A DNA stretch of 64,000 bases from Chlorobiaceae bacterium. Lineage in GTDB: Bacteria > Bacteroidota > Chlorobiia > Chlorobiales > Chlorobiaceae. The notes beneath the pieces are model-generated. The model saw only the letters and a list, made by a program, of their open reading frames with translations. It made no database searches and was not told the DNA's origin. The translations under genes and the position numbers were made by a program. Below are positions 1 through 64,000 of the stretch, in pieces; position 1 is the first letter of the stretch, and each line of letters starts with the position of its first letter. Location of the stretch: the NCBI GenBank assembly GCA_013334965.1, contig JAAXWO010000003.1, forward strand, positions 1 to 64,000, in the 5' to 3' direction.

Positions 1-13
1 CTTCAGGTTGCAT
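1..13 (-). CDS. 5' end of a gene running off the left edge (partial)
   Basis: On the minus strand an ATG at 13-11 starts a frame reading Met-Gln-Pro-Glu before the window ends. A perfect Shine-Dalgarno core AGGAGG (minus strand, 24-19) lies 5 nt upstream, which is the only reason this start is called. The product cannot be identified from four residues. Confidence 0.5.
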
Positions 14-114
14 AACATCCTCCTTTATGATGGATTACACAAACGTGCTCACCATTCATTTTACTCAAGGATGTATGCAATCGTGCCCTGACAGCGCTAA
101 CTCATTGGGCAACT

Positions 115-141
115 ATTATATAACGTTGTTGAATAGGTCAA
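115..141 (-). promoter_or_regulatory. candidate promoter of the left-edge gene
   Basis: Reading the minus strand, TTGACC (141-136) is followed after 15 bp by TATAAT (120-115). The hexamers are near the classical sigma-70 consensus, but the spacer is two bases short. The -35 hexamer overlaps the outer edge of the left direct repeat (from 139), so an insertion at this site could have altered the promoter. Weak call. Confidence 0.3.
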
Positions 142-316
142 ATAATATTTAGCCAAAGTCCATCCAAAGCGATTATTTCCGCTTCGGTCTAAGGCTTTTC
201 CAGCAGTCTGCGTTGATACTCCTGTTCGGTCACGAGATCGTTCAGGCTTTCCAGTCGGTCGATGAACAGTTTTCCCTGAAGGTGGTCGATTTCGTGCTGG
301 AAGACACGGGCGGGAA
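139..316. repeat. left direct repeat (copy of def 3' end and its downstream flank)
   Basis: This stretch matches 6216-6393 at a constant offset of 6077 with about five mismatches by eye over 178 bp (for example at 145, 147, 186, 288 and 290). Beyond 316 the two copies remain alignable to roughly 389 but diverge quickly. The pair flanks the 1,810-residue protein gene in direct orientation, as expected for an inserted segment or a duplication at the def 3' end. Confidence 0.9.
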
Positions 317-389
317 AGCCCTCGTATTCTGATTCCTGAGTTTTCCCATCAGTGTTGAAGCAGTTCACGCCTCACGGATGTGTCCGGAT
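188..389 (-). pseudogene. def: remnant of peptide deformylase (def) C-terminus
   Basis: Read on the minus strand this encodes the C-terminal third of a peptide deformylase, including the metal-binding motif HEIDH and the same last residues (LLEKP, stop) as the intact def at 6266-6805. Upstream the frame is broken: where the intact copy reads HIRTGV, the remnant has HP-stop-GV, best explained by a one-base deletion. No start or N-terminal half is present. The remnant has HEIDH where the intact gene has HEFDH (both are normal in the family), and it becomes more divergent toward the gene interior. It is therefore not a simple recent copy along its whole length. Confidence 0.85.
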
Positions 390-688
390 GTCTTATTGTC
401 TGCCCGTCATATGCGTGGGCGGGTGGTTGTCGACAAGATCCTCAATATGATTATTACCGATCCGGCATTGGTAAAAACGTTTTTTGTGTTGATGAGTATG
501 ATAGAGATCTATTCGGTTTTCGATCAACTTACAAGGCTCCTGCAATACCCTGCTATCGTTGCCCATCTCTCGCTCTGCTGAGTTTTCAAAACGTTCATAA
601 ACCTTTAACGCCCCCTTCACAATGCGGCATGGACAATGTCGTATCGTGAGAGGAAATATTTTCCTGAATCAAAAAACGGGGGTGAGAT
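390..688. other. intergenic stretch, no gene seen
   Basis: About 300 bases between the def remnant and the large surface-protein gene. Only short overlapping frames occur, with no plausible ribosome-binding site or protein-like composition. A GGGTGAG element just before 689 can serve as a weak Shine-Dalgarno sequence for the next gene. Confidence 0.6.
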
Positions 689-3600
689 ATGTCTATACCA
701 TATTATAATGAAGCAAGTTACCTGACTGATTTACTTTCTCAACTGCAGAATCCTGAGACAGTTTCGGCCAAAATATCCGTGATCTCAGATCCTCACTATT
801 TTGCGCCCTCACTGCTCGTTTCCGAGGGTTCCGCTTTTGACGCATACCTTGCCAGCGATCGAAAAATGATTGCAGAAAGTGAAGCTATCCTCAAGTCTGC
901 CATCGAAATTGTGGAGAATGAGAATCCCGATATTCTCCTGATTTCCGGAGACCTTACCAAAGATGGTGAAAAAGTAAGCCACGCAGCGCTTGCGGAATAT
1001 CTCAAGACTTTGGAAAGCACAGATATCAAGGTTTATGTCATTCCCGGCAACCATGATGTAAACAATCCGAATGCTGTTAGTTATGATGGCAGCACCACAA
1101 CAGCGGTAGAGTCCGTGACCGCAAATGAATTTGCAGACATCTACAACGATTTTGGTTACGGTGAGGCTCTCTACAGGGATCCGGCTTCACTGAGTTATAT
1201 CGCTGCACCGCAGGAAAATCTCTGGATTCTTGGGATTGACAGCTGTATTTACGATCCCAATTCTGCGACGGCAGGTGTTGTTACCCCCGACACTAAGGCG
1301 TGGATTCTTGAAAAACTTGCAGAAGCAACGGTCAAAGGAATCACTGTCGTCGGTATGATGCACCAGAACCTTTCTGAGCATTTTACCTTACAGGCTGACC
1401 TGTTTCCTGAATATGTGGTACAGGACAGTACGAAACTTGCAGAGGAGCTGGCTGTCGCAGGCCTGAAGGTCATGTTTACCGGTCATTTTCATGCAAACGA
1501 TGTCAATACGATTACTGGAACGACCAGTGTAGGCGACTCTTACCAGATGACCGAAATTGAGACAGGCTCGCTGGTAACATGGCCGAGCCCGGTCCGCACG
1601 GTTACTCTGAATACAGACAATACACTCGATATTTCGTCCGAATCAATAACAGCGATTAATTACGACCTTGGTGGTAAAACATTTGAAGAATATGCTTCCG
1701 ATTATCTGAACACCGGCCTGAATGAGCTCGCGGTTCATTACCTGATGGGCAGCTTTGGCATATCACAGCAGGCGGCAGGACAGGTTGCACCTCTTTTCTC
1801 TGCAGCAATGGCAGCCCACTATAAAGGGGATGAGACGCCGGACGCGACAACCCTGGCGACCATTCAGGCCATGGCGGCATCGAGCAATCCATTGCAGATG
1901 CAGCTCGCTGCGGTGCTGAACTCTCTCTGGACTGACAGCTTCCCTGCGGATAATACCGTGCAGATTGAGCTCCAGAATCTGTGGACGAATAAGGAGACAG
2001 CTGATCTTGGTCACTTTGGTGACAATTATGGACTGACTACCGAAGATTTTTATCTGCTCAACGAGACGGCCCTGATCAATTCAAGCGTTGATGGTTTAGG
2101 TAATGTGGTCACGTTGTATTTCGATGATGCACTTGACACTGATGCAGCTCACATACCTTCGGTAGATCAGTTCATTGTAACCAACGGCGGTGTTGCCCAG
2201 ACGATCAGCAGTCTGCAGGTGGTCAATAACCAGGTTATTCTTCAGCTTGCAGATACGCTGGACAAGAGCAAGGTCGTCAAGGTATCATATTCGGATTTAT
2301 CGCCTGCCGACGATGTAAAAGCTGTGCAGGATCTGACCGGGCACGATGCCCAGTCGTTTCAGAACGTCAAAGTGGCCAATGCTTTGGGGCTTGCGGCAAG
2401 TGAAGCTGAGTCATTTGATTTCGCATCCGCGCTGACATTGCCATATGGTGCTGAAATATCGGCATTTGATGCCGGGAGCGGCCGTCTTTTTGTCACTTCC
2501 TTGAATGGCCTGCAGGTTGTCGGCGTGGATGCCAGCCTCAATATGACGCTTCTTGGAACCCTTACACTTGGAAGCAATGACATCAACAGTGTGGCTGTAC
2601 ATAACGGTATCGTCGCCGTTGCGGTAAATGCTTCAGACAAGACCATGCCGGGGAGCGTCTATTTCCTCGATGCAAATGGCGCCATAGGCTCTTCTTCAAT
2701 GATTCTCAAGAGTGTAACTGTCGGCTCGCTTCCTGACATGTTGACCTTCAGCACTGACGGTAAAACGGTTCTGGTTGCCAATGAAGGTGAAATGGCCAGC
2801 GTAACCAGTAATCCCGAGGGCTCGGTGAGCATCATCGACCTCAGCAACGGAGTGGCATCGGCTACTGTCGCCACTGCAGACTTCACTTCATTCAACGATA
2901 AACTTCTCGAACTTCAGGCCTCAGGGGTCAGGTTGTTTGCAGGGGAGTCAGGACTTGAAACGACAACGGTCGCCCAGGATCTTGAGCCGGAATACATCAG
3001 CATCTCGCCTGACGGCAAAACGGCATTTGTAACCCTCCAGGAGAATAATGCGATCGGCATTCTTGATATCGCCAATCGAACCTTTACGGATATTGTCCCT
3101 CTCGGTTTCAAGAGCTGGCTTGGCCTTCCGTTGGATGGCACCGATAACGGAAGTTACAATCCCCAGACAAATCTGCCGGTATTCGGCCAGTACATGCCTG
3201 ACGGAATCGGCTCGTTCACAGGCTCGGATGGTAATGCTTATTACATCATTGCCAACGAAGGTGATGACCGTAATGATTTTATGGCACCTGATGCGGTAAA
3301 GCTCAAAGATATCGGCAAATACACTGACCCAATCAGTGGAAACAAATTCTCGTTGGACCCGGAGTTGATTGCCAGGTACGGTAATCTGCTGAGTACGGCC
3401 GCAATAGGCAACCTGCGAATCTCTATTGCCCCTGGCAACAGCGGGGACGTTGATGGTGATGGTGTCATTGAAAAAATTAGTGCATATGGTGCGCGATCTT
3501 TCAGCATTCTTAACGCAGATGGTACAATTGTTTTTGACAGTGGATCGCATATCGAGCAGTATGCAGCCTCGACAGGAGCTTTCAATTCTGCTGATCCGTC

Positions 3601-6121
3601 GACTTCCGGTATCTATGTTGATACTCGTTCCGATAACAAAGGCCCTGAACCAGAAGGAATTGCGATCGGACAGGTAGGGGGAAAAACACTTGCATTTGTC
3701 GGTCTTGAGCGAGCTGCAGGCGCCATCATGGTCTATGACGTAACTGATCCACAGCATGTCAGCTTTGTACAGTGCCTGAGCAATCCGAATGACTCCAGGG
3801 CTCTTACTGGTGATGGGGCTGAGGCTGGAGCCGGACCGGAAGGGTTGACGTTCGTATCGTCCGATTCCAGTCCCAGTGGCCAGGATCTGCTATTCGTCTC
3901 CAACGAGTATTCGAAAAACATCAGTCTCTTCAAGCTGACGAATCCGTCTGAGAACACTGCGCCAACGCTGGTAAAAGCTATCAGCAATGTATCGATAGCT
4001 GAGAATCAGGCTTTCAGTTTCATGGTCCCTGTTGAGACTTTCAAGGATATTGATAACGGTGACAGTCTGAGCTACACGGCTACGCTGGCCGATGGCTCTG
4101 CTTTGCCATCATGGTTGAAATTCGATGGTGAACTTCAAGGTGCGTTGAAATACTCGTCGAGCGCCAGGGATGCCTATTTCTCTCTTGCCGGAGTATGGCC
4201 CTCAACAGACTCAGCATCAGCGGCAACTGCTATCGGATCAGGCGTGAAGACTGATGGAGGTAACCTTGCATGGCAGACTGGTGATCCGGTTAATGGCGAG
4301 ATTACGACTATTGCCGAAACCCTTAGAGCCGATCTTGGTTTTGCCATAGGCGTTGTGAGTACGGTGCCGTTCTCTCATGCGACTCCGGCAGCATTTGTCA
4401 GCCATAATGTCAATCGCAATAACTATCAGGATGTTGCACACGAGATTCTGTTCAAGACCCAGCCGGACGTAGTGATCGGTGGCGGCCTGGACTCTCTTTT
4501 TGCAAAGGCAGTTACTAATGCGGCAAAAGCTGATACGGACCTTGACCATAACGGCTTCAATGATGACTACGATGCGTTCAAGGCCGGTACTGACGGTACG
4601 CCCTACACTTTTGTGGAGCGGGCAACCGGAGTTGACGGTGGAACGGCACTTGAAGTGGCTGCGTCTCAGGTGGATCTTGCGGCCGGGGATAAACTTTTCG
4701 GCCTGTTCGGTACCTCTGCTGGAAACTTCGAATATTACAATGTCTCGGATACTCCCGGTACGGTAACCATTACTCGAAGCACTACGGATACAACACCTTC
4801 AGTTGACGAGGACCCGACACTCTCGGAAATGACATCGACCACATTGTCGGTACTGAACCAGGATAAGGATGGCTTCTTTGTCATGTTCGAGCAGGGTGAC
4901 ATTGACTGGAGCAATCATGTCAATGGTTACGAAAATATGGTGGGCGGAGTCTACGACCTCGAGCAGGCGGTCAACACTGCCGAGACAGTCGTAGGAAGTG
5001 GCGCAAACGGCTTGAACTGGTCGAATACGCTGATGATCGTTACGAGCGACCATTCGAACAGCTACATGCGCCTTCAGCAGGAGCTTGGAAAGGGCAATTT
5101 GCCGGTAGAAGTCGTCGGGGCAAGCAAGTCGACCTATCCCACCTCTTCCGAGGTTACATACGCCTCACTTGGTCATACGAACGAATTGGTTACGCTGCAG
5201 GCAAGAGGCGCAGGAGCTGAGCTGTTTAAGCAATATGCGGGAAGCATGTATCCCGGGACAAATATTGTGGATGATACGCAGATCTATCAGGTGATGATGA
5301 CAGCTGCAAAAGATCTTGGTGTGTCGCACATTATTCTCTTCATAGGCGATGGTATGAACATCGAACATGAAATTGCTGCAAGCCAGTACCTTTATGGAAA
5401 GGATTTCGGCCTGGCATGGCAGGATTGGGGGCAACTGTCGGATGGTTGGTCAGGGTATTCGAGCACGTGGGATGTTACCGCTTACAACGCATATGCAAAA
5501 GCCGCTGGTGTGGCAAACTACAACGCGACATCCTTTGATCCGCTCATAGGGTATGATCCGTCGAAGGGAGGAGAAACACCGTTGACGATGGGCGTAACGC
5601 TTAGTGGTACACCGGATCACAGCAATGTGGGAGCTCTCGAGGTGAAGATCACTGCGACAGATGAAAATGGTGCGACTGCAAGTGATGTGTTCACCTTGAC
5701 GGTGACGGATACAACTGCTCCGACGGTATCAATTTTCAGTCCGGGCGATGGAGCGAAAGGTGTTTTGATCGATAGCAATATCGAGTTGACCTTCAGCGAA
5801 GCAGTCACCATGCATGACGGCACGATTGCAGTCCATAGTGGCTCTGCAACCGGATCAGTCGTATCGTCGAGCATATCGATTTCAGGTAATACGCTTAAAA
5901 TCGATCCGACATCAAATCTTGAGAATGGCACAGAATATTATGTGACATTCTCAGATGGAAGCCTTGCTGATCTTTCAGGCAACCACTTCGGTGCATCTTC
6001 ACTTCATTTCAGTACGATTGCGGCAGCCTATGCGAGTACTTCCGATGGAGGATTGAGTACTGGTGAAGCTGTGCTGGTGGGTGGCGGAGCTCTTGGGTTA
6101 CTGGCATTTTTTATATTCTGA
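689..6121 (+). CDS. 1,810-residue multidomain surface-type phosphatase
   Basis: Domains in order. Residues ~28-290 are a calcineurin-like metallophosphoesterase (Asp34-x-His36, GD at 87-88, GNHD at 120-123, His225, GHFH at 265-268). Residues ~455-565 resemble a SwmB-type repeat. Residues ~570-1090 resemble a choice-of-anchor-I beta-propeller. Next comes an Ig/cadherin-like domain that is interrupted near residue 1150 by an alkaline phosphatase domain and resumes near 1635. The phosphatase has the nucleophile motif Asp1174-Ser1175-Ala, then Glu1401/Asp1406/His1410, Asp1454-His1455 and His1496. The IGDGMN motif (1552-1557), which normally comes first, comes last. A Big_5/SbsA-like Ig domain (~1670-1775) and a hydrophobic C-terminal tail follow. 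No N-terminal signal peptide is visible. The gene lies alone between two direct repeats. Phosphate scavenging from extracellular esters is a reasonable inference; the substrate is unknown. Confidence 0.85.
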   Translation: MSIPYYNEASYLTDLLSQLQNPETVSAKISVISDPHYFAPSLLVSEGSAFDAYLASDRKMIAESEAILKSAIEIVENENPDILLISGDLTKDGEKVSHAALAEYLKTLESTDIKVYVIPGNHDVNNPNAVSYDGSTTTAVESVTANEFADIYNDFGYGEALYRDPASLSYIAAPQENLWILGIDSCIYDPNSATAGVVTPDTKAWILEKLAEATVKGITVVGMMHQNLSEHFTLQADLFPEYVVQDSTKLAEELAVAGLKVMFTGHFHANDVNTITGTTSVGDSYQMTEIETGSLVTWPSPVRTVTLNTDNTLDISSESITAINYDLGGKTFEEYASDYLNTGLNELAVHYLMGSFGISQQAAGQVAPLFSAAMAAHYKGDETPDATTLATIQAMAASSNPLQMQLAAVLNSLWTDSFPADNTVQIELQNLWTNKETADLGHFGDNYGLTTEDFYLLNETALINSSVDGLGNVVTLYFDDALDTDAAHIPSVDQFIVTNGGVAQTISSLQVVNNQVILQLADTLDKSKVVKVSYSDLSPADDVKAVQDLTGHDAQSFQNVKVANALGLAASEAESFDFASALTLPYGAEISAFDAGSGRLFVTSLNGLQVVGVDASLNMTLLGTLTLGSNDINSVAVHNGIVAVAVNASDKTMPGSVYFLDANGAIGSSSMILKSVTVGSLPDMLTFSTDGKTVLVANEGEMASVTSNPEGSVSIIDLSNGVASATVATADFTSFNDKLLELQASGVRLFAGESGLETTTVAQDLEPEYISISPDGKTAFVTLQENNAIGILDIANRTFTDIVPLGFKSWLGLPLDGTDNGSYNPQTNLPVFGQYMPDGIGSFTGSDGNAYYIIANEGDDRNDFMAPDAVKLKDIGKYTDPISGNKFSLDPELIARYGNLLSTAAIGNLRISIAPGNSGDVDGDGVIEKISAYGARSFSILNADGTIVFDSGSHIEQYAASTGAFNSADPSTSGIYVDTRSDNKGPEPEGIAIGQVGGKTLAFVGLERAAGAIMVYDVTDPQHVSFVQCLSNPNDSRALTGDGAEAGAGPEGLTFVSSDSSPSGQDLLFVSNEYSKNISLFKLTNPSENTAPTLVKAISNVSIAENQAFSFMVPVETFKDIDNGDSLSYTATLADGSALPSWLKFDGELQGALKYSSSARDAYFSLAGVWPSTDSASAATAIGSGVKTDGGNLAWQTGDPVNGEITTIAETLRADLGFAIGVVSTVPFSHATPAAFVSHNVNRNNYQDVAHEILFKTQPDVVIGGGLDSLFAKAVTNAAKADTDLDHNGFNDDYDAFKAGTDGTPYTFVERATGVDGGTALEVAASQVDLAAGDKLFGLFGTSAGNFEYYNVSDTPGTVTITRSTTDTTPSVDEDPTLSEMTSTTLSVLNQDKDGFFVMFEQGDIDWSNHVNGYENMVGGVYDLEQAVNTAETVVGSGANGLNWSNTLMIVTSDHSNSYMRLQQELGKGNLPVEVVGASKSTYPTSSEVTYASLGHTNELVTLQARGAGAELFKQYAGSMYPGTNIVDDTQIYQVMMTAAKDLGVSHIILFIGDGMNIEHEIAASQYLYGKDFGLAWQDWGQLSDGWSGYSSTWDVTAYNAYAKAAGVANYNATSFDPLIGYDPSKGGETPLTMGVTLSGTPDHSNVGALEVKITATDENGATASDVFTLTVTDTTAPTVSIFSPGDGAKGVLIDSNIELTFSEAVTMHDGTIAVHSGSATGSVVSSSISISGNTLKIDPTSNLENGTEYYVTFSDGSLADLSGNHFGASSLHFSTIAAAYASTSDGGLSTGEAVLVGGGALGLLAFFIF

Positions 6122-6132
6122 CAATGTAGGTT

Positions 6133-6183
6133 CTCTTGTGACGTACGCATCGGCAGCCATATCGAGAGCTTGCGTCACAAGAG
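6133..6183. repeat. inverted repeat downstream of the large surface-protein gene
   Basis: CTCTTGTGACG (6133-6143) is the exact reverse complement of 6173-6183, with a loop of about 29 nt. It lies directly after the 1,810-residue gene and before the right direct repeat. There is no T-run, so it is at best an imperfect terminator; it may be an end structure of the inserted segment. Confidence 0.5.
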
Positions 6184-6215
6184 GCGCCGATCTTGATTAT
6201 TGGGAGCAGGGGACG

Positions 6216-6393
6216 CAAATACTGTTTAGCCAAAGTCCATCCAAAGCGATTATTTCCGCTTCAGTCTAAGGCTTTTCCAGCAGTCTGCGTTGATACTCCT
6301 GTTCGGTCACGAGATCGTTCAGGCTTTCCAGTCGGTCGATGAACAGTTTTCCCTGAAGGTGGTCAAATTCGTGCTGGAAGACACGGGCGGGAA
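6216..6393. repeat. right direct repeat (def 3' end)
   Basis: Partner of the repeat at 139-316. This copy comprises the real 3' part of def plus about 50 bp of downstream flank. With the left copy it brackets a segment of roughly 5.9 kb that carries a single gene. Confidence 0.9.
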
Positions 6394-6805
6394 AACCATG
6401 GTATTCTGATTCCCGTCTTTTCCCGTCAACGGTGATGTAGCTAACGCCTGTTCGGATATGCCGAGTCACAAGACCTCGCAGGCCGGGGATGCTCAGGCAT
6501 CCTTCCCAACCGGCGTCCTGTTCGTCGGACACCCAGAGTAATTCAGGATTGATCATAAGCACCGGCGGGAGCTCGGGGGCATGAGGATAGCGGACGCTGG
6601 GGCGGGAGGCTATGACGATCATGCGGAGTGACTCGAATACCTGGGGGGCGGCGAGCCCGACGCCGTTCGCGTGTCTGGCAGTTTCAAGCAGGTCGGCGCC
6701 GAGCGACACCATTGCTGGATTCTCAAGGTCTGCAATGCTTGCGCTGATCTGTCGCAGTATCGGGTGCCCCATCTGGGCAATCGTTCGAATATGGGCCATC
6801 GTCAT
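6266..6805 (-). CDS. def: peptide deformylase
   Basis: The enzyme removes the N-formyl group from nascent proteins in the cytoplasm. The 179 residues match the usual family length. All three signature motifs are present: GVGLAAPQ (48-55), EGCLS (101-105, with metal ligand Cys103) and HEFDH (145-149, with the two metal-binding histidines and catalytic Glu). The start used is the ATG at 6805; an in-frame ATG two codons later is equally possible. The 3' end of this gene is duplicated at 139-316, where a broken fragment remains, but this copy appears fully functional. Confidence 0.95.
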   Translation of the reverse strand: MTMAHIRTIAQMGHPILRQISASIADLENPAMVSLGADLLETARHANGVGLAAPQVFESLRMIVIASRPSVRYPHAPELPPVLMINPELLWVSDEQDAGWEGCLSIPGLRGLVTRHIRTGVSYITVDGKRRESEYHGFPARVFQHEFDHLQGKLFIDRLESLNDLVTEQEYQRRLLEKP

Positions 6806-6985
6806 TTATTTCAATCGTTTTCTCAATGTACTACCTCTTGTTGTCAGGGGAGAACCTGTTGCGCTCGAAAATTCTGTACATTTTTTAAGGACGGCGGTTT
6901 GATGCCGATAACGTAGAAATTCCCTGACGGTCAGGGGTTTCATCATGGAGGCTTCGGATCAATAACAACTCTTTTATCATCTGTT

Positions 6986-8203
6986 ATGAAGGATTCCCCT
7001 GTGACGACAAGCGCATTGGGTTGTGGTGCTGCCCCTGGACAGGTCACTGTAGCCGAGGCGGCGGGTCGGGCATTGGTTGATGCCGGGGTTGCGGTCGTGA
7101 ACTGTGTCCCTGCTTCGGGGGCGGCCTCTATTTTTGAAGCATGGAGGGTGTTTGCTGGCAAGGGCAAGCCCTTTCACTATCATGAGGAGGTCGCGATGGG
7201 CATGGCCATGGGTGCTTCGCTTACCGGGCAGCGCAGCGCCGTCGTCATCAAGTCGCATGGGTTTGCCAAAGCCTGTAATGCTATCGTTGATGCCTTGTCC
7301 TTCGGAGCCGAAGGGGGGCTGGTTGTCATCGTCGCTGCGGACAGGGAGGGGCGTACATCCGACACGATTTTCGATCCGGATTCCCTTGTCACCGGTACGA
7401 AACTGCCGTTTCGACGGCTGGGGCCTGATGAGGCGTATGGAGGAGTCCTTGACGCGTTCACACGATCAGAATCGATGGGCCTGCCGATGGTGCTTCTGCT
7501 GGAAGACGATGATCTGGCCGGTCGCATCCCAGGGCCACAGGCGTCATCCCTGCCTGTCCGAGAGGTTGTCGTTCCTGAGAGTGACCCGCTTCGCCACACC
7601 CTCTTTCCCGGCAACAGCCGGTATCCGCACGATGTCGTAAAGGCCAAGCTGGCCGGTCGTGACTGGCGAGCGATCCCTCGCCCCAATTTACCGGTGATTC
7701 CGGACGGCGTGCCGGAGAAGTTTCACGCCTCCATCCGTTCCTATATGCCGGTTTTCGATATCCTCAGGGGCATTCGAGGGGAGATCGATTTCATCATGGG
7801 CGATACGGGCACCAGCAGCCTGTTCGTCTGCCCTCCCTACAACCTTGTCGATGCTACGACCTATTATGGCGGAAGCATTCCCATGGCAGCCGGGGCGATC
7901 AGCGCCGGGGCACGCAAGGCCTGGGCAATCACCGGGGATTGGTCTTTCACTGCTGCGGGGCATCTTGGCGTCCATGAGGCGTTCCACCAGGGCGTGCCGG
8001 TGAAGGTCCTCGTGTTTCACAACCGGTCAGCCGTGGCTACTGGGGGCCAGGCGCTTGATGAGGCTCTTTTCGACCGCCTGTTGCAGGGGTATCCGGAGTT
8101 CGTCCGTCGGGCGGACGCCAGTGACCATACGGGCCTTTACGACACCCTGCATGCCGCACAGCGCTCCGAGCGGATGGAGATCGTGGTCGTGGATGTCGTC
8201 TGA
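6986..8203 (+). CDS. thiamine-diphosphate-dependent enzyme, decarboxylase/IorA-like
   Basis: The 405 residues form two halves typical of ThDP enzymes. The N-terminal half resembles a pyrimidine-binding domain and contains the sequence HYHEEVAMGMAMGASLTG, with a Glu in the place expected for the cofactor-activating residue. The C-terminal half contains a ThDP/Mg motif starting GDWSF and ending in an Asn about 28 residues later (VLVFHN). The arrangement recalls sulfopyruvate or phosphonopyruvate decarboxylases and the alpha subunit of indolepyruvate:ferredoxin oxidoreductase, but there is no ferredoxin domain. No partner subunit is adjacent. The start at 6986 lacks a strong Shine-Dalgarno sequence. 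The substrate cannot be told from sequence. Confidence 0.7.
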   Translation: MKDSPVTTSALGCGAAPGQVTVAEAAGRALVDAGVAVVNCVPASGAASIFEAWRVFAGKGKPFHYHEEVAMGMAMGASLTGQRSAVVIKSHGFAKACNAIVDALSFGAEGGLVVIVAADREGRTSDTIFDPDSLVTGTKLPFRRLGPDEAYGGVLDAFTRSESMGLPMVLLLEDDDLAGRIPGPQASSLPVREVVVPESDPLRHTLFPGNSRYPHDVVKAKLAGRDWRAIPRPNLPVIPDGVPEKFHASIRSYMPVFDILRGIRGEIDFIMGDTGTSSLFVCPPYNLVDATTYYGGSIPMAAGAISAGARKAWAITGDWSFTAAGHLGVHEAFHQGVPVKVLVFHNRSAVATGGQALDEALFDRLLQGYPEFVRRADASDHTGLYDTLHAAQRSERMEIVVVDVV

Positions 8204-8234
8204 CGGCAATCTTCGCCTGGAACGGAATTGTCGT

Positions 8235-8933
8235 TCAGTCCTGCTTCTGGTAGCACCAGGCTTCGTGCCAGGTACGTTTCTCAAGCCTCCGGCACTGATT
8301 CAGTCCCGCGTTTTCTGCCAGCGATTGCAGTATGCCGGGAGTTTCAGGGAAATCGCAGTTCCTGATATGTTCCTGAACCTGATCACGTTCGTCAGGGGTC
8401 AGGGCCAGCCACTGCGTCGCGACCGCTCCGTTGTAATTGTCGAGATACTCCGGTCGCGAGTTTCCCTCCTCACGCATGACATCCACCAGGATGACGCAAC
8501 CGTTCTCCCGAAGGATTCGGCGGCTTTCCGTGAAAAATGCCTGCTTGGCCTCGATGGGCAGATGGTGCAAGGCATAGCCGGAGTATACCAGATCGAAATG
8601 GTTCTCTGGCGCCTCTTTCAGCACGGCGATCATATCCCTGCAGAGGAGGTTTACACGGATTCCGAACGGTATCAGGTTGTTTCTGGCGACATCGAGGGCG
8701 TAGGGCGAAAGGTCACATCCGCAGTACTCCGCGACCTGCCCCGGTTCCAGGATTTTGCCGATATGTGCGGCATCTCCGCATCCCAGGTCGATTACATTCA
8801 GCGGTCCGGGCCGGCTTTTGAGTAGTCTCCTGGCAGCTTCCGTGATCTCCCGATGAAACATAAGGTTGTGACGGATCACTTTCTGGTAGGTGCCCCAGGT
8901 TTTGCGGAATATGTAGATCGGGTCTGAGTTCAT
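8235..8933 (-). CDS. class I SAM-dependent methyltransferase
   Basis: The 232 residues have a Rossmann-type methyltransferase fold. Motif I is VIDLGCGDAAHIG (from residue 47), followed by an acidic motif II in GCDLSPYAL and the motif FDLVYSGYALHHLP, common in small-molecule and tRNA methyltransferases of the Methyltransf_11/25 type. It converges with the ThDP enzyme gene, their stops being about 30 bp apart, and so belongs to a separate transcript. The substrate is not evident. Confidence 0.8.
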   Translation of the reverse strand: MNSDPIYIFRKTWGTYQKVIRHNLMFHREITEAARRLLKSRPGPLNVIDLGCGDAAHIGKILEPGQVAEYCGCDLSPYALDVARNNLIPFGIRVNLLCRDMIAVLKEAPENHFDLVYSGYALHHLPIEAKQAFFTESRRILRENGCVILVDVMREEGNSRPEYLDNYNGAVATQWLALTPDERDQVQEHIRNCDFPETPGILQSLAENAGLNQCRRLEKRTWHEAWCYQKQD

Positions 8934-9312
8934 AATGAGAGGTACTGACGTTTGTCGATAATGCTTCTAAGCGGGCTAAACACACTGAAGGCGAAGGTTC
9001 TCCACCCCGCTCAAGCAGGGTACGATGACATAATTGGAACGGGGAATCAACCGGCTCAAATAATTCAACGCTATCGTTACTTCAATAACGGCAATCGCAG
9101 GGATATGACATTGGAAGATAGCAATGATTCGGGTGTTTGTGGCCAACAGGCGTTCGATTCTGTCCGATGCCCTGCAAGTACAGTGATCTCAGGGCTTGTC
9201 GTGCGCGGGTATAAATTCGTCGGACTCAGGCAATGTTCATACGTAGTTATTGGCAATGCGCCTGCGAAACGCTGTCCGGGAGTTGTTGTGCCATTTCCGG
9301 CTCCTGACGCCA
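8934..9312. other. intergenic stretch without a recognisable gene
   Basis: About 380 bases between the methyltransferase start and the rsgA stop, both on the minus strand. Short frames occur on both strands but have no ribosome-binding site and no protein-like pattern. It may hold a degraded gene, but nothing can be named. Confidence 0.5.
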
Positions 9313-10371
9313 TCACCTCTTCAGGTTCTTTTTTACCGATAGTTTGTATTTGCCGAAGGCTCTGTCCTTTTGCTTCTTTTCTGCGCGGGACATCTCGTAG
9401 AACTCGGACTCTTTGCTGAGTTTCAGGAAGTTTTCGAAGTGTTTTCGGCTGAGTTCACCCGTTTGTATGGCTTCAAGCACGGTACAGCCGGGTTCGCCGG
9501 TGTGGCTGCAGTCCCGGTAACGGCAATTTGATGAAAGGGCGGTGATGTCGGAATAACTGCTCCTGATAACGCTTTCCGCACCGATAACGCCGAATTCACG
9601 CATTCCCGGGTTGTCGATGACCAGTGCGCCTCCGTCGATACGGATCAATTCACGCCGGACGGTCGTATGGCGACCTTCGCCAGTGCCGCTGACCGATCCG
9701 GTCTCCATTATTTCACGGCCGACAAGGCTGTTGATCAGCGTGCTCTTGCCAACCCCTGACGATCCGACGAAGCAATAGGTTTTTCCGGGCAGCAACAGCT
9801 TTTTGAGCTCATCTACGCCTTGGCGCGTTACGTTACTCAATGTGATGATCGGGGCGCCGATGCCGGCAGACCGGATTTCCGATATCTGCGCGGCCAGAAC
9901 GGACGGGTCGACCAGGTCTGTCTTGGTAAGCAGGATGCAGGGCTCTGCCCCACCCTCCATAACCATGACGAGATAGCGTTCCAACCGCTTCAGGTTGAAA
10001 TCGAAGTGACACGATTGAACGATAACCACGTAGTCGATGTTCGCTGCTATCATCTGATAGCCGATGACGTTTCCCGCGGATTTTCTGCGAAGTGAACTTT
10101 TGCGCTCCAGGAGCGCATGAATCACTCCAATGTCATCGCCGGGATGTTTTTCCAGGCATACCCAATCGCCTACGCATGGTAGCTCATGGGGCAGGTGATG
10201 ACGGTACAGATAGCTCCCTGCAAGCCTGGCCCTGAAGGCGCCTGACGGATCAACAAGCAATAACTGATCGCGGTCGACGGCCGCAACGCGGGCGATGGTC
10301 TCTGACGGTTCACATTCCGCGTGTCGCTCGAACCAGTCGTTCCAGCCCAGTTCATTCAAGGTATTGTGCAT
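9313..10371 (-). CDS. rsgA: ribosome small-subunit-dependent GTPase RsgA (YjeQ)
   Basis: A circularly permuted GTPase that acts late in 30S ribosome maturation. An OB-fold region comes first, then the permuted G domain with G4-like LLTKTDLV before the P-loop GSSGVGKST. The C-terminal zinc-binding region has cysteines in the pattern CRYRDCSHTGEPGC. The start chosen is the ATG at 10371 (protein begins MHNTLNELGWNDWF), giving 352 residues, the usual family length. An in-frame start at 10479 would add 36 residues of poor, probably non-coding sequence. Confidence 0.92.
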   Translation of the reverse strand: MHNTLNELGWNDWFERHAECEPSETIARVAAVDRDQLLLVDPSGAFRARLAGSYLYRHHLPHELPCVGDWVCLEKHPGDDIGVIHALLERKSSLRRKSAGNVIGYQMIAANIDYVVIVQSCHFDFNLKRLERYLVMVMEGGAEPCILLTKTDLVDPSVLAAQISEIRSAGIGAPIITLSNVTRQGVDELKKLLLPGKTYCFVGSSGVGKSTLINSLVGREIMETGSVSGTGEGRHTTVRRELIRIDGGALVIDNPGMREFGVIGAESVIRSSYSDITALSSNCRYRDCSHTGEPGCTVLEAIQTGELSRKHFENFLKLSKESEFYEMSRAEKKQKDRAFGKYKLSVKKNLKR

Positions 10372-10553
10372 GTCGTTCCTATCGCCGTTCATCGGTGTCA
10401 TAACTGGGTTATGGGGACGTACGGGCTCGTCAGGCGCTGAGAGGAGCTCGATCTTGTTCCGTTGCTCAATATACGGCATGGCAAGCAGCGTTATTCAACT
10501 TCCTGCCATGATTAATGTTTCTTCAGAATCTGGGGTGATGGTATTTGCAATGC

Positions 10554-11210
10554 TCAGTGGCAGGAGGCGCAACTTGCCTTTGTCCGGCGGTGCAGTTCAT
10601 CGTCGGGCGCTCCGTTGTTTGCAGACCGGGCATTGGTATTGCCTGCACCGGAGTCGAATCCTGCTGCAGCAGATTCCAACGGTTCTTCCCAGCGGGATGC
10701 GATTCGCGGGGAGGCCGGTCTCTCTTCATAATGCTTTCCAAAGCCGTGCCGGCCATGGGATCGCTCAAGATAGTTGGTTGTGTTGTCATAAAGATCCCGG
10801 TCATTATCCGCTTTTTGCTCCATGGAGCCAGCGATCTCCCTGCCTGCGTTCAGTATCCCTGAAAAAGGCTGCATGCGGGTATGGGTGCCTATTGCCGCAA
10901 ATGCGAAGAACACTACCGTGGCGAGCAGTTCCACAGGGCGCAGCCACCCTTGGGCCTGTTTTTTTTTCAGGTACGAAACAAAGGCTTCCCTGTTGATGAA
11001 ACAGAGATGGAAAAGGGAAAACAGGGTAAAGATGATGCTGAATATAATGTGCTGGTTCAGCCATGCCGGTTTTGTCAGGCCGCCGAACTCCGAGATTCCG
11101 GGAGCGATTCCGCCTGGATAAACATAGAGTATCACGCCCGAGACGACCAGGATCATAAACGAGAGAAACAGGCTGAAACTTGTAAGTGCGCGCCAACTGA
11201 AACTTTTTTT
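10554..11210 (-). CDS. DUF4405-like membrane protein ending in a CxxCH motif
   Basis: From the ATG at 11210 the protein has about 218 residues. The first half contains three hydrophobic segments (around ALTSFSLFLSFMILVVSGV, the HIIFSIIFTLFSLFHLCF region, and ELLATVVFFAFAAIGTH) with histidines in or near them, as in DUF4405/cytochrome b561-like proteins. The second half is polar and low in structure and ends precisely with CASCH followed by the stop codon. CxxCH is the covalent heme c attachment motif, so a heme could be carried at the extreme C-terminus. A TTG start at 11285 is possible but less likely. Role unknown; electron transfer at the membrane is an inference. Confidence 0.65.
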   Translation of the reverse strand, partial: KKSFSWRALTSFSLFLSFMILVVSGVILYVYPGGIAPGISEFGGLTKPAWLNQHIIFSIIFTLFSLFHLCFINREAFVSYLKKKQAQGWLRPVELLATVVFFAFAAIGTHTRMQPFSGILNAGREIAGSMEQKADNDRDLYDNTTNYLERSHGRHGFGKHYEERPASPRIASRWEEPLESAAAGFDSGAGNTNARSANNGAPDDELHRRTKASCASCH

Positions 11211-11532
11211 CATCGTAAGTCGAAGTTTAAATATCGTTACAGGTTCTTCATGCACAACGTTTGACGTTCGTTTTTCCGGAATCAAGCACGACCCTGGGAA
11301 AAGGCGGATGCCCGGTCGGAGTTGGGCTTGATCACGAATGGTTGTGTTCGCGCTGTTGGGGGGTGAGCTGAAGGGCGGCAGGCAAGGTGTTCATCTGGCA
11401 CGGCACTTCCGCTGCAGTAATGGTAAATTGATGTTACGGGAATGCGTATCTTTCTGATGCAGGTCATGGGGGCGGGTAAATGAATCAATCTGAACGATAA
11501 TCCGGTCCGGTCAGGGCCTGGGAGGCTAATCT
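11211..11532. other. divergent intergenic region
   Basis: About 320 bases between the divergently transcribed membrane protein (minus) and the 310-residue protein (plus). No gene is supported. A good Shine-Dalgarno sequence (GGGAGG) sits just before 11533. Confidence 0.5.
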
Positions 11533-12465
11533 ATGGGAATGGTTCAGGATGGAAACGGCGAGCCTTCTCCTGGCAGAAACGGGATGATTGAGGCCGGGAT
11601 CAGGACTGCCGGGGCCATGATGATGGATGAGGACAAAATCTGGTCTCGTTACAGCAACGACAAGACCGATATCGGAGAGCACCTCGCTCGCGTCCTCAGG
11701 ACTCTCTCTGCCGCCGTGCCTCTGCATCGGAAGTTGCGTGCGCTTTCCGTCGGCTCAAGCAACGAGCCGCAGTTCCAGATTCTCGAGTCGGCTTTTCGCG
11801 GCGCGCTGTACCTCCTCGACATCGATCCCCAGGCTCTTGCGACGGTGGATGACCGGCTGATGCGTGAGGATATCCGCCAGGTGTCGACCATCGTGGCCAA
11901 CTACAACGATGTGCTCCACGACAGCGAGGCAACGGTGGGTTTTCGAGAAAAGATGCTTGCAGGCAGTCGGCTTGACCTGATCACCCTGCACCATTCGCTT
12001 TATTACTGCGGTATGGAGACGTGGCTTCCGCTGTTCAGGAACATGCGTCGCAACCTCCTTGCCCGTCGGGGGGCGATCCACGCCGTTCTGATGGCGCCTG
12101 AAAGCAGCGATATGCACACGACCACTTGGCTATACAACCATTTTGCGGGCAAGTATTTTGGCGTTCGCAACAACCAGAGCCTGCCAGTTTTAAAACGACA
12201 GCTGGAAGGATTGCCGGAGTTCAGTGATACGCAGATCAAACTGAAGACCAGCCGGGTGCGCTTTTTCGTCGAGGATTTCGAGCAGTTGATGAAGGTGGTC
12301 TGGATGATTCTGCTCTATCCGGGAGTTCACAAATACAACGATGCCCAGATTGCAGAGATCGTTTCGTTCGTTTATGACGCCTTTTATTCCAAAAAACTGC
12401 CGATGTACCAGATGCAGCATCATCTCGTGCTTTTCCGCGGCATCGGTTTTACCGGTCTTGCATAA
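11533..12465 (+). CDS. uncharacterised protein with a SAM-methyltransferase-like core
   Basis: The 310-residue protein starts at an ATG preceded by GGGAGG at good spacing. The segment LRALSVGSSNEPQFQILESA followed by ALYLLDIDPQAL fits the motif I / motif II layout of a class I SAM-binding fold. LITLHHSLYYCG could be a post-core motif. The glycine motif is atypical (VGSSNEP rather than GxGxG), so SAM binding is not assured. The C-terminal third (VRFFVEDFEQLMKVVWMILLYPG) is helical and may bind substrate. No operon partner is adjacent. Function unknown. Confidence 0.65.
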   Translation: MGMVQDGNGEPSPGRNGMIEAGIRTAGAMMMDEDKIWSRYSNDKTDIGEHLARVLRTLSAAVPLHRKLRALSVGSSNEPQFQILESAFRGALYLLDIDPQALATVDDRLMREDIRQVSTIVANYNDVLHDSEATVGFREKMLAGSRLDLITLHHSLYYCGMETWLPLFRNMRRNLLARRGAIHAVLMAPESSDMHTTTWLYNHFAGKYFGVRNNQSLPVLKRQLEGLPEFSDTQIKLKTSRVRFFVEDFEQLMKVVWMILLYPGVHKYNDAQIAEIVSFVYDAFYSKKLPMYQMQHHLVLFRGIGFTGLA

Positions 12466-12696
12466 AGCCGGTTTTGCGGGTTAATCCATAAGATGAAAAA
12501 ATCTGTGGAAACATGATCCTGCAGTATGCTGCGATGGACATGATTTTTCTGCCTGAAGAGAAGCTGAAACAACAAAACGAGACATGCCTGCCTGCCGGTT
12601 TCTGAGCTTTGAGATGGGTACTTCTCCTTAGACAGAAAACTGGCTGGATTAAACTATAAACTAAAAGCCCTCAACCCGGTATTTGAGAAACTGAAT

Positions 12697-14019
12697 TCAT
12701 GTTTGTTTGCCATTGGTTTGCTTCCGGCTTATCAGCAGCACCAGTAATGCCGCAGTAAGTAACGATATTGAAAACAGGTAGAGCACCGGGGTCATGCTGT
12801 GTCCTGTGGCGTCACGGATGATGCCGACCAGTTCCGGGCTAACGTAGCCGGCGGTGTTGCCGAAGGAGTTGATCAGTGCGATTCCGGCTGCGGCAGCGGT
12901 TCCTGCAAGAATGCCGGACGGCATGGACCAGAAGCATGAGAGCGCCGACATGATGCCTGCTGTCGCGATGCAAAGGGTTATAATCCCGGACCATCCGGTT
13001 ACTGAATGCATGGCGCTGACGGCAAATGCCGCACTGGCGGCTATACAAGGAGCGGCGATGTGCCATTTTCGTTCGCCTGTCCTGTCAGAGTGAATTCCGT
13101 TCACGACCATTGCCGCTGCGGCAAAGGACCAGGGGATGGCGGATATCCACCCTATGGCTTTTTCGTCAGGGGTGATCGTCTCCTTGATGATCTGCGGAAG
13201 CCAGAAGGATATTCCGTAAAGGCCCAGCACAATCGCAAAATAGATGAGGCTGAATATCCATACTTTCGGGTTCCTGAAGGCAGCCCTGACCGAATGGCTT
13301 GCCGTACCCTGTGCCAGGCGCTCCGATTCTTCAATGGCAGCTCTTTTCGACAGCATCTCTTTTTCTTCACTCGATAACCAGGAGGCCTCCTTCGGTGAGT
13401 TGTCCAGATAAAAAAGGACAACCATGCCCATGACGATTGACGGGAATCCTTCCAGCAGAAAAAGCCAGCGCCATCCGGGCATTCCGCTGTATCCATCCGT
13501 TGAATGAAGAATCCACCCCGAGATCGGGCCACCGATCACTCCTGCCACAGCGATTGCCGTCATGAACCAGGCAACCATTCTTGCGCGGTACTCCGCCGGA
13601 AACCAGTAGGTCAGGTAGAGAATGATTCCAGGGAAAAAGCCGGCTTCGGCAACCCCGAGTAAAAAGCGTAAAAGGTAGAAGGTGCCTTCATCGACGACGA
13701 AAACCTGGAGGAGCGCGATAATTCCCCAGGTGATCATGATGCGCCCGATCCAGACCCTTGCGCCGGTTTTCGCAAGAATGATGTTGCTCGGAATTTCGAA
13801 GATGAGATACCCTATGAAGAAGATGCCGGCTCCGGTACCGTAAGCGGTTTCGCTCAAACCAAGGTCACTGCACATCTGCAGCTTTGCGAAGCCGACGTTG
13901 ACCCTGTCCAGATAGGCGAGGATGTAACTGAAAAAGAGGATAGGGATCAGCCTGAAGGCTGCTTTGGCATAGATGCTCCCATCGTTGGCGTTCACCGGTC
14001 TTCCGTTAGCTGATACCAT
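12697..14019 (-). CDS. MFS transporter, anion:cation symporter (ACS) type
   Basis: A 440-residue, twelve-helix major facilitator. The start is set at the ATG at 14019, preceded by AAGGA at about 6 nt; a GTG at 14109 would add 30 residues of unlikely sequence. The N-terminal YILAYLDRVNVGFA and the loop after helix 2-3 match the ACS family, which imports organic anions such as sugar acids, tartrate or phthalate. A substrate cannot be assigned. Such a transporter is unusual for a mainly autotrophic phototroph and may serve photoassimilation of organic acids. No catabolic genes lie next to it. Confidence 0.85.
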   Translation of the reverse strand: MVSANGRPVNANDGSIYAKAAFRLIPILFFSYILAYLDRVNVGFAKLQMCSDLGLSETAYGTGAGIFFIGYLIFEIPSNIILAKTGARVWIGRIMITWGIIALLQVFVVDEGTFYLLRFLLGVAEAGFFPGIILYLTYWFPAEYRARMVAWFMTAIAVAGVIGGPISGWILHSTDGYSGMPGWRWLFLLEGFPSIVMGMVVLFYLDNSPKEASWLSSEEKEMLSKRAAIEESERLAQGTASHSVRAAFRNPKVWIFSLIYFAIVLGLYGISFWLPQIIKETITPDEKAIGWISAIPWSFAAAAMVVNGIHSDRTGERKWHIAAPCIAASAAFAVSAMHSVTGWSGIITLCIATAGIMSALSCFWSMPSGILAGTAAAAGIALINSFGNTAGYVSPELVGIIRDATGHSMTPVLYLFSISLLTAALLVLLISRKQTNGKQT

Positions 14020-14568
14020 TGTTTCCTTCAAGCGCCACACCGTTTTTGGCGAGGCTGTGATTGTCCTGGATGATGCAGTTTTCCCGATAATTCGTCGAGT
14101 CGTTGACACGTCGTATCCCGTTGATTTCTCTGATCCTGCCCCAGGGGAGGATGCGTTGAATATTTTGTGTCATTGGAAATATATGTTGGCTCGATGATGG
14201 AACATAGGTGAAAATGACGTATTGATCTAAATGTTATGGGCTGACTTCGGGAGCGTTTACATGCTCAGGCTCCGTCATCAGGTTCGAGAGCCCTTGTATG
14301 AACCAGTAAAGGTTTGAGTCCGGTCCGGGTTGTGATGTGTATATAAGGGCTGCATACATTATTATATGTGGCGGCGACCCGTAAACCTAAGTCCGTATTC
14401 GAAGGGATTCAGGCGGTTGTTCAGTCAGATGGTCACGCGTTTGTTGTATTTTCGATCATGATGACGTATATATAAAATACGTACCTGGGGTTTCCAGTAC
14501 ACCGGATGCAGATCGCAGTAGCATGCTGCGCCGAAAAACCAATCAATGCTTAATCAAGGAGTTTTCTC
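14020..14568. other. long intergenic region upstream of the SapC-like gene
   Basis: About 550 bases between divergent genes. Short frames only. A small palindrome (ACGTAT, 7-nt loop, ATACGT) lies around 14464-14482. The Shine-Dalgarno sequence of the SapC-like gene (AAGGAG) is at the right end. No known riboswitch could be recognised by eye. Confidence 0.5.
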
Positions 14569-15288
14569 ATGATGTACAGCAACGCTGTCGCGCTCAATCG
14601 TGAGCGGCATTCAGATTTAACGATCAGCCCCAGTCCTAAAGGCTTTCTTTTTGCCGCCGACCTGTTGACCGTCATGATTGTCTCTTCAGAATTTTATGAC
14701 GTAGGTCGTCAGTTCCCGATCATTTTCACGATTTCACCCGATAAAGTTGTCCAGCCGGTAGCGCTGCTTGGCTTTGAAGAGGGTGAAAATCTTTTTGTAG
14801 ACGAAGATGGTAAGTGGACAGGTCGATATATTCCAGCCTATCTTCGTCGCTATCCGTTCATCACGACCGACGAATCTGTAGACGGCCAGGCTATCGTCTG
14901 CTTCGATGAAGCATTTGACGGCTTCAACCTCGAAGGTGGAACTGCGTTGTTCGAAAATGGCGAACCGACAGCAAAAACCGTTGAGATCCAGAATTTCCTT
15001 CAGGGATATCTGCAGCAGTTGCAGCAGACGAGGGCTTTTGGCGCAATGTTGCTGGAAAAAGATCTTCTTCGCGAAATTTCTGCCCAGGCTAATCTTGTTG
15101 ACGGTCGCTCCTATGGACTGAACGGTATGCATATGGTCGATGAGCAGAAGTTTGCGGAGCTATCGGATGATGAGGTAGCCCATATGTTCAGAAACGGAAC
15201 ATTGCCACTCATTTACGCTCACCTCCTCTCTATGCGAAACCTGCAGGAGCTTGTTGAACGCAAGGGCACCCGTAGCCAGGTCGAGTAA
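14569..15288 (+). CDS. SapC family protein
   Basis: The 239-residue protein resembles the SapC family, named after a gene linked to S-layer export in Campylobacter; its molecular function is not established. Recognisable family elements are the early FLFAADLLTVMIVSSEF region, the PIIFTIS segment, the RYIPAYLRRYPF motif and the C-terminal glutamine-rich helix followed by LREISAQ. No signal peptide is visible, so a cytoplasmic or peripheral location is likely. The ATG is preceded by AAGGAG. The gene stands alone with its own terminator-like hairpin at 15307-15342. Confidence 0.82.
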   Translation: MMYSNAVALNRERHSDLTISPSPKGFLFAADLLTVMIVSSEFYDVGRQFPIIFTISPDKVVQPVALLGFEEGENLFVDEDGKWTGRYIPAYLRRYPFITTDESVDGQAIVCFDEAFDGFNLEGGTALFENGEPTAKTVEIQNFLQGYLQQLQQTRAFGAMLLEKDLLREISAQANLVDGRSYGLNGMHMVDEQKFAELSDDEVAHMFRNGTLPLIYAHLLSMRNLQELVERKGTRSQVE

Positions 15289-15306
15289 CCCCGTTTATGT
15301 ATGTTC

Positions 15307-15342
15307 ACCGGTCCTGATCGCCTTGTGTGGTTCAGGACCGGT
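15307..15342 (+). terminator. hairpin after the SapC-like gene
   Basis: ACCGGTCCTGA (15307-15317) pairs perfectly with 15332-15342, leaving a 14-nt loop. Only three T residues follow, so termination may be partial. Confidence 0.65.
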
Positions 15343-15474
15343 TTCATGCCTTCCACTCTCCATACCATGTTCGCGGTTGTTGTGAGTCTTGCCCGGGTTG
15401 TTGGGCCTTTGACCATATCTTGGTTGATCAGTATCGGTCACCCTGTGGTTCCAATCAATTCATGACTTGTCGCC

Positions 15475-16197
15475 ATGTCCTTTTATTCACGATTTGCAGC
15501 CTGCTATGAGCAGGTTTTTCCTTTCAGGGAAGAGGTGTACCGTTTCCTGTTGGGCCACGCCGGACCGGCGGACGGCTCAGTGCTTGATGTGGGGTGCGGC
15601 CCAGGGCATTATTGCGGTCGATTTGCGCGTGACGGATATCGGGCGACCGGCCTGGACCTGGATGAAGCGATGGTCGTCGAAGCCGGTCGGCACTATCCTG
15701 AAGCCGAGTTCCTCTGTCTTGACATGAGGAGCGCGAAAACCGCAGGTCGTGGGTTCCGGTGTATCTATTCAATAGGCAATGTTCTGGCGCACCTGCATCG
15801 TGAGGATCTTGCTCCATTCATCGACTCGGTCCATGGGATGCTTGTCCCGGGAGGGTGCTGGATTATGCAGGTCATGAACTGGGATGCCCTCATGACGGTG
15901 CGGGATTATCGCTTTCCCGACAAAACCCTTAAGGCCGATGGGGTTCCGGCGGTGTTTCAACGCCGGTACAGCAACATCGGCAGGGATTCCCTGACATTTT
16001 CCTTTTCATTGAACCGGACATCAGGCGCAGAGATTTTCTCGGAACGGTTTACCCTGTATCCTGTATCCGGCCAGGAGTACGTGGAGCTGCATGACGCAGC
16101 AGGGTTTCGACGTTCAGGCGTATATGCCGATTTCAGCGAAAGCCCTGTCCGAAGCGATCCGGGTTCAGGCCTTGTGATGGCTTTTGTGAGAGATTGA
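15475..16197 (+). CDS. class I SAM-dependent methyltransferase
   Basis: The 240 residues open with a YSRFAACYEQVFP segment typical of UbiE/Methyltransf_25-like enzymes. Motif I is VLDVGCGPGHYCGRFA (from residue 36) and the acidic residue of motif II lies in TGLDLDEAM. Post-motifs are IYSIGNVLAHL and the segment with WIMQVMNWD. The substrate is unknown. It converges with the rlpA-like gene, their stops being adjacent at 16197/16198, so the two are on different transcripts. Confidence 0.82.
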   Translation: MSFYSRFAACYEQVFPFREEVYRFLLGHAGPADGSVLDVGCGPGHYCGRFARDGYRATGLDLDEAMVVEAGRHYPEAEFLCLDMRSAKTAGRGFRCIYSIGNVLAHLHREDLAPFIDSVHGMLVPGGCWIMQVMNWDALMTVRDYRFPDKTLKADGVPAVFQRRYSNIGRDSLTFSFSLNRTSGAEIFSERFTLYPVSGQEYVELHDAAGFRRSGVYADFSESPVRSDPGSGLVMAFVRD

Positions 16198-16707
16198 TCA
16201 GTTGTATGCCTCTATCCTGACATTGCCGATACCGTTGTCGACAAGGCCGAGATCCCTGGCGGCAGCTTTCGAGAGATCGATGATCCGGCTTTTCATGTTC
16301 GGGCCGCGGTCATTGACCTTTACGAGTACCTTGCGTCCGTTGTCCAGGTTCGTAACCCGTACCATCGTGCCAAAGGGGAGCGACCTGTGTGCCGCAGTGT
16401 AATCTTTCTTGTCGAAATTTGACCCGCTTGCAGTTTTTCGTCCATGAAACCTGTTGGCGTAATAGGATGCCTTGCCTTCGGCGATAAGGAACATATCCTT
16501 GTTTGCGATGGACTGTTCAGGGGATTTGCCTGCATTGGCATCGGTCAGCTTGACTTTGACCAGTTTTTTTGAGGCGTTGCTGTCGGTGTATGATGCCAGC
16601 GCTTTCCTGTCGGATTCGTTGGCAAGGATGCTGTTAGGTGAAGGGATAATAAAGAGCGATGCCGACAATGTCAGGCAGTGTACTATTGCTCTGTGTTTTT
16701 TTTGCAT
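16198..16707 (-). CDS. RlpA-like double-psi beta-barrel protein
   Basis: An exported 169-residue protein. The N-terminus has a signal peptide (basic start, hydrophobic run to about residue 28). The C-terminal half is a double-psi beta-barrel with the RlpA signatures ASYYANRFHGRKTASG, HRSLPFGTMVRVTN, VKVNDRGP and RIIDLSKAAARDLGL. RlpA proteins cut denuded glycan strands at the septum or bind there. This version has no SPOR domain, so its localisation signal is different or absent. The catalytic-type Asp (NDRGP) and His are present. Confidence 0.88.
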   Translation of the reverse strand: MQKKHRAIVHCLTLSASLFIIPSPNSILANESDRKALASYTDSNASKKLVKVKLTDANAGKSPEQSIANKDMFLIAEGKASYYANRFHGRKTASGSNFDKKDYTAAHRSLPFGTMVRVTNLDNGRKVLVKVNDRGPNMKSRIIDLSKAAARDLGLVDNGIGNVRIEAYN

Positions 16708-17160
16708 AATTGCGTCCCGGTTTTTGCGCTGCTACGTTATCAGTTCCTGTGCATACTGTCATTTTTGCCACTTGTAGTGCGCCGGTTTCTGTTATGGTTA
16801 TGAAACACAAAACACCAATATAACAAAAGGTTATCAAACAGAGAAATCGGGCGCGGATATCCTCCCGGCAGCTCCTGCCAACGTCTGATTGCTCTGTGTT
16901 AAGTGATATATAATAAATGATATAGGTTGTTTGTGCGTTCGGCGCATAAACAGCCGTGGTTGTGGTTGACGCATGGATGTTTTTGCGATCTCGATAATCT
17001 GGTGTTTGGTTAATTATGCTGATTACGCCTGTTCTTTTGTTGGGAAGTCCGCAAGGTGGGCGAGTGCCTGTTTGATTTTATTGAAGCGTTTAAGCCGTTG
17101 TTGTGGTTGATTGTAAGACGAAAGGATATTCCGATAACCAGAGAGGGGTGGGTTAAACCA
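16708..17160. other. divergent intergenic region, AT-rich
   Basis: About 450 bases between the divergent rlpA-like and TPR genes. An AT-rich patch near 16900-16925 could hold promoter elements. A GTG-started extension of the TPR gene to 17056 is possible but would bury the signal peptide. No other gene is seen. Confidence 0.5.
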
Positions 17161-18111
17161 GTGTACAGCAACGTTGCATCGACAGCCGCCAGGCGAACCT
17201 CAGTGGTCATCTTCGCCGTTCTGCTCCTGCTGTACAGCGTATCGGCAGCTCAGGCCGTTTCGGTTGAAGATTATATCAACAGGGGAATCGTCAAGGGCCA
17301 TGAAGGCGATTACCATGGGGCGATCGATGATTTCAGCCGGGCAATTAGGTTAAAGCCGATCAATCCGGAAGCGTATTACAACAGGGGGGTGGCCCGTGCG
17401 TTCGTCGGTGACTCAAAAGGGGCAGTCGCTGATTATACCCGGGCTATCAGATTTGACCCCCGCGCTGTTGGAGCTTACAATAACAGGGGGTTTATCAGGG
17501 CTTCCCTTGGGAAGTATGCCGAGGCTATTACCGATATTTCCCGTGCCATTTCCATAGATCCGACGATGCCTGAGCTGTACAATAATCGTGGGACGGTAAG
17601 GACATCGATGAAGGATTATGCCGAAGCGATCGACGATTTCAGCAAGGCGATCAAACTTGATCCATTGCTTGCCGGCGCATACAACAACCGTGGTCTTGCA
17701 AAGGCGTTGAAAGAAGATCTCGCTGGCGCTCTCGAAGATTATACAAAGTCGGTTACTCTTGATCCCCGCTATACCGTCGCATGGTACAACAAGGGCAATG
17801 TCCGGGTTGCACTCGGTGACGCCAGAGGAGCTATCGAGGACTATTCCAAGGCACTCGTGCTTGAACCGGCAATGATGGCTGCCTGGAACAATCGTGCGTT
17901 CGCCAGAATCACCATGGGCGATTATACTGGCGCCATAGGTGATTTGAGCAGGATAGTTGCCAGCGCGCCTGATAACTCTTCAGGGTGGTACAACAGGGGT
18001 ATCGTAAAGAAACTTGCCGGTGACCGTCAGGGGGCGATCGATGATCTGAAAAAGGCTGTAGCGCTTGGTGACTCGCTTGCCGCTAAAGTCCTGAAAGAGT
18101 TCGAACCTTGA
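17161..18111 (+). CDS. exported TPR-repeat protein
   Basis: From the GTG at 17161 the protein has 316 residues. The start is preferred because it places a clean signal peptide (hydrophobic run ending in AQA) at the N-terminus and follows a GAGAGGGG element. The mature part consists of about eight 34-residue tetratricopeptide repeats with the recurring pattern YNNRG...GDYxGAIxDFSRAIxLDP. TPR arrays mediate protein-protein contacts, here probably in the periplasm. No partner is suggested by the neighbours. Confidence 0.88.
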   Translation: MYSNVASTAARRTSVVIFAVLLLLYSVSAAQAVSVEDYINRGIVKGHEGDYHGAIDDFSRAIRLKPINPEAYYNRGVARAFVGDSKGAVADYTRAIRFDPRAVGAYNNRGFIRASLGKYAEAITDISRAISIDPTMPELYNNRGTVRTSMKDYAEAIDDFSKAIKLDPLLAGAYNNRGLAKALKEDLAGALEDYTKSVTLDPRYTVAWYNKGNVRVALGDARGAIEDYSKALVLEPAMMAAWNNRAFARITMGDYTGAIGDLSRIVASAPDNSSGWYNRGIVKKLAGDRQGAIDDLKKAVALGDSLAAKVLKEFEP

Positions 18112-18148
18112 CCTGTTTGCCGCCCCTCTTCATCGGATGTGGGCGGTT

Positions 18149-18178
18149 ATTGCAATTGACGACGATTGTTTATATTTG
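18149..18178 (+). promoter_or_regulatory. candidate Bacteroidota-type promoter upstream of kup
   Basis: TATATTTG (18171-18178) matches the -7 element TAnnTTTG, with a TTG 18 bp upstream (18150-18152). The distance to the kup start would give a leader of about 180 nt. Moderate to weak call. Confidence 0.35.
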
Positions 18179-18365
18179 TAATCATGAATGTCCTGAATTT
18201 ATTAACCCTTTGTTTTGGGTTTCCTGAAAATTCTGAGCCATTGTTGGGGTATGACTGTTCTTTATTCAAGTCGAGCTGCTGCTGCCCTCCTGTTGTATGG
18301 GGTGGGCGGGATCATTTTTGGTCTCGAGTTCGAAACCACCTGCGGTAAAAATATTTTCCTGCTCT

Positions 18366-20279
18366 ATGTCAACTACATCTGAAGATTCCCATTTATCTTC
18401 CCCCTCCAGCAATCCTGATATCAAACGTCTTGCAACCCTTTCGCTGGCCGCGCTGGGTGTGGTGTTCGGGGATATCGGCACAAGCCCGCTTTATGCTGTC
18501 AGGGAATGTTTTCATGGCGAATACAGTATTCCGGTTACGACCGACAATGTCCTGGGGGTGCTTTCGCTTCTGATCTGGGCAATTCTCCTGATTGTCACCC
18601 TTAAGTACCTGACCTTCATCATGAGGGCTGATAACGAGGGCGAGGGAGGGATTCTGGCCCTGACGTCACTGATCATCTCGCATAGCAGAAAGAACAAAAG
18701 CGAACGCTGGTTTCTTGTCGGTATAGGACTGTTCGGCGCGTCTCTCCTTTACGGCGACGGGATGATCACTCCGGCCATTTCGGTGTTGAGCGCTGTAGAG
18801 GGCGTACAGATCGTGATTCCTGAGTTCAGTCCCTTCCTGATTCCCGTGACGATCGTTATTCTTGCCGGCCTTTTTCTGTTCCAGCATCATGGTACGGCAA
18901 AGGTTGGGGCGCTCTTTGGTCCGATTATCCTTATCTGGTTCGCGGCGATCGGTCTGCTCGGCCTTAATGCGATCGTCCGTTATCCCCGGATCCTGCAGGC
19001 TGTTTTTCCCTGGTACGGGGTCGAGTTTCTCATGAACAACCAATCCAAGGGATTTCTGGTGCTGGGTGCAGTTTTTCTTTCGGTGACCGGTGCAGAAGCG
19101 CTGTATGCTGATATGGGACATTTCGGCCGTCGGCCGATCCGTCTCACCTGGTCGCTCCTGGTGCTGCCGGCGTTGCTGCTGAATTATTTCGGGCAGGGAG
19201 CGTTGTTGCTCGCGTCTCCTGACGCATCGCATAACCCGTTTTACTCCCTGGTGCCATCATGGGCCATGATTCCCATGGTAATTCTGGCGACCATGTCGAC
19301 GATCATTGCGTCCCAGGCTCTTATTACCGGGGTGTTTTCCCTTACCCAGCAGGCAATCCAGCTCGGGTATCTGCCGAGGTTGACGATTCGTCATACGTCA
19401 GCGAGCCATATGGGGCAGATCTATGTCCCGGCCGCAAACTGGTCGCTCATGTTTGCCACGATTGCGCTTGTCGCCGGGTTCGGTTCATCGAGCCGCCTTG
19501 CCTCCGCCTATGGTGTGGCCGTAACGGCGACCATGCTGATTTCCGCAATCCTTTTTTACTATGTCGCCCGCGACCTCTGGAGCTGGAACCGGCTTGCAGT
19601 CAATCTTCTGGTAGGATTTTTCATTGTCATTGATCTGTCGTTTTTTGGTGCGAGCATAAGCAAGCTGTTCCATGGCGCCTGGTTTCCCCTGGTCATCGGC
19701 CTGATCTCCTTTACGATCATGCTCACCTGGAAGCAGGGGCGGATGTTGCTTCTCAAGCAGATCCAGGATCGTACCCTCACCATCGGGGAGTTTGTCGACA
19801 GCCTTGCGCTGCAGCAGCCCCAGCGCGTAAAAGGTCAGGCGGTTTTTCTGACGGCCAATCCCGATGTCGTCCCGATCGCACTGCTGCACAATTTGCGTCA
19901 CAACAAGATTCTCCATTCCGAAGTCGGTCTGTTCCATTTCTCGACCGAGCGGGTCCCGAGGGTGCCGAACAGCAAAAAGGTTGAGGTTACCCAGCTCAGC
20001 GACGGCTTGTACAAGATCATTGCCAGATACGGATTCATGGAGTATCCGAACATCCGGCAGGTCCTTGCGCTGGCTAACCAGCAGGGTATGCACTTCAAGC
20101 CTGAAGCGATCAGCTTCTTCCTTAACCGCGAAAAGATCGTTACAGGAATGAAGTCGAAAATGAGTGTCTGGCGCAAAAAACTTTTTGCGCTTATGGCCCG
20201 AAACGCGCTGAGCGCAACTGCCTATTATGATCTCCCTTCAGGTCAGGTGATAGAAATCGGTGTGCAGGTCCAGATTTAG
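18366..20279 (+). CDS. kup: Kup-type potassium uptake protein
   Basis: An inner-membrane K+ uptake transporter, probably proton-coupled. From the ATG at 18366 it has 637 residues, typical of Kup. Signatures include LGVVFGDIGTSPLYAVRECF near the N-terminus, ADNEGEGGILAL, and LLYGDGMITPAISVLSAVEG. About twelve hydrophobic segments precede the cytosolic C-terminal domain (from ~470), which contains VFLTANPDVVPIALLHNLRHN. No strong Shine-Dalgarno sequence is seen before the start. Confidence 0.93.
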   Translation: MSTTSEDSHLSSPSSNPDIKRLATLSLAALGVVFGDIGTSPLYAVRECFHGEYSIPVTTDNVLGVLSLLIWAILLIVTLKYLTFIMRADNEGEGGILALTSLIISHSRKNKSERWFLVGIGLFGASLLYGDGMITPAISVLSAVEGVQIVIPEFSPFLIPVTIVILAGLFLFQHHGTAKVGALFGPIILIWFAAIGLLGLNAIVRYPRILQAVFPWYGVEFLMNNQSKGFLVLGAVFLSVTGAEALYADMGHFGRRPIRLTWSLLVLPALLLNYFGQGALLLASPDASHNPFYSLVPSWAMIPMVILATMSTIIASQALITGVFSLTQQAIQLGYLPRLTIRHTSASHMGQIYVPAANWSLMFATIALVAGFGSSSRLASAYGVAVTATMLISAILFYYVARDLWSWNRLAVNLLVGFFIVIDLSFFGASISKLFHGAWFPLVIGLISFTIMLTWKQGRMLLLKQIQDRTLTIGEFVDSLALQQPQRVKGQAVFLTANPDVVPIALLHNLRHNKILHSEVGLFHFSTERVPRVPNSKKVEVTQLSDGLYKIIARYGFMEYPNIRQVLALANQQGMHFKPEAISFFLNREKIVTGMKSKMSVWRKKLFALMARNALSATAYYDLPSGQVIEIGVQVQI

Positions 20280-20369
20280 GGGAGTTGATGCATCAATTGT
20301 TTTCTATTCGGCATATAGAATTTTTACCTATATTCTACTATAAGTTGAATAGACGGCAATCCAGTGTGC

Positions 20370-21152
20370 ATGCAAGAACTCGTTTTAAACATCGTTGAAA
20401 ATCCGGTGTCTTCGTTACTTCTGATTTTCAATCTTATCGTTATAGAAAGTCTTCTCTCTGTAGATAACGCGGCCGTGCTTGCTACCATGGTCATGGATCT
20501 GCCGTCGAAAGATCGATCAGCTGCCTTGAAGTACGGCATCCTGGGCGCGTATCTTTTCAGGGGGCTATTCCTGTTTCTGGCTTCATGGCTGATCAAAATC
20601 TGGTGGCTTAAGCCGATCGGCGGACTCTACCTGCTTTATCTGACCTGGAACTGGTGGAATGGACGAGCCATCAATGCCTCCGGTGAAGAGGGCTACAACA
20701 AGCAGAATAACCGCTTTTTCAGAGTCGCTTCCGGATCCATAGGAGTGTTCTGGGCTACGGTCGTGCTCATTGAAATGATGGACATCGCGTTTTCCATCGA
20801 CAATGTTTTCGCGGCAGTCGCATTTACGGACAACATCATTCTGATCTGCACAGGAGTTTTTATCGGGATTCTGGCAATGCGTTTTGTCGCCCAGGGATTT
20901 GTCCGCCTGATGGAGGAGTATGCATTTCTGGAAACCTGTGCATTTATTGTTCTCGGTATCCTTGGGCTTAAGCTTTCACTCTCTGTCGTCGAGCATTTTT
21001 ATCCCGGGTCGTTGTTCAGCAGGATCCTTGATGGCCGTGAAGCGGACGTCGTAACCTCCTTGTTGACGGTCACCATATTTTTCGCGCCTGTGCTGACCAG
21101 CATGCTCTTCAATTTTCCTGCCAGGGCAGGCGATGAAGAACGAATTACCTAG
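20370..21152 (+). CDS. TerC/Alx family integral membrane protein
   Basis: A protein of about 260 residues with seven or more hydrophobic segments. Two family signatures are clear, each with the conserved acidic residue in a membrane helix: SVDNAAVLATMV near the N-terminus and SIDNVFAAVAF in the middle. TerC-family proteins are linked to manganese export or metalation of exported proteins (Alx, MntP-like roles) and to tellurite resistance. A GTG at 20364 is an alternative start. No tellurite-resistance genes are nearby, so a metal-homeostasis role is more likely. Confidence 0.85.
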   Translation: MQELVLNIVENPVSSLLLIFNLIVIESLLSVDNAAVLATMVMDLPSKDRSAALKYGILGAYLFRGLFLFLASWLIKIWWLKPIGGLYLLYLTWNWWNGRAINASGEEGYNKQNNRFFRVASGSIGVFWATVVLIEMMDIAFSIDNVFAAVAFTDNIILICTGVFIGILAMRFVAQGFVRLMEEYAFLETCAFIVLGILGLKLSLSVVEHFYPGSLFSRILDGREADVVTSLLTVTIFFAPVLTSMLFNFPARAGDEERIT

Positions 21153-21251
21153 TTCTTTTGCCTATGTTTTGCGGTTCATCTCCGATTCAGGGTTTTGAAG
21201 TCGTGGGCATTGGGCACCACCAATCTTTAACGAATAGTATTACTTACTGCC

Positions 21252-21911
21252 ATGGCTTCAAATAGCGGATTTCATCATCGCCTCAGAGACTATATCCTGA
21301 AAAAGCACGGCTCCATCAACGCCTTCTGCCGGGCTGTCGACATCAAGTATCCTGCCCAGATGACCCCTTATCTCAAGGGCAAATGTCTTCCGGGAAAAAA
21401 GATGATCGAGCGACTTGAAAAAGACGGCGCCGATATTGACTGGATCATGACCGGACATATGGTTGGCGAGCAGATGAGCCCTATCAGCGACGCGCTTGCG
21501 TTGTCTCGTTACAGGATGGACATCGATAATCTTCTTCGTCAGGTCAGGTTGCACATCGGTCGGTTTGAGGAGAGGCTCAAACCGGCGATTGAGGCTTATG
21601 CTGTTCTCGACGATGCTGAAAAAATCGTCGATTTGAGCGGATCGATTGAAAAGTTCTTAGGGTATGAACCTGGTGCCCTTGAGGGGGCTTCTTTATCCGA
21701 GCTCATTCATCCGGAAGATTATGCGCACTTCAGGAATGCTCTCCAGCGGCAGACGCAGGCGGAGGCCGTGCTTATGTTCTATTCGCGTTTCAAGGCCGGA
21801 GACGGTTCGTATGTCAATGTCGAGTGGAGCTTGTCGGTCAAAAGAAAACCGATGTCAGAACTGAACGAGTACGCGATGATTCTTCGCAGGACGGACACCC
21901 AGTTATTCTGA
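21252..21911 (+). CDS. HTH plus PAS domain regulator
   Basis: The 219-residue protein joins two parts. Residues ~8-70 form a helix-turn-helix of the phage CI/XRE type (FHHRLRDYILKKHG, then INAFCRAVDIKYPAQMTPYLKGKCLPG and WIMTGH). Residues ~115-215 are a PAS domain with a PAC-like end (ILDLSGSIEKFLGYEP-like region, LIHPEDYAHF, DGSYVNVEWSLSVKRK). It lacks any kinase or output domain other than the HTH, so it is probably a one-component regulator. Ligand and targets are unknown; flanking genes give no clear hint. Confidence 0.75.
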   Translation: MASNSGFHHRLRDYILKKHGSINAFCRAVDIKYPAQMTPYLKGKCLPGKKMIERLEKDGADIDWIMTGHMVGEQMSPISDALALSRYRMDIDNLLRQVRLHIGRFEERLKPAIEAYAVLDDAEKIVDLSGSIEKFLGYEPGALEGASLSELIHPEDYAHFRNALQRQTQAEAVLMFYSRFKAGDGSYVNVEWSLSVKRKPMSELNEYAMILRRTDTQLF

Positions 21912-22077
21912 ACAGCTGTTTTTTGATGCAGTTGGCGTCAATTCATGGTGCTATTTTTGCAATGGACAGACTATGATGAAATAATAGCTGTATTTATTTT
22001 CATTTTTTATTACAATGAATTTATGTCGGATATGGATTGAATATACATTTCGTCTACTCAACGGTAAGGAGCGCCAG

Positions 22078-22356
22078 ATGTCGCATTTCAGGGTTGGAGA
22101 TTCCATCGTATACCACAAACCGAAAAGCTCGGTCTCTCCCGGGCCCAGAGCCCGGCAGGTATATCCTCTTGCGCATGGCGAGCAGTACCATTATGTGGTC
22201 GACAAGTTCTGGAAGGTAGTATCCGTTAACGACGACGATACCATCGAGGTGGTGACCCGTACGGGTAAAAAGCATATCCTTCCGGTAAACGATCCCAATA
22301 TCAGCAAGGCCCATCCACTGAAGCAGCTCCTGCACAGGAAACGCTTTCCCAATTGA
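22078..22356 (+). CDS. uncharacterised 92-residue protein
   Basis: The ATG at 22078 is preceded by AAGGAG at 7 nt, which decides the start over an upstream ATG at 22015. The sequence begins MSHFRVGDSIVYHKPK and continues with a strand-rich segment (YHYVVDKFWKVVSVNDDDTIEVVTRTGKKHIL) that looks like a small beta-barrel (SH3/KOW-like). A basic C-terminus (LKQLLHRKRF) could bind nucleic acid. That reading is a guess; no family is recognised. Confidence 0.7.
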   Translation: MSHFRVGDSIVYHKPKSSVSPGPRARQVYPLAHGEQYHYVVDKFWKVVSVNDDDTIEVVTRTGKKHILPVNDPNISKAHPLKQLLHRKRFPN

Positions 22357-22410
22357 CGCTCGTCATAATCTTGTTTTACTTCTGGATTGCGTTGTTCTGC
22401 GATGTTCGAT

Positions 22411-22453
22411 AAAGTCCAGTGCCACCGGTGCGACACCGTGGACACTGGACTTT
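22411..22453. terminator. long hairpin after the 92-residue protein gene
   Basis: AAAGTCCAGTG (22411-22421) is the exact reverse complement of 22443-22453, and most of the inner bases also pair, giving a stem of about 19 bp with a very short loop. There is no T-run. It separates convergent genes and could terminate both, or be a stand-alone palindromic repeat. Confidence 0.55.
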
Positions 22454-22552
22454 ATCTCACTTCTCATTACTGACCGCCGCGGAAAAGTTCCGTTAAAGGG
22501 CTCCGCCAGCCAGCCTCACTATCAGCCGTGATCACCGGATCTTGTTTGCGGA

Positions 22553-22786
22553 TTATGTCTCCGACTCGCCGACAGGCTCAGTGCCTGCCCGGAGGTGTTT
22601 CACATCGGTGTCGAACCATAGGGGTTTCTCATGGCGCAGCATGCTCGCGATGACCTGAAACTCAGCCGGGTCTGTGAACAGATGGTTTTCTATGAGTTGG
22701 TTGCTTGAATCATAAAGAGCGATTCTTCCTTTGTGGCCAGCCAGGTCCCAGCGGCTATAGTAGCTTGCAACGAGAATGTTTGCCAT
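22553..22786 (-). CDS. uncharacterised 77-residue protein
   Basis: An ATG at 22786 opens a 77-residue frame with balanced, protein-like composition (MANILVASYYSRWDLAG, then GRIALYDSSNQLIENHLF). It lies upstream of and on the same strand as the pentapeptide-repeat gene's opposite end, in a gap that fits it well. No signal peptide, motif or family is recognised. The ribosome-binding site is weak. Confidence 0.5.
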   Translation of the reverse strand: MANILVASYYSRWDLAGHKGRIALYDSSNQLIENHLFTDPAEFQVIASMLRHEKPLWFDTDVKHLRAGTEPVGESET

Positions 22787-22844
22787 AACAGTAAGGTTTT
22801 CCGTTTCAGGTTCGAGTCATCTGTCATCAGTCAACAGGTGGTGG

Positions 22845-24161
22845 TCATTTCTCGGTGAATATCGCGTCATTGCTTGCTGCCCAGCCACGAGTCGCCTTTT
22901 TTCCGGATGGCGTGATCGTCGTCGGGGAGATGATTGCATCGGTCAGGTTCGTTCCTATCAGGTTTGCGCCAGTCAGGTCTGCGCCTTTAAGGGAGGCCTT
23001 TTCAAGGTTTGCATCGAAGAGCGAGGCTTTGGTCAGGTTTGCTCCGTCGAGGTTGGCCCCATAGAGCATGGCCCCATAGAGCATCGCTCCCGTGAGGTTC
23101 GCTTCCGAAAGGTTCGCGTTTTTCAAGTAAGCCCTGTCGAGGTTTGCGCCCTCCATGTCTGCCCCTTTCAGGTTTGCCTGTTTCATGTCGGCTCTCTGGA
23201 AGTTGGCTCCAGCAAGGGATGCTCCTGCGAGATTGGCCTTGTCAAGGTTGGCGTGTTCGAAATCCGATTTCGATAAACCCACTTTCCTGAGATCAACACC
23301 GGCAAGGTTGGCGTGGCCAGCTTTTTCTTCGGTCAGTTCGACTTTCGCGTCCGGATTTGTTGTTCTCATGGCATTCCATGTTTCGACATCACGGATATCA
23401 GGTGTTACCGGCGAGGCTTTGGCCTGTTCATGGGCGCTCATGTTTTCCGGATTGACGACAGGTTCGGGAGTGGCTGGTTTTAGGAATACAGGAGGTGTTG
23501 CCGCCGGTTCCCTGACGAAACGGGCGTCGTGCCTCATTGCCCAGGAGCCTGTGGCCGGTTCGCCAGAAGGCAGAATGGTGTTGTTTGAAAATCTTGCGTC
23601 TTTCAGCATGGCGTTTTCGAGCAATTGCGCCTGCTCAAGTTGTGCTCCCTTCAGGTTAGCCCCTTCAAAATCAGCTTCGAAAAGCGTTGCTCCCTTGAGA
23701 TTTGCGTTTTCCAGGTCTGCTCCGGGCAACTTTGCCCATCTCATGTTTGTCGCGGCCAGGTTCGCTCCGGTAAATCTGGCATTCATCATGAACGCACCGC
23801 TCATGTTCGCTCCGGCGAGCCATGCCTTTGATGCGTCGGTTTTGATGAGGTTCGCTTTTTTCAGGTATGCCATCGAGAGGTTTGCGCCTTTCAGGCTTGC
23901 GTTGTTGAGCGTTGTTCCGCTCAGGTCTGCTTTGGAAAGATTGGCTTCGGCCAGGTTCGCCCCGCTGAGGTTTGCCCCTTCGAGGTTCGCTTTCGAAAGG
24001 TCGATGGCTTGTTGTGGATTGGTTTGACGCATCGAATTCCATTCGGTTACATTTTTCAGGAGAAGTTTTCTCTGGTCCTGATTGTAAGCAAGCCCGGGGG
24101 AGTTGATGGTGGCGACGAGAGCCAGGATTATTGCCGGGACGGCACGCTTTGGAGTTATCAT
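22845..24161 (-). CDS. exported pentapeptide-repeat protein, two tandem modules
   Basis: The ATG at 24161 gives 438 residues beginning with a signal peptide (basic MITPKR, hydrophobic run, cleavage near GLAYNQ). An upstream in-frame start at 24392 would bury this signal. The mature protein holds two blocks of A(N/D)LxX pentapeptide repeats, which form a right-handed quadrilateral beta-helix. Each block starts with WNxMRxTNP and ends with PSGxxATxxWAxxxDAxF, so the whole module is duplicated with a linker between. The function of such exported proteins is unknown; structural or binding roles are likely. Confidence 0.88.
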   Translation of the reverse strand: MITPKRAVPAIILALVATINSPGLAYNQDQRKLLLKNVTEWNSMRQTNPQQAIDLSKANLEGANLSGANLAEANLSKADLSGTTLNNASLKGANLSMAYLKKANLIKTDASKAWLAGANMSGAFMMNARFTGANLAATNMRWAKLPGADLENANLKGATLFEADFEGANLKGAQLEQAQLLENAMLKDARFSNNTILPSGEPATGSWAMRHDARFVREPAATPPVFLKPATPEPVVNPENMSAHEQAKASPVTPDIRDVETWNAMRTTNPDAKVELTEEKAGHANLAGVDLRKVGLSKSDFEHANLDKANLAGASLAGANFQRADMKQANLKGADMEGANLDRAYLKNANLSEANLTGAMLYGAMLYGANLDGANLTKASLFDANLEKASLKGADLTGANLIGTNLTDAIISPTTITPSGKKATRGWAASNDAIFTEK

Positions 24162-24405
24162 GGTCGCTATGCCTGTCAGGTTATGTTGTTGTGCCAGTGG
24201 GTTTGAGGTGTCCGGACGGTTATTCAGTTTTACTGTGACCGTTTGCCCCGGCAAATGCCTCATTGGAAAGTAATGAAAAAGAGAAACAGTCCCGCAACCC
24301 TCTGCATGCATTCGGGCAAGGCCCCTCGACGCGCAGGCAGCCGGGAAACTGAATCCCCGATCTCGAGGTTCTTTTAAGAGATGGAAAAACAAAAAGGATA
24401 AAATT

Positions 24406-25107
24406 ATGGCAAACGGTTTGGGATATACAGGAAAAGTTCTTGTGGCTGGGGCTACGGGGAAGACGGGCAGTTGGGTTGTCAGAAGGCTTCTGCATTATGG
24501 AGTGTCGGTCAGGGTGTTGTCAAGGTCTGAAGAGAAGGCAAAGGCGATTTTCGGAGATGCCGTGGAGATAGTCTCTGGAAAAATCCAGGAAAAGGCTGAC
24601 GTCGAACGGGCAGTCAAGGGATGCGATGCCGTTATCTCTGCCCTCGGCTCAAGCGCGGTGAGCGGAGAGTCTTCGCCATCGGAGGTGGACCGAGACGGCG
24701 CTATCAGGCTTGTTGACGAAGCGGCAAAAGCAGGTGTCAGGCACTTTGCCATGGTCAGTTCAATAGGAGTGACGAAATGGTTTCATCCGCTCAATCTGTT
24801 CGGTGGCGTGCTGAGCATGAAACTTGCGGCTGAAGAGCATCTTCGTCAGGTTTTTTCTTCAGTCGACCGTTCCTACACCATTATTCGACCGGGCGGACTT
24901 AAAGACGGGGAGCCCCTTCAGCAGCGGCTTCATGTCGAGCAGGGCGACAGGCTTTGGAGCGGGTGGACAAACAGGGCTGACGTTGCCGAGCTGGCAGTCT
25001 TGTCTCTTTGGGTCGGTAAGGCAAAAAACAGGACTTTCGAGGTCATCAGCGAGGCTCCGGAGGTACAGGAGTCGCTGGCAGGATATTACGACAAGCTTGT
25101 CCCGTGA
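24406..25107 (+). CDS. atypical SDR family NAD(P)-binding protein
   Basis: The 233-residue protein has a Rossmann fold with the N-terminal dinucleotide motif VAGATGKTGSWVVRRLL (TGATGxxG type, as in NmrA/TIC62-like atypical SDRs). Other elements are CDAVISALGSS, a VSSIGV segment in place of the catalytic Ser region, and YTIIRPGGL. The classical YxxxK motif is not evident, so it may act as a redox sensor or an isomerase/reductase of unknown substrate. It is transcribed toward the csmD gene and shares the terminator at 25147-25180. Confidence 0.8.
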   Translation: MANGLGYTGKVLVAGATGKTGSWVVRRLLHYGVSVRVLSRSEEKAKAIFGDAVEIVSGKIQEKADVERAVKGCDAVISALGSSAVSGESSPSEVDRDGAIRLVDEAAKAGVRHFAMVSSIGVTKWFHPLNLFGGVLSMKLAAEEHLRQVFSSVDRSYTIIRPGGLKDGEPLQQRLHVEQGDRLWSGWTNRADVAELAVLSLWVGKAKNRTFEVISEAPEVQESLAGYYDKLVP

Positions 25108-25146
25108 AGGGTAACGAAATTCGACCAGCCAGGTTCAGAGAACAGA

Positions 25147-25180
25147 AAAGGCCCGACATGACTTGTTCATGCGGGCCTTT
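25147..25180. terminator. bidirectional terminator hairpin
   Basis: AAAGGCCCG (25147-25155) pairs with 25172-25180, with additional pairing inside (CATGA/TCATG). The A-tract before and T residues after let it serve both the SDR gene (+) and the csmD-like gene (-). Confidence 0.75.
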
Positions 25181-25210
25181 CCGGTTACTGTAACCGGGTA
25201 CGGGTCAGGA

Positions 25211-25564
25211 TCAGACCTTTTTTGCCGGCAGGATGCTGCAAACGGTATTGGTCGCAAAACTGACTCCTGACTGCGCCACTGAAACCAACGATCCGGCGAT
25301 TGAGCCTACGAGGTTGACCAGGGTGCCTCCGACAGATGTCACGGCATTGGCAACGGCTCCAGTTGCAGCGACAGCCGTGGTGCTTAATGAGCTGACCGAT
25401 GATGAAACGGCTTGGGTCAGAGTATTCGCTGCATTTCCGATGGCAGGTGTCACCGACTGGATCGTGTTCGAAACCAGGTTGATCTGATTGACGCCCAGTT
25501 CTGTCAGACTTTTCACGGCGAAGTCAAACGATTGCATCGTATCGATTTTTTCCTCATTTGCCAT
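25211..25564 (-). CDS. csmD: chlorosome envelope protein, CsmC/CsmD type
   Basis: The 117-residue protein (about 11-12 kDa) has the small, Ala/Ser/Thr/Val-rich composition of chlorosome envelope proteins. The N-terminus is polar (SFDFAVKSLTELGVNQINLV) and most of the rest is a weakly hydrophobic helix with glycine breaks. Size and N-terminal sequence fit CsmD better than the longer CsmC. It would sit in the lipid monolayer around the bacteriochlorophyll aggregate. The start has AAGGAG at good spacing. The csmE-like gene lies upstream on the same strand but has its own terminator. CsmC versus CsmD is not settled here. Confidence 0.75.
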   Translation of the reverse strand: MANEEKIDTMQSFDFAVKSLTELGVNQINLVSNTIQSVTPAIGNAANTLTQAVSSSVSSLSTTAVAATGAVANAVTSVGGTLVNLVGSIAGSLVSVAQSGVSFATNTVCSILPAKKV

Positions 25565-25671
25565 TATGTGATCTCCTTTTATTCGTGGTTAAATATTCTA
25601 CAAAAGGAACAGACAGTCTCCATATGCATAATTTACTCATTCGAACCTACTCCATCAACTTTCGCTGCCCC

Positions 25672-25700
25672 AAAAACAAAACGGGACCTGTGGGGTCCCG
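25672..25700 (-). terminator. rho-independent terminator of the csmE-like gene
   Basis: On the minus strand CGGGACC, a short loop and GGTCCCG are followed by TTTTGTTTTTG. Stem arms are at 25682-25688 and 25694-25700. It lies about 20 bp after the csmE-like stop codon and isolates it from csmD. Confidence 0.85.
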
Positions 25701-25722
25701 CTGTTGTTGTATTTCAGAAGGT

Positions 25723-25980
25723 TCACTCCTGGAATCGGCTTTTCACCTCTTTGCTTGGTGTCGCGTAACCTGAAGCTCCTGGAGATGAACCCCTGAGGCC
25801 GCCCGCCGATCCGCTTCCGCCATAGAGATAGGGGTAAGCGTTTGCCCCCAGTCGTTTTGTCGTTTTGCCGATGTTTTCAAGGGCATCCCCGACAACCCAC
25901 CAGTGACCATCGATAAAAACCTCCAGAAACCGGCCATATGCTTCGGCGCCCTGGACAAAAGCTCCAGATGGATTGTTCAT
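25723..25980 (-). CDS. csmE: chlorosome envelope protein CsmA/CsmE family
   Basis: The 85-residue protein has the CsmA-family pattern: a helix GRFLEVFIDGHWWVVGDALENIGKT (the single His is the proposed bacteriochlorophyll a ligand) and a C-terminal tail SPGASGYATPSKEV. The family forms the chlorosome baseplate; CsmE is the minor paralogue of CsmA. The N-terminus (MNNPSGAFVQGAEAYG) and the absence of a csmC gene just upstream favour CsmE. The start has GGGAG 6 nt upstream. The promoter at 26027-26057 and the terminator at 25672-25700 make it a one-gene transcript. Confidence 0.82.
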   Translation of the reverse strand: MNNPSGAFVQGAEAYGRFLEVFIDGHWWVVGDALENIGKTTKRLGANAYPYLYGGSGSAGGLRGSSPGASGYATPSKEVKSRFQE

Positions 25981-26026
25981 GATGATCTCCCGCTTGATGA
26001 ATTGCGTTATTTTCTCTGCTCTGTTT

Positions 26027-26057
26027 CAAATTTATGAAAATATCGTTCGAACACAAA
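26027..26057 (-). promoter_or_regulatory. Bacteroidota-type promoter of the csmE-like gene
   Basis: On the minus strand TTTG (26057-26054), a 19-bp spacer and TAAATTTG (26034-26027) match the -33/-7 pattern TTTG-N19/20-TAnnTTTG known for Bacteroidota primary sigma factors. It is about 46 bp upstream of the csmE start. Confidence 0.6.
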
Positions 26058-26080
26058 ATGGTTTCATGGCATGATGCGTC

Positions 26081-26443
26081 TCACTCCATCAGCCTCAGGC
26101 TCATCAGCAACTCCTGGCTGCTGAATGGTTTTTTCAGCGTCGCGTTTGCGCCGACTGCATCGGCCAGAAGCAGGAAGCTTTCGGGGCCGACCTTGCCGCC
26201 ACCAGAAATGGCCATGATCTTGATGCTTGGGTTCAGTTTCCTGACCTCCATAATCGTTTCAATGCCCTCTTTTTGCGGCATGATCAGATCGGTGATGATG
26301 ATGGCGACATCCCGTTCTTCCTGGATCTTTTGCAGGCCCTCCTGGCCGTTTTCGGCTTCGATAACCGTATAGTTCTCTTTTTTCAGGGTTGTGGCGATGA
26401 ACTTCCTGACCGATGAATCGTCGTCGATGATAAGTATTTTCAT
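26081..26443 (-). CDS. single-domain response regulator
   Basis: A 120-residue CheY-like receiver with no output domain. It has the acidic pair IIDDD near the N-terminus, the phospho-acceptor Asp in IIITDLIMPQKEG, and the conserved Lys in TLKKPF. Its ATG overlaps the stop of the hybrid kinase gene by four bases (ATGA, 26440-26443), so the two are translationally coupled and the kinase is the likely phosphate donor. It is a close paralogue of the receiver at 30428-30805; both share the unusual AISGGG segment. Confidence 0.92.
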   Translation of the reverse strand: MKILIIDDDSSVRKFIATTLKKENYTVIEAENGQEGLQKIQEERDVAIIITDLIMPQKEGIETIMEVRKLNPSIKIMAISGGGKVGPESFLLLADAVGANATLKKPFSSQELLMSLRLME

Positions 26444-29400
26444 AATGGTTTGTTTCTTGTTTTTGCAGAGAGCACGTCGTTGACTGTCGTAGCGAGTTGC
26501 ACTAATTTGACAGGTTTTTTCAGAATCCGACTTATGCCGTAATGGCTGAAGGTCATGGTATTGTCGACAATTTTTCCGTATCCCGTCATCAGGATCACCG
26601 GGAGGTCGGGTGTCGTTTTGTGCAGCTCGGCGGCAAACTGGATGCCGGTCATTTCCGGCATGGTCAGGTCCGTGATGACCAGATCGATGTCTGCGGGATT
26701 TTCCCTGTAACGTTCAAGGGCTTTTCTGGGTGAATTTTCGGTATGTACCGTGTAGCCCAGCCTTGTCATCATGATGTTGATGACCTGTACGGCCGATGGC
26801 TCATCGTCAACAAACAGAATGTTGCCGGTGCCTTTGACGGGCATCGAATTGGGTGATTGAATGGCGGTTTTCTGATCGATCACCGGCAGGTAGATCCGGA
26901 ATGTCGTACCTTTTCCGGGAGTGCTTTCGACGGTGATTTCACCGTTGCAGGCGGTAATGATGCCATGAACGACTGATAGTCCCAGCCCGGTGCCTTTGTC
27001 GACCGGTTTGGTGGTGAAGAATGGTTCGAAAATGCGCTCCATGGTGATTTCATCCATTCCGTATCCGGTATCGGAAATGCTCAGCAGAACATAGTATTCG
27101 TCGAAAAGGTTGGGTAACTCTGCCAGTTTGGCTGAATCCGTACTGATCTCCCTGATGTCGATGCCTAACCTTCCTCCTGCGCCCTCCATAGCGTGGAATG
27201 CGTTGGTGCAGAGGTTGACGATGACCTGATGGATTTGGGACGGGTCTGCGAGAATGTTCCTGCACGACGAGTCTACATCGAGGTCAATGGTTATGGTCGA
27301 GGGAATGGATGGGCGAAGCAGCTTGAGGGCTTCGGAGACTATGGCCTGGACGCTGACCGGGGATGGTGTGCTTTCCTGGGCCCTGCTGAAGGTCAGGATC
27401 TGTGATACGAGGTTCTGGGCGCGTTCTGCCGCCTGCATGATTTCAGTAAAATAATCATGCAGCGGATTTTCCGAAGTCAGGCTCATTACCCCCATTTCGG
27501 AATATCCGAGGATCGGCGTGAGGATGTTGTTGAAATCGTGGGCAATACCTCCGGCAAGGGTTCCGATGGTTTCAAGCCGTTGTGATTTTCGCAGTTGCGA
27601 CTCAAGCCGCTGATTCTCTTCCTGGGCAACGATCCGGTTCGTGATGTCGAACAGGATTCCGTCGATTCCCGTGAATTGCCCTTCTGGTGAAAAGGTGGAT
27701 GTTTTATGGTCTTCAATCCATCTTACCGTATTTTGCGGGGAGACGATGCGGTAGGTAAGCGTAGTGGAGGTCTTTACCTCTTTAAGGCTCTTGTATGCGC
27801 TTGCCACGGCCGTTCTGTCGTCCGGATGCACCATGGCCAGGGTTTCGAAAAGATCAGCGTCACCTCCCTCGACATAATGTTCAGCCAGAAAATATGGCGG
27901 CATCGAAAGAATGGTCGTTTTGCCTGTACTGTTGATCCGGTAAACCGCGCCTGGGATATTGTCGATCAGGGTCTTGAATTCACGGGCGATCCTCTCCTGA
28001 AGCTCACTGTGCCTGAGCGCCTTCTCAGCAGCTCTCAGCTCAGTGACGTCGATCACGATGCTTCGGATTCCTTCATTCCTGCCATTCCTGATGATCGGCA
28101 TGCAGTAGATGATGCTGGGGAATTTGCTGCCATTCTTTCTGAGTACTACGCGATCATGATGGGTTTTAAATAAATCGGGATCTTCGAATATCTTGTTGAG
28201 ACCAGCTCGGATCGATTCGGCATCTTCTGGATCGAAGAGTTTCAATGCGTCGAAACCTGTGCCCATCTCCTCTCTGGAGTACCCGAACGCCTCTCTGCAT
28301 TTATTGTTGGAATAGGTGATTCTGAGACCGCAATCGGTTTCGAACAACGGTAGCGGCAACATCTCGGTCAGTTCCCTGAAGCGCCGTTCGCTTTCGATCA
28401 GGGCCTTTTGTGACGCGACACGCTCCGATACGTCCCGGCTGATGCCGAACATTACCTGCCGGTTGTTCCATATTCCCCTGGTTACCTTGGTTTCTACAGG
28501 TATATATTCACCACTGGCGCTCAACAGCGGCGCCATACAGATCACATTCTCACCGGCCACCATTTTTCCCACAGTTACTCCTGCCTCTTCACGATACTCT
28601 TCAGGGTGGAATTCGAGCACATGCATTCCCTGAAGCATTTCATCCGTATAGCCCAACTTTTTCTTGATGGCTTCGTTCGTGGCGATGACCTGTCCGTCCA
28701 TCTCTACGATGAACATGAAATCCTCGATCGAGTCGAATAGAGATTCGAAGTTGTTTTTTGTCGTCGCAACGTCCTGTTCATGACGGGAATGCATGATGAC
28801 GTCGCCGAGATGGGAGGCTATCGTTTCGAGCGCTTTACGTGAAATTTTCGGTACCTGTACAAGCTTGTGGGAGGCGATGTTCACACAGGCGATCACCTCT
28901 CCGTGATAGGAGACCGGAAGTATGGCGATTGCCTGTAACTTTTCTTCGATGACCGCATCGGAATCCAGAACTTCAAGCAGGTTGTAGTTGCTGTAGATGG
29001 GTTTTCCTTTAAGGAGCAGCTTCGCTTGCGGCGAATCGAAGGAGTAGCTGCTGGCAACTTCAATAAATCGATGAGGCAGGCCTTCATGGTGGGCAAGTGT
29101 GATCGACTTCCTGTCAGGATCGACAAGATAGATGCCTCCGGATTCCATACCTGAGACCTCGATTGCCGTTTTCAGGATGCATTCGAGCGTCTCCTGGAAC
29201 GAGGTCATGGTGTTGAGCTTGATGGCCAGCTCAAGTTCCGCCTGGATGATCGACTCTACCTTCTTGCGCTGAAGCGCATTGGCGATGATGCCGCCGGCAA
29301 GCGTCAGAACTGAAACCGTCTCTTCCTGCCATGAACGGACATTATCGACTGCATCGAATCCGATGTAACCGAAAGGCAGCGAACCTGAAGAGAGGGGGAT

Positions 29401-30282
29401 CACGATCAGGGACTGTATGCCCTGGCTTTCCAGAATCTCTTTTTCAGCAGCGGCTTCCACCGGCATATCTTTGATCTGCGGGATATGGATGACCTTGTTG
29501 CTTCTGACCTGTTCCATCCACCACGGGAATATGCTGGTAGGCAGACCCTTCAGATTCTCGATCTGTGGTTCTATCCCCTTTGCACACCATTCGTGGGTGT
29601 TGTCCATCTCCTGCATATCGTAGGAAAACAGGAACACGTAGCTCCTGTCTGCGCCGACCTGCTCCCCGATGAGCTGGAGGGTGCTCTGGACCATGCTGTC
29701 GATCTGTTCGTATGGAAGGTTGATGAAGCGGTTTGCCAGTGACGTAGTGAGTCGTTCAAAATCCCTGCTTGCGGCAACCTCATCTTCCGTCCTTTTTCGA
29801 CTGGTGATCTCCTTGTGGGAGCCTACCATACGTAATGGGCTACCCTCCTCATCACGTTCGCACACTTTCCCTCGATCCAGGACCCAGACCCAGTGACCCT
29901 CTTTATGGCGCATCCTCAATTCAAGCTCATAGAACTCCGTTCGCCCTGCGAAATGTTCTGCGAGCAATGTGTTCGACAGGATGAGATCGTCCGGATGGCA
30001 ATGCGTATACCAGAAATCAATCGTCAGGGGGTGAAGCTCTTCATGGTCGTATCCTATGATCGACGCCCACTCCCTGTTGATTATGACTTCGCCGGTTTGA
30101 ATATTCCAGTCCCAGTAACCGTCCCGTGTTGCCTCCAGTATCATCGACAAGGAATGTGCACTGTTTTCAGCGATGATCGCGCGCCTTTCAAGCTGCTCGA
30201 TTTTATGCCTGAGGACAGCGTTATCGCTTTCAAGTTCAGGGTAATCAGTGCCGAGGATGGGGGTTGGGTTGTATCTTTCCAT
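26440..30282 (-). CDS. hybrid sensor histidine kinase with PAS and GAF domains
   Basis: The 1,280-residue, apparently cytoplasmic kinase has no membrane segments. Domains in order are PAS+PAC (~45-165), GAF (~180-340), GAF (~345-505), three PAS domains (~515-640, 645-765, 770-895), HisKA with the phospho-acceptor His in LAGGIAHDFNNIL (~920), HATPase_c (~1010-1130, with the GTGLGLSVVHGI box) and a C-terminal receiver (~1150-1275, Asp in VITDLTMPEMTG). The many sensory domains suggest integration of several cytosolic signals such as redox, light or ligands. The signal itself is not identifiable. Confidence 0.93.
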   Translation of the reverse strand: MERYNPTPILGTDYPELESDNAVLRHKIEQLERRAIIAENSAHSLSMILEATRDGYWDWNIQTGEVIINREWASIIGYDHEELHPLTIDFWYTHCHPDDLILSNTLLAEHFAGRTEFYELELRMRHKEGHWVWVLDRGKVCERDEEGSPLRMVGSHKEITSRKRTEDEVAASRDFERLTTSLANRFINLPYEQIDSMVQSTLQLIGEQVGADRSYVFLFSYDMQEMDNTHEWCAKGIEPQIENLKGLPTSIFPWWMEQVRSNKVIHIPQIKDMPVEAAAEKEILESQGIQSLIVIPLSSGSLPFGYIGFDAVDNVRSWQEETVSVLTLAGGIIANALQRKKVESIIQAELELAIKLNTMTSFQETLECILKTAIEVSGMESGGIYLVDPDRKSITLAHHEGLPHRFIEVASSYSFDSPQAKLLLKGKPIYSNYNLLEVLDSDAVIEEKLQAIAILPVSYHGEVIACVNIASHKLVQVPKISRKALETIASHLGDVIMHSRHEQDVATTKNNFESLFDSIEDFMFIVEMDGQVIATNEAIKKKLGYTDEMLQGMHVLEFHPEEYREEAGVTVGKMVAGENVICMAPLLSASGEYIPVETKVTRGIWNNRQVMFGISRDVSERVASQKALIESERRFRELTEMLPLPLFETDCGLRITYSNNKCREAFGYSREEMGTGFDALKLFDPEDAESIRAGLNKIFEDPDLFKTHHDRVVLRKNGSKFPSIIYCMPIIRNGRNEGIRSIVIDVTELRAAEKALRHSELQERIAREFKTLIDNIPGAVYRINSTGKTTILSMPPYFLAEHYVEGGDADLFETLAMVHPDDRTAVASAYKSLKEVKTSTTLTYRIVSPQNTVRWIEDHKTSTFSPEGQFTGIDGILFDITNRIVAQEENQRLESQLRKSQRLETIGTLAGGIAHDFNNILTPILGYSEMGVMSLTSENPLHDYFTEIMQAAERAQNLVSQILTFSRAQESTPSPVSVQAIVSEALKLLRPSIPSTITIDLDVDSSCRNILADPSQIHQVIVNLCTNAFHAMEGAGGRLGIDIREISTDSAKLAELPNLFDEYYVLLSISDTGYGMDEITMERIFEPFFTTKPVDKGTGLGLSVVHGIITACNGEITVESTPGKGTTFRIYLPVIDQKTAIQSPNSMPVKGTGNILFVDDEPSAVQVINIMMTRLGYTVHTENSPRKALERYRENPADIDLVITDLTMPEMTGIQFAAELHKTTPDLPVILMTGYGKIVDNTMTFSHYGISRILKKPVKLVQLATTVNDVLSAKTRNKPL

Positions 30283-30427
30283 TGCTGAAACGGTTATCCC
30301 TAAATGCGGCTTGAAGGAGATTCTATGGCCGACAGGTGGGGCAAGAACAAAAAATATAAAGGTATATGGTCAATAAATGGCCTGCAATGTGCTGCCGGGC
30401 AACTTGCAGGTTGAGCGTCGTATTCGC

Positions 30428-30805
30428 TTAACGGTTTAGTTCTTCAATGACGCTCAGCAGTTCGCTGCTGCCGAAAGGTTTGGAGAGCGTGGCATCAGCT
30501 CCCATCGCTTTGGCCAGGTTAAGATAGCTTTCAGGAATATATATTCCTCCGCCGGAAATGGCCAGAACCTTTATCCAGGGGAAATCTTTCCGGAGCTCGC
30601 TGATTGTTTCCATTCCTTCTTTCTCGGGCATCAGCAGATCGGTTATGATGATGCTGAACCCAGGTTTTTTTCTGAGGATATCAAGCCCTTCGTTGCCGTT
30701 CGATGCTTGAACGGTGGTGTATCCATCGTCTTCAAGGATGTCACAGATCATCTGCCGGATATCTTCCTCATCCTCTATGACAAGTATAGGATCGTTACGT
30801 TTCAT
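30428..30805 (-). CDS. single-domain response regulator
   Basis: A 125-residue receiver protein with the acidic pair in VIEDEED, the phospho-acceptor in IIITDLLMPEKEG and the conserved Lys in TLSKPF. It is encoded 145 bp upstream of the hybrid kinase gene on the same strand and is paralogous to the regulator downstream of that kinase. The pair flanking one kinase suggests branched or sink-type phosphotransfer. Confidence 0.9.
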   Translation of the reverse strand: MKRNDPILVIEDEEDIRQMICDILEDDGYTTVQASNGNEGLDILRKKPGFSIIITDLLMPEKEGMETISELRKDFPWIKVLAISGGGIYIPESYLNLAKAMGADATLSKPFGSSELLSVIEELNR

Positions 30806-30924
30806 GGTCGATTGTGCTTCATAGGTTTCCGATGAAATACTTCACGAGCCTTTTTCCACCCTAAAAAAGTATTAGAAGTTACTTCACTTCGTCTTTAAAG
30901 ATACTTTTTTGGGCGATAAAACGT

Positions 30925-32334
30925 TTACTTGTCCTTGAAAGTTTTACTTCCAAAAAAAGATAGCTCTACACCTGCTGTAGTTATCAGGTTCACCAGTACC
31001 GAAACGGTGATGTACCATGTCCATGCAAGGCCGAGGAATTTGAGCAGAAAAACGATGGCCATGCTTGCTATCAGTCCGACGATGAGGCTGGTCGGGTGGA
31101 ATGCCTTGTCACTTCTGGAGAGCAGGAAAAGCCCGAGCAGGCCGCCATAGGTGAAGGATGCGATCTCCAGGCCGACCATGACGATCGCCTGATTGTTTTC
31201 ATCGAACATGAGTGCGATGATGATCAGCACGATCGCCCAGACAAGGCTGATTAGCCTGGATGCCGCAAGGGATGCCTTGCCGCCGAGGATGTCGTTGACC
31301 GTGGATGATGCCAGGGAGTTTATTGCCGAACTGTGCGTGGACATCGCTGCCGAGAGCACGCCGGCGACCAGAAGCCCCTTCAGCCCGACAGGCAGGTAGT
31401 TGACGATGAAGAACGCAAATTCACGGTCCTTCTGCATCGGCGAGCCGTGCATGAACAGGTAGATCATCGAACCGGCCATCAGGAACACCGAGAACTGGAA
31501 AAACACGAAGATCCCGCTTCCGATCATCGCTTTACGTGCCGACCCGAGATCCTTGCAGCCGAGCACCCTCTGCACCATCATGTGATCTACGCCATGGGAT
31601 GAGAGCGAAAGCAGCATGCCGCCGAAAAAGGCGCCGAAAAAGGCGAATGGATTGGTGAAGATGTGCGTGTCCGGGTTGATGATCTTCAGTTTTCCCGATT
31701 GGGAGAGCGATGCGAGCAATTCCGGAAGAGGCGTGCCAATGCTGTTCAGGATAAATACAATGGAGAGTATCCCGCCGAGCAGGTACAGCCCGAACTGGAA
31801 ACTTTCAAGCCAGACGACAGCCTTGATGCCGCCGGAAAGGGTATAGACGAGGGTGACGGTGCCGATGATGACGACCGAGAGGGGAAGGGACCATCCGGTG
31901 ACAACCTGCACCACGACTCCGGCCGCAAGGAACCGGATTGCGTCGCCGAGCGTCCTGGTGACCAGGAATACCAGCGATGCGACTTTCTGCATCTGCGGGC
32001 CGAACCGGATGCCGATCACTTCGTAGATAGAGCTTACTCCGTGCTTGAAATACATCGGGAGAAGAATCATGCTGACCAGGATCCTGCCGACGATGTAGCC
32101 CATGGCGAGCTGAAGGAAGGTCCAGTCCCCCCGGTAGGCAAGGCCTGGAACGCTGACGAAGGTGAGCACCGAGGTTTCCGAGGCGACGATCGAGAGCATC
32201 GAGGCGATCCAGGGAAGCTTGTGGCCTCCAAGGAAGTAGTCTCCGGTGCTTTTGTTGTTTTTGCCATGCCAGAGGCCGAAAAGTGTGTTGCCGATCAGGA
32301 ACAGAACGACAATGGCAAGATCGATGGGTTGCAT
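30925..32334 (-). CDS. sodium:solute symporter (SSS family)
   Basis: The 469-residue membrane protein has about 13 hydrophobic segments. The N-terminal NKSTGDYFLGGHKLPW and the following ASMLSIVASETSVLTFVSVPG are typical of the SSS family, and the sodium-site region MSTHSSAINSLASSTVNDI is clear. It is the last gene of the amino-sugar operon, 75 bp after the namZ-like gene. In several Bacteroidota an SSS transporter sits beside DUF1343 genes, so uptake of N-acetylmuramate or a related cell-wall sugar is a reasonable inference. Substrate specificity cannot be read from the sequence. Confidence 0.85.
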   Translation of the reverse strand: MQPIDLAIVVLFLIGNTLFGLWHGKNNKSTGDYFLGGHKLPWIASMLSIVASETSVLTFVSVPGLAYRGDWTFLQLAMGYIVGRILVSMILLPMYFKHGVSSIYEVIGIRFGPQMQKVASLVFLVTRTLGDAIRFLAAGVVVQVVTGWSLPLSVVIIGTVTLVYTLSGGIKAVVWLESFQFGLYLLGGILSIVFILNSIGTPLPELLASLSQSGKLKIINPDTHIFTNPFAFFGAFFGGMLLSLSSHGVDHMMVQRVLGCKDLGSARKAMIGSGIFVFFQFSVFLMAGSMIYLFMHGSPMQKDREFAFFIVNYLPVGLKGLLVAGVLSAAMSTHSSAINSLASSTVNDILGGKASLAASRLISLVWAIVLIIIALMFDENNQAIVMVGLEIASFTYGGLLGLFLLSRSDKAFHPTSLIVGLIASMAIVFLLKFLGLAWTWYITVSVLVNLITTAGVELSFFGSKTFKDK

Positions 32335-32409
32335 GGGCTTTCAGGTTCAATGCTTTCAATAAAGGAGCTGGGGCTGAACACGGTCGTTTCGCTGTTCAGC
32401 GGTTGCCTG

Positions 32410-33576
32410 TCACTTCTGGTACAGGTGGAAATCCTGCTTGAGGGCAACAAATTCAGATTCGTCGCCTCTCCATGATGCAAGAATGGTTTCGACGGACTCT
32501 CCCCTGAGGATCATCGAACGGATGGCTTCACTGCCTGCGAGCAGGTCGAAAGCCGGGATGGTGTCGTTGAATTCGTAAACGCCGCCAAGGAAGGAGAGCT
32601 GTTCCGGATAAAGATCCCTCAGCGCACAGGTCATGGCGACGCCTGCGGCGAACGGTCGGAAGCTGTCGTGGTCGGTCACATGCAGGTAAATGCCGCCGAT
32701 CACCTGTTCCCGGTACTTGTGGAAGGTGGGACGGAACCATGTCGGACGGAAGACTACGCCTTCGAGCCGCATCGAACCGAGGTGTGTCGCCAGTTCGAAC
32801 GGATCTACGAACGGCGCGCCGCTCAGCAGGAACGGGGTCGTCGTTCCCCGGCCTTCGGAAACGTTGAGTCCTTCGAACAGGCACATACCCGGATAGACCT
32901 CCGCAACCTGGAATGAGGGCATGTTCGGGGAGGGAGGCAGCCAGGGTAATCCCGTTTCCGGGAAGAGCATGCTCCGCGACCAGCCCTGCATGGGGATGAC
33001 GCTCAGGTTGATGTCCAGTTGTCTGTACTTCCTGTAAAAGTGGGCGATCTCTCCCGCAGTAAGGCCGTGACGGACCGGTATGGGCATGACCCCGACGAAT
33101 GAGTGATACTCAGGGTCGAGCTGGGGCCCTTCGACCCGCGTGCCTCCAAGGGGATTGGGGCGGTCGAGCACCATGACCTCAATGTCGAGCCCCCGGGCAG
33201 CCTCCATGAAGAGGGCGAGGGTATTGACGTACGTGTAGTAACGAGAGCCCACGTCCTGGATGTCGAACAGTACGAGGTCGAGCCCTTCCAGAAGGGCTCT
33301 GTCGGGCACGAGCGACTTTTCGTTATCTCCGTAAAGGCTCACGATTTCGCATCCGGTCTCAGGCTGGCAACCGACGGCGATCTGGTCCTGTTCAGTGGAA
33401 AAGAGGCCGTGTTCCGGCGAAAACAGGCGGACAAGGCTGATCCCGGAGCGTTCCAGGAGCGACCATGAGTATTCGAGGCCTGTTGAGACCGACGTCTGGT
33501 TCGCGATCAACCCTATGCGGCGTTTTTTTAGGGGAGCAGTGTCCTGAAGGAGTATGTCGAGTCCGTTGAGCACCAT
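32410..33576 (-). CDS. namZ: DUF1343 protein, exo-beta-N-acetylmuramidase (NamZ) type
   Basis: The ATG at 33576 gives 388 residues covering the full DUF1343 domain. Family motifs are RIGLIANQTSV, RLFSPEHGLF, SLYG, DIQDVGSRYYTY, LDRPNPLGG and RHGLTAGEIA. Characterised members (NamZ of Bacillus and Tannerella) remove terminal MurNAc from peptidoglycan fragments. Here no signal peptide is visible at either possible start (33576 or 33738), unlike the secreted homologues, so it may act in the cytoplasm on imported fragments. It lies 25 bp downstream of the murU-like gene. Confidence 0.85.
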   Translation of the reverse strand: MVLNGLDILLQDTAPLKKRRIGLIANQTSVSTGLEYSWSLLERSGISLVRLFSPEHGLFSTEQDQIAVGCQPETGCEIVSLYGDNEKSLVPDRALLEGLDLVLFDIQDVGSRYYTYVNTLALFMEAARGLDIEVMVLDRPNPLGGTRVEGPQLDPEYHSFVGVMPIPVRHGLTAGEIAHFYRKYRQLDINLSVIPMQGWSRSMLFPETGLPWLPPSPNMPSFQVAEVYPGMCLFEGLNVSEGRGTTTPFLLSGAPFVDPFELATHLGSMRLEGVVFRPTWFRPTFHKYREQVIGGIYLHVTDHDSFRPFAAGVAMTCALRDLYPEQLSFLGGVYEFNDTIPAFDLLAGSEAIRSMILRGESVETILASWRGDESEFVALKQDFHLYQK

Positions 33577-33601
33577 GCCTTTAGAGTATTGCTTTGAAGT
33601 T

Positions 33602-34531
33602 TCAGGGCTGAATGAGCATATCTGGTGCGACAATGGCGTTTCTGATAACCGCACCAGGCGGGACGACGGTTTCAGGCAGGATAACCGAATGTTCCACGAC
33701 TGCGCCGGAGCCGATCGTGCATCGCTCTCCGACAACACTCCTTACCAGGCGGGCATCCGTACTGATGGCCGCCGTCTCTGAGATCACATGCGGGTAGATT
33801 CCGATCTGCCGCCTCATCCGTGCTTCAAGCTCAAGGATACGCAAATTATCGTCAAGGTTCGCCCGGTAAAAGTTCTGCAGGGTGCCGATATCCTGCCATA
33901 GTCCATGGTGTTCGTAACAGCCGAGGCCGGTATGGTCGATAAGTCCGGTAAAGCCTGTATCGACGATGCCGGAATACTCTTCCTTCAGGTGCCGGAATAT
34001 TTCCGGGCCAAGTACGGCTGTTCCGGTATAGATGAAGGGTGAGAGAAGTCCGGTGCCCCGCATGTTCCTGAAATCGAGCACCTGCCCGTCCCGTATTCCA
34101 ACAGGGCCTATGGAGGTCGCCAGCGGCGTTCCGTAGAGGGCGAGCGTTCCGCCGAGTCCGGATGCAACATGATGGTTGACGAGGGCGGAAATATCTATGT
34201 CGCTGATGATGTCGCTGTTGATGAGCAGGAAATCTCCTTCGTCGAGCAGCTTTTCACATTTTTTCAGTCCGCCGCCGGTGCCGAGGATGGTTTTTTCTTC
34301 AGAAAGGACGATTTCGAGATCTCCGAAATCGTGCCGGTCGAAAAAGCGGCGGATGCTGTCCGGGTGGTGATGGATGTTGATGATGGCCCTTCTGATACCG
34401 GCCTCTTTCAGCAGGAACAGGGAGTAGCAGAGGCTTGGCGCGTTGAGTATGGGCACCATCGGTTTGGGCATTGAGTCGGTCAGCGGCTGAAGACGGGTGC
34501 CGAAGCCGGCGGCAAGGACGAACGCGTTCAT
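33602..34531 (-). CDS. murU: sugar-phosphate nucleotidyltransferase, MurU-like
   Basis: A 309-residue NDP-sugar pyrophosphorylase. The signature AAGFGTRLQPLTDSMPKPM is at the N-terminus and LINSDIISDID carries the metal-binding Asp. A C-terminal left-handed beta-helix segment (hexapeptide-like, from ~240) is present, which Pseudomonas MurU lacks. MurU activates MurNAc-1-phosphate with UTP. The assignment rests on coupling to an AmgK-like kinase, whose stop overlaps this start by four bases (ATGA, 34528-34531). A different NDP-sugar product is possible. Confidence 0.75.
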   Translation of the reverse strand: MNAFVLAAGFGTRLQPLTDSMPKPMVPILNAPSLCYSLFLLKEAGIRRAIINIHHHPDSIRRFFDRHDFGDLEIVLSEEKTILGTGGGLKKCEKLLDEGDFLLINSDIISDIDISALVNHHVASGLGGTLALYGTPLATSIGPVGIRDGQVLDFRNMRGTGLLSPFIYTGTAVLGPEIFRHLKEEYSGIVDTGFTGLIDHTGLGCYEHHGLWQDIGTLQNFYRANLDDNLRILELEARMRRQIGIYPHVISETAAISTDARLVRSVVGERCTIGSGAVVEHSVILPETVVPPGAVIRNAIVAPDMLIQP

Positions 34532-35532
34532 GAAGTTTTTCGGGAAATGAGGGGGTCCAGCATTCGTCCGGCATCCGCCAGTTCAGGCTGGGCATCGATA
34601 TAGTCAGACAGGAATGCAAGGGTTGGATGGATACAGGGTTCGAACGACAGGTTTCCGGCAACGAGGGTCTGATAGCAGAAGGTACCGACAGCCTTGACGT
34701 TTCTCTGAAACGCCATGAGGTCGAAAAACCGGAGGTATTCCGCGAATTCCATGTTTATCAGGCGGTTCCTGCAGAGCTGGTCGAAATGATACTTTTTCAG
34801 GTCATCGACCAGTTTCGGTTCCAGTCGGACGTAAGAGTCCCTGAGGAGCGATACGGCGTCGTACTGGGGCAGGCCAAGCCGGGCATCCTGGAAGTCTATG
34901 ATGACCGGTTCATCCCTGAAGAGCATGATGTTCCTGCTGTGGAAGTCACGGTGGTTCAGTACGAAATGTTCCGGACGAACCAGCAGTGCAGCGATGGTTT
35001 CAAATTCGCTGCGAAGCGCTGTGATCGTCTCTTCGTCGAGTATTCCGCAGAAATAGCCTCTCAGCGCATGCTCGATGAAAAAGTCGAACTCGAACATGAG
35101 TTTTGCATGATCGAAGCTCAGGGAAAAGGGTATGGCAGACCCGTCAGGCATGATCGATTGTATCATGACGAGGATATCGATGACCTTTCGGTATCGGGCC
35201 GAAAGTCCGATGTCGTCGAGAAGCGCGATCTCGTCCTGAAGCATCAGGTCGCCGCAGTCTTCCAGGAGGAGAAGCCCTTCACGCGGCAGGCTGTCCAGGA
35301 TTTCGGGGACCCGTATGCCGTGTTCCGCCAGCAGGTTTCTCATAATCAGGAACGGATAGGCGTCCGGATCGAAGGAGCGGAAAAGAGGGTCGATACAGGC
35401 GATGCGGCTCCCGTTTTTTCCTGACACCCTGAAATACTGCCTGTTCGAGGCGTCTCCCTTGATCTTCAGAATTTCGAGGGATTCACGTTCCTGTTCAGGA
35501 TAGAGGCTGCCGATCAATTCCTTGGCTTCCAT
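34528..35532 (-). CDS. amgK: AmgK-like anomeric sugar kinase (APH fold)
   Basis: The protein of about 334 residues has an aminoglycoside-phosphotransferase fold: DASNRQYFRVSG near the N-terminus, the catalytic loop FVLNHRDFHSRNIML and the metal-binding IIDFQDARLG followed by PQYDAVSLLRDSY. The last segment is typical of AmgK, which phosphorylates MurNAc/GlcNAc at the anomeric carbon for the MurU route. The start at 35532 (MEAKEL) is preferred; 35556 is also possible. A longer start at 35613 is unlikely because it would run through the csmB terminator. First gene of the four-gene operon. Confidence 0.78.
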   Translation of the reverse strand: MEAKELIGSLYPEQERESLEILKIKGDASNRQYFRVSGKNGSRIACIDPLFRSFDPDAYPFLIMRNLLAEHGIRVPEILDSLPREGLLLLEDCGDLMLQDEIALLDDIGLSARYRKVIDILVMIQSIMPDGSAIPFSLSFDHAKLMFEFDFFIEHALRGYFCGILDEETITALRSEFETIAALLVRPEHFVLNHRDFHSRNIMLFRDEPVIIDFQDARLGLPQYDAVSLLRDSYVRLEPKLVDDLKKYHFDQLCRNRLINMEFAEYLRFFDLMAFQRNVKAVGTFCYQTLVAGNLSFEPCIHPTLAFLSDYIDAQPELADAGRMLDPLISRKTS

Positions 35533-35573
35533 AGGGAGTGCTGACGCATTGTGCATTGTCAAAACCGGGCGGG

Positions 35574-35610
35574 TAAAAAAAAAGCACCCTACGCGGATGC
35601 GTAAGGTGCT
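35574..35610 (-). terminator. rho-independent terminator of the csmB-like gene
   Basis: On the minus strand AGCACCTTACGC pairs with GCGTAGGGTGCT (arms 35599-35610 and 35583-35594, one mismatch), followed directly by a run of about nine T. It lies 20 bp after the csmB stop and just before the amgK start. Confidence 0.9.
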
Positions 35611-35629
35611 CAAGGTCAGGGGATTACCC

Positions 35630-35857
35630 TTACTTTTTAGGAGCGATGGCAGCAGAAACGCTCTGGAGGATCTGGGTAGCAGCGTTTGCGAAGTTGCCGA
35701 TCAGGTCGGTAGCGGTTTTGCCGAGGGGCTCAGCTACGCTGGTCAGGGCTTTCAGTGCATTGTTGGCAATGTCAACCTGTACCTGGAAGAGTTTGCCGGC
35801 GGTTTCAGTCAAGGTGTTGATTGCACCAGCGACATCGATGTTTGTTCCGTTTGACAT
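35630..35857 (-). CDS. csmB: chlorosome envelope protein CsmB family
   Basis: The ATG at 35857 gives exactly 75 residues, the length of known CsmB. It starts with MSNGTNIDVAGAI and ends with SVSAAIAPKK. The whole chain is an amphipathic, Ala/Val/Thr-rich helix suited to the chlorosome monolayer envelope. An in-frame start at 35890 would add 11 residues atypical of the family. CsmF is the close paralogue, but the N- and C-termini fit CsmB. It has its own strong terminator, as expected for an abundant protein. Confidence 0.85.
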   Translation of the reverse strand: MSNGTNIDVAGAINTLTETAGKLFQVQVDIANNALKALTSVAEPLGKTATDLIGNFANAATQILQSVSAAIAPKK

Positions 35858-36069
35858 GATGTGTATATGTTTAGAGTTGTTAGAAAGCACATAAGAGAAA
35901 TTCTCCGCACTAATGCAGGCTTTCCTGATAATGAGGAAAGCTAATATATTTTCAAGAGTTGAACAAGAAAAAACGTGTTAACATCGTTGCAGGAAAAATG
36001 AGCCGTTAATGTTTACGGATCGCTGCAGACAGGATGCTTTCTACTATTTATTCGTGCCCGGCAGGCTTT

Positions 36070-36180
36070 TTATTTCTGTGATTTTCCAATGAATTTATTG
36101 AGCAGCGCCACCAGAACGATTCCCATGATAAAGAATCCCAGCGGAGCGAAAATAGTCGTATAATTAAAAGTTTCGGTCAT
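36070..36180 (-). CDS. 36-residue single-helix membrane peptide
   Basis: The ATG at 36180 opens a 36-codon frame. A short polar N-terminus (MTETFNYTTIF) is followed by one membrane helix (APLGFFIMGIVLVALL) and a basic tail (NKFIGKSQK), a positive-inside pattern. The frame also extends upstream, but that part overlaps the start of the divergent gene and is not protein-like. No Shine-Dalgarno core is evident. Small one-helix subunits are common in photosynthetic and respiratory complexes; this could be one, for example a small reaction-centre subunit, but that is only a hypothesis. Confidence 0.5.
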   Translation of the reverse strand: MTETFNYTTIFAPLGFFIMGIVLVALLNKFIGKSQK

Positions 36181-36358
36181 TGGTGCGCGTTTATGGTGAC
36201 GGGTCGGGGTAACACTGATACCTGCAATTATACTAAAAACCTTGATTATAACAGTCGGGCTTGTCTGAACCCCCCCCATATCTCTGCGCAGGGAACTCTG
36301 GGATTCGGCCCGGCGTTCAATGAACAAATATTTTTCACGCACAAGATCAGTAGTGCCC

Positions 36359-36982
36359 ATGGAGGTTATAGGTAAAAGCAAGGCCAAGGCGATCGTCGAG
36401 TCGCATTTGAAAGACTCGGTGATCTATTTTTCGGATCACGTAAGAATCCTCAAGCATAATCCATACTGCACCGGGGTATCCTACCTTAAGGACCATGGTG
36501 TTTATCAATGGGTTTTCCAGGTCAACGATCCTCGTGACAATCCCATCACTGCCGTTTTTTTCGTCACGCAGAACGAGGAGCATATCGATCTTTCCGGGAC
36601 TGACAGGTCAGTTGCCGACTCTTCGGATGAGCAACTTCCCGAAGGAGTCGTGACGGGCAGGTGCATCAGGTGGGTCAATTCTCCTACGGTGCCGGACGTG
36701 CCCCTTAAAGAAAAGCATACCTTCGTCGGACAGGCAAACACCCGGATCTGCCTGTATCATCTCGACGACCAGCGTACGGAGGTTCATTTCGAGACGGACA
36801 TCACGCTCGACTTTGAACTCTCGTTTCCCCTTAACCTCATGCCGGAAAATATCCTGAAATTCATGACCGAGGCGATCATGTCCAAAATCATGCAGCAGGC
36901 GACCGAAAGCATGCTGTGCCAGGTTCAGTCCGACATCTGCTGTACCGGCGCAGAGCTTACGGCATCAGGCTGCAAGGCCTGA
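36359..36982 (+). CDS. DUF1997-like protein
   Basis: The protein of about 207 residues begins at MEVIGKSKAK; an upstream ATG at 36320 is possible, and neither start has a clear Shine-Dalgarno core. The pattern VIYFSDHVRILKHNPYCTGVSYLKDHGVYQW and later DITLDFELSFPLNLMP resembles DUF1997, a SRPBCC-like family known mainly from cyanobacteria, plastids and green sulfur bacteria. That distribution hints at a link with chlorophyll or photosynthetic membranes. The C-terminal part has several cysteines (MLCQVQSDICCTGAEL). Function is unproven. Confidence 0.7.
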   Translation: MEVIGKSKAKAIVESHLKDSVIYFSDHVRILKHNPYCTGVSYLKDHGVYQWVFQVNDPRDNPITAVFFVTQNEEHIDLSGTDRSVADSSDEQLPEGVVTGRCIRWVNSPTVPDVPLKEKHTFVGQANTRICLYHLDDQRTEVHFETDITLDFELSFPLNLMPENILKFMTEAIMSKIMQQATESMLCQVQSDICCTGAELTASGCKA

Positions 36983-37060
36983 GACTGATCGGCATTCTGT
37001 TCATATCCCCCGTTCGACGTTAATGTTTTTGTTGCACGGGGGATTGTTTTTAATTATTAT

Positions 37061-37079
37061 TATACCCGTACGGGGTATA
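37061..37079. promoter_or_regulatory. palindromic operator for the CsoR/CstR-like regulator
   Basis: TATACCCGTACGGGGTATA is a near-perfect palindrome: TATACC and GGTATA flank CGTACG, with one extra G. It lies 37 bp before the regulator gene and overlaps or abuts AT-rich promoter-like sequence (TATAGGTATATTT). GC tracts framed by AT palindromes are typical of operators of CsoR-family repressors, so autoregulation of the operon is likely. Confidence 0.65.
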
Positions 37080-37115
37080 GGTATATTTAACGGTCTCCGG
37101 TTTTGTTAAAAGGAA

Positions 37116-37376
37116 ATGCCGGAAACGACAAACAGGATGTGCCATATGGATGACGTAATCGTAAGGCTCAAAAAGGTCAATGGCCAGATACAGGGATTGA
37201 TCAGGATGATCGAAAACGAGGAGGAGTGCGAAAAGGTGGTGACCCAGTTCCAGGCGGCCAAAGCCGCCCTCGACAAGACCTTCTCCCTCGTCCTGAACAG
37301 GAACCTGAAGAACTGCCTGAACCGTCAGGATACGGAAAGCGTGGAAAGGATCTTAAAACTCATATCAATTAAATAA
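37116..37376 (+). CDS. CsoR-family repressor, CstR-like (persulfide-sensor pattern)
   Basis: An 86-residue, all-helical DUF156/CsoR protein (RLKKVNGQIQGLIRMIE, QFQAAKAALDKTF). The ligand positions are Cys38, Asn63 and Cys67. Copper-sensing CsoR has Cys-His-Cys at the same spacing (+25, +29). The per/polysulfide sensor CstR has Cys-Asn-Cys, so this protein follows the CstR pattern. In CstR the two cysteines form di- to tetrasulfide links and DNA is released. It starts an operon: tolC follows after 6 bp. The start has AAAGGA upstream. Sensing of reactive sulfur is an inference from the residues. Confidence 0.85.
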   Translation: MPETTNRMCHMDDVIVRLKKVNGQIQGLIRMIENEEECEKVVTQFQAAKAALDKTFSLVLNRNLKNCLNRQDTESVERILKLISIK

Positions 37377-37382
37377 AAGACG

Positions 37383-38702
37383 ATGAAGGTAACCAGAAGG
37401 TTTCTCGCGCTGCTTCTGTCGGCTTTTGCCGTCAGTTCCCAGGCTGAAGCGGCAACGATGAGGCTCTCGATAGAGGATGCGCTGAAGATGGCGCATGAGC
37501 GGAATACCTCGATCAAGGCTGTTCGTGCCAGAATCGACCAGGCCGACGCACGGATCGTGCAGAGCAGGCAGGCGTATCTGCCGAAAGTGAAAATCTCGGA
37601 AACCTGGCTCCATACGACAGACCCAGGGGCGAACCTTGTTTTCAAGCTGCAGCAGGGAATTGTCACTGCCCAGGATTTTGATCCCAACCGGCTCAATCAT
37701 CCGGCAGGCATCAGCGATTTCCAGACCTCTCTGGAGGTTATGCAGCCGCTTTATAATGCAGACGCGCACATAGGTCGTTCGATCGCCGTGACGGCCAGGA
37801 AAGCCCAGGTTTTCATGGCAGACCGAGCCGTCGAGAACATTGACCTGTATGTCAAAAAAGCATATTACGGCATGATTCTTGCGACGAAGAACCTCGCAGA
37901 TATCGAGCAGTCGATCGTCATCATGCAGGCATATAGCCGCGAAGCCGCCAGGGGCTACAGCGCAGGGCTCCTGACCAAATCGGACAAGTTGTCCACCGAT
38001 GTGAGGCTTGCAGAGCTCAGGGAGCAGAAACTGATGATGCAGGACGAGATCAGGAATGCCGGGGACGCCCTCAGGATGATGCTCGGCCTTAATGCCGATG
38101 ATACCCTGGTGCCTTCCGGAGACCTTGCTCCTGACCCGAAACTTCCAGCCGGGGCTGCAGGCGCTAGCCATGCAGGTCGTAGCGACCTCAAGGCTCTCGA
38201 TGCCTTCAGGGAGGTGACCGGATTCCAGTACGATATGGCCCGCGCGCAGTACATGCCGAGGGTGAACGCATTTGCCCAGCAGAACTGGCACGATTCCAGC
38301 CTTGTAGGCCTGGGTGGATCCGGGTTTACCATCGGGGTTAACGTGCAATGGAATATTTACGACGGAATGGCGACCAAGGGCAAGGTGCAGGAGGCCAAAG
38401 CCCAGGAACTGGAGGCCAGATATAATTACGAAGCGGCAAAGGAGCAGGGCGAGCTGGAGGTCAACAAGGCACGCCGGGCACTGGCAAGCTCAGTGGAGCG
38501 GATCGCCGTTTCGAAAAAATCGCTCGAAGAGGCCAGGGTAAGTTTCGACTTTATCGGCCAGCAGTACAAAACAGGCATGGCCATGACCTTCGAGTTGCTG
38601 ATGAGGGAAGGCGCCTATACCTGGGCCAAGCTTCGCTTCAACCAGGCGAGGTATGATTACTCCGTTGCAAAAAGCGAGCTGGATTTCTACAGCGGACATT
38701 GA
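37383..38702 (+). CDS. TolC-family outer-membrane efflux protein
   Basis: The 439-residue precursor has a signal peptide (cleavage near SQAEAA, residue ~24) and two long coiled-coil repeats typical of the TolC/OEP fold, starting with LSIEDALKMAHERNTSIKAVRARIDQADARI. It would form the outer-membrane channel of the RND pump encoded 151 bp downstream. It lies 6 bp after the regulator gene, so the two are cotranscribed. The exported substrate is unknown. Confidence 0.9.
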   Translation: MKVTRRFLALLLSAFAVSSQAEAATMRLSIEDALKMAHERNTSIKAVRARIDQADARIVQSRQAYLPKVKISETWLHTTDPGANLVFKLQQGIVTAQDFDPNRLNHPAGISDFQTSLEVMQPLYNADAHIGRSIAVTARKAQVFMADRAVENIDLYVKKAYYGMILATKNLADIEQSIVIMQAYSREAARGYSAGLLTKSDKLSTDVRLAELREQKLMMQDEIRNAGDALRMMLGLNADDTLVPSGDLAPDPKLPAGAAGASHAGRSDLKALDAFREVTGFQYDMARAQYMPRVNAFAQQNWHDSSLVGLGGSGFTIGVNVQWNIYDGMATKGKVQEAKAQELEARYNYEAAKEQGELEVNKARRALASSVERIAVSKKSLEEARVSFDFIGQQYKTGMAMTFELLMREGAYTWAKLRFNQARYDYSVAKSELDFYSGH

Positions 38703-38853
38703 TTCCGCAGCGGGTGCAGGCATGGAGTGAAGGAGCGTCATGCCTGCACTTCCGGGGCGTCGGGGCGGTCGTATTGGCGACCTTGAGCCCCTGAGTTCAT
38801 GATAACAAGGATTTCAACAGTCAGGAAAGAGAGAGCTAAGGAGGCTCGTGACC

Positions 38854-41800
38854 ATGCATGAAGGTATTGCCGGAAGGCTTGCAAAACAGTTCATCAATTC
38901 GAAGATAACGCCTCTTCTCATGCTGGCGTCCCTTCTGGTCGGCATCATGGCGACGTTCATGACCCCGAGGGAGGAGGAGCCGCAGATCGTCGTACCGATG
39001 GTCGATATCTACATCCCGTATCCGGGAGCGAGCGCCGCTGAGGTGGAGGAGCGTGTGGCCAAACCGGTCGAACGCACATTGACAGAAATCAAGGGGGTCA
39101 ACTACGTCTATTCGACCTCCATGCCCGATTTCGCCCTCGTCACCGTCAGGTATAATGTCGGCGACAACACCGAGGAGAGTATGGTCAAGCTCTGGTCGAC
39201 CCTTATGAAAAACATGGACAAGATGCCTCCGGGCGCGCAGATGCCCATGATGAAGAAGGTATCCATCGACGACGTGCCGGTGCTCAACCTCACGTTCTGG
39301 AGCAAGGACAAGAGTCCGTACGAGTTGAGGCGGATCGCCCTGAACGCGGCCGATCAGATAAAACAGACCGAGAACATCGGTGATGTCGAGGTCAAGGGCG
39401 GCCAGAAGCGCCAGCTCAGGGTTATGCTGCAGAAGGAAAAGCTGCAGCAGTTCAACATCACTCCGTTGCAGATCGCAAGGCAGATCCAGAGTTCGAACAC
39501 CCAGATGACGGCGGGAGATTTAAAACAGTCCAACCAGGATATCGTCGTCAAGTCAGGTCGATTCCTTGAAAGCAAGGAGGATGTCGGAAGCATCGTTGTC
39601 GGCATCTACGGCGCATCGCCGGTCTATCTTCGGGATGTGGCTCAGATCACGGACGGCCCGGAGGAGGTCAACAATTACAGCTACTTTGGCTGGGGTGCAG
39701 CTTCAGGCTCGAAAGATTCTGCCGATTACCCCGCAGTGACCCTCACGGTCGCCAAGAGGCAGGGGACCGATGCGACCAAACTTGCAGGAAAGGTGGTTGC
39801 CAAAATCGACGGCATGAAAGGTTCGGTCATTCCTTCCGGCGTGACGGTGACCGAAACGAGGAACTATGGTGAAACGGCTTCCGAAAAGGTGTTCACTCTC
39901 CTTGAACATCTCATCATGGCTGTGGTGGCCGTGACCATCGTGGTTGGATTCTTCCTCGGCTGGAGAGGCGCCCTCGTGGTGTTCGCTTCGGTGCCGATCA
40001 CCTTTGCGCTTACCCTGCTCATATATTTCCTGTTCCACTACACGCTCAACAGGGTTACGCTTTTCGCACTCATTTTCGTGACCGGTATCGTGGTCGACGA
40101 CTCGATCATCATCGCCGAGAACATCCACCGACACTTCGCCATGAAGCGGCAGCCGCGCCTTCAGGCGGCCATCACCGCCATCAGTGAAGTCGGCAATCCG
40201 ACCATCCTGGCGACGTTCACGGTCATTGCGGCGGTGTTGCCGATGGTGTTCGTCTCCGGCCTGATGGGCCCTTACATGAGCCCGATGCCGATCGGCGCGT
40301 CTCTGGCCATGATCTTTTCGCTGCTGGTCGCATTGATCGCTACCCCTTGGCTTTCGTATCGACTGTTGAAGGTCGACGAAGGGCATCACGAAGAGTATGA
40401 CATCAAGAAGACCTTCTATTACAAACTCTTTGACAAAACGCTTTCCCCGTTCATCGACAGCACCTTCAAGACATGGCTGGCGTTTGGCGTCGTTGCGGTC
40501 ATGCTTGTCGGCGCGATGGCGATGATTCCGCTCAAGATGGTGGAGATGAAGATGCTGCCGTTCGACAACAAGAACGAGTTCCAGGTGGTCGTCGACATGC
40601 CGGAGGGCACCGGCCTCGAGAAGACGGAGACGGTGACCAGGGAGATTTCGACCTACCTGAAGAGCGTCCCGGAGGTCGAGAGCAGCCAGTACTATGTCGG
40701 CATCAACGCTCCGATCAATTTCAACGGCCTTGTCCGCCACTACTATCTCAGGCGTGGCGACAACAAGGCTGATATCCAGGTGAACCTCGTGCACAAGGGC
40801 AAGAGGAGCGCACAGAGCCACGACATCGCCAAACGCGTTCGTGCAGGCGTGCAGGAGATCGCCCTGAAGTATGGCGCAAACGCCAAGATCGTCGAGATTC
40901 CCCCAGGCCCTCCGGTGCTGTCGACCATCGTTGCTGAGATTTACGGGCCTGACCAGGCGTCTCAGATCGCACTGGCAAAAGAGGTGAAAAAAGTCTTTGC
41001 GTCGACACCCGGCGTCGTCGACGTCGACTGGATGGTCGAGGCCGACCAGAAGGTTTACGACCTTGTCGTCAACAAGGATCGAGCCGCATTCCGCGGTGTG
41101 ACCGCCGAACAGATAGCCCAGACCCTTCGCATGTCGCTCAACGGCGTCGATGTTGGTCTCGTGCATCTTCAGGGCGAGGTTGAGCCGGTCACCATCCAGC
41201 TCAGGCTGCCGAAGGCTGACAGAACCTCGATCAAGGATCTTTCGGGCATTTTCGTACAGTCGCAGGGCATGGGGACGCTGACCTCAAGGCTTCGCGCCGG
41301 CCAGATGATTCCGCTTTCGGAGCTGGTGACGGTGAAGGAATCGGTCCAGGACAAGAGCATTTTCCGCAAGGATCTCCACAAGGTCGTCTATGTTACGGCA
41401 GACGTGGCAGGAGTGACCGAAAGCCCGGTGTACGCCATGCTTGAACTCGACAGGAAGATCGCGCAGATCAGGATTCCCGGCAGCGCGTCGATCAATCCCC
41501 TCTACACTTCGGTGCCGAAATCAGACGACAAGCTTGCCCTGAAATGGGACGGCGAGTGGCAGATCACTTTCGAGGTGTTCAGGGATCTGGGGACGGCGTT
41601 CGCAGTCGTGCTGGTCATCATTTACCTGCTGATCATCGGCTGGTTCCAGTCGTTCAAGACGCCGCTGATCATGATGATCTCGATTCCGCTCAGCCTGATC
41701 GGCATTATCCCGGGCCACTTCATTCATCATGCCTTCTTTACGGCTACGAGCATGATCGGCATGATCGCCCTTGCAGGCATCATGGTCAGGAACTCCGTGC

Positions 41801-42069
41801 TGCTGATCGATTTCATCCAGATTCGCAGGGAAGAGGGGGTTGGCCTGAAGCAGTCGGTCATCGAATCGGCTGCAGTGCGTACCCGCCCGATCATCCTGAC
41901 CTCCGGCGCCGTGGTCATCGGTTCCATTGTCATGCTGTTCGACCCGATTTTCCAGGGACTGGCCATCTCGCTTATCTGGGGATCGGTGCTTTCGACGATA
42001 CTGACGCTGGTGGTCGTGCCGCTGGTTTACTATCTTAGTGAGAAGAAAAACGAAAACAGGAAGGGTTAA
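38854..42069 (+). CDS. RND efflux transporter permease
   Basis: An inner-membrane pump of about 1,071 residues with the RND layout of twelve helices and two large periplasmic loops. The proton-relay pair Asp415-Asp416 lies in GIVVDDSIIIAEN (helix 4), typical of the HAE-type, not the metal-type CzcA family. The start is the ATG at 38854, 9 nt after a perfect AAGGAGG; a GTG at 38848 is too close. No membrane-fusion (adaptor) protein gene lies between tolC and this gene or after it. Substrate unknown; context suggests a sulfur-stress product or thiol compound. Confidence 0.92.
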   Translation: MHEGIAGRLAKQFINSKITPLLMLASLLVGIMATFMTPREEEPQIVVPMVDIYIPYPGASAAEVEERVAKPVERTLTEIKGVNYVYSTSMPDFALVTVRYNVGDNTEESMVKLWSTLMKNMDKMPPGAQMPMMKKVSIDDVPVLNLTFWSKDKSPYELRRIALNAADQIKQTENIGDVEVKGGQKRQLRVMLQKEKLQQFNITPLQIARQIQSSNTQMTAGDLKQSNQDIVVKSGRFLESKEDVGSIVVGIYGASPVYLRDVAQITDGPEEVNNYSYFGWGAASGSKDSADYPAVTLTVAKRQGTDATKLAGKVVAKIDGMKGSVIPSGVTVTETRNYGETASEKVFTLLEHLIMAVVAVTIVVGFFLGWRGALVVFASVPITFALTLLIYFLFHYTLNRVTLFALIFVTGIVVDDSIIIAENIHRHFAMKRQPRLQAAITAISEVGNPTILATFTVIAAVLPMVFVSGLMGPYMSPMPIGASLAMIFSLLVALIATPWLSYRLLKVDEGHHEEYDIKKTFYYKLFDKTLSPFIDSTFKTWLAFGVVAVMLVGAMAMIPLKMVEMKMLPFDNKNEFQVVVDMPEGTGLEKTETVTREISTYLKSVPEVESSQYYVGINAPINFNGLVRHYYLRRGDNKADIQVNLVHKGKRSAQSHDIAKRVRAGVQEIALKYGANAKIVEIPPGPPVLSTIVAEIYGPDQASQIALAKEVKKVFASTPGVVDVDWMVEADQKVYDLVVNKDRAAFRGVTAEQIAQTLRMSLNGVDVGLVHLQGEVEPVTIQLRLPKADRTSIKDLSGIFVQSQGMGTLTSRLRAGQMIPLSELVTVKESVQDKSIFRKDLHKVVYVTADVAGVTESPVYAMLELDRKIAQIRIPGSASINPLYTSVPKSDDKLALKWDGEWQITFEVFRDLGTAFAVVLVIIYLLIIGWFQSFKTPLIMMISIPLSLIGIIPGHFIHHAFFTATSMIGMIALAGIMVRNSVLLIDFIQIRREEGVGLKQSVIESAAVRTRPIILTSGAVVIGSIVMLFDPIFQGLAISLIWGSVLSTILTLVVVPLVYYLSEKKNENRKG

Positions 42070-42087
42070 CCCCAGGGGACAAGACTG

Positions 42088-42393
42088 ATGAAATTCATCG
42101 CCATCATAGGGGACGAAGAGACCCGGCCGCAGGTGCGCAAAATGTTCATGGATCACCAGGTGAACCTCTTCAGCAACGTCGCCATCAGGGGATGCTCATG
42201 CGAAGCGGCCAAAGGGCCGCTCGCATGGTGGCCCTCGGACAGGGATATGAGCACCTATTCGTCACTCTGTTTTGCGATTCTTGACGATGACAAGGCTGAA
42301 AATATCATGAAAGAGCTGGAGCGTAGCCCCATAGCTTCCGATCCTGATTTCCCGTCGAGGGTGTTCATGATGAACGTTGAAAAAATGCTTTAA
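42088..42393 (+). CDS. uncharacterised 101-residue protein, possibly PII-like
   Basis: A small cytoplasmic protein located 18 bp after the RND gene and 12 bp before the metallohydrolase gene. The layout MKFIAIIGDEETRPQVRKMFMDHQVNLF, then a strand-rich part and FPSRVFMMNV at the end, suggests a beta-alpha-beta ferredoxin-like fold such as PII-like or DUF3240 proteins, which also follow RND genes elsewhere. A Cys-Ser-Cys motif (IRGCSCEA) could bind metal or be modified by sulfur. No family is firmly recognised. Confidence 0.7.
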   Translation: MKFIAIIGDEETRPQVRKMFMDHQVNLFSNVAIRGCSCEAAKGPLAWWPSDRDMSTYSSLCFAILDDDKAENIMKELERSPIASDPDFPSRVFMMNVEKML

Positions 42394-42405
42394 CTGCGAG
42401 CTGCC

Positions 42406-43053
42406 ATGGGTCTTCAGGTGCATCAGTTCAGGACGGGCGGGGACCGGAATTTCGGGTACCTCTGCGCCGATGATTTGACTGGCGAAGCTTTTGCCGTCGA
42501 TGTCTCATTTTCTCCGGCCGCAATCGTCGATTATGCTTCGGGGCGCGGCTGGAAGATCGTGTATGCCTTTTCGACCCATGGCCATTCGGACCACTGCAAC
42601 GGAAACGCCGAATTTGAGCGGCTGGCCGGTGTCGGCGTGCTGCTGTTCGGCGACCGCTGTCTTCGAACCGGAACCCATGTCAAGGACGGAGCGGTTTTTG
42701 CCCTGGGTACAGGACGCTTTTCCATCCTCCATACGCCGGGGCACACCCCGGATTCGATCTGCATCCTCGCCGGCGATGCCCTTTTTACCGGGGATACGCT
42801 GTTTGTGGGCAAGGTCGGCGGCACATGGAACGACGACGACGCCCGACAGGAGTATCGTTCGCTGCACGACAAGCTGATGAGCCTTCCGGAATCGATCAGG
42901 GTTTTTCCCGGCCATGACTACGGAACGGCCCCTTTTTCGACGATAGGCGATGAAAAAACCACGAATCCCTTTATTCTGCAACAGGATATCGATGCGTTCA
43001 TGCACCTGAAATGCAACTGGGCCGCCTATAAAAAAGCGCACGGAATCATCTGA
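42406..43053 (+). CDS. MBL-fold hydrolase, ETHE1/glyoxalase-II-like
   Basis: A 215-residue metallo-beta-lactamase-fold protein with the metal motif THGHSDH, the second-sphere HTPGHTPDSIC, FTGDTLFVGKVGGT (metal-bridging Asp) and FPGHDYG followed by STIGDEKTTNPF. The last segment and the compact size recall persulfide dioxygenases (ETHE1) as well as glyoxalase II. In the S. aureus cst operon an ETHE1-like enzyme is controlled by CstR, a striking parallel. Persulfide dioxygenase needs O2, so in an anaerobe it may serve during oxygen exposure or have a hydrolase role instead. Confidence 0.85.
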   Translation: MGLQVHQFRTGGDRNFGYLCADDLTGEAFAVDVSFSPAAIVDYASGRGWKIVYAFSTHGHSDHCNGNAEFERLAGVGVLLFGDRCLRTGTHVKDGAVFALGTGRFSILHTPGHTPDSICILAGDALFTGDTLFVGKVGGTWNDDDARQEYRSLHDKLMSLPESIRVFPGHDYGTAPFSTIGDEKTTNPFILQQDIDAFMHLKCNWAAYKKAHGII

Positions 43054-43239
43054 TTTTTCTGGCGGATTCTTGCTTTTTGCATCTTCTTTTCTTTACTTAT
43101 ATAATTATGCTTTCCAGCGTTTCCGCTGCATTAAAGCATGCCTACCTTTCAGTATTTACAGTCTGACATAGCTTCGTCGCTATTATTTCAAGCAATAGTA
43201 ATGGGACAGTCTGTCCTTTTTTAAACGAGAGGAATTGCA

Positions 43240-43686
43240 ATGGATCAGCTTATTACCTTAAGGACCCTTCCGGTTTCTGCGCTCATGCAGAAGGATTTTC
43301 AGACCATCAAGGGTAGCGCTACCGTGGCTGAGGCGCTTCAGCTGATGAAAAAAACCGGTGACAGCGGTATCGTGGTCGAACCCCGAAACGAGGACGACTG
43401 TTACGGTATTGTGACCGAGAAGGATATTCTCGAAAAAGTGATCGATCCCGGTGAAGATGTTCATCGCGATCCGTGGAACACACCGGTATTCCAGATCATG
43501 AGCAAGCCGATCATCAGCGTCAATCCCGGCATGAGGATCAAATACGCGCTTCGACTCATGAAAAGGACCAACATCAGAAGGCTTACCATCATGGACAACA
43601 ACAAGGTGATCGGTATGCTCAATATGTCCGATGTCCTTCATGCCGTGGAGGAACTGCCGGTCCATGACAACCATATCGCCCTATAG
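43240..43686 (+). CDS. two-CBS-domain protein
   Basis: The 148-residue protein consists of a tandem CBS pair (Bateman module): [23 protein letters not shown] with [13 protein letters not shown], then [22 protein letters not shown] with [11 protein letters not shown]. Such modules bind adenosyl ligands (AMP, ATP, SAM or NAD) and regulate partner proteins. There is no attached enzyme domain. Shine-Dalgarno GAGAGGA precedes the ATG. The gene is on the same strand as the sdh genes, about 135 bp ahead, with no sign of coupling. Confidence 0.88.
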
Positions 43687-43821
43687 CCCTTCCGGACGTT
43701 GACCTGATTTTTCCCGGGCCCAGCATCATCATGACAGCACGGGCTTCGTCCTGAGGGGCGAGCTCTTTTTCCAACCAGCATTCCTGCCGTGGAGCGGGTG
43801 TGCACGGATTTCCGATTGTTT

Positions 43822-45525
43822 ATGAAACCATTTGATATCGTCATCGTCGGTGGCGGCGGTGCGGGACTATACGCGGCCATGGAGGCCATGAAGACCAATC
43901 CCGGCCTGAACATCGCCGTGCTTTCGAAGATCTATCCGAACCGCTCCCATACCTCCGCCGCCCAGGGTGGGGCCAATGCCTCCCTTGCCAACAAGGCCAA
44001 GGACGATACCGTCGAGATGCATATTTTCGACACCATCAAGGGCAGCGACTACCTCGCCGACCAGGATGCCGTCGAAGTGCTTTGCTCGGAAGCGCCGAAG
44101 ATCATCCGCGAGCTTGAGAACATGGGAACCCCGTGGTCGAGGATGGAGGACAACACCATCGCGCAGAGGCCTTTCGGCGGCGCGGGTCGTCCCCGTTGCT
44201 GCTATTGCGCCGACAAGACGGGACACACCATTCTGCAGACCCTTTACGAACAGTGTCTCCGCAAGGGGGTTATCTTCTTCAACGAATATTTCGCGCTGGA
44301 TCTCAGTGTCGACGGCAGCCGTTCGCGCGGCCTCATCGCCATGAACATCAAGACCGGCAGGATTGAGGCTTTTCCCGCAAAGACGGTCATCTTCGCGACC
44401 GGCGGCTACGCCAAAATGTACTGGAACCGCTCCAGCAACGCGGCTGGCAATACCGGAGACGGACAGGCGATCGCCTACCGTGCAGGAATTCCGCTCAAGG
44501 ATATGGAGTTCGTGCAGTTCCATCCCACCGGCCTGCGAAAGAGCGGCCTCCTGGTGACCGAGGGCGCTCGCGGCGAGGGCGGATACCTTGTCAACGCGCT
44601 CGGAGAGCGTTTCATGTCGCGTTACGCACCGGAGAAGATGGAGCTCGGGCCGCGCGACCTCGTCTCCCGCTCACTTGAAACCGAGATCCTCGAAGGTCGC
44701 GGATTCGACAGTCCTGCGGGAAAATACCTGCACCTTGACCTTCGGCATCTCGGTGCGGATCTCATCAAGTCGAGGCTTCCGCAGATCAGGGAGATGTGCA
44801 TGTACTTCGAGGGCGTCGACCCGATCGACGAGCCGATTCCAGTCAGGCCGACGGCCCACTACTCCATGGGTGGCATCGATACCGACAACTTCGGCCGCAC
44901 GGTTATGGAGGGCGTGTACGCCGCCGGAGAGTGCGGTTGCGTCTCGGTTCATGGCGCCAACCGTCTCGGAGGCAATTCGCTGCTCGATATTCTCGTGTTC
45001 GGTCGGATCGCAGGACGGGCGGCTGCCGAAGAGGCAGGGAAGTTCAATCCTGCGCCCATCTCCGAATCTGAAGTGCTTGAGAAGGAGCAGGAGCTCAGGA
45101 GTTTCATGCAGCCGTCAGGTCATTACGAGCGCTACGGTTCCCTCAGGGAGGAGCTCGGACAGACGCTCGGGTTGAACGTCGGCATTTACCGCGAAGCATC
45201 GAAAATTCGCAAGGGCATCGAGGATCTCGTTGCGTTGAAAGAGCGTTTTTCCCATGTCAGGGTGTTCGACTCGAGCGACGTCTACAACACCAACCTGCTC
45301 CAGGTGCTTGAGCTGAGGAACATGCTCGACCTGGCAGAGACCGTGGCCGCAGGCGCCCTTGTCAGGGAAGAGAGCCGCGGATCGCATACCAGGACCGACT
45401 TTCCGACACGCGACGACGCCAACTGGCACAAGCATACCACCTACACTCTCGAAGAGGGGCGCCCGAAGCTCGGATACAAGCCGGTCGTCATGGGCAGGTA
45501 TGAGCTCCAGGAACGAACCTATTAA
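43822..45525 (+). CDS. sdhA: succinate dehydrogenase/fumarate reductase flavoprotein subunit
   Basis: From the ATG at 43822 the protein has 567 residues. It has the FAD Rossmann motif [17 protein letters not shown], the FAD-attachment region with the His of [10 protein letters not shown], active-site segments HPTGL and [11 protein letters not shown], and [18 protein letters not shown]. It interconverts succinate and fumarate. Neighbouring sdhB and a CCG-domain subunit indicate the type-E complex, which in green sulfur bacteria serves the reductive TCA cycle in the fumarate-reducing direction. A GTG at 43789 is an alternative but inferior start. Confidence 0.93.
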
Positions 45526-45539
45526 CCGAAGGACTTTCA

Positions 45540-46577
45540 ATGAGCGATTCAACGATACAGCATCATGAGGACAGCCGGGATGTGACCTTCAGGGTTCATC
45601 GCTTCAACCCGCAGGTCGACAGCAAACCATATTTCGACGATTACACGATCAGGCTCGAAAAGGGTATTACCGTGCTCAGGGCTCTCAACTATATCAAGGA
45701 GCATGTCGATGCATCCCTGACCTTCCGGGCGTTCTGCCAGGCCGGCATCTGCGGCTCCTGCGCCATGAGGATCAACAACATGTCCAAGCTCGCCTGCACC
45801 ACACAGGTATGGGACGAGCTCGAAAAATCCCGTGAGCCCGACATCATCAAGGTCGAACCTCTCAGAAACCTCCCGTTGATCAAGGATCTGGTCGTGGAGA
45901 TGGACCCGCTGGTCGACAAGATGAAGAGCTATTCCAACTGGGTCGATTCGAAGATGAGCGAGGAAAACTGGGGGAAGAAGGAGTTCCTGGTCTCCGAGGC
46001 GGAGTTCCTGAAGTACGACAAGGCCACCGACTGCATCCTCTGCGCATCCTGCGTTTCGGAATGCACCATCCTGAGGGCCAACCGGGAGTACGTCTCTCCG
46101 GCCGTTCTCCTGAAGTCATACCGCATGAACGTGGACAGCCGTGACTCGATTCACGAGCAGCGCCTGGCCGGTCTCGTCAAGGATCATGGCGTATGGGACT
46201 GCACCCATTGCTACCGCTGCCAGGAGTCGTGCGTCAAGCATATTCCCATCATGGACGCCATTCACGGCATCAGGGAGGACGCCATTGCCGAGAGAGGAAC
46301 CAAGGATACCAGCGGGGCGAGGCATGCAGAAGCCTTCATGGAGGATATCGAGAAGAAGGGCAAGCTCGTGGAAGCCACCCTGCCGATCAGGACCAACGGC
46401 GTGGTCTGGACCATGAAAAACCTGCTTCCGATGGCGTTCAAGATGGTGCTCAAGCGTCGCACTCCTCCGCCACCGCCGCTGGTAAAGTCCACCAAGGATA
46501 TCGAAAAGTTCCGTGCAGAGTTCAAGGAGATGACCGGACATGTCGCGAAGGATCATGCAAAAAAACCCGGAGAATAG
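45540..46577 (+). CDS. sdhB: succinate dehydrogenase/fumarate reductase iron-sulfur subunit
   Basis: A 345-residue electron-transfer subunit 14 bp after sdhA. The N-terminal ferredoxin-like domain holds a [2Fe-2S] site (CQAGICGSC ... C). The C-terminal domain holds two cysteine clusters, CILCASCVSEC and CTHCYRCQESCVKHIP, for further Fe-S centres. A C-terminal extension beyond residue ~280 ends in a proline-rich segment (RRTPPPPPLVK), longer than in E. coli SdhB and typical of type-E complexes. It passes electrons between the flavin subunit and the CCG subunit. Confidence 0.92.
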   Translation: MSDSTIQHHEDSRDVTFRVHRFNPQVDSKPYFDDYTIRLEKGITVLRALNYIKEHVDASLTFRAFCQAGICGSCAMRINNMSKLACTTQVWDELEKSREPDIIKVEPLRNLPLIKDLVVEMDPLVDKMKSYSNWVDSKMSEENWGKKEFLVSEAEFLKYDKATDCILCASCVSECTILRANREYVSPAVLLKSYRMNVDSRDSIHEQRLAGLVKDHGVWDCTHCYRCQESCVKHIPIMDAIHGIREDAIAERGTKDTSGARHAEAFMEDIEKKGKLVEATLPIRTNGVVWTMKNLLPMAFKMVLKRRTPPPPPLVKSTKDIEKFRAEFKEMTGHVAKDHAKKPGE

Positions 46578-46581
46578 CGTT

Positions 46582-47430
46582 ATGAAGCGTTACGCCTATT
46601 ATCAGAGCTGCATCAACGAATCGATGACCAGGGAGGTCGACCGCTCCATCGAACTTTGGCAGCACGATCTCGGCATCGAGATGGTCAAGCTGCATGAAAG
46701 CACCTGCTGCGGAGGAAGCAACCTGGACTACGTAAGCCCGAAGCACTTCGCGCTGGTCAATGCACGAAATATCGCTGCAGCCGAAAAAATGGGGCTTGAC
46801 CTCGTCGTTTCCTGCAATACCTGCCTGATGACGATCAGGAGCGCCAAGAAGAAGCTTGACGAGTCGGAGGAACTGAGGAGCGAAGTGAACGAGATCCTGA
46901 AGAGTGAGGGACTCGAGTATCGCGGCACTTCCGATGTCCGCCACCTTCTCTGGGTGCTTATCGACGACGTGGGTCTCGACGTCATCAGCCAGAAGGTCAA
47001 GGCTCCTCTGGCCAGGCTCCGGATCGCACCTTTCTACGGTTGCCATATCCTCAGACCATCGAGTGTGCTCGGCAAGGACAACCCGATGGAGCCTACCTCT
47101 CTCGACCTGTTGCTTGGCGCGTTGGGAGGAAAGACCATCCCCTACGACCACAAAAACCGATGCTGCGGGTTCCATACCCTGCTGGTGGCCGAGGAGGAGT
47201 CTCTCAACGTAGCCGCAGAAGCCTTGCAGGAGGCGATGGACGAAAAGGCGGACTGTATCGTAACTCCCTGTCCGCTATGCCATACCGTGCTTGACGGCTA
47301 TCAGGCCAAGGCACTGAAGAGATCAGGTCGTCGCGGTTCGATTCCTGTATACCACCTCTCCGAAGTGGTCGGCCTGGCACTCGGTTACACTGACCGTCAG
47401 TTGGGCATTCGGCGACATATCGTCACATGA
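46582..47430 (+). CDS. sdhE: type-E SQR membrane-associated subunit (CCG domain, HdrB-like)
   Basis: The 282-residue protein starts at the ATG at 46582 (MKRYAYYQSC), 4 bp after sdhB. It contains two CCG-type cysteine motifs, STCCGGSN with a later CNTC, and NRCCGFHT with CPLCH, as in heterodisulfide reductase subunit B and the SdhE/SdhC subunit of type-E succinate:quinone reductases. These bind an unusual noncubane [4Fe-4S] cluster. There are no clear membrane helices, so quinone contact would be through a peripheral or amphipathic surface. This SdhE is not the E. coli flavinylation factor of the same name. Confidence 0.88.
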   Translation: MKRYAYYQSCINESMTREVDRSIELWQHDLGIEMVKLHESTCCGGSNLDYVSPKHFALVNARNIAAAEKMGLDLVVSCNTCLMTIRSAKKKLDESEELRSEVNEILKSEGLEYRGTSDVRHLLWVLIDDVGLDVISQKVKAPLARLRIAPFYGCHILRPSSVLGKDNPMEPTSLDLLLGALGGKTIPYDHKNRCCGFHTLLVAEEESLNVAAEALQEAMDEKADCIVTPCPLCHTVLDGYQAKALKRSGRRGSIPVYHLSEVVGLALGYTDRQLGIRRHIVT

Positions 47431-47498
47431 TGCTCCTGACCTGCTTCAATTTGGTCTGTCCGTTGAAGAGGGGTGTTTTAAAAAAGGCTAAAAAATTG

Positions 47499-47506
47499 TA
47501 GCTTTG
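47499..47506 (+). promoter_or_regulatory. candidate -7 element upstream of hemE
   Basis: TAGCTTTG matches TAnnTTTG in an AT-rich stretch about 90 bp before hemE. The upstream -33 element is poor (TTTT), so this is a weak call. Confidence 0.25.
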
Positions 47507-47594
47507 CACTTTCTTTTTATTTGTCCGCAAGGTTTCCGGTCCGCCCGGCCCTGGGGGGCAGTTCGTTTCTCAACATCACAAATTATTGCACTCC

Positions 47595-48650
47595 ATGCTC
47601 AAAAATGATCTTTTTCTCCGGGCGTTGAAAAGGCAGCCGACCCCTCGTACTCCCATCTGGGTAATGCGCCAGGCAGGCCGTTATCTGCCTGAATACCGCG
47701 CGGTCAGGGAAAAAACCGACTTTCTGACCCTTTGCAAAACTCCGGAACTGGCTACTGAAGTTACCATTCAGCCGGTAGATCTGATGGGTGTGGACGCAGC
47801 GATCATCTTCTCGGACATCCTTGTGGTCAACGAAGCCATGGGCATGAACGTTGAGATCATTGAGACCAAGGGCATCAAGCTGACTCCTCCGATCCGCTCG
47901 CAGGCCGACATCGACAAGCTCATCGATCCGGACGTCGACGAGAAACTCGGTTATGTGCTCGACGCCATCCGTATGACCAAGAGGGAACTCAACAACCGTG
48001 TGCCGCTCATCGGCTTTTCGGGTGCGGCGTGGACCCTCTTCACCTATGCCGTTGAAGGCGGCGGTTCGAAGAACTATGCGTTCGCCAAGAAAATGATGTA
48101 CCGTGAGCCGAAGATGGCCCATCAGCTTCTCAGCAAGATCTCCTCATGCATCAGCGCCTACCTCCTCAAGCAGGTCGAAGCCGGCGCAGACGCCATCCAG
48201 ATCTTCGATTCATGGGCAAGCGCACTCTCCGAGGACGATTACCGCGAATTCGCCCTTCCCTACATCAAGGAGAACGTGGCAGCAGTGAAGGCCAAATATC
48301 CGGAGATCCCGGTCATTGTCTTCGCCAAGGACATGCACACCATTCTGTCTGATGTCGCCGACACCAACTGCGATGCAGTAGGCCTCGGCTGGAACATCGA
48401 TATCACCAAGGCACGCAAGGAGCTCAACGACCGCGTCTGCCTCCAGGGCAACATGGATCCGACGGTCCTGTACGGCACCCCGGAAAAGATCAAGTCCGAA
48501 GCAGCCAAGATCCTCGAGCATTTTGGCCAGCACAACGACCACTCAGGCCACGTGTTCAACCTCGGCCATGGCATCCTGCCTGACGTCGATCCGGCGAACC
48601 TGAAGTGCCTCGTCGAATTCGTGAAGGAAGAGAGCGCCAAGTACCACTAA
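47595..48650 (+). CDS. hemE: uroporphyrinogen decarboxylase
   Basis: The enzyme converts uroporphyrinogen III to coproporphyrinogen III, a step needed for heme and bacteriochlorophyll. From the ATG at 47595 it has 351 residues. Signatures are PIWVMRQAGRYLPEYR and GFSGAAWTLFTYAVEGGGS, with the catalytic Asp in FSDIL. An upstream in-frame TTG at 47586 would add three residues. It is a monocistronic unit with a strong terminator. Confidence 0.96.
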   Translation: MLKNDLFLRALKRQPTPRTPIWVMRQAGRYLPEYRAVREKTDFLTLCKTPELATEVTIQPVDLMGVDAAIIFSDILVVNEAMGMNVEIIETKGIKLTPPIRSQADIDKLIDPDVDEKLGYVLDAIRMTKRELNNRVPLIGFSGAAWTLFTYAVEGGGSKNYAFAKKMMYREPKMAHQLLSKISSCISAYLLKQVEAGADAIQIFDSWASALSEDDYREFALPYIKENVAAVKAKYPEIPVIVFAKDMHTILSDVADTNCDAVGLGWNIDITKARKELNDRVCLQGNMDPTVLYGTPEKIKSEAAKILEHFGQHNDHSGHVFNLGHGILPDVDPANLKCLVEFVKEESAKYH

Positions 48651-48676
48651 CTCTTCTTTACGGTCCTGTATTTTCG

Positions 48677-48713
48677 AACTCCGCTTTACGACAGTAATGC
48701 GGAGTTTTTTTTT
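48677..48713 (+). terminator. rho-independent terminator of hemE
   Basis: AACTCCGC (48677-48684) pairs with GCGGAGTT (48699-48706), followed by a run of T to 48713. It lies 27 bp after the hemE stop. Confidence 0.9.
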
Positions 48714-48824
48714 CCCTGTCTGACGCTTTTCCAAAATTGGGGCCGCAAGTGTTCATCAGGATATTTCTCCTTATATTAAACTTCATATTTTTTACGTTCG
48801 TCAATCCAGCATGATTTCAGTTTT

Positions 48825-49454
48825 ATGGAAAGGAATTGCAATTGTTCGGAGGGGAGTTGCGGGGGAACCCGCTATGAAGAGATCGTTCTCGATACGCTCC
48901 TGTACAGCGCGCGCCTGAAAGAGACCGTAGCCCGTCAGAACAGCGACGTTATCGTGGCCATGGCCCGCCTGATCGCGGACACCTTCTCCGGGGGTGGCCA
49001 GGTGTTGTTCTGCGGAAACGGAGGCAGCGCTGCAGATGCCCAGCATCTGGCTGCCGAGCTGACCATCAGGTATCGCAGTACCGTGAAGCGCAGGGCGCTT
49101 CCAGCCATTGCGCTCTCTACCGATACTTCAGCCCTGACAGCCGGCGGAAACGATCTCGGATTCGATGAAGTGTTCGCCCGGCTTACAGAGGCTTACGGCC
49201 GTCCGGGAGACCTCATTCTCGGCCTGTCGACCAGCGGGAACAGCCCCAACGTCCAGAAAGCGCTCGAGTATGCCCGAAACCACGGGATGAAGACCCTTGC
49301 GCTGCTTGGCTGTGACGGAGGTACGATTTTGCACTACGCCGACCTTGCCGTTGTGGTTCCCCACACCGGAAGCGCCGACAGGATTCAGGAGTGTCATATA
49401 GCCATCGGTCACGTGATCATCGATCTTGTCGAGAAAATGATGGGGTATTGTTGA
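48825..49454 (+). CDS. gmhA: D-sedoheptulose-7-phosphate isomerase (GmhA)
   Basis: The 209-residue protein catalyses the first step of ADP-heptose synthesis for lipopolysaccharide. The SIS domain shows [37 protein letters not shown], and [14 protein letters not shown], with [13 protein letters not shown] near the C-terminus. The first 14 residues are unusual: three cysteines (5, 7, 12) in a Ser/Gly-rich stretch ([14 protein letters not shown]) before the family's normal start. The stop codon overlaps the first unit of a 7-bp tandem repeat. Confidence 0.88.
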
Positions 49455-49533
49455 TAATGGATAATGGATAATGGATAATGGATAATGGATAATGGATAAT
49501 GGATAATGGATAATGGATAATGGATAATGGATA
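49453..49533. repeat. 7-bp tandem repeat (GATAATG) x ~11
   Basis: Perfect head-to-tail copies of GATAATG begin at the gmhA stop codon and end near 49533, about 11.5 units. The period is not a multiple of three and the units carry stops, so it is noncoding. Such a simple repeat is prone to slippage and may vary in copy number between strains. Confidence 0.95.
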
Positions 49534-49573
49534 GGAGAGGCTTTGCTAACTTGTCTGGAGGTTATTTTCTTTT

Positions 49574-49627
49574 GTCCATAAAGTCCATAAAGTCCATAAA
49601 GTCCATAACGTCCATAAAGTCCATTTC
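49574..49627. repeat. 9-bp tandem repeat (GTCCATAAA) x 6
   Basis: Six units of period 9, GTCCAT plus three variable bases (AAA, AAA, AAA, AAC, AAA, TTC), lie between gmhA and ribH. On the other strand the core reads ATGGAC. The same core and period recur at 62972-63007. Confidence 0.92.
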
Positions 49628-49668
49628 GGCCATAATTTCAGAGCTACAACCAAACACAGACAAAAAAC

Positions 49669-50136
49669 ATGCAGATACAACAAATTGAAGGTGCTTTGGG
49701 CGCACAGGGGATCAGGTTTGGCCTGGTGGTTTCGCGTTTCAACGATTTCATAGGCTCCAGGCTTGTTGATGGTGCGGTCGACTGCATTGTCCGGCATGGT
49801 GGTTCAGCCGACAATATCTCCGTCATCAGGTGTCCCGGCGCGTTTGAACTGCCGTCGGTGGCAAGGAAGGCGGCCCTTTCGGGAAAATTTGATGCGATCG
49901 TCACCCTTGGAGTCATCATCAGGGGATCGACCCCGCATTTCGACGTGATCGCCGCCGAGGCGACCAAGGGAATCGCACAGGTGGGAATGGAGACCATGAT
50001 TCCGGTCTCTTTCGGTGTGCTCACTACCGAGAACCTTGAACAGGCCATCGAACGGGCCGGCACCAAGGCAGGGAACAAAGGCTTCGACGCAGCTCTGGCA
50101 GCGATTGAGATGGTCAACCTTTACAGGAACCTGTAG
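49669..50136 (+). CDS. ribH: 6,7-dimethyl-8-ribityllumazine synthase
   Basis: The penultimate enzyme of riboflavin synthesis, 155 residues, typical length. Motifs are [53 protein letters not shown] (catalytic His) and [16 protein letters not shown]. It would assemble into pentamers or icosahedral capsids. No Shine-Dalgarno core is evident at the ATG at 49669, which lies only 41 bp after the 9-bp repeat array. Confidence 0.95.
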
Positions 50137-50295
50137 GACATCGACTCCCATCCCTCTTCCAGTTACCCCGGATTTCAGTCCGGGGAGAGCTGACCCCAAA
50201 CATTATCCGGACTTCTGTCCAATATCTTCGACGTAAAGAGGTCCGATCGTCTTTGTGCAGGAGAATGCAGGAGGTTGGACTGAAATTCAAACAGA

Positions 50296-51006
50296 TTACG
50301 CAGCACCGGCTTTTGGCAGGTTGCCGCTGATGGTCTCGTAGGCGGCCTGCATCAGTTCGTCATCGCTGGCATATTGCCCCGGTTCGATCGGCTTGCCGAT
50401 GATCAACCTGATCTTGCCCTTGTTGATCTTGAGGCTTTTTTTTGGGGTGATGAGGTTGCTGCCGATGATCGTTACCGGCAGTACCGGAACCCGTGCTTTT
50501 CGGGCTACGATGAACGCCCCCCTTTTGAACGGCAATATCGCTCCTGTTTCCGATCGGGTCCCCTCAGGGAAGATGTGTATCGACCGTCCGTTTTTGAGCG
50601 CATCGGTCGCCTGCAGCAGGCTTTTCAGCGCCTCCTTGTTCTGTCCCCGCTTGATCAGCACATATCCGCCGGTCTTAAGCGCCCACCCGAAGACGGGAAT
50701 CCGGCCGAGTTCCTCCTTGGCCACGAAACGGAGGTTGAGGTGTATCGACCCGAGAATGAGCGGAATGTCTGCCATTCCTGCATGGTTGCTGACGACGAGG
50801 TAGGTGCTTTCAGGCCGGTAGTTCCCTTCTCCCTCCACATCGATCCTGATTCCGAGAAGTTTTGCCGCAAACCTTCCCCACCATGCTGCAATCGCATGGA
50901 ACATGTTGCCTGAAGGGACAAAGAGGTTCAGGATGGTCGATAACAGTAATCCGAAGAACATTACCGGTATCAGAACCAGGAAAAAAAGGAGCGTCTGAAG
51001 GTTCAT
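50296..51006 (-). CDS. plsC: 1-acyl-sn-glycerol-3-phosphate acyltransferase
   Basis: The 236-residue membrane-bound acyltransferase converts lysophosphatidic to phosphatidic acid. The N-terminus is a hydrophobic anchor (LQTLLFFLVLIPVMFFGLLL). The catalytic H(x)4D motif is NHAGMAD (around residue 74) and the acceptor-binding motif is FPEGTRS. It is encoded 33 bp downstream of thrC on the same strand and so may be cotranscribed with thrB-thrC. Confidence 0.92.
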   Translation of the reverse strand: MNLQTLLFFLVLIPVMFFGLLLSTILNLFVPSGNMFHAIAAWWGRFAAKLLGIRIDVEGEGNYRPESTYLVVSNHAGMADIPLILGSIHLNLRFVAKEELGRIPVFGWALKTGGYVLIKRGQNKEALKSLLQATDALKNGRSIHIFPEGTRSETGAILPFKRGAFIVARKARVPVLPVTIIGSNLITPKKSLKINKGKIRLIIGKPIEPGQYASDDELMQAAYETISGNLPKAGAA

Positions 51007-51039
51007 GTGGTGCTTGCCGGTCAGGTTGTGAACAACTCG

Positions 51040-52359
51040 TTATTGCTGGTCGAGATTCGAAAGGAACCGCGCAAGCTCCTCGTATCCGTTACCGATAAGC
51101 GTCGCGTTTTTCTTCTTTTCCATGATCTCGGTCATCTCTACAGGGATAGGCACTTCCTTGCCGATGGCCGTCATGATGGCGTCGTCGAATTTGACGGGAT
51201 GTGCCGTCGAGAGCACCACGCCGGGATACTCCTGGCCCGGGTTCTCCTGCCTGTACCGTTCGAGCGCACGGTATCCGACGGCGGTGTGGGGATCCATGAC
51301 ATATCCGCAGCTATTGTAGACCGAACGGATGGCTTCGAGCGTTTCAGCGTCGGAAACCGCCGCTCCGCTGATCTCCACACCCATTCTGCGGAAGTCTCCG
51401 TCGAAGAAGTGGCGAAGCCTTGCGAAGTTGCTCGGGTTGCCTACATCCATTGCCGTCGTCATCGTCGTGACGGTCGGTTTAGGTTCGAATCGGCCCTCTT
51501 CGAGGTAGCGGGTCACGCTGTCGTTCGCGTTCGAGGCCGCGATGAAATGGCCGATCGGGAACCCCATCATTTTCGCCATGACGCCTGCAGTGAGGTTTCC
51601 GTAGTTGCCGCTCGGCACGGAAAAGAGCGGGAGCTTTCCGGGGAAGCGCTTGCGCAGCTGCAGTGATGCCCAAGCGTAGTAGAAAGACTGGGGAATCAGC
51701 CGCGATATGTTTATCGAGTTGGCAGAGGTCAACGTAAGCTTCTGCTTCATGTCGGAATCGACGAAAGCCTGCTTGACGAGTCGCTGGCAGTCGTCGAAAT
51801 CGCCTTTCACTTCAAGGGCGAACACATTGTCGCCTGCCGTGGTGAGCTGCTGCTCCTGAAGCCTGCTGACCTTGCCTGAAGGGTAGAGCAGCACCACCCT
51901 GGTGTTGGGTATGCCGTGAAATCCATAGGCGACGGCGCTTCCGGTGTCACCGGAGGTGGCGACGAGCACGGTGATCATTTTCTGGTCTTCGGCTGCGAAA
52001 AAGCCTGTCATCCTGGCAAGGAACCGGGCGCCGTAATCCTTGAATGCGAGCGTCGGGCCATGGAACAGCTCTTCGACAAAGGTGTCTGCCGAAAGCTCCT
52101 TCAGCGGAGTCTCGAAGGTGAAACACTCGTCGATGAGCCGGGAGAGGATGTCGAGCGGAATTTCTTCGCCGGCGAATTTTTTTGCGATGGCGAATGCCAC
52201 GTTGTTGAACGAGCCGCTTTCCAGAAGCCCCAGCTCCTCTTCTGAAAAACGGGGAACCTCGGAAGGCACATACAGGCCGCCGTCAGGAGCGAGTCCTTCG
52301 AGCGTGGCCCTTTTCATCGAAACCGGTGCGGATGTTTTCGTGGTGCTGAAAAATATCAT
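51040..52359 (-). CDS. thrC: threonine synthase
   Basis: A PLP enzyme converting O-phosphohomoserine to threonine, 439 residues. The Lys that binds PLP is in GPTLAFKDYGARFLAR, and the phosphate-binding loop is in VATSGDTGSAVAYGF. The N-terminus (MIFFSTTKTSAPVSMKRATLEGLAPDGGLYVP) is typical of class I threonine synthases. It lies 13 bp after thrB. Together with thrA at 56255 the window holds the complete aspartate-to-threonine branch except aspartate semialdehyde dehydrogenase. Confidence 0.95.
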   Translation of the reverse strand: MIFFSTTKTSAPVSMKRATLEGLAPDGGLYVPSEVPRFSEEELGLLESGSFNNVAFAIAKKFAGEEIPLDILSRLIDECFTFETPLKELSADTFVEELFHGPTLAFKDYGARFLARMTGFFAAEDQKMITVLVATSGDTGSAVAYGFHGIPNTRVVLLYPSGKVSRLQEQQLTTAGDNVFALEVKGDFDDCQRLVKQAFVDSDMKQKLTLTSANSINISRLIPQSFYYAWASLQLRKRFPGKLPLFSVPSGNYGNLTAGVMAKMMGFPIGHFIAASNANDSVTRYLEEGRFEPKPTVTTMTTAMDVGNPSNFARLRHFFDGDFRRMGVEISGAAVSDAETLEAIRSVYNSCGYVMDPHTAVGYRALERYRQENPGQEYPGVVLSTAHPVKFDDAIMTAIGKEVPIPVEMTEIMEKKKNATLIGNGYEELARFLSNLDQQ

Positions 52360-52372
52360 GTCGTAAAACGTT

Positions 52373-53347
52373 TCATGGAGTTTTGCTGATTACTCGCGCC
52401 CCCTGGCTGCATATGGGCGAAACCCACATGTCCGACTGAAGGTTCGCCTTCGAATGGATGAAGGCCTCCTGCATGGCATTGCCGACTCTCTCCGCCACCT
52501 GGCGGGACGAGGAGAACGCGAATATGGACGGGCCGGAACCGGCGATGCTGCAGCCGAGCGCCCCTGAATCGAGTGCGGCCTGCTTGACCTCGTAGAATCC
52601 AGGGATGAGCGGAGCCCTTTTGGGTTCGGCGATGACGTCGACCAGTGCCCGGCCTATAAGATCGTAATCCTCCATCAGAAGCCCCGACACGAGAGCGCCG
52701 ACGTTGCCCCATTGCTGGATTGCGGTCGACAGCGGTATCGTTTTGGGCAGCACCGAACGCGCGAACGAGGTCTTGAGCTCCGTGTGCGGATGTACGAGCG
52801 TGCAGAAAAGGTCTTTCGGCGGCTTGATCGTGATGAGGTCAAGCGGGTGGTAGCTGCGGATCAATATGAAGTTGCCGAGCATCGCCGGGGCGGCGTTGTC
52901 GGCATGGGCCGATCCGCATGCGACGCGTTCACCCTCGATGGCGAAATGGACCAGCTCCATTTTTGTGCAGGGCGACCCGAGCAGTTCGTTGGCTGCGACG
53001 AGGGCCGCTGCGGCGCTTGCAGCGCTGCTGCCCATGCCGCTGGAGAGCGGCAGGTTCTTTTTCAGCGTCAGGTCGATATGGCCTTCGAAATTAATTCCTT
53101 TGATGGTGCGAATATATTCGAGAAATTTGAGCACCACGAAGCTTGATGTGTTTTTCTTTGGGTCGAGCGGCAATGCGCCGCCATCACCCACGATTTCGGT
53201 AATCGAAACGGGACATTCACTCTGGCGGTCGTCATGAAGCGTCAGGATTACTTCATCACCGGGTTCGGTAATGGCAAAACCGAGTACGTCAAAACCGCAG
53301 GCAACGTTTCCGACAGTTGCCGACGCAAATCCAGTGACGGTTTTCAT
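52373..53347 (-). CDS. thrB: homoserine kinase
   Basis: A GHMP-family kinase phosphorylating homoserine, about 324 residues from the ATG at 53347 (MKTVTGFASATVGNVACGFD). The ATP-binding GHMP motif is LPLSSGMGSSAASAAAAL and the C-terminal motif is GCSIAGSGPSIFAF. A longer in-frame start at 53416 is not family-like. Coupled to thrC downstream (13 bp). Confidence 0.94.
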   Translation of the reverse strand: MKTVTGFASATVGNVACGFDVLGFAITEPGDEVILTLHDDRQSECPVSITEIVGDGGALPLDPKKNTSSFVVLKFLEYIRTIKGINFEGHIDLTLKKNLPLSSGMGSSAASAAAALVAANELLGSPCTKMELVHFAIEGERVACGSAHADNAAPAMLGNFILIRSYHPLDLITIKPPKDLFCTLVHPHTELKTSFARSVLPKTIPLSTAIQQWGNVGALVSGLLMEDYDLIGRALVDVIAEPKRAPLIPGFYEVKQAALDSGALGCSIAGSGPSIFAFSSSRQVAERVGNAMQEAFIHSKANLQSDMWVSPICSQGARVISKTP

Positions 53348-53429
53348 ATCATAATCTGGGGCAAGATTCCTGAATCGGTATGGTGAAGGGATTCTCCGGA
53401 AATGGTGTTTATCCAAATTGTCTCAGGCA

Positions 53430-53461
53430 TTTGAATAACTAAAAGCTTTTCATTAAATTTG
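53430..53461 (+). promoter_or_regulatory. Bacteroidota-type promoter of atpA
   Basis: TTTG (53430-53433), a 20-bp spacer and TAAATTTG (53454-53461) match the TTTG-N19/20-TAnnTTTG consensus exactly. The element lies 97 bp before the atpA start. Confidence 0.65.
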
Positions 53462-53557
53462 GCTTTTATTTTTTGGAGGGATATGGGCCGTAGCCAATTT
53501 CAAAAGAAGGTACGGAGAATCTTTTTCTTTTCTTAACAATAACCTATCGAATTCCAC

Positions 53558-55138
53558 ATGTCAACAACAGTCAGACCCGATGAGGTGTCATCCATCCTCC
53601 GCAAGCAGCTCGCGGGTTTCGAGTCGGAAGCGGATGTATATGATGTAGGAACCGTTCTGCAGGTCGGTGACGGTATCGCCCGTGTTTACGGCTTGTCTCA
53701 AGTCGCCGCTGGTGAGCTTCTCGAATTTCCACACAAGGTCATGGGGATGGCTTTGAACCTCGAAGAGGACAACGTCGGCGCAGTGCTTTTCGGCGAGTCC
53801 AACGCGGTCAAGGAAGGCGATACGGTTAAAAGGACCAACATCCTCGCATCGATCCCGGTCGGTGAAGCCATGCTCGGCAGGGTCATCAACCCTCTCGGCG
53901 AGCCTATCGACGGCAAGGGACCGATCAACACCGACATGCGCCTCCCTCTCGAACGCAGGGCGCCGGGTGTTATCTTCCGTAAATCCGTGCACGAACCGCT
54001 CCAGACCGGTCTCAAGGCTATCGACGCCATGATCCCGATCGGCCGCGGCCAGCGCGAGCTCATCATCGGCGATCGCCAGACAGGCAAGACCGCAGTTGCG
54101 CTCGACACCATCATCAACCAGAAAGGCAAAGGCGTTTTCTGCATCTATGTGGCAATCGGCCTGAAGGGTTCGACGGTCGCACAGGTGGTCAACACCCTTG
54201 AAAAATATGGCGCGATGGAGTACACCATCGTCATCTCGGCTACGGCATCCGATCCTGCACCGCTGCAGTTCATCGCTCCGTTCGCAGGTGCTACCCTCGG
54301 CGAATTTTTCCGTGACACCGGCCGCCACGCGCTGGTCGTTTATGACGATCTCTCCAAGCAGGCTGTCGCCTATCGCCAGCTTTCCCTGCTCCTCCGTCGT
54401 CCCCCGGGACGCGAAGCCTATCCCGGCGACGTGTTCTATCTGCACTCCCGCCTGCTGGAAAGGGCTGCAAAGATCACCGACGACATCGAGGTGGCCAAGA
54501 AAATGAACGATCTTCCCGAGCCACTGAAGCCGCTGGTCAAGGGTGGTGGCAGTCTTACGGCTCTTCCGGTCATCGAGACCCAGGCTGGTGACGTGTCGGC
54601 ATACATCCCGACCAACGTGATTTCGATCACCGACGGTCAGATCTTCCTTGAGTCGAACCTCTTCAACTCTGGCCAGAGGCCGGCTATCAACGTCGGTATC
54701 TCGGTTTCCCGCGTCGGCGGCGCCGCCCAGATCAAGGCCATGAAGAAGGTCGCCGGTACGCTTCGTCTTGATCTCGCCCAGTTCCGTGAGCTCGAGGCAT
54801 TCTCGAAGTTCGGTTCCGATCTCGACAAGACCACGAAGGCTCAGCTCGACAGGGGCGCCCGCCTGGTTGAAATCCTCAAGCAGGGTCAGTACATCCCGAT
54901 GCAGGTCGAAAAGCAGGTCGCCATCATCTTTGTCGGCACCCAGGGTATGCTCGATACGGTTGACCTGAAGTACATCCGCCGTTTCGAAGAAGATTTCCTG
55001 GCCATGCTCGAGCAGAAGCATCCCGAAATCCTGTCTACAATCGCCACAAGCGGTGCGCTTGAAGCCGATACGGCAGCCAAACTGAAAGATGTGGCTGAAA
55101 AATATATCAGCTCGTTCAAGGAGAAGCTGAAGGCTTAA
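53558..55138 (+). CDS. atpA: F1Fo ATP synthase alpha subunit
   Basis: The non-catalytic nucleotide-binding subunit of F1, 526 residues. It has the P-loop [15 protein letters not shown] (around residue 170) and the DELSEED-equivalent region at the N-terminus ([23 protein letters not shown]). [43 protein letters not shown] is almost invariant in the family, as are [11 protein letters not shown] and [11 protein letters not shown]. It is followed by atpG, while genes for delta, beta, epsilon and Fo subunits are not in the window. A split ATP synthase operon is consistent with green sulfur bacteria. Confidence 0.98.
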
Positions 55139-55220
55139 GGGCAAGAGTAAAGCAGACGTTTCCAGAAAATAGGGGGCGTCTGCAAGTTTTTCGGCAATAC
55201 CTAACAATGTATCGGAATAC

Positions 55221-56096
55221 ATGCCTACTTTAAAGGACATACGCATACGCCTCAAGGGTATCAAATCTACGCAGCAGGTAACCAAGGCCATGAAAATGGT
55301 CGCGGCAGCAAAGCTGAGAAGGGCTCAGGACAGGGCCATTCAGGCTCGTCCGTATGCCAGGAAGCTGAAGGATATGCTCTCCTCCCTGTCATCCAAGGTT
55401 GATACATCGCTCAATCCGTTGCTCTCTCCGCGCGAAGACGTGAAGAAAGTGCTGGTCATCCTCGTCACCTCCGACAGGGGCCTTTGCGGCGGTTTCAACA
55501 CCAATATCATCAAGATGGCCCAGAAGGTCATCCATGAAGATTATGCCGACCTGTACGCGAAGGGCGGAATCACCATGATCTGCGCAGGCGCGAGAGGCAG
55601 CGACTTTTTCCGCAAGAGGGGATACAACATTACGGCGGCTTATCCCGGCGTGTTCCAGAACCTCGATTTCAGCAAGGCAAAGGAGATTGCCGAGACCGCT
55701 TCCAGGATGTACCTGAGCGGTGAAGTTGACCGGGTCGTACTGGTTTACAACGAGTTCAAGTCGGTGCTTGCCCCCAACCTGAAGACTGAACAGCTGTTGC
55801 CGATCTCTCCCGAGCAGGGTTCAGGCGACGGAGGAAGCGAGTACATCTACGAACCCTCTCCGGCAGCGATTATCGACGTGCTGGTGCCGAAGCACCTCAA
55901 TACCCAGGTATGGAGGGTCATGCTGGAGTCCAACGCCGCCGAGCAGGCTGCACGAATGGCAGCGATGGATTCGGCTACGGAAAACGCGAAGGAGCTCATC
56001 AGGGCGCTGAACATCAGTTATAACAGGGCTCGTCAGGCAGCCATCACCAAGGAGCTGAGCGAAATCGTCGCCGGCGCCGATGCGTTGAAGCAGTGA
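55221..56096 (+). CDS. atpG: F1Fo ATP synthase gamma subunit
   Basis: The central rotor shaft of F1, 291 residues, 82 bp after atpA. The N-terminal helix ([30 protein letters not shown]) and C-terminal helix ([21 protein letters not shown]-like segment with [22 protein letters not shown]) are the conserved coiled coil. The middle part holds the [10 protein letters not shown] motif. A terminator at 56124-56158 closes the operon. Confidence 0.97.
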
Positions 56097-56123
56097 CAGG
56101 CCTGAAAGAGACAGCCATTTACA

Positions 56124-56158
56124 AGAAAGCGCCCGTACAAAGGGCGCTTTCTGTTTTT
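56124..56158 (+). terminator. rho-independent terminator of the atpA-atpG operon
   Basis: AGAAAGCGCCC (56124-56134) pairs perfectly with 56142-56152 (loop of 7) and is followed by GTTTTT. It lies 28 bp after the atpG stop. Confidence 0.92.
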
Positions 56159-56254
56159 AAGGGCCGGTTAAATATCGAAATAGGGCGTTCCCGGCTTGTA
56201 TAATTCATTCGGCCATGAGAAATTAAGGGAGTTCGAAATCACAGTAACGCAGCA

Positions 56255-58720
56255 ATGTTGAGCATGAGAGTATACAAGTTCGGAGGCTCGTCGATCGGGT
56301 CGGCCGCAAAGATCAGGAACGTAGCGGGAATCATCAGGGACGGATTGTCCCATACGCCTCTCGTGGTCGTTGTGTCAGCGGTGTGGAAGGTGACAGACAT
56401 GCTTTCCGAGGCCGCGGCGCTCGCTGCAAAGGGCGATATCGCCTATCTTGAAAAACTCGGGGAGATCTTTTCGTTGCACGATTCGATCGTTCGTGACCTG
56501 TTTCATGACGACACTTCGGAGGCGGACGCCTGGCTTGAAGGTCTGATGATGGAGCTTCATGATGTCGTTCATGGCGTCTATATGCTCAAAGAGCTTTCAG
56601 ACAGAAACCTCGCGCTGATCCTGAGTTTCGGCGAACGCCTGTCGAGCTGGATCGTCAGCCGTCATCTGCAGCACTCAGGCACGGCATCGGTCTGTGTCGA
56701 TGCCCGTGAACTGATCGTGACCGATGACAATTACTGTTACGCCAAGGTCGATACCCAGGCTACCGGGAAATCGATCAGGGAGCGCCTCCGCTCATTCGAT
56801 GCAGTTCCCGTGGTTACAGGTTTCATCGCTTCGGCTGCTGACGGTGCCGTCACCAACCTTGGACGGGGGGGCTCAGACTATACGGCCACGATTCTTGGAG
56901 CGGTGCTCCATGCTTCGGAGGTATGGATCTGGACCGATGTGGACGGGTTCTACAGCGCCGATCCCAAACGGGTTCGTGATGCGCGTGTGATTCCATACAT
57001 CAGCTATGCTGAAGCCAAGGAGCTTTCACATGCCGGCGCCAAGGTGCTCCATCCGCTCGCCGTTCAGCCGGCGATGAAGGCCGGGATTCCCGTGCTGATC
57101 AGGAACAGCTTCAACCCGGAGGCTCCCGGCACGAGGATTGAGCATGAACCTGCAGTCAGGACAGCGCTTCCGCGTCCTGTTACCGGGCTTACGTCGATAA
57201 ACCATGTTGTGTTGCTCAATCTTTCTGGCAGCGGTATGGCCGGGGTTCCCGGTACCGCTTCCCGACTGTTCAGCTGCCTTGCCACGCACAATATCAACGT
57301 CATCTTCATTTCGCAGGCCTCTTCAGAACAGTCCATCAGCCTTGCCATCGCGCCGGGACAGGCCTCGATGGCGAAAAAGGTGCTGGAGGAGGAGTATGCC
57401 CCCGAGATAGACGCCCGCCGGATCGATCCGGTCCATGTCCGCCGAAACCTGGCCATGGTAGCTGTCGTTGGCAACAAGATGTCCGGTCATCCAGGGGTTT
57501 CTGCCCAGCTTTTCGAGACGCTCGGCAAGAACGGAATCAACGTGATCGCCGTAGCCCAGGGGGCCAACGAGATGAACATCTCCCTGGTCATCGACAGCAG
57601 CGACGAAGACAAGGCGCTGAACTGCATCCATGAGTCGTTTTTCCTGTCCATGCGCAAGGTGCATGTTTTCATCACCGGCACCGGCACGATCGCCAAAAGC
57701 CTGATCAGCCAGATCCGGGCGCACCGCCTCACGCTCCAGCAGGAAAAGGACCTTGATATCGTGGTTTGCGGCCTGGCCAACACCCGATCGGTAGCGTTGG
57801 ACACCAACGGGCTGGACCTCGGCCATTGGCATGAAGCCATGAAGCCGCGTGAGGGGTATGACGGCATTGGCGAATATGTCCGCATGATCAGGGAGCTGAA
57901 CCTGCACAACACCATCGTCGTCGATTGCACGGCAAGCACCAGGGTAGCCGAAGCCTATCCGGGGCTTCTCCAGTCAAACATTTCCGTCGCCACGGCAAAC
58001 AAGCTCGGCATGGCCGGTCCGTGGGAGCTGTACCGCAGCATCATGGATGCGCAGCGTTCGAGCAATGCCAGGTTCCTCTATGAAACCAACGTTGGCGCGG
58101 GACTCCCGATCATCAACACCCTCAACGACCTCAAGAACAGCGGTGACAAGATCATCTGTATCGAAGGGGTGCTGTCGGGCACGCTGAGCTTTATTTTCAA
58201 CGAACTGCGCAAAGGGGGACGGTTCAGCGAGGTCGTCCGGAAGGCAAAGGAGGCCGGCTACACAGAACCCGATCCTCGTGACGACCTGTCCGGCGCGGAT
58301 TTCGCCAGGAAGCTGCTCATCCTCGGGCGTGAGCTGGGGTACCATCTCGAATACGACGATGTCGAGTGCGAAAGCCTTGTGCCGGAATCGTGCCGCGGGG
58401 AGATGACTCCGGCTGAGTTCCTTGACCGTCTCGCGGATGTTGACGACTGGTATGCGCAAGAGATTGAAAATGCCGGTGCCGAAGGAATGACGATCGCCTT
58501 CACCGGCGAGCTCAAGGACGGAAAGGCGAAAGTCGGCCTCAAACGGGTTCCCTTGCAGAGCCCGGTGGCCGGGCTGAACGGTACCGAGAATCTTGTGGTT
58601 TTCACGACCGACAGGTATCTGAAGACGCCGCTCGTGGTCAAGGGGCCCGGGGCTGGCGGAGAAGTGACGGCAGGCGGGGTTTTCGCCGACATTCTCAGGA
58701 TTGCAGGGTACCTCATTTAA
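56255..58720 (+). CDS. thrA: bifunctional aspartate kinase / homoserine dehydrogenase
   Basis: The 821-residue fusion enzyme catalyses the first and third steps of threonine/methionine synthesis. Aspartate kinase occupies ~1-300 (VYKFGGSSIGSAAKI, GFIASAADGAVTNLGRGGSDYTATILG), two ACT regulatory domains ~310-460 (threonine feedback expected), and homoserine dehydrogenase ~465-821 (nucleotide-binding GTGTIAKSLI, catalytic region EGVLSGTLSFIFNEL and the Asp/Lys segment GYTEPDPRDDLSGADFARKLLIL). Starts at 56255 and 56264 are both possible. It is followed by cinA after 12 bp. Confidence 0.96.
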   Translation: MLSMRVYKFGGSSIGSAAKIRNVAGIIRDGLSHTPLVVVVSAVWKVTDMLSEAAALAAKGDIAYLEKLGEIFSLHDSIVRDLFHDDTSEADAWLEGLMMELHDVVHGVYMLKELSDRNLALILSFGERLSSWIVSRHLQHSGTASVCVDARELIVTDDNYCYAKVDTQATGKSIRERLRSFDAVPVVTGFIASAADGAVTNLGRGGSDYTATILGAVLHASEVWIWTDVDGFYSADPKRVRDARVIPYISYAEAKELSHAGAKVLHPLAVQPAMKAGIPVLIRNSFNPEAPGTRIEHEPAVRTALPRPVTGLTSINHVVLLNLSGSGMAGVPGTASRLFSCLATHNINVIFISQASSEQSISLAIAPGQASMAKKVLEEEYAPEIDARRIDPVHVRRNLAMVAVVGNKMSGHPGVSAQLFETLGKNGINVIAVAQGANEMNISLVIDSSDEDKALNCIHESFFLSMRKVHVFITGTGTIAKSLISQIRAHRLTLQQEKDLDIVVCGLANTRSVALDTNGLDLGHWHEAMKPREGYDGIGEYVRMIRELNLHNTIVVDCTASTRVAEAYPGLLQSNISVATANKLGMAGPWELYRSIMDAQRSSNARFLYETNVGAGLPIINTLNDLKNSGDKIICIEGVLSGTLSFIFNELRKGGRFSEVVRKAKEAGYTEPDPRDDLSGADFARKLLILGRELGYHLEYDDVECESLVPESCRGEMTPAEFLDRLADVDDWYAQEIENAGAEGMTIAFTGELKDGKAKVGLKRVPLQSPVAGLNGTENLVVFTTDRYLKTPLVVKGPGAGGEVTAGGVFADILRIAGYLI

Positions 58721-58732
58721 TCAGGCAAGGTC

Positions 58733-60004
58733 ATGAAGGCTGACATCATCTCGATTGGGGACGAGCTGCTCAAGGGGCACCGGGTCAACACCAACGCTCC
58801 GTTCATCGCAATCGAACTGGGCAGGATCGGCATCCCTGTGAACAGGATCATCACCTGTTCGGACGATCCGAAGGCGATCCGCGACACCGTCACCGACTCG
58901 CTCGGCGATGCGGAGCTCGTGCTGGTGACCGGCGGGCTCGGACCGACCAGGGACGACAGGACCAGGACGGTGGTGCAGGAGCTTCTCGGCAGGGGACTTG
59001 TTTCAGATCCCGGGTCATACGAACGGATCGTGGATATCTTCCGGAAGCGCGGGCGCGAAGTGACCGAAACCATGCGTGACCAGGCCCTGGTGATCGACGG
59101 TTCCGTGACGATCCCCAACACGAAAGGTACCGCTCCCGGGATGATCATCGATTGCGGCGAAGCGTTCGGCAACCGTCACCTCGTTCTCATGCCCGGCGTC
59201 CCGGCTGAGATGGAGGCCATGATGAAGCTGACCGTCATTCCGTTCTTCACGCCCATGTCGGGGGCTTTCATTCGGCACACGCCGATCATGACCATGGGTA
59301 TCGGCGAGACCCAGCTTGCGGGCATGATCGTTGATGTGGAGGACGGCATGCCGGAGCATACGACGCTATCCTACCTGCCGCACGCCGCAGGAGTCAGCCT
59401 GATGGTGAGCACTTCAGGAACGGATCGGCAGGCGGTCGAAGATGAAAACCGGCGCATCGTCGACGCTATCGTCTCAAGGGCGGGGGCCTTCGTTTATGCT
59501 ACTGCCGATGAAACGCTCGAAGAGGTTGTCGTTCGGACGCTGATAGAGCGGGGGTTGAGGGTTGCCGTAGCGGAATCATGCACGGGCGGACTCGTTTCGA
59601 GTCGCCTGACAGACGTGCCCGGTTCGTCGGAATGTTTTCTTCGGGGATTGGTGACCTACAGCAACGAAGCCAAGGAGGATCTGCTCGGCGTCGACGCAGA
59701 AACCATCCGCCTTCACGGAGCTGTCAGCGAATCGGTTGCTTCTGAAATGGCGCGGGGATGTCTCAGGAAAAGCGGGGTGGATATCGCCGTGGCGACCACC
59801 GGCATTGCCGGTCCTGGGGGCGGTTCCCCCGAAAAACCTGTCGGCACGGTCTGTGTCGCTGTCGCTTCGAAGTTTGGGGAGGGGGCGCTGCAGGTAGAAG
59901 CTTCGACGTTTACCATGCACGGAGACCGTCGCCTGAACAAGGCGAGGTTCAGCGAGGCGGCCCTGAGGGCTCTGCTCGCACGGCTCAGGAGCTTCTCCGT
60001 TTGA
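58733..60004 (+). CDS. cinA: CinA family protein (NMN deamidase / ADP-ribose pyrophosphatase type)
   Basis: The 423-residue protein has two domains. The N-terminal MoCF-like domain (~1-170) begins [24 protein letters not shown] and has [14 protein letters not shown]. The C-terminal CinA domain (~260-423) contains [23 protein letters not shown] and [20 protein letters not shown]. CinA proteins recycle pyridine nucleotides by deamidating NMN and can hydrolyse ADP-ribose. The name comes from competence induction but implies no competence role here. It is 12 bp after thrA, probably cotranscribed. Confidence 0.94.
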
Positions 60005-60140
60005 TCTTTTCACCGCTTCCGGAACTCTCGGGAGCCAGGGAGAATTAGGATAATGCATACAGTTGCCCGATTCTGAAATCCCGGTCATCCGGTAAAGTCC
60101 TCTCACCCGTTTCGCAGAAAACCGATAAACGCATAACGTC

Positions 60141-60872
60141 ATGAATCGATTAATCATCATTATGCTTTCGGCGATCCTGCTGTCATCATCAGTAAAGGCA
60201 TATTGCGATACCGTAATCGCTCCACAGCAGCTGTTGGACTGGAAGGCTGCTGCGGCCCAGGGCGATGCTGCGGCCCAGAACAAACTCGGGTTGATCTATT
60301 CGATGGGTCAGGGGGTGAGGCAGGATTATGCTGAAGCGCTCAGCTGGTACAAACTGGGGGCTGCGCAGGGAAACGCGAGCGCACAGAATAATATCGGGAT
60401 ATTTTACTCCGAGGGACTTGGGGTGAACCAGAATTATATCGAAGCCATGAAGTGGTACCAGCTGGCGGCTAACAAGGGCGATGCTGACGCCGCGGTCAAT
60501 CTCGGCATCATGTACCTTGAAGGCCAGGGTGTCAGGAAGGACTATCCTGAAGCCATGAAATGGTTTAAGATTTCAGCGGATCAGGGCAACGCCAACGCGC
60601 AGGTCAATATCGGCTGGATGTACCACGATGGTACGGGCATCGCCCGGGACTACGCTGAAGCGATGAAGTGGTTCCTCCTTGCCGCTGCGCAGGGCCAGGA
60701 GCAGGCGCAGTTCAGCATCGGCGACATGTACGAGAAGGGAGAGGGGGTGAAGCAGGATTTCAACGTAGCGATGGAGTGGTATAAAAAGGCATGTGACAAA
60801 GGTTCCAGGGCCGGATGCATCAGCTTGCAGAAGCTGAAAGCTGCGGGATACGGACCGCAACCCCTTCCCTGA
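60141..60872 (+). CDS. exported Sel1-repeat protein
   Basis: The 243-residue precursor has a signal peptide (hydrophobic run to ~residue 20, cleavage near VKAYC) and about five 36-residue Sel1-like repeats (pattern GxxYxxGxGVxxDYxEAMKWYxxAAxQGxAxAQ). Like TPRs these form a helical solenoid for protein contacts. The mature protein has a second small cysteine pair near the C-terminus (KACDKGSRAGC). Partner and role are unknown. Confidence 0.9.
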   Translation: MNRLIIIMLSAILLSSSVKAYCDTVIAPQQLLDWKAAAAQGDAAAQNKLGLIYSMGQGVRQDYAEALSWYKLGAAQGNASAQNNIGIFYSEGLGVNQNYIEAMKWYQLAANKGDADAAVNLGIMYLEGQGVRKDYPEAMKWFKISADQGNANAQVNIGWMYHDGTGIARDYAEAMKWFLLAAAQGQEQAQFSIGDMYEKGEGVKQDFNVAMEWYKKACDKGSRAGCISLQKLKAAGYGPQPLP

Positions 60873-61068
60873 TGACGGATAAAACCCGCATTCGGTTTTA
60901 TTAACCCACGGTAAAGCGCCCCCGAAATGCTTATATTTTTTCGGCTGGCCGTTTTCGGACGATCGGTCGACACTCGGTTGTTATGGCGAATTTGTGACCG
61001 GTTTGCTGCATGAAGCCCTGAAAAGCCCATGTGAGATGGTTACCGAAAGAAAATCGTGATTCTGCTTT

Positions 61069-62946
61069 ATGGCCTCCATTACAAAACTTCCTGATATCGT
61101 TGCCAACAAAATCTCGGCTGGCGAGGTTGTGCAGCGGCCAGCCTCAGTGGTCAAGGAGCTGCTGGAGAACTCAATCGATTCAGGCGCATCCCGCATCACC
61201 GTCGTCATCAGGGATGCCGGCAAGCAGCTTATCCAGATCATTGACAACGGCTGCGGCATGGGCAGTGAAGATGCCCGGCTCAGCGTCGAGCGGTTCGCCA
61301 CAAGCAAAATAACCGGCGTGGAAGATCTTGACGCCCTCATGACCCTCGGGTTCAGGGGCGAAGCGCTGGCAAGCATATCGTCTGTTTCACATTTCGAACT
61401 CAAAACCCGCAGGGCAGCCGACCAGCTCGGAACCCTTGTCAGGAGCGACGGCGGAGTCATGGATGGTCCCGAGCCGGTGCAGTGCGAGGCAGGTACCATG
61501 ATTTCCGTCAGGAACCTTTTTTTCAACGTTCCTGCACGTCGCAAGTTCCTGAAATCCAACGCCACCGAGTTCAAGCACATCCATGAAACGGTCAAGGCCC
61601 TGGTACTGGCTTATCCGGAAATCGAGTGGCGAATGATCAACGACGACGACGAACTTTTTCATTTCCGCACTCCCGACGTGCGTGAACGGTTGAACGTTTT
61701 TTACGGCGAGGGGTTCGGCGACAGCCTCATCGAGGTAACCGAAGACAACGACTACCTCTCTATCGGAGGCTATCTCGGCAAGCCCGGCATGATGCTCCGG
61801 CAGAAGCATGACCAGTATTTCTACATCAACCGGCGCATCGTCCAGAACAGGATGCTGGTCCAGGCCGTACAGCAGGCTTACGGCGATCTTCTCGAAGAGC
61901 GCCAGTCTCCGTTTGCTCTGATTTTCCTCGGCATCGACCCGTCCAGGGTCGATGTGAACGTGCATCCTGCAAAGCTGGAGGTGCGGTTCGAGGACGAACG
62001 AAACGTCAGGAACATGGTCTATCCGGTCATCAAACGGGCGGTCCAGCTGCACGATTTTTCCCCTGAGGCAACGTCATCCTTTTCAGGACAGGGTTTTTCA
62101 CCGGTATCGGGTTTCTCCGGGGGAGCAGACAGGAGGCTCGAATTCCCTTCGTTCTCCGGTAAGGCATCAACCACCGGAGATCTCTACAGGAGCTACAGCC
62201 AGGGGGCCTTCAGCCATTCCGCCGAATCCAACCCGCTGCCGGCCGCTGACCTTTTTCCGGGTCTTGCAGCTTCCAGCCCCTCGGTTGAAGAGCGCTATAC
62301 GGTGAACGAGGTCGGCCTGACGCCATCTTCCGGCCAGCCGCCCCTCGACGATGATGCGAGCAGGCTGACGGCCGACAAGGAGCCGAAGATCTGGCAGCTT
62401 CACAACAAGTATATCGTCTGCCAGATCAAGACCGGCCTGATGATCATCGACCAGCATGTCGCCCACGAACGGGTGCTTTATGAGCGGGCCATCGACGTCA
62501 TGAACGAAGAGGTGCCGAACTCCCAGCAGCTCCTGTTTCCCCAGAAGATCGACCTCAAGGCCTGGCAGTACGAGATTTATGAAGAGATCAGCGAGGAGAT
62601 CTACCGCCTCGGGTTCAACATCAGGCCGTTCGGCGGCATGAGCGTCATGATCGAAGGTGTGCCTCCTGACGTGCGTGACGGCACCGAGTCGACGATCCTG
62701 CAGGACATGATCGCCGAGTACCAGGAGAACGCTTCGAAGCTGAAGCTCGAAAAGAGGGATAACCTCGCGAAGTCATACTCCTGCCGGAACGCCATCATGA
62801 CCGGACAGAAGCTGAACGTCGACGAAATGAGAATGCTGATCGACAGGCTGTTCGCAACCCGCATGCCCTATGTCTGTCCCCATGGCAGGCCTGTCATCAT
62901 CAGGCTTTCGCTGGATGAGCTTGACAGGATGTTCGGTCGGAAGTAA
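61069..62946 (+). CDS. mutL: DNA mismatch repair protein MutL
   Basis: A 625-residue GHKL ATPase that couples mismatch recognition to strand incision. N-terminal motifs are ELLENSIDSGA, IDNGCGM and GFRGEALASI. The C-terminal dimerisation domain contains DQHVAHERVLYERA, which fits the endonuclease motif DQHA(x)2E(x)4E with Val for Ala, and CPHGRPVIIRLS. This indicates the latent endonuclease type of MutL found in bacteria without MutH. The middle linker (~330-430) is low-complexity and Ser/Pro-rich. A 9-bp repeat array follows the gene. Confidence 0.96.
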   Translation: MASITKLPDIVANKISAGEVVQRPASVVKELLENSIDSGASRITVVIRDAGKQLIQIIDNGCGMGSEDARLSVERFATSKITGVEDLDALMTLGFRGEALASISSVSHFELKTRRAADQLGTLVRSDGGVMDGPEPVQCEAGTMISVRNLFFNVPARRKFLKSNATEFKHIHETVKALVLAYPEIEWRMINDDDELFHFRTPDVRERLNVFYGEGFGDSLIEVTEDNDYLSIGGYLGKPGMMLRQKHDQYFYINRRIVQNRMLVQAVQQAYGDLLEERQSPFALIFLGIDPSRVDVNVHPAKLEVRFEDERNVRNMVYPVIKRAVQLHDFSPEATSSFSGQGFSPVSGFSGGADRRLEFPSFSGKASTTGDLYRSYSQGAFSHSAESNPLPAADLFPGLAASSPSVEERYTVNEVGLTPSSGQPPLDDDASRLTADKEPKIWQLHNKYIVCQIKTGLMIIDQHVAHERVLYERAIDVMNEEVPNSQQLLFPQKIDLKAWQYEIYEEISEEIYRLGFNIRPFGGMSVMIEGVPPDVRDGTESTILQDMIAEYQENASKLKLEKRDNLAKSYSCRNAIMTGQKLNVDEMRMLIDRLFATRMPYVCPHGRPVIIRLSLDELDRMFGRK

Positions 62947-62971
62947 GGGGGGGAATCTCGGGAATGTAAGA

Positions 62972-63007
62972 ATGGACGTTATGGACTGAATGGACGGGAT
63001 GGACAAA
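62972..63007. repeat. 9-bp tandem repeat (ATGGACnnn) x 4
   Basis: ATGGAC occurs at 62972, 62981, 62990 and 62999, each followed by three variable bases (GTT, TGA, GGG, AAA). The core and period equal those of the array at 49574-49627 read on the opposite strand. It begins 26 bp after the mutL stop. Confidence 0.85.
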
Positions 63008-63110
63008 AGAGAAAGAACTTGCGCGACTGAGTTTATGCTGAGTACCTGTCGTTGTGGAGAATTTGTTTCTTTGCGCTCTTGTTCGTACATTAACGCCGAA
63101 AGGACTCCAT

Positions 63111-63183
63111 ACCCTTGTAGCTCAGAGGATAGAGCAGCAGTTTCCTAAACTGTTGGTCGGCAGTTCGAGTCTGCCCAAGGGTA
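63111..63183 (+). tRNA. tRNA-Arg (anticodon CCT)
   Basis: A full cloverleaf folds by eye. The acceptor stem is ACCCTTG (63111-63117) with CAAGGGT (63176-63182) and discriminator A at 63183. The D stem is GCTC/GAGC, the anticodon stem GCAGT/ACTGT with loop TTCCTAA, and the T stem GGCAG/CTGCC with loop TTCGAGT. Anticodon CCT (63144-63146) reads AGG. CCA is not encoded. Confidence 0.96.
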
Positions 63184-63219
63184 CTCCTCACCACTCATGA
63201 GGCCGTCCATACGGAAAAA

Positions 63220-63250
63220 AACAGCAGGGCTCAACCCTGCTGTTTTTTTT
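63220..63250. terminator. bidirectional terminator between tRNA-Arg and the cytochrome c gene
   Basis: AACAGCAGGG (63220-63229) pairs perfectly with 63235-63244 (5-nt loop). An A-run precedes and a T-run follows, so it can end both the tRNA transcript and the minus-strand cytochrome gene. Confidence 0.92.
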
Positions 63251-63280
63251 GTGCCTCGGCCGTTTTCGTGACGGAACCGG

Positions 63281-63715
63281 TCATTGCTTGATGCAATCTC
63301 CCCTTCCGGCTCCCGGTCCCTGACCCCATTTTCCGGAACTGTTCTGGTCCCATACCCATGTGGCTACGGCAGTCAACTCCCCGTCGCCCAGTGGAACGGG
63401 CGGCATCATGCCGAACCGTGCAATCGCCTGGGGATCGGCCAGCACCTTATCCTCAGATGGCGATTTTATGAATGCGGCCATCCGCTTTATTCCTTCAGAT
63501 CTTGAAGATATTTTCTGGTGATAACGCGCCGAAATCGGGATGATGGGAGGTGCGGATTTCGGCGGAGGCGCTACAGAGTGGCATACGCTGCAGTTTTTGT
63601 CGAAAACGGCCTTTCCGTCCACAGCCGCTGACGCGGTTTGCGAAAAGGCGCCGGACATCGGGCTCGACAGGCCCAGGAGAAGGCCGGACAGGAGAATTTT
63701 TTCTACATGGTTCAT
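63281..63715 (-). CDS. small exported c-type cytochrome
   Basis: The 144-residue precursor has a signal peptide (hydrophobic run to about residue 27, cleavage near SQTASA). One heme-attachment motif, CSVCH, lies at about 42-46, and the likely axial Met is in FGMMPPVPLGDGELTAVATWV, the usual class I cytochrome c layout. The mature size is about 12 kDa. It probably acts as a periplasmic electron carrier. The C-terminus ends with a Gly-rich segment and one extra Cys (GRGDCIKQ). Confidence 0.88.
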   Translation of the reverse strand: MNHVEKILLSGLLLGLSSPMSGAFSQTASAAVDGKAVFDKNCSVCHSVAPPPKSAPPIIPISARYHQKISSRSEGIKRMAAFIKSPSEDKVLADPQAIARFGMMPPVPLGDGELTAVATWVWDQNSSGKWGQGPGAGRGDCIKQ

Positions 63716-63941
63716 GGTTCGTTCGTTTCATGGGTTTCAGGATCGATGCTTAACATCAGCGTCTGTCATCACATTCAAAATGTAGCGAAATATTGAGGAT
63801 TAACATTTCCCGGCTCAGCTTTTCCCGGCATGTCGGGCAATGATGAAGCACCTGAATGGGCGACATTATTATTTTCGTGGAGAATCGTAAATAATTATAC
63901 TTTCTGGACAGATCAGCCAACAGGAACCCGACATTACCCCC

Positions 63942-64000
63942 ATGAAATTTCTCAGGAACGCCTTTCTGCTTCTTCTTCTCTTTCTCGTTGTCGACGTAGG
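63942..64000 (+). CDS. 5' end of an exported or membrane protein (partial)
   Basis: The ATG at 63942 opens a frame reading MKFLRNAFLLLLLFLVVDV up to the window edge, a basic start followed by a long hydrophobic run. This is a signal peptide or anchor. AGGAAC lies about 14-19 nt upstream. The identity cannot be told from about 19 residues. Confidence 0.6.
   Translation, partial: MKFLRNAFLLLLLFLVVDV

Follow-up and report, generated by a model that had tools for sequence, protein, structure and literature searches.

The DNA analysed here is a 64,000-nt stretch from a Chlorobiaceae bacterium (GCA_013334965.1, contig JAAXWO010000003.1, positions 1-64,000, forward strand), referred to below as the window. 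It contains an operon in which a 23-bp operator precedes genes for a CsoR-family regulator, a TolC channel, an RND permease, a small PII-fold protein and an MBL-fold enzyme. The features, all on the plus strand, are as follows.

37061-37084, plus strand: predicted operator of the CsoR/CstR family, a perfect copy (TATACCCGTACGGGGTATAGGTAT), starting at the position where the sequence-only reading had begun the locus
37116-37376, plus strand: CstR-like repressor, 86 aa (PF02583, E 2e-20; residues; best PDB match)
37383-38702, plus strand: TolC-family outer-membrane channel, 439 aa (OEP, E 6e-43)
38703-38853, plus strand: deletion site in the TolC-RND gap (gap comparison with relatives; tree)
38854-42069 (or from 38848), plus strand: RND permease, 1071-1073 aa (ACR_tran, E 7e-154)
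42088-42393, plus strand: PII-fold small protein, 101 aa (AlphaFold model with pLDDT 83; Foldseek match to GlnK/PII)
42406-43053, plus strand: MBL-fold hydrolase of the glyoxalase II/ETHE1 superfamily, 215 aa (Lactamase_B, E 3e-15; PDB matches; alignment)

The coordinates of the open reading frames bear out an earlier description of five same-strand genes separated by 6, 151 (with the ATG start of the RND gene), 18 and 12 bp. For the permease, ATG at 38854 is a likelier start than GTG at 38848 because relatives begin MNEGIAG; the regulator perhaps starts at Met11 (37146), where its Chlorobium homologues start. A promoter scan gave no signal beyond chance. Conservation of the gene order in other Chlorobiaceae, proposed earlier as a check, was found in essentially all loci fetched, and the operon is therefore not a local rearrangement. 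In C. ferrooxidans (L059/L074) and Oct13_Bin_1 (L056/L071), where it is split, the regulator leads each half. The operon is real and is conserved in the Chlorobiaceae.

The regulator is the sole PF02583 protein in the genome. As the sequence-only reading had noted, it carries Cys38, Asn63 and Cys67, and these align with CstR (7mq1), that is, with two cysteines at the X and Z positions of CsoR and a residue other than His at Y. In the same alignment CsoR, InrS, FrmR and RcnR have His at the position of Asn63, and the Cys-His-Cys Cu(I) site of CsoR is absent from the regulator. The best PDB match is CstR of S. pneumoniae (7mq1/7mq2), and the closest plasmid relatives adjoin TusA, DsrE, rhodanese, CstB-type MBL, TauE or SQR genes. 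In the tree, the regulator is split from the metal and formaldehyde sensors with a support of 76/92 only. Residues, nearest solved structure and the contexts of relatives, together with the rhodanese regulon described below, support the proposed CstR-like identity.

The operator family has the consensus ATACC[CT]NTA[CG]NGGGTAT[AG]GGTAT and is kept 5' of the regulator in 57 loci. Within one mismatch it occurs in 58 of 61 Chlorobiaceae genomes, whereas a reversed control pattern gave 0 matches in the 61 genomes. Only two exact copies exist in the 2.48-Mb genome (matches with three mismatches were as numerous there as those of the reversed control and were set aside), the second lying elsewhere, 168 bp upstream of a rhodanese gene (PF00581), and all secondary operators in relatives (18/18) adjoin the orthologous rhodanese. 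The predicted regulon thus comprises the pump operon and the rhodanese, with no metal gene. Because the secondary operators stand at rhodanese genes and the regulator has CstR-type residues, this regulon points to persulfide rather than copper; sensing of copper by the regulator was rejected on its residues (Asn for the Cu-site His) and on the regulon. Judged from regulator and operators, the operon is probably switched on by reactive sulfur, and sequence alone would in this way define a reactive-sulfur regulon conserved through the Chlorobiaceae. Among the observations open to computation that would have spoken against the earlier reading, such as a regulator grouping with copper or nickel sensors or a gene order unique to this strain, none was found.

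Related regulons are known from other bacteria. Those of CstR in Firmicutes (the cst operons of S. aureus and E. faecalis, and YrkD of B. licheniformis) share a two-Cys CsoR-family repressor, Asn where the Cu site has His, and rhodanese targets. However, the descriptions compared include no RND, TolC or PII-like protein, whereas in the Chlorobiaceae, which are phototrophic anaerobes, the repressor targets a pump operon. In Thermus thermophilus, TTHA1953 is likewise a two-Cys CsoR-family regulator of sulfur oxidation genes, but it acts on sox genes at a distance, it binds a different 20-bp palindrome, and no pump is involved (PMC10318464).

The product of the fourth gene is a small protein with Cys-X-Cys in its predicted T-loop and an additional Cys61. 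As a single sequence it has no Pfam or NCBIfam match, including PF00543, and even the best outgroup homologue reaches only E 0.002 and 18.8 bits against PF00543, under the cut-off of 25. A sequence search of the PDB with the PII-like profile gave chance coiled-coil matches only, and plasmid searches with the protein found no real relative; it is the predicted structure that matches GlnK3 in Foldseek (E 2e-6, probability 1.00). Neither this fold nor the gene deletion in the TolC-RND gap had been stated in the sequence-only reading.

The permease retains the DD proton-relay motif (VVDDSIIIAEN) and is HAE-like rather than HME, scoring 423.6 and 355.6 bits with general HAE-type models against 266.8 bits with CusA/CzcA. 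Its orthologues in outgroups adjoin rhodanese, YgaP-like, CstB-like, SQR or ArsR genes in 12 of 17 loci, compared with 0/17 control RND loci, and the PII-like gene shows the same ratio (12/17 versus 0/17). Two of the outgroup loci carry ArsR and rhodanese, and on plasmids of Pseudanabaena and Sphingomonas the SQR-like, rhodanese, adaptor, RND and ArsR genes stand together. These neighbourhoods support the suggested tie of the pump to reactive-sulfur metabolism, and a widespread uncharacterised TolC-RND-PII system is thereby tied to sulfane-sulfur metabolism across distant lineages.

An operon of metal efflux, in which a CsoR-type metal sensor controls RND export of copper, another soft metal or a metal sulfide and the PII-like protein works like PII-NG in Czc operons, is unlikely on this evidence. 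CsoR-family regulators do often control metal export, the Cys-X-Cys of the PII-like protein could bind metal, RND pumps induced with H2S have been read as metal-sulfide exporters (PMC5358917), and PII-NG, also a PII-fold gene in RND operons, clusters with CzcABC (PMC7726332). PII-NG is a PF00543 member found with metal pumps, whereas the present subfamily escapes PF00543 and adjoins sulfur genes. The Asn of the regulator, the regulon, the HAE-like class of the permease and the rhodanese, SQR and CstB-like genes around its orthologues all argue against metal. It is also unlikely, if somewhat more conceivable, that reactive sulfur induces the operon merely as a stress signal, the pump being a general envelope or drug exporter with a non-sulfur substrate. 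The broad HAE-like family to which the permease belongs and the five of 17 outgroup loci with no sulfur gene nearby would suit such a role, as would the response of several drug-pump regulators (MarR, MexR) to sulfane sulfur (PMC9495516); the recurrence of sulfur-enzyme genes beside the permease in distant lineages, seen at none of the 17 control RND loci, speaks against it.

It had been stated earlier that no reactive-sulfur-controlled RND pump of this kind has been described. This is nearly right, but precedents exist. The ArsR-type proteins SqrR, BigR and sHdrR are reactive-sulfur repressors near RND genes, although they belong to an unrelated regulator family and the RND genes were listed there rather than studied (PMC12423496). 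In Azospira suillum, the operon Dsui_3440-3443, encoding SQR, an efflux pump and an RND MFP, is highly expressed and gives a fitness signal during H2S oxidation, and its deletion leaves the rate of H2S oxidation unchanged (PMC5358917). By analogy, the unchanged rate fits a stress role and shows no essential one; the Azospira operon differs in including SQR and an adaptor, and the likeness drawn here is one of operon content.

No periplasmic adaptor is encoded in the operon or in the window, and four other RND loci in the genome carry adaptors of their own. In relatives the TolC-RND gap is 435-475 bp long and codes for a lipoprotein of about 140 aa consisting of the membrane-proximal domain (MPD) only, whereas in the studied strain only about the last 30 bp of that gap, the ribosome-binding region of the RND gene, are recognisable. 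This mini-adaptor has no Pfam or NCBIfam match as a single sequence; its identity came from alignments and predicted structures (hmmsearch with AcrA, E 6e-11; Foldseek to MexA, rmsd 1.6; hhalign to the full adaptors of outgroups, 99.3%). The hhalign alignment covers just the final 74 columns of the model, the barrel, lipoyl and hairpin domains being absent. Outgroups carry a full adaptor. On these comparisons, the ancestor of the Chlorobiaceae cut the adaptor to the MPD-only lipoprotein, and the adaptor-less condition is the derived state; the tree implies at least five losses of the mini-adaptor gene, one of them in the lineage of the studied strain. The term adaptor-less, used in the sequence-only reading, is therefore true of this strain but describes the endpoint of a reduction from full adaptor through MPD-only lipoprotein to none. 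The permease and TolC nevertheless remain under purifying selection (for RND, a dN/dS of 0.065 in comparison with the closest adaptor-less relative).

The fifth gene encodes an enzyme with conserved metal-ligand motifs (THxHxDH, HTPGHT, FTGD and GHDY in the alignment), whose best PDB match is 4ysb, which we take to be the Myxococcus PDO, followed by human ETHE1. These matches and ligands would favour a true ETHE1-type persulfide dioxygenase through which the operon couples export to oxidation; the sequence-only reading had called the enzyme ETHE1-like. However, the GRTDF motif is replaced by KVGGT (once KIGGT), with Gly for Arg, in all Chlorobiaceae homologues aligned, and the top NCBIfam score, though below the cut-off, is that of glyoxalase II (TIGR03413). 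Persulfide dioxygenases require O2, and Chlorobiaceae are anaerobes. Given the missing Arg and the anaerobic hosts, the ETHE1-type assignment was not borne out and is rather improbable.

We therefore favour, at a probability of roughly 70%, a persulfide/polysulfide-stress operon in which a CstR-type repressor controls a pump exporting toxic species linked to reactive sulfur. The repressor would occupy the operator at 37061-37084 and the second operator before the rhodanese gene. By analogy with CstR biochemistry, rising low-molecular-weight persulfides or polysulfides would bridge Cys38 and Cys67 of neighbouring subunits and release the repressor from DNA. The derepressed cell would then make the rhodanese sulfurtransferase, the proton-driven RND exporter and the TolC that belongs to it, the PII-fold protein and the MBL hydrolase. 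As PII biology suggests, the PII-fold protein probably docks on the cytoplasmic face of the permease and gates the pump; the likely substrate of the hydrolase is a thiol conjugate or thioester, and the enzyme probably does not act as an O2-dependent persulfide dioxygenase. From the periplasm or inner membrane, the pump may clear a toxic species, for instance a thiol conjugate or an organic persulfide or polysulfide. Green sulfur bacteria deposit sulfur outside the cell, and an envelope exporter under reactive-sulfur control could take part in their envelope sulfur handling, although a role in detoxification is likelier.

The permease derives from a TolC-adaptor-RND-PII system of wide distribution and with ties to sulfur genes, whose adaptor shrank to the MPD in Chlorobiaceae before its loss in the studied strain. 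With the adaptor lost, the pump either borrows that of another system or reaches TolC without one. There is about an even chance that a full-length adaptor acts in trans, a reading that concerns only the RND-TolC contact and is compatible with persulfide stress. A search of the genome for a relocated adaptor gene found only an orphan, older RND-type adaptor without an RND neighbour (G000:C12:264118-265203), which is the most likely supplier ahead of the four other RND loci. All Chlorobiaceae genomes listed have conserved this orphan, as have the two f2 outgroups, the TolC tips (GL[LM]TKSDKLST and GMAMTFELLM, conserved in Chlorobiaceae) are still OMF-like, and selection maintains both RND and TolC. 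However, outgroups whose pump has its cognate full adaptor carry the orphan too, so that it did not arise as a replacement, and tip 2 of TolC is altered in Chlorobiaceae. That RND and TolC touch directly and work as an envelope-spanning exporter with no periplasmic adaptor, with the MPD-only lipoprotein as an intermediate stage and the PII-like protein gating persulfide/polysulfide export on demand, seems rather unlikely. The natural series of full, MPD-only and absent adaptors, with the pump under purifying selection, makes the assumed need for the adaptor hairpin testable. AcrAB-TolC and MexAB-OprM likewise combine RND and TolC, and the mini-adaptor of relatives matches the membrane-proximal domain of AcrA/MexA, but the Chlorobiaceae operon encodes no hairpin, lipoyl or barrel domain and that of the studied strain no adaptor. 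BesA is also a shortened RND adaptor, lacking only the hairpin (PMC4446572), whereas the Chlorobiaceae form has the MPD only.

The five ORFs, strand, gaps and regulator residues reported by the sequence-only reading for the operon at 37061-43053 (+ strand) were reproduced on re-examination of the window. The 151-bp TolC-RND gap follows from taking the ATG at 38854 as the RND start, which is the likelier choice because relatives begin MNEGIAG. Profile searches gave clear family matches for the regulator, TolC, RND and metallo-beta-lactamase-fold (MBL) genes, and the relatives of the window place it with Chlorobiaceae, near Chlorobaculum. The order regulator-tolC-rnd-pii-like-mbl is kept across Chlorobiaceae loci, with a DUF1997 gene 5' and CBS and sdhA genes 3'. 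In the window, the stretch between the DUF1997 gene and the operon contains an inverted repeat rich in GC (CCCCCGT...ACGGGGG) with T's after it; because this terminator-like repeat separates the two, the operon seems to begin at the regulator. The DUF1997 gene (36320-36982), which is kept beside the operon in most Chlorobiaceae, ends in a Cys-rich tail (SDICC...GCKA).

The 2.48-Mb genome encodes a single PF02583 protein, the regulator. Its closest solved structure is an S. pneumoniae protein (7mq1/7mq2), deposited as CsoR, which we take to be CstR. The proposed CstR-like pattern was borne out by alignment, in which Asn63 stands where CsoR, InrS, FrmR and RcnR carry His; Asn is also found at this position in 7mq1 and in Bacillales and Leuconostoc relatives. 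The regulator tree, like our other trees a single-gene tree, places sulfur-context proteins on one side and metal and formaldehyde sensors on the other with modest support (76/92), and the nearest plasmid-borne relatives adjoin TusA, DsrE, rhodanese, CstB-type MBL, TauE or SQR-like genes. On Rhodococcus and Mycobacterium plasmids (L172 and L174), a CstR-like regulator is divergent from MmpL, of the RND superfamily, with DUF302 or SQR-like genes, an actinobacterial parallel in which the same regulator family is paired with RND-superfamily exporters.

At 57 loci the regulator is preceded by a conserved 22-bp core, ATACCNNTANNGGGTATNGGTA. The genome holds two exact copies of this operator, one at the operon and the other, at G000:C16:76022, preceding by 168 bp the gene for a rhodanese (PF00581; 123 aa) that has a CRSGNRS loop. 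At one mismatch or fewer, hits to the operator occur in 58 of the 61 Chlorobiaceae genomes, against none for the reversed control pattern; the operator was defined from the family in which it was then searched, although the secondary sites do not depend on the regulator locus. Twenty secondary sites were retrieved, two of which are the main operon, and the remaining 18 all adjoin an orthologous rhodanese (tblastn E <=1e-33). Besides the rhodanese, the secondary operator at L215 faces OsmC-like and SQR-like genes, so that SQR may belong to the regulon of some species; these two genes (L215:572-2209) point away from the operator. It is because of this comparative operator and rhodanese evidence, and not the residues alone, that we read the regulator as a predicted persulfide sensor. 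We infer the inducer chemistry, as well as the pump substrate: on our preferred reading, persulfide would release the repressor from the operator, and rhodanese, pump and hydrolase would then be produced.

Each part of the operon belongs to a known type. PMC12423496 mentions RND genes close to sulfane-sulfur ArsR regulators, and an Azospira SQR/RND operon responds to H2S oxidation (PMC5358917); the combination of a CstR-type regulator, a pump-plus-rhodanese regulon, a PII-like partner and an adaptor series reduced to the membrane-proximal domain did not turn up in our searches of open-licence papers.

The pump is linked to sulfur genes outside Chlorobiaceae as well, where RND orthologues (52-68% identity) occur in 17 genomes, each flanked by a full adaptor (17/17). 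With one RND locus from each of the same 17 genomes as control, a PII-like gene lies beside the orthologue in 12/17 versus 0/17, and any of rhodanese, YgaP-like TM (DUF2892), CstB-like MBL-rhodanese, SQR or ArsR, sought with sulfur-gene probes drawn from other organisms, likewise in 12/17 versus 0/17 (one-sided Fisher p ~1e-5, hand-computed on related genomes that are not independent). Pseudanabaena and Sphingomonas plasmids carry SQR-like, rhodanese, adaptor, RND and ArsR genes all together. In the two outgroup genomes labelled f2, genes for C_GCAxxG_C_C redox proteins lie 3' of the PII-like gene (L150:3053-3844, L151:3769-4131).

Most Chlorobium loci and some of those in Chlorobaculum have a TolC-RND gap of 435-475 bp, which encodes a lipoprotein of ~140 aa whose lipobox Cys is invariant. 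Its profile (25 proteins) matches the AcrA membrane-proximal domain (E 6e-11), its predicted structure superposes on MexA/AcrA over that domain (rmsd 1.6), and in an hhalign comparison it pairs with columns 285-358 of the full adaptors from the outgroups (probability 99.3%). This mini-adaptor therefore consists of a signal peptide, an N-terminal strand region and the membrane-proximal domain, without hairpin, lipoyl and barrel domains. The RND tree places a single change from full to mini-adaptor at the root of Chlorobiaceae, and at least five losses of the mini-adaptor, one of them in the window's clade; a short remnant of the mini-adaptor C-terminal coding sequence persists in several adaptor-less loci (L061, L088 and L045). 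A comparison of the window with L032, neither of which has an adaptor here, gives dN/dS values of 0.065 (RND) and 0.096 (TolC), and the pump is therefore still under selection. The genome's four other RND loci each have their own adaptor. An orphan full-length RND-type adaptor (G000:C12:264118-265203; L251:3119-4204) has no RND neighbour and is present in all listed Chlorobiaceae and the two f2 outgroup genomes; it is old, and may serve the window's pump in trans, as a putative RND-TolC connection.

The ETHE1-like assignment of the MBL enzyme stands for the fold (4ysb is the top solved match and human ETHE1 the next) and for the metal-ligand motifs, which are retained in the alignment, but not for the activity. 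A dioxygenase is unlikely, because GRTDF is replaced by KVGGT (once KIGGT) in every aligned Chlorobiaceae homologue and the hosts are anaerobic; our guess is a thioester or thiol-conjugate hydrolase.

The fourth gene had no match in a Pfam search, and an outgroup homologue reaches PF00543 below cut-off only. The model of its product (pLDDT 83) matches GlnK/PII proteins, and a GC[NS]C motif in the predicted T-loop of the Chlorobiaceae proteins is absent from the two f2 outgroup homologues. The GlnK-AmtB precedent suggests that the protein docks on the transporter, which it might gate; a comparable arrangement is already known for PII-NG genes adjoining CzcABC (PMC7726332). Nine loci (L053, L057, L065, L081, L085, L086, L089, L090 and L094) showed no PII-like gene between rnd and mbl, and several of them are also without the mini-adaptor.

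In C. ferrooxidans the unit is split into regulator-tolC-mini-rnd-pii (L059) and regulator-mbl (L074), and Oct13_Bin_1 has the identical split into pump and hydrolase parts (L056, L071), each part being headed by its own regulator copy. Elsewhere, the regulator is duplicated in tandem at the operon head (L050, L068, L075, L076, L079 and L080), and an insertion of ~2 kb separates rnd from mbl in one locus (L093:4989-7162).
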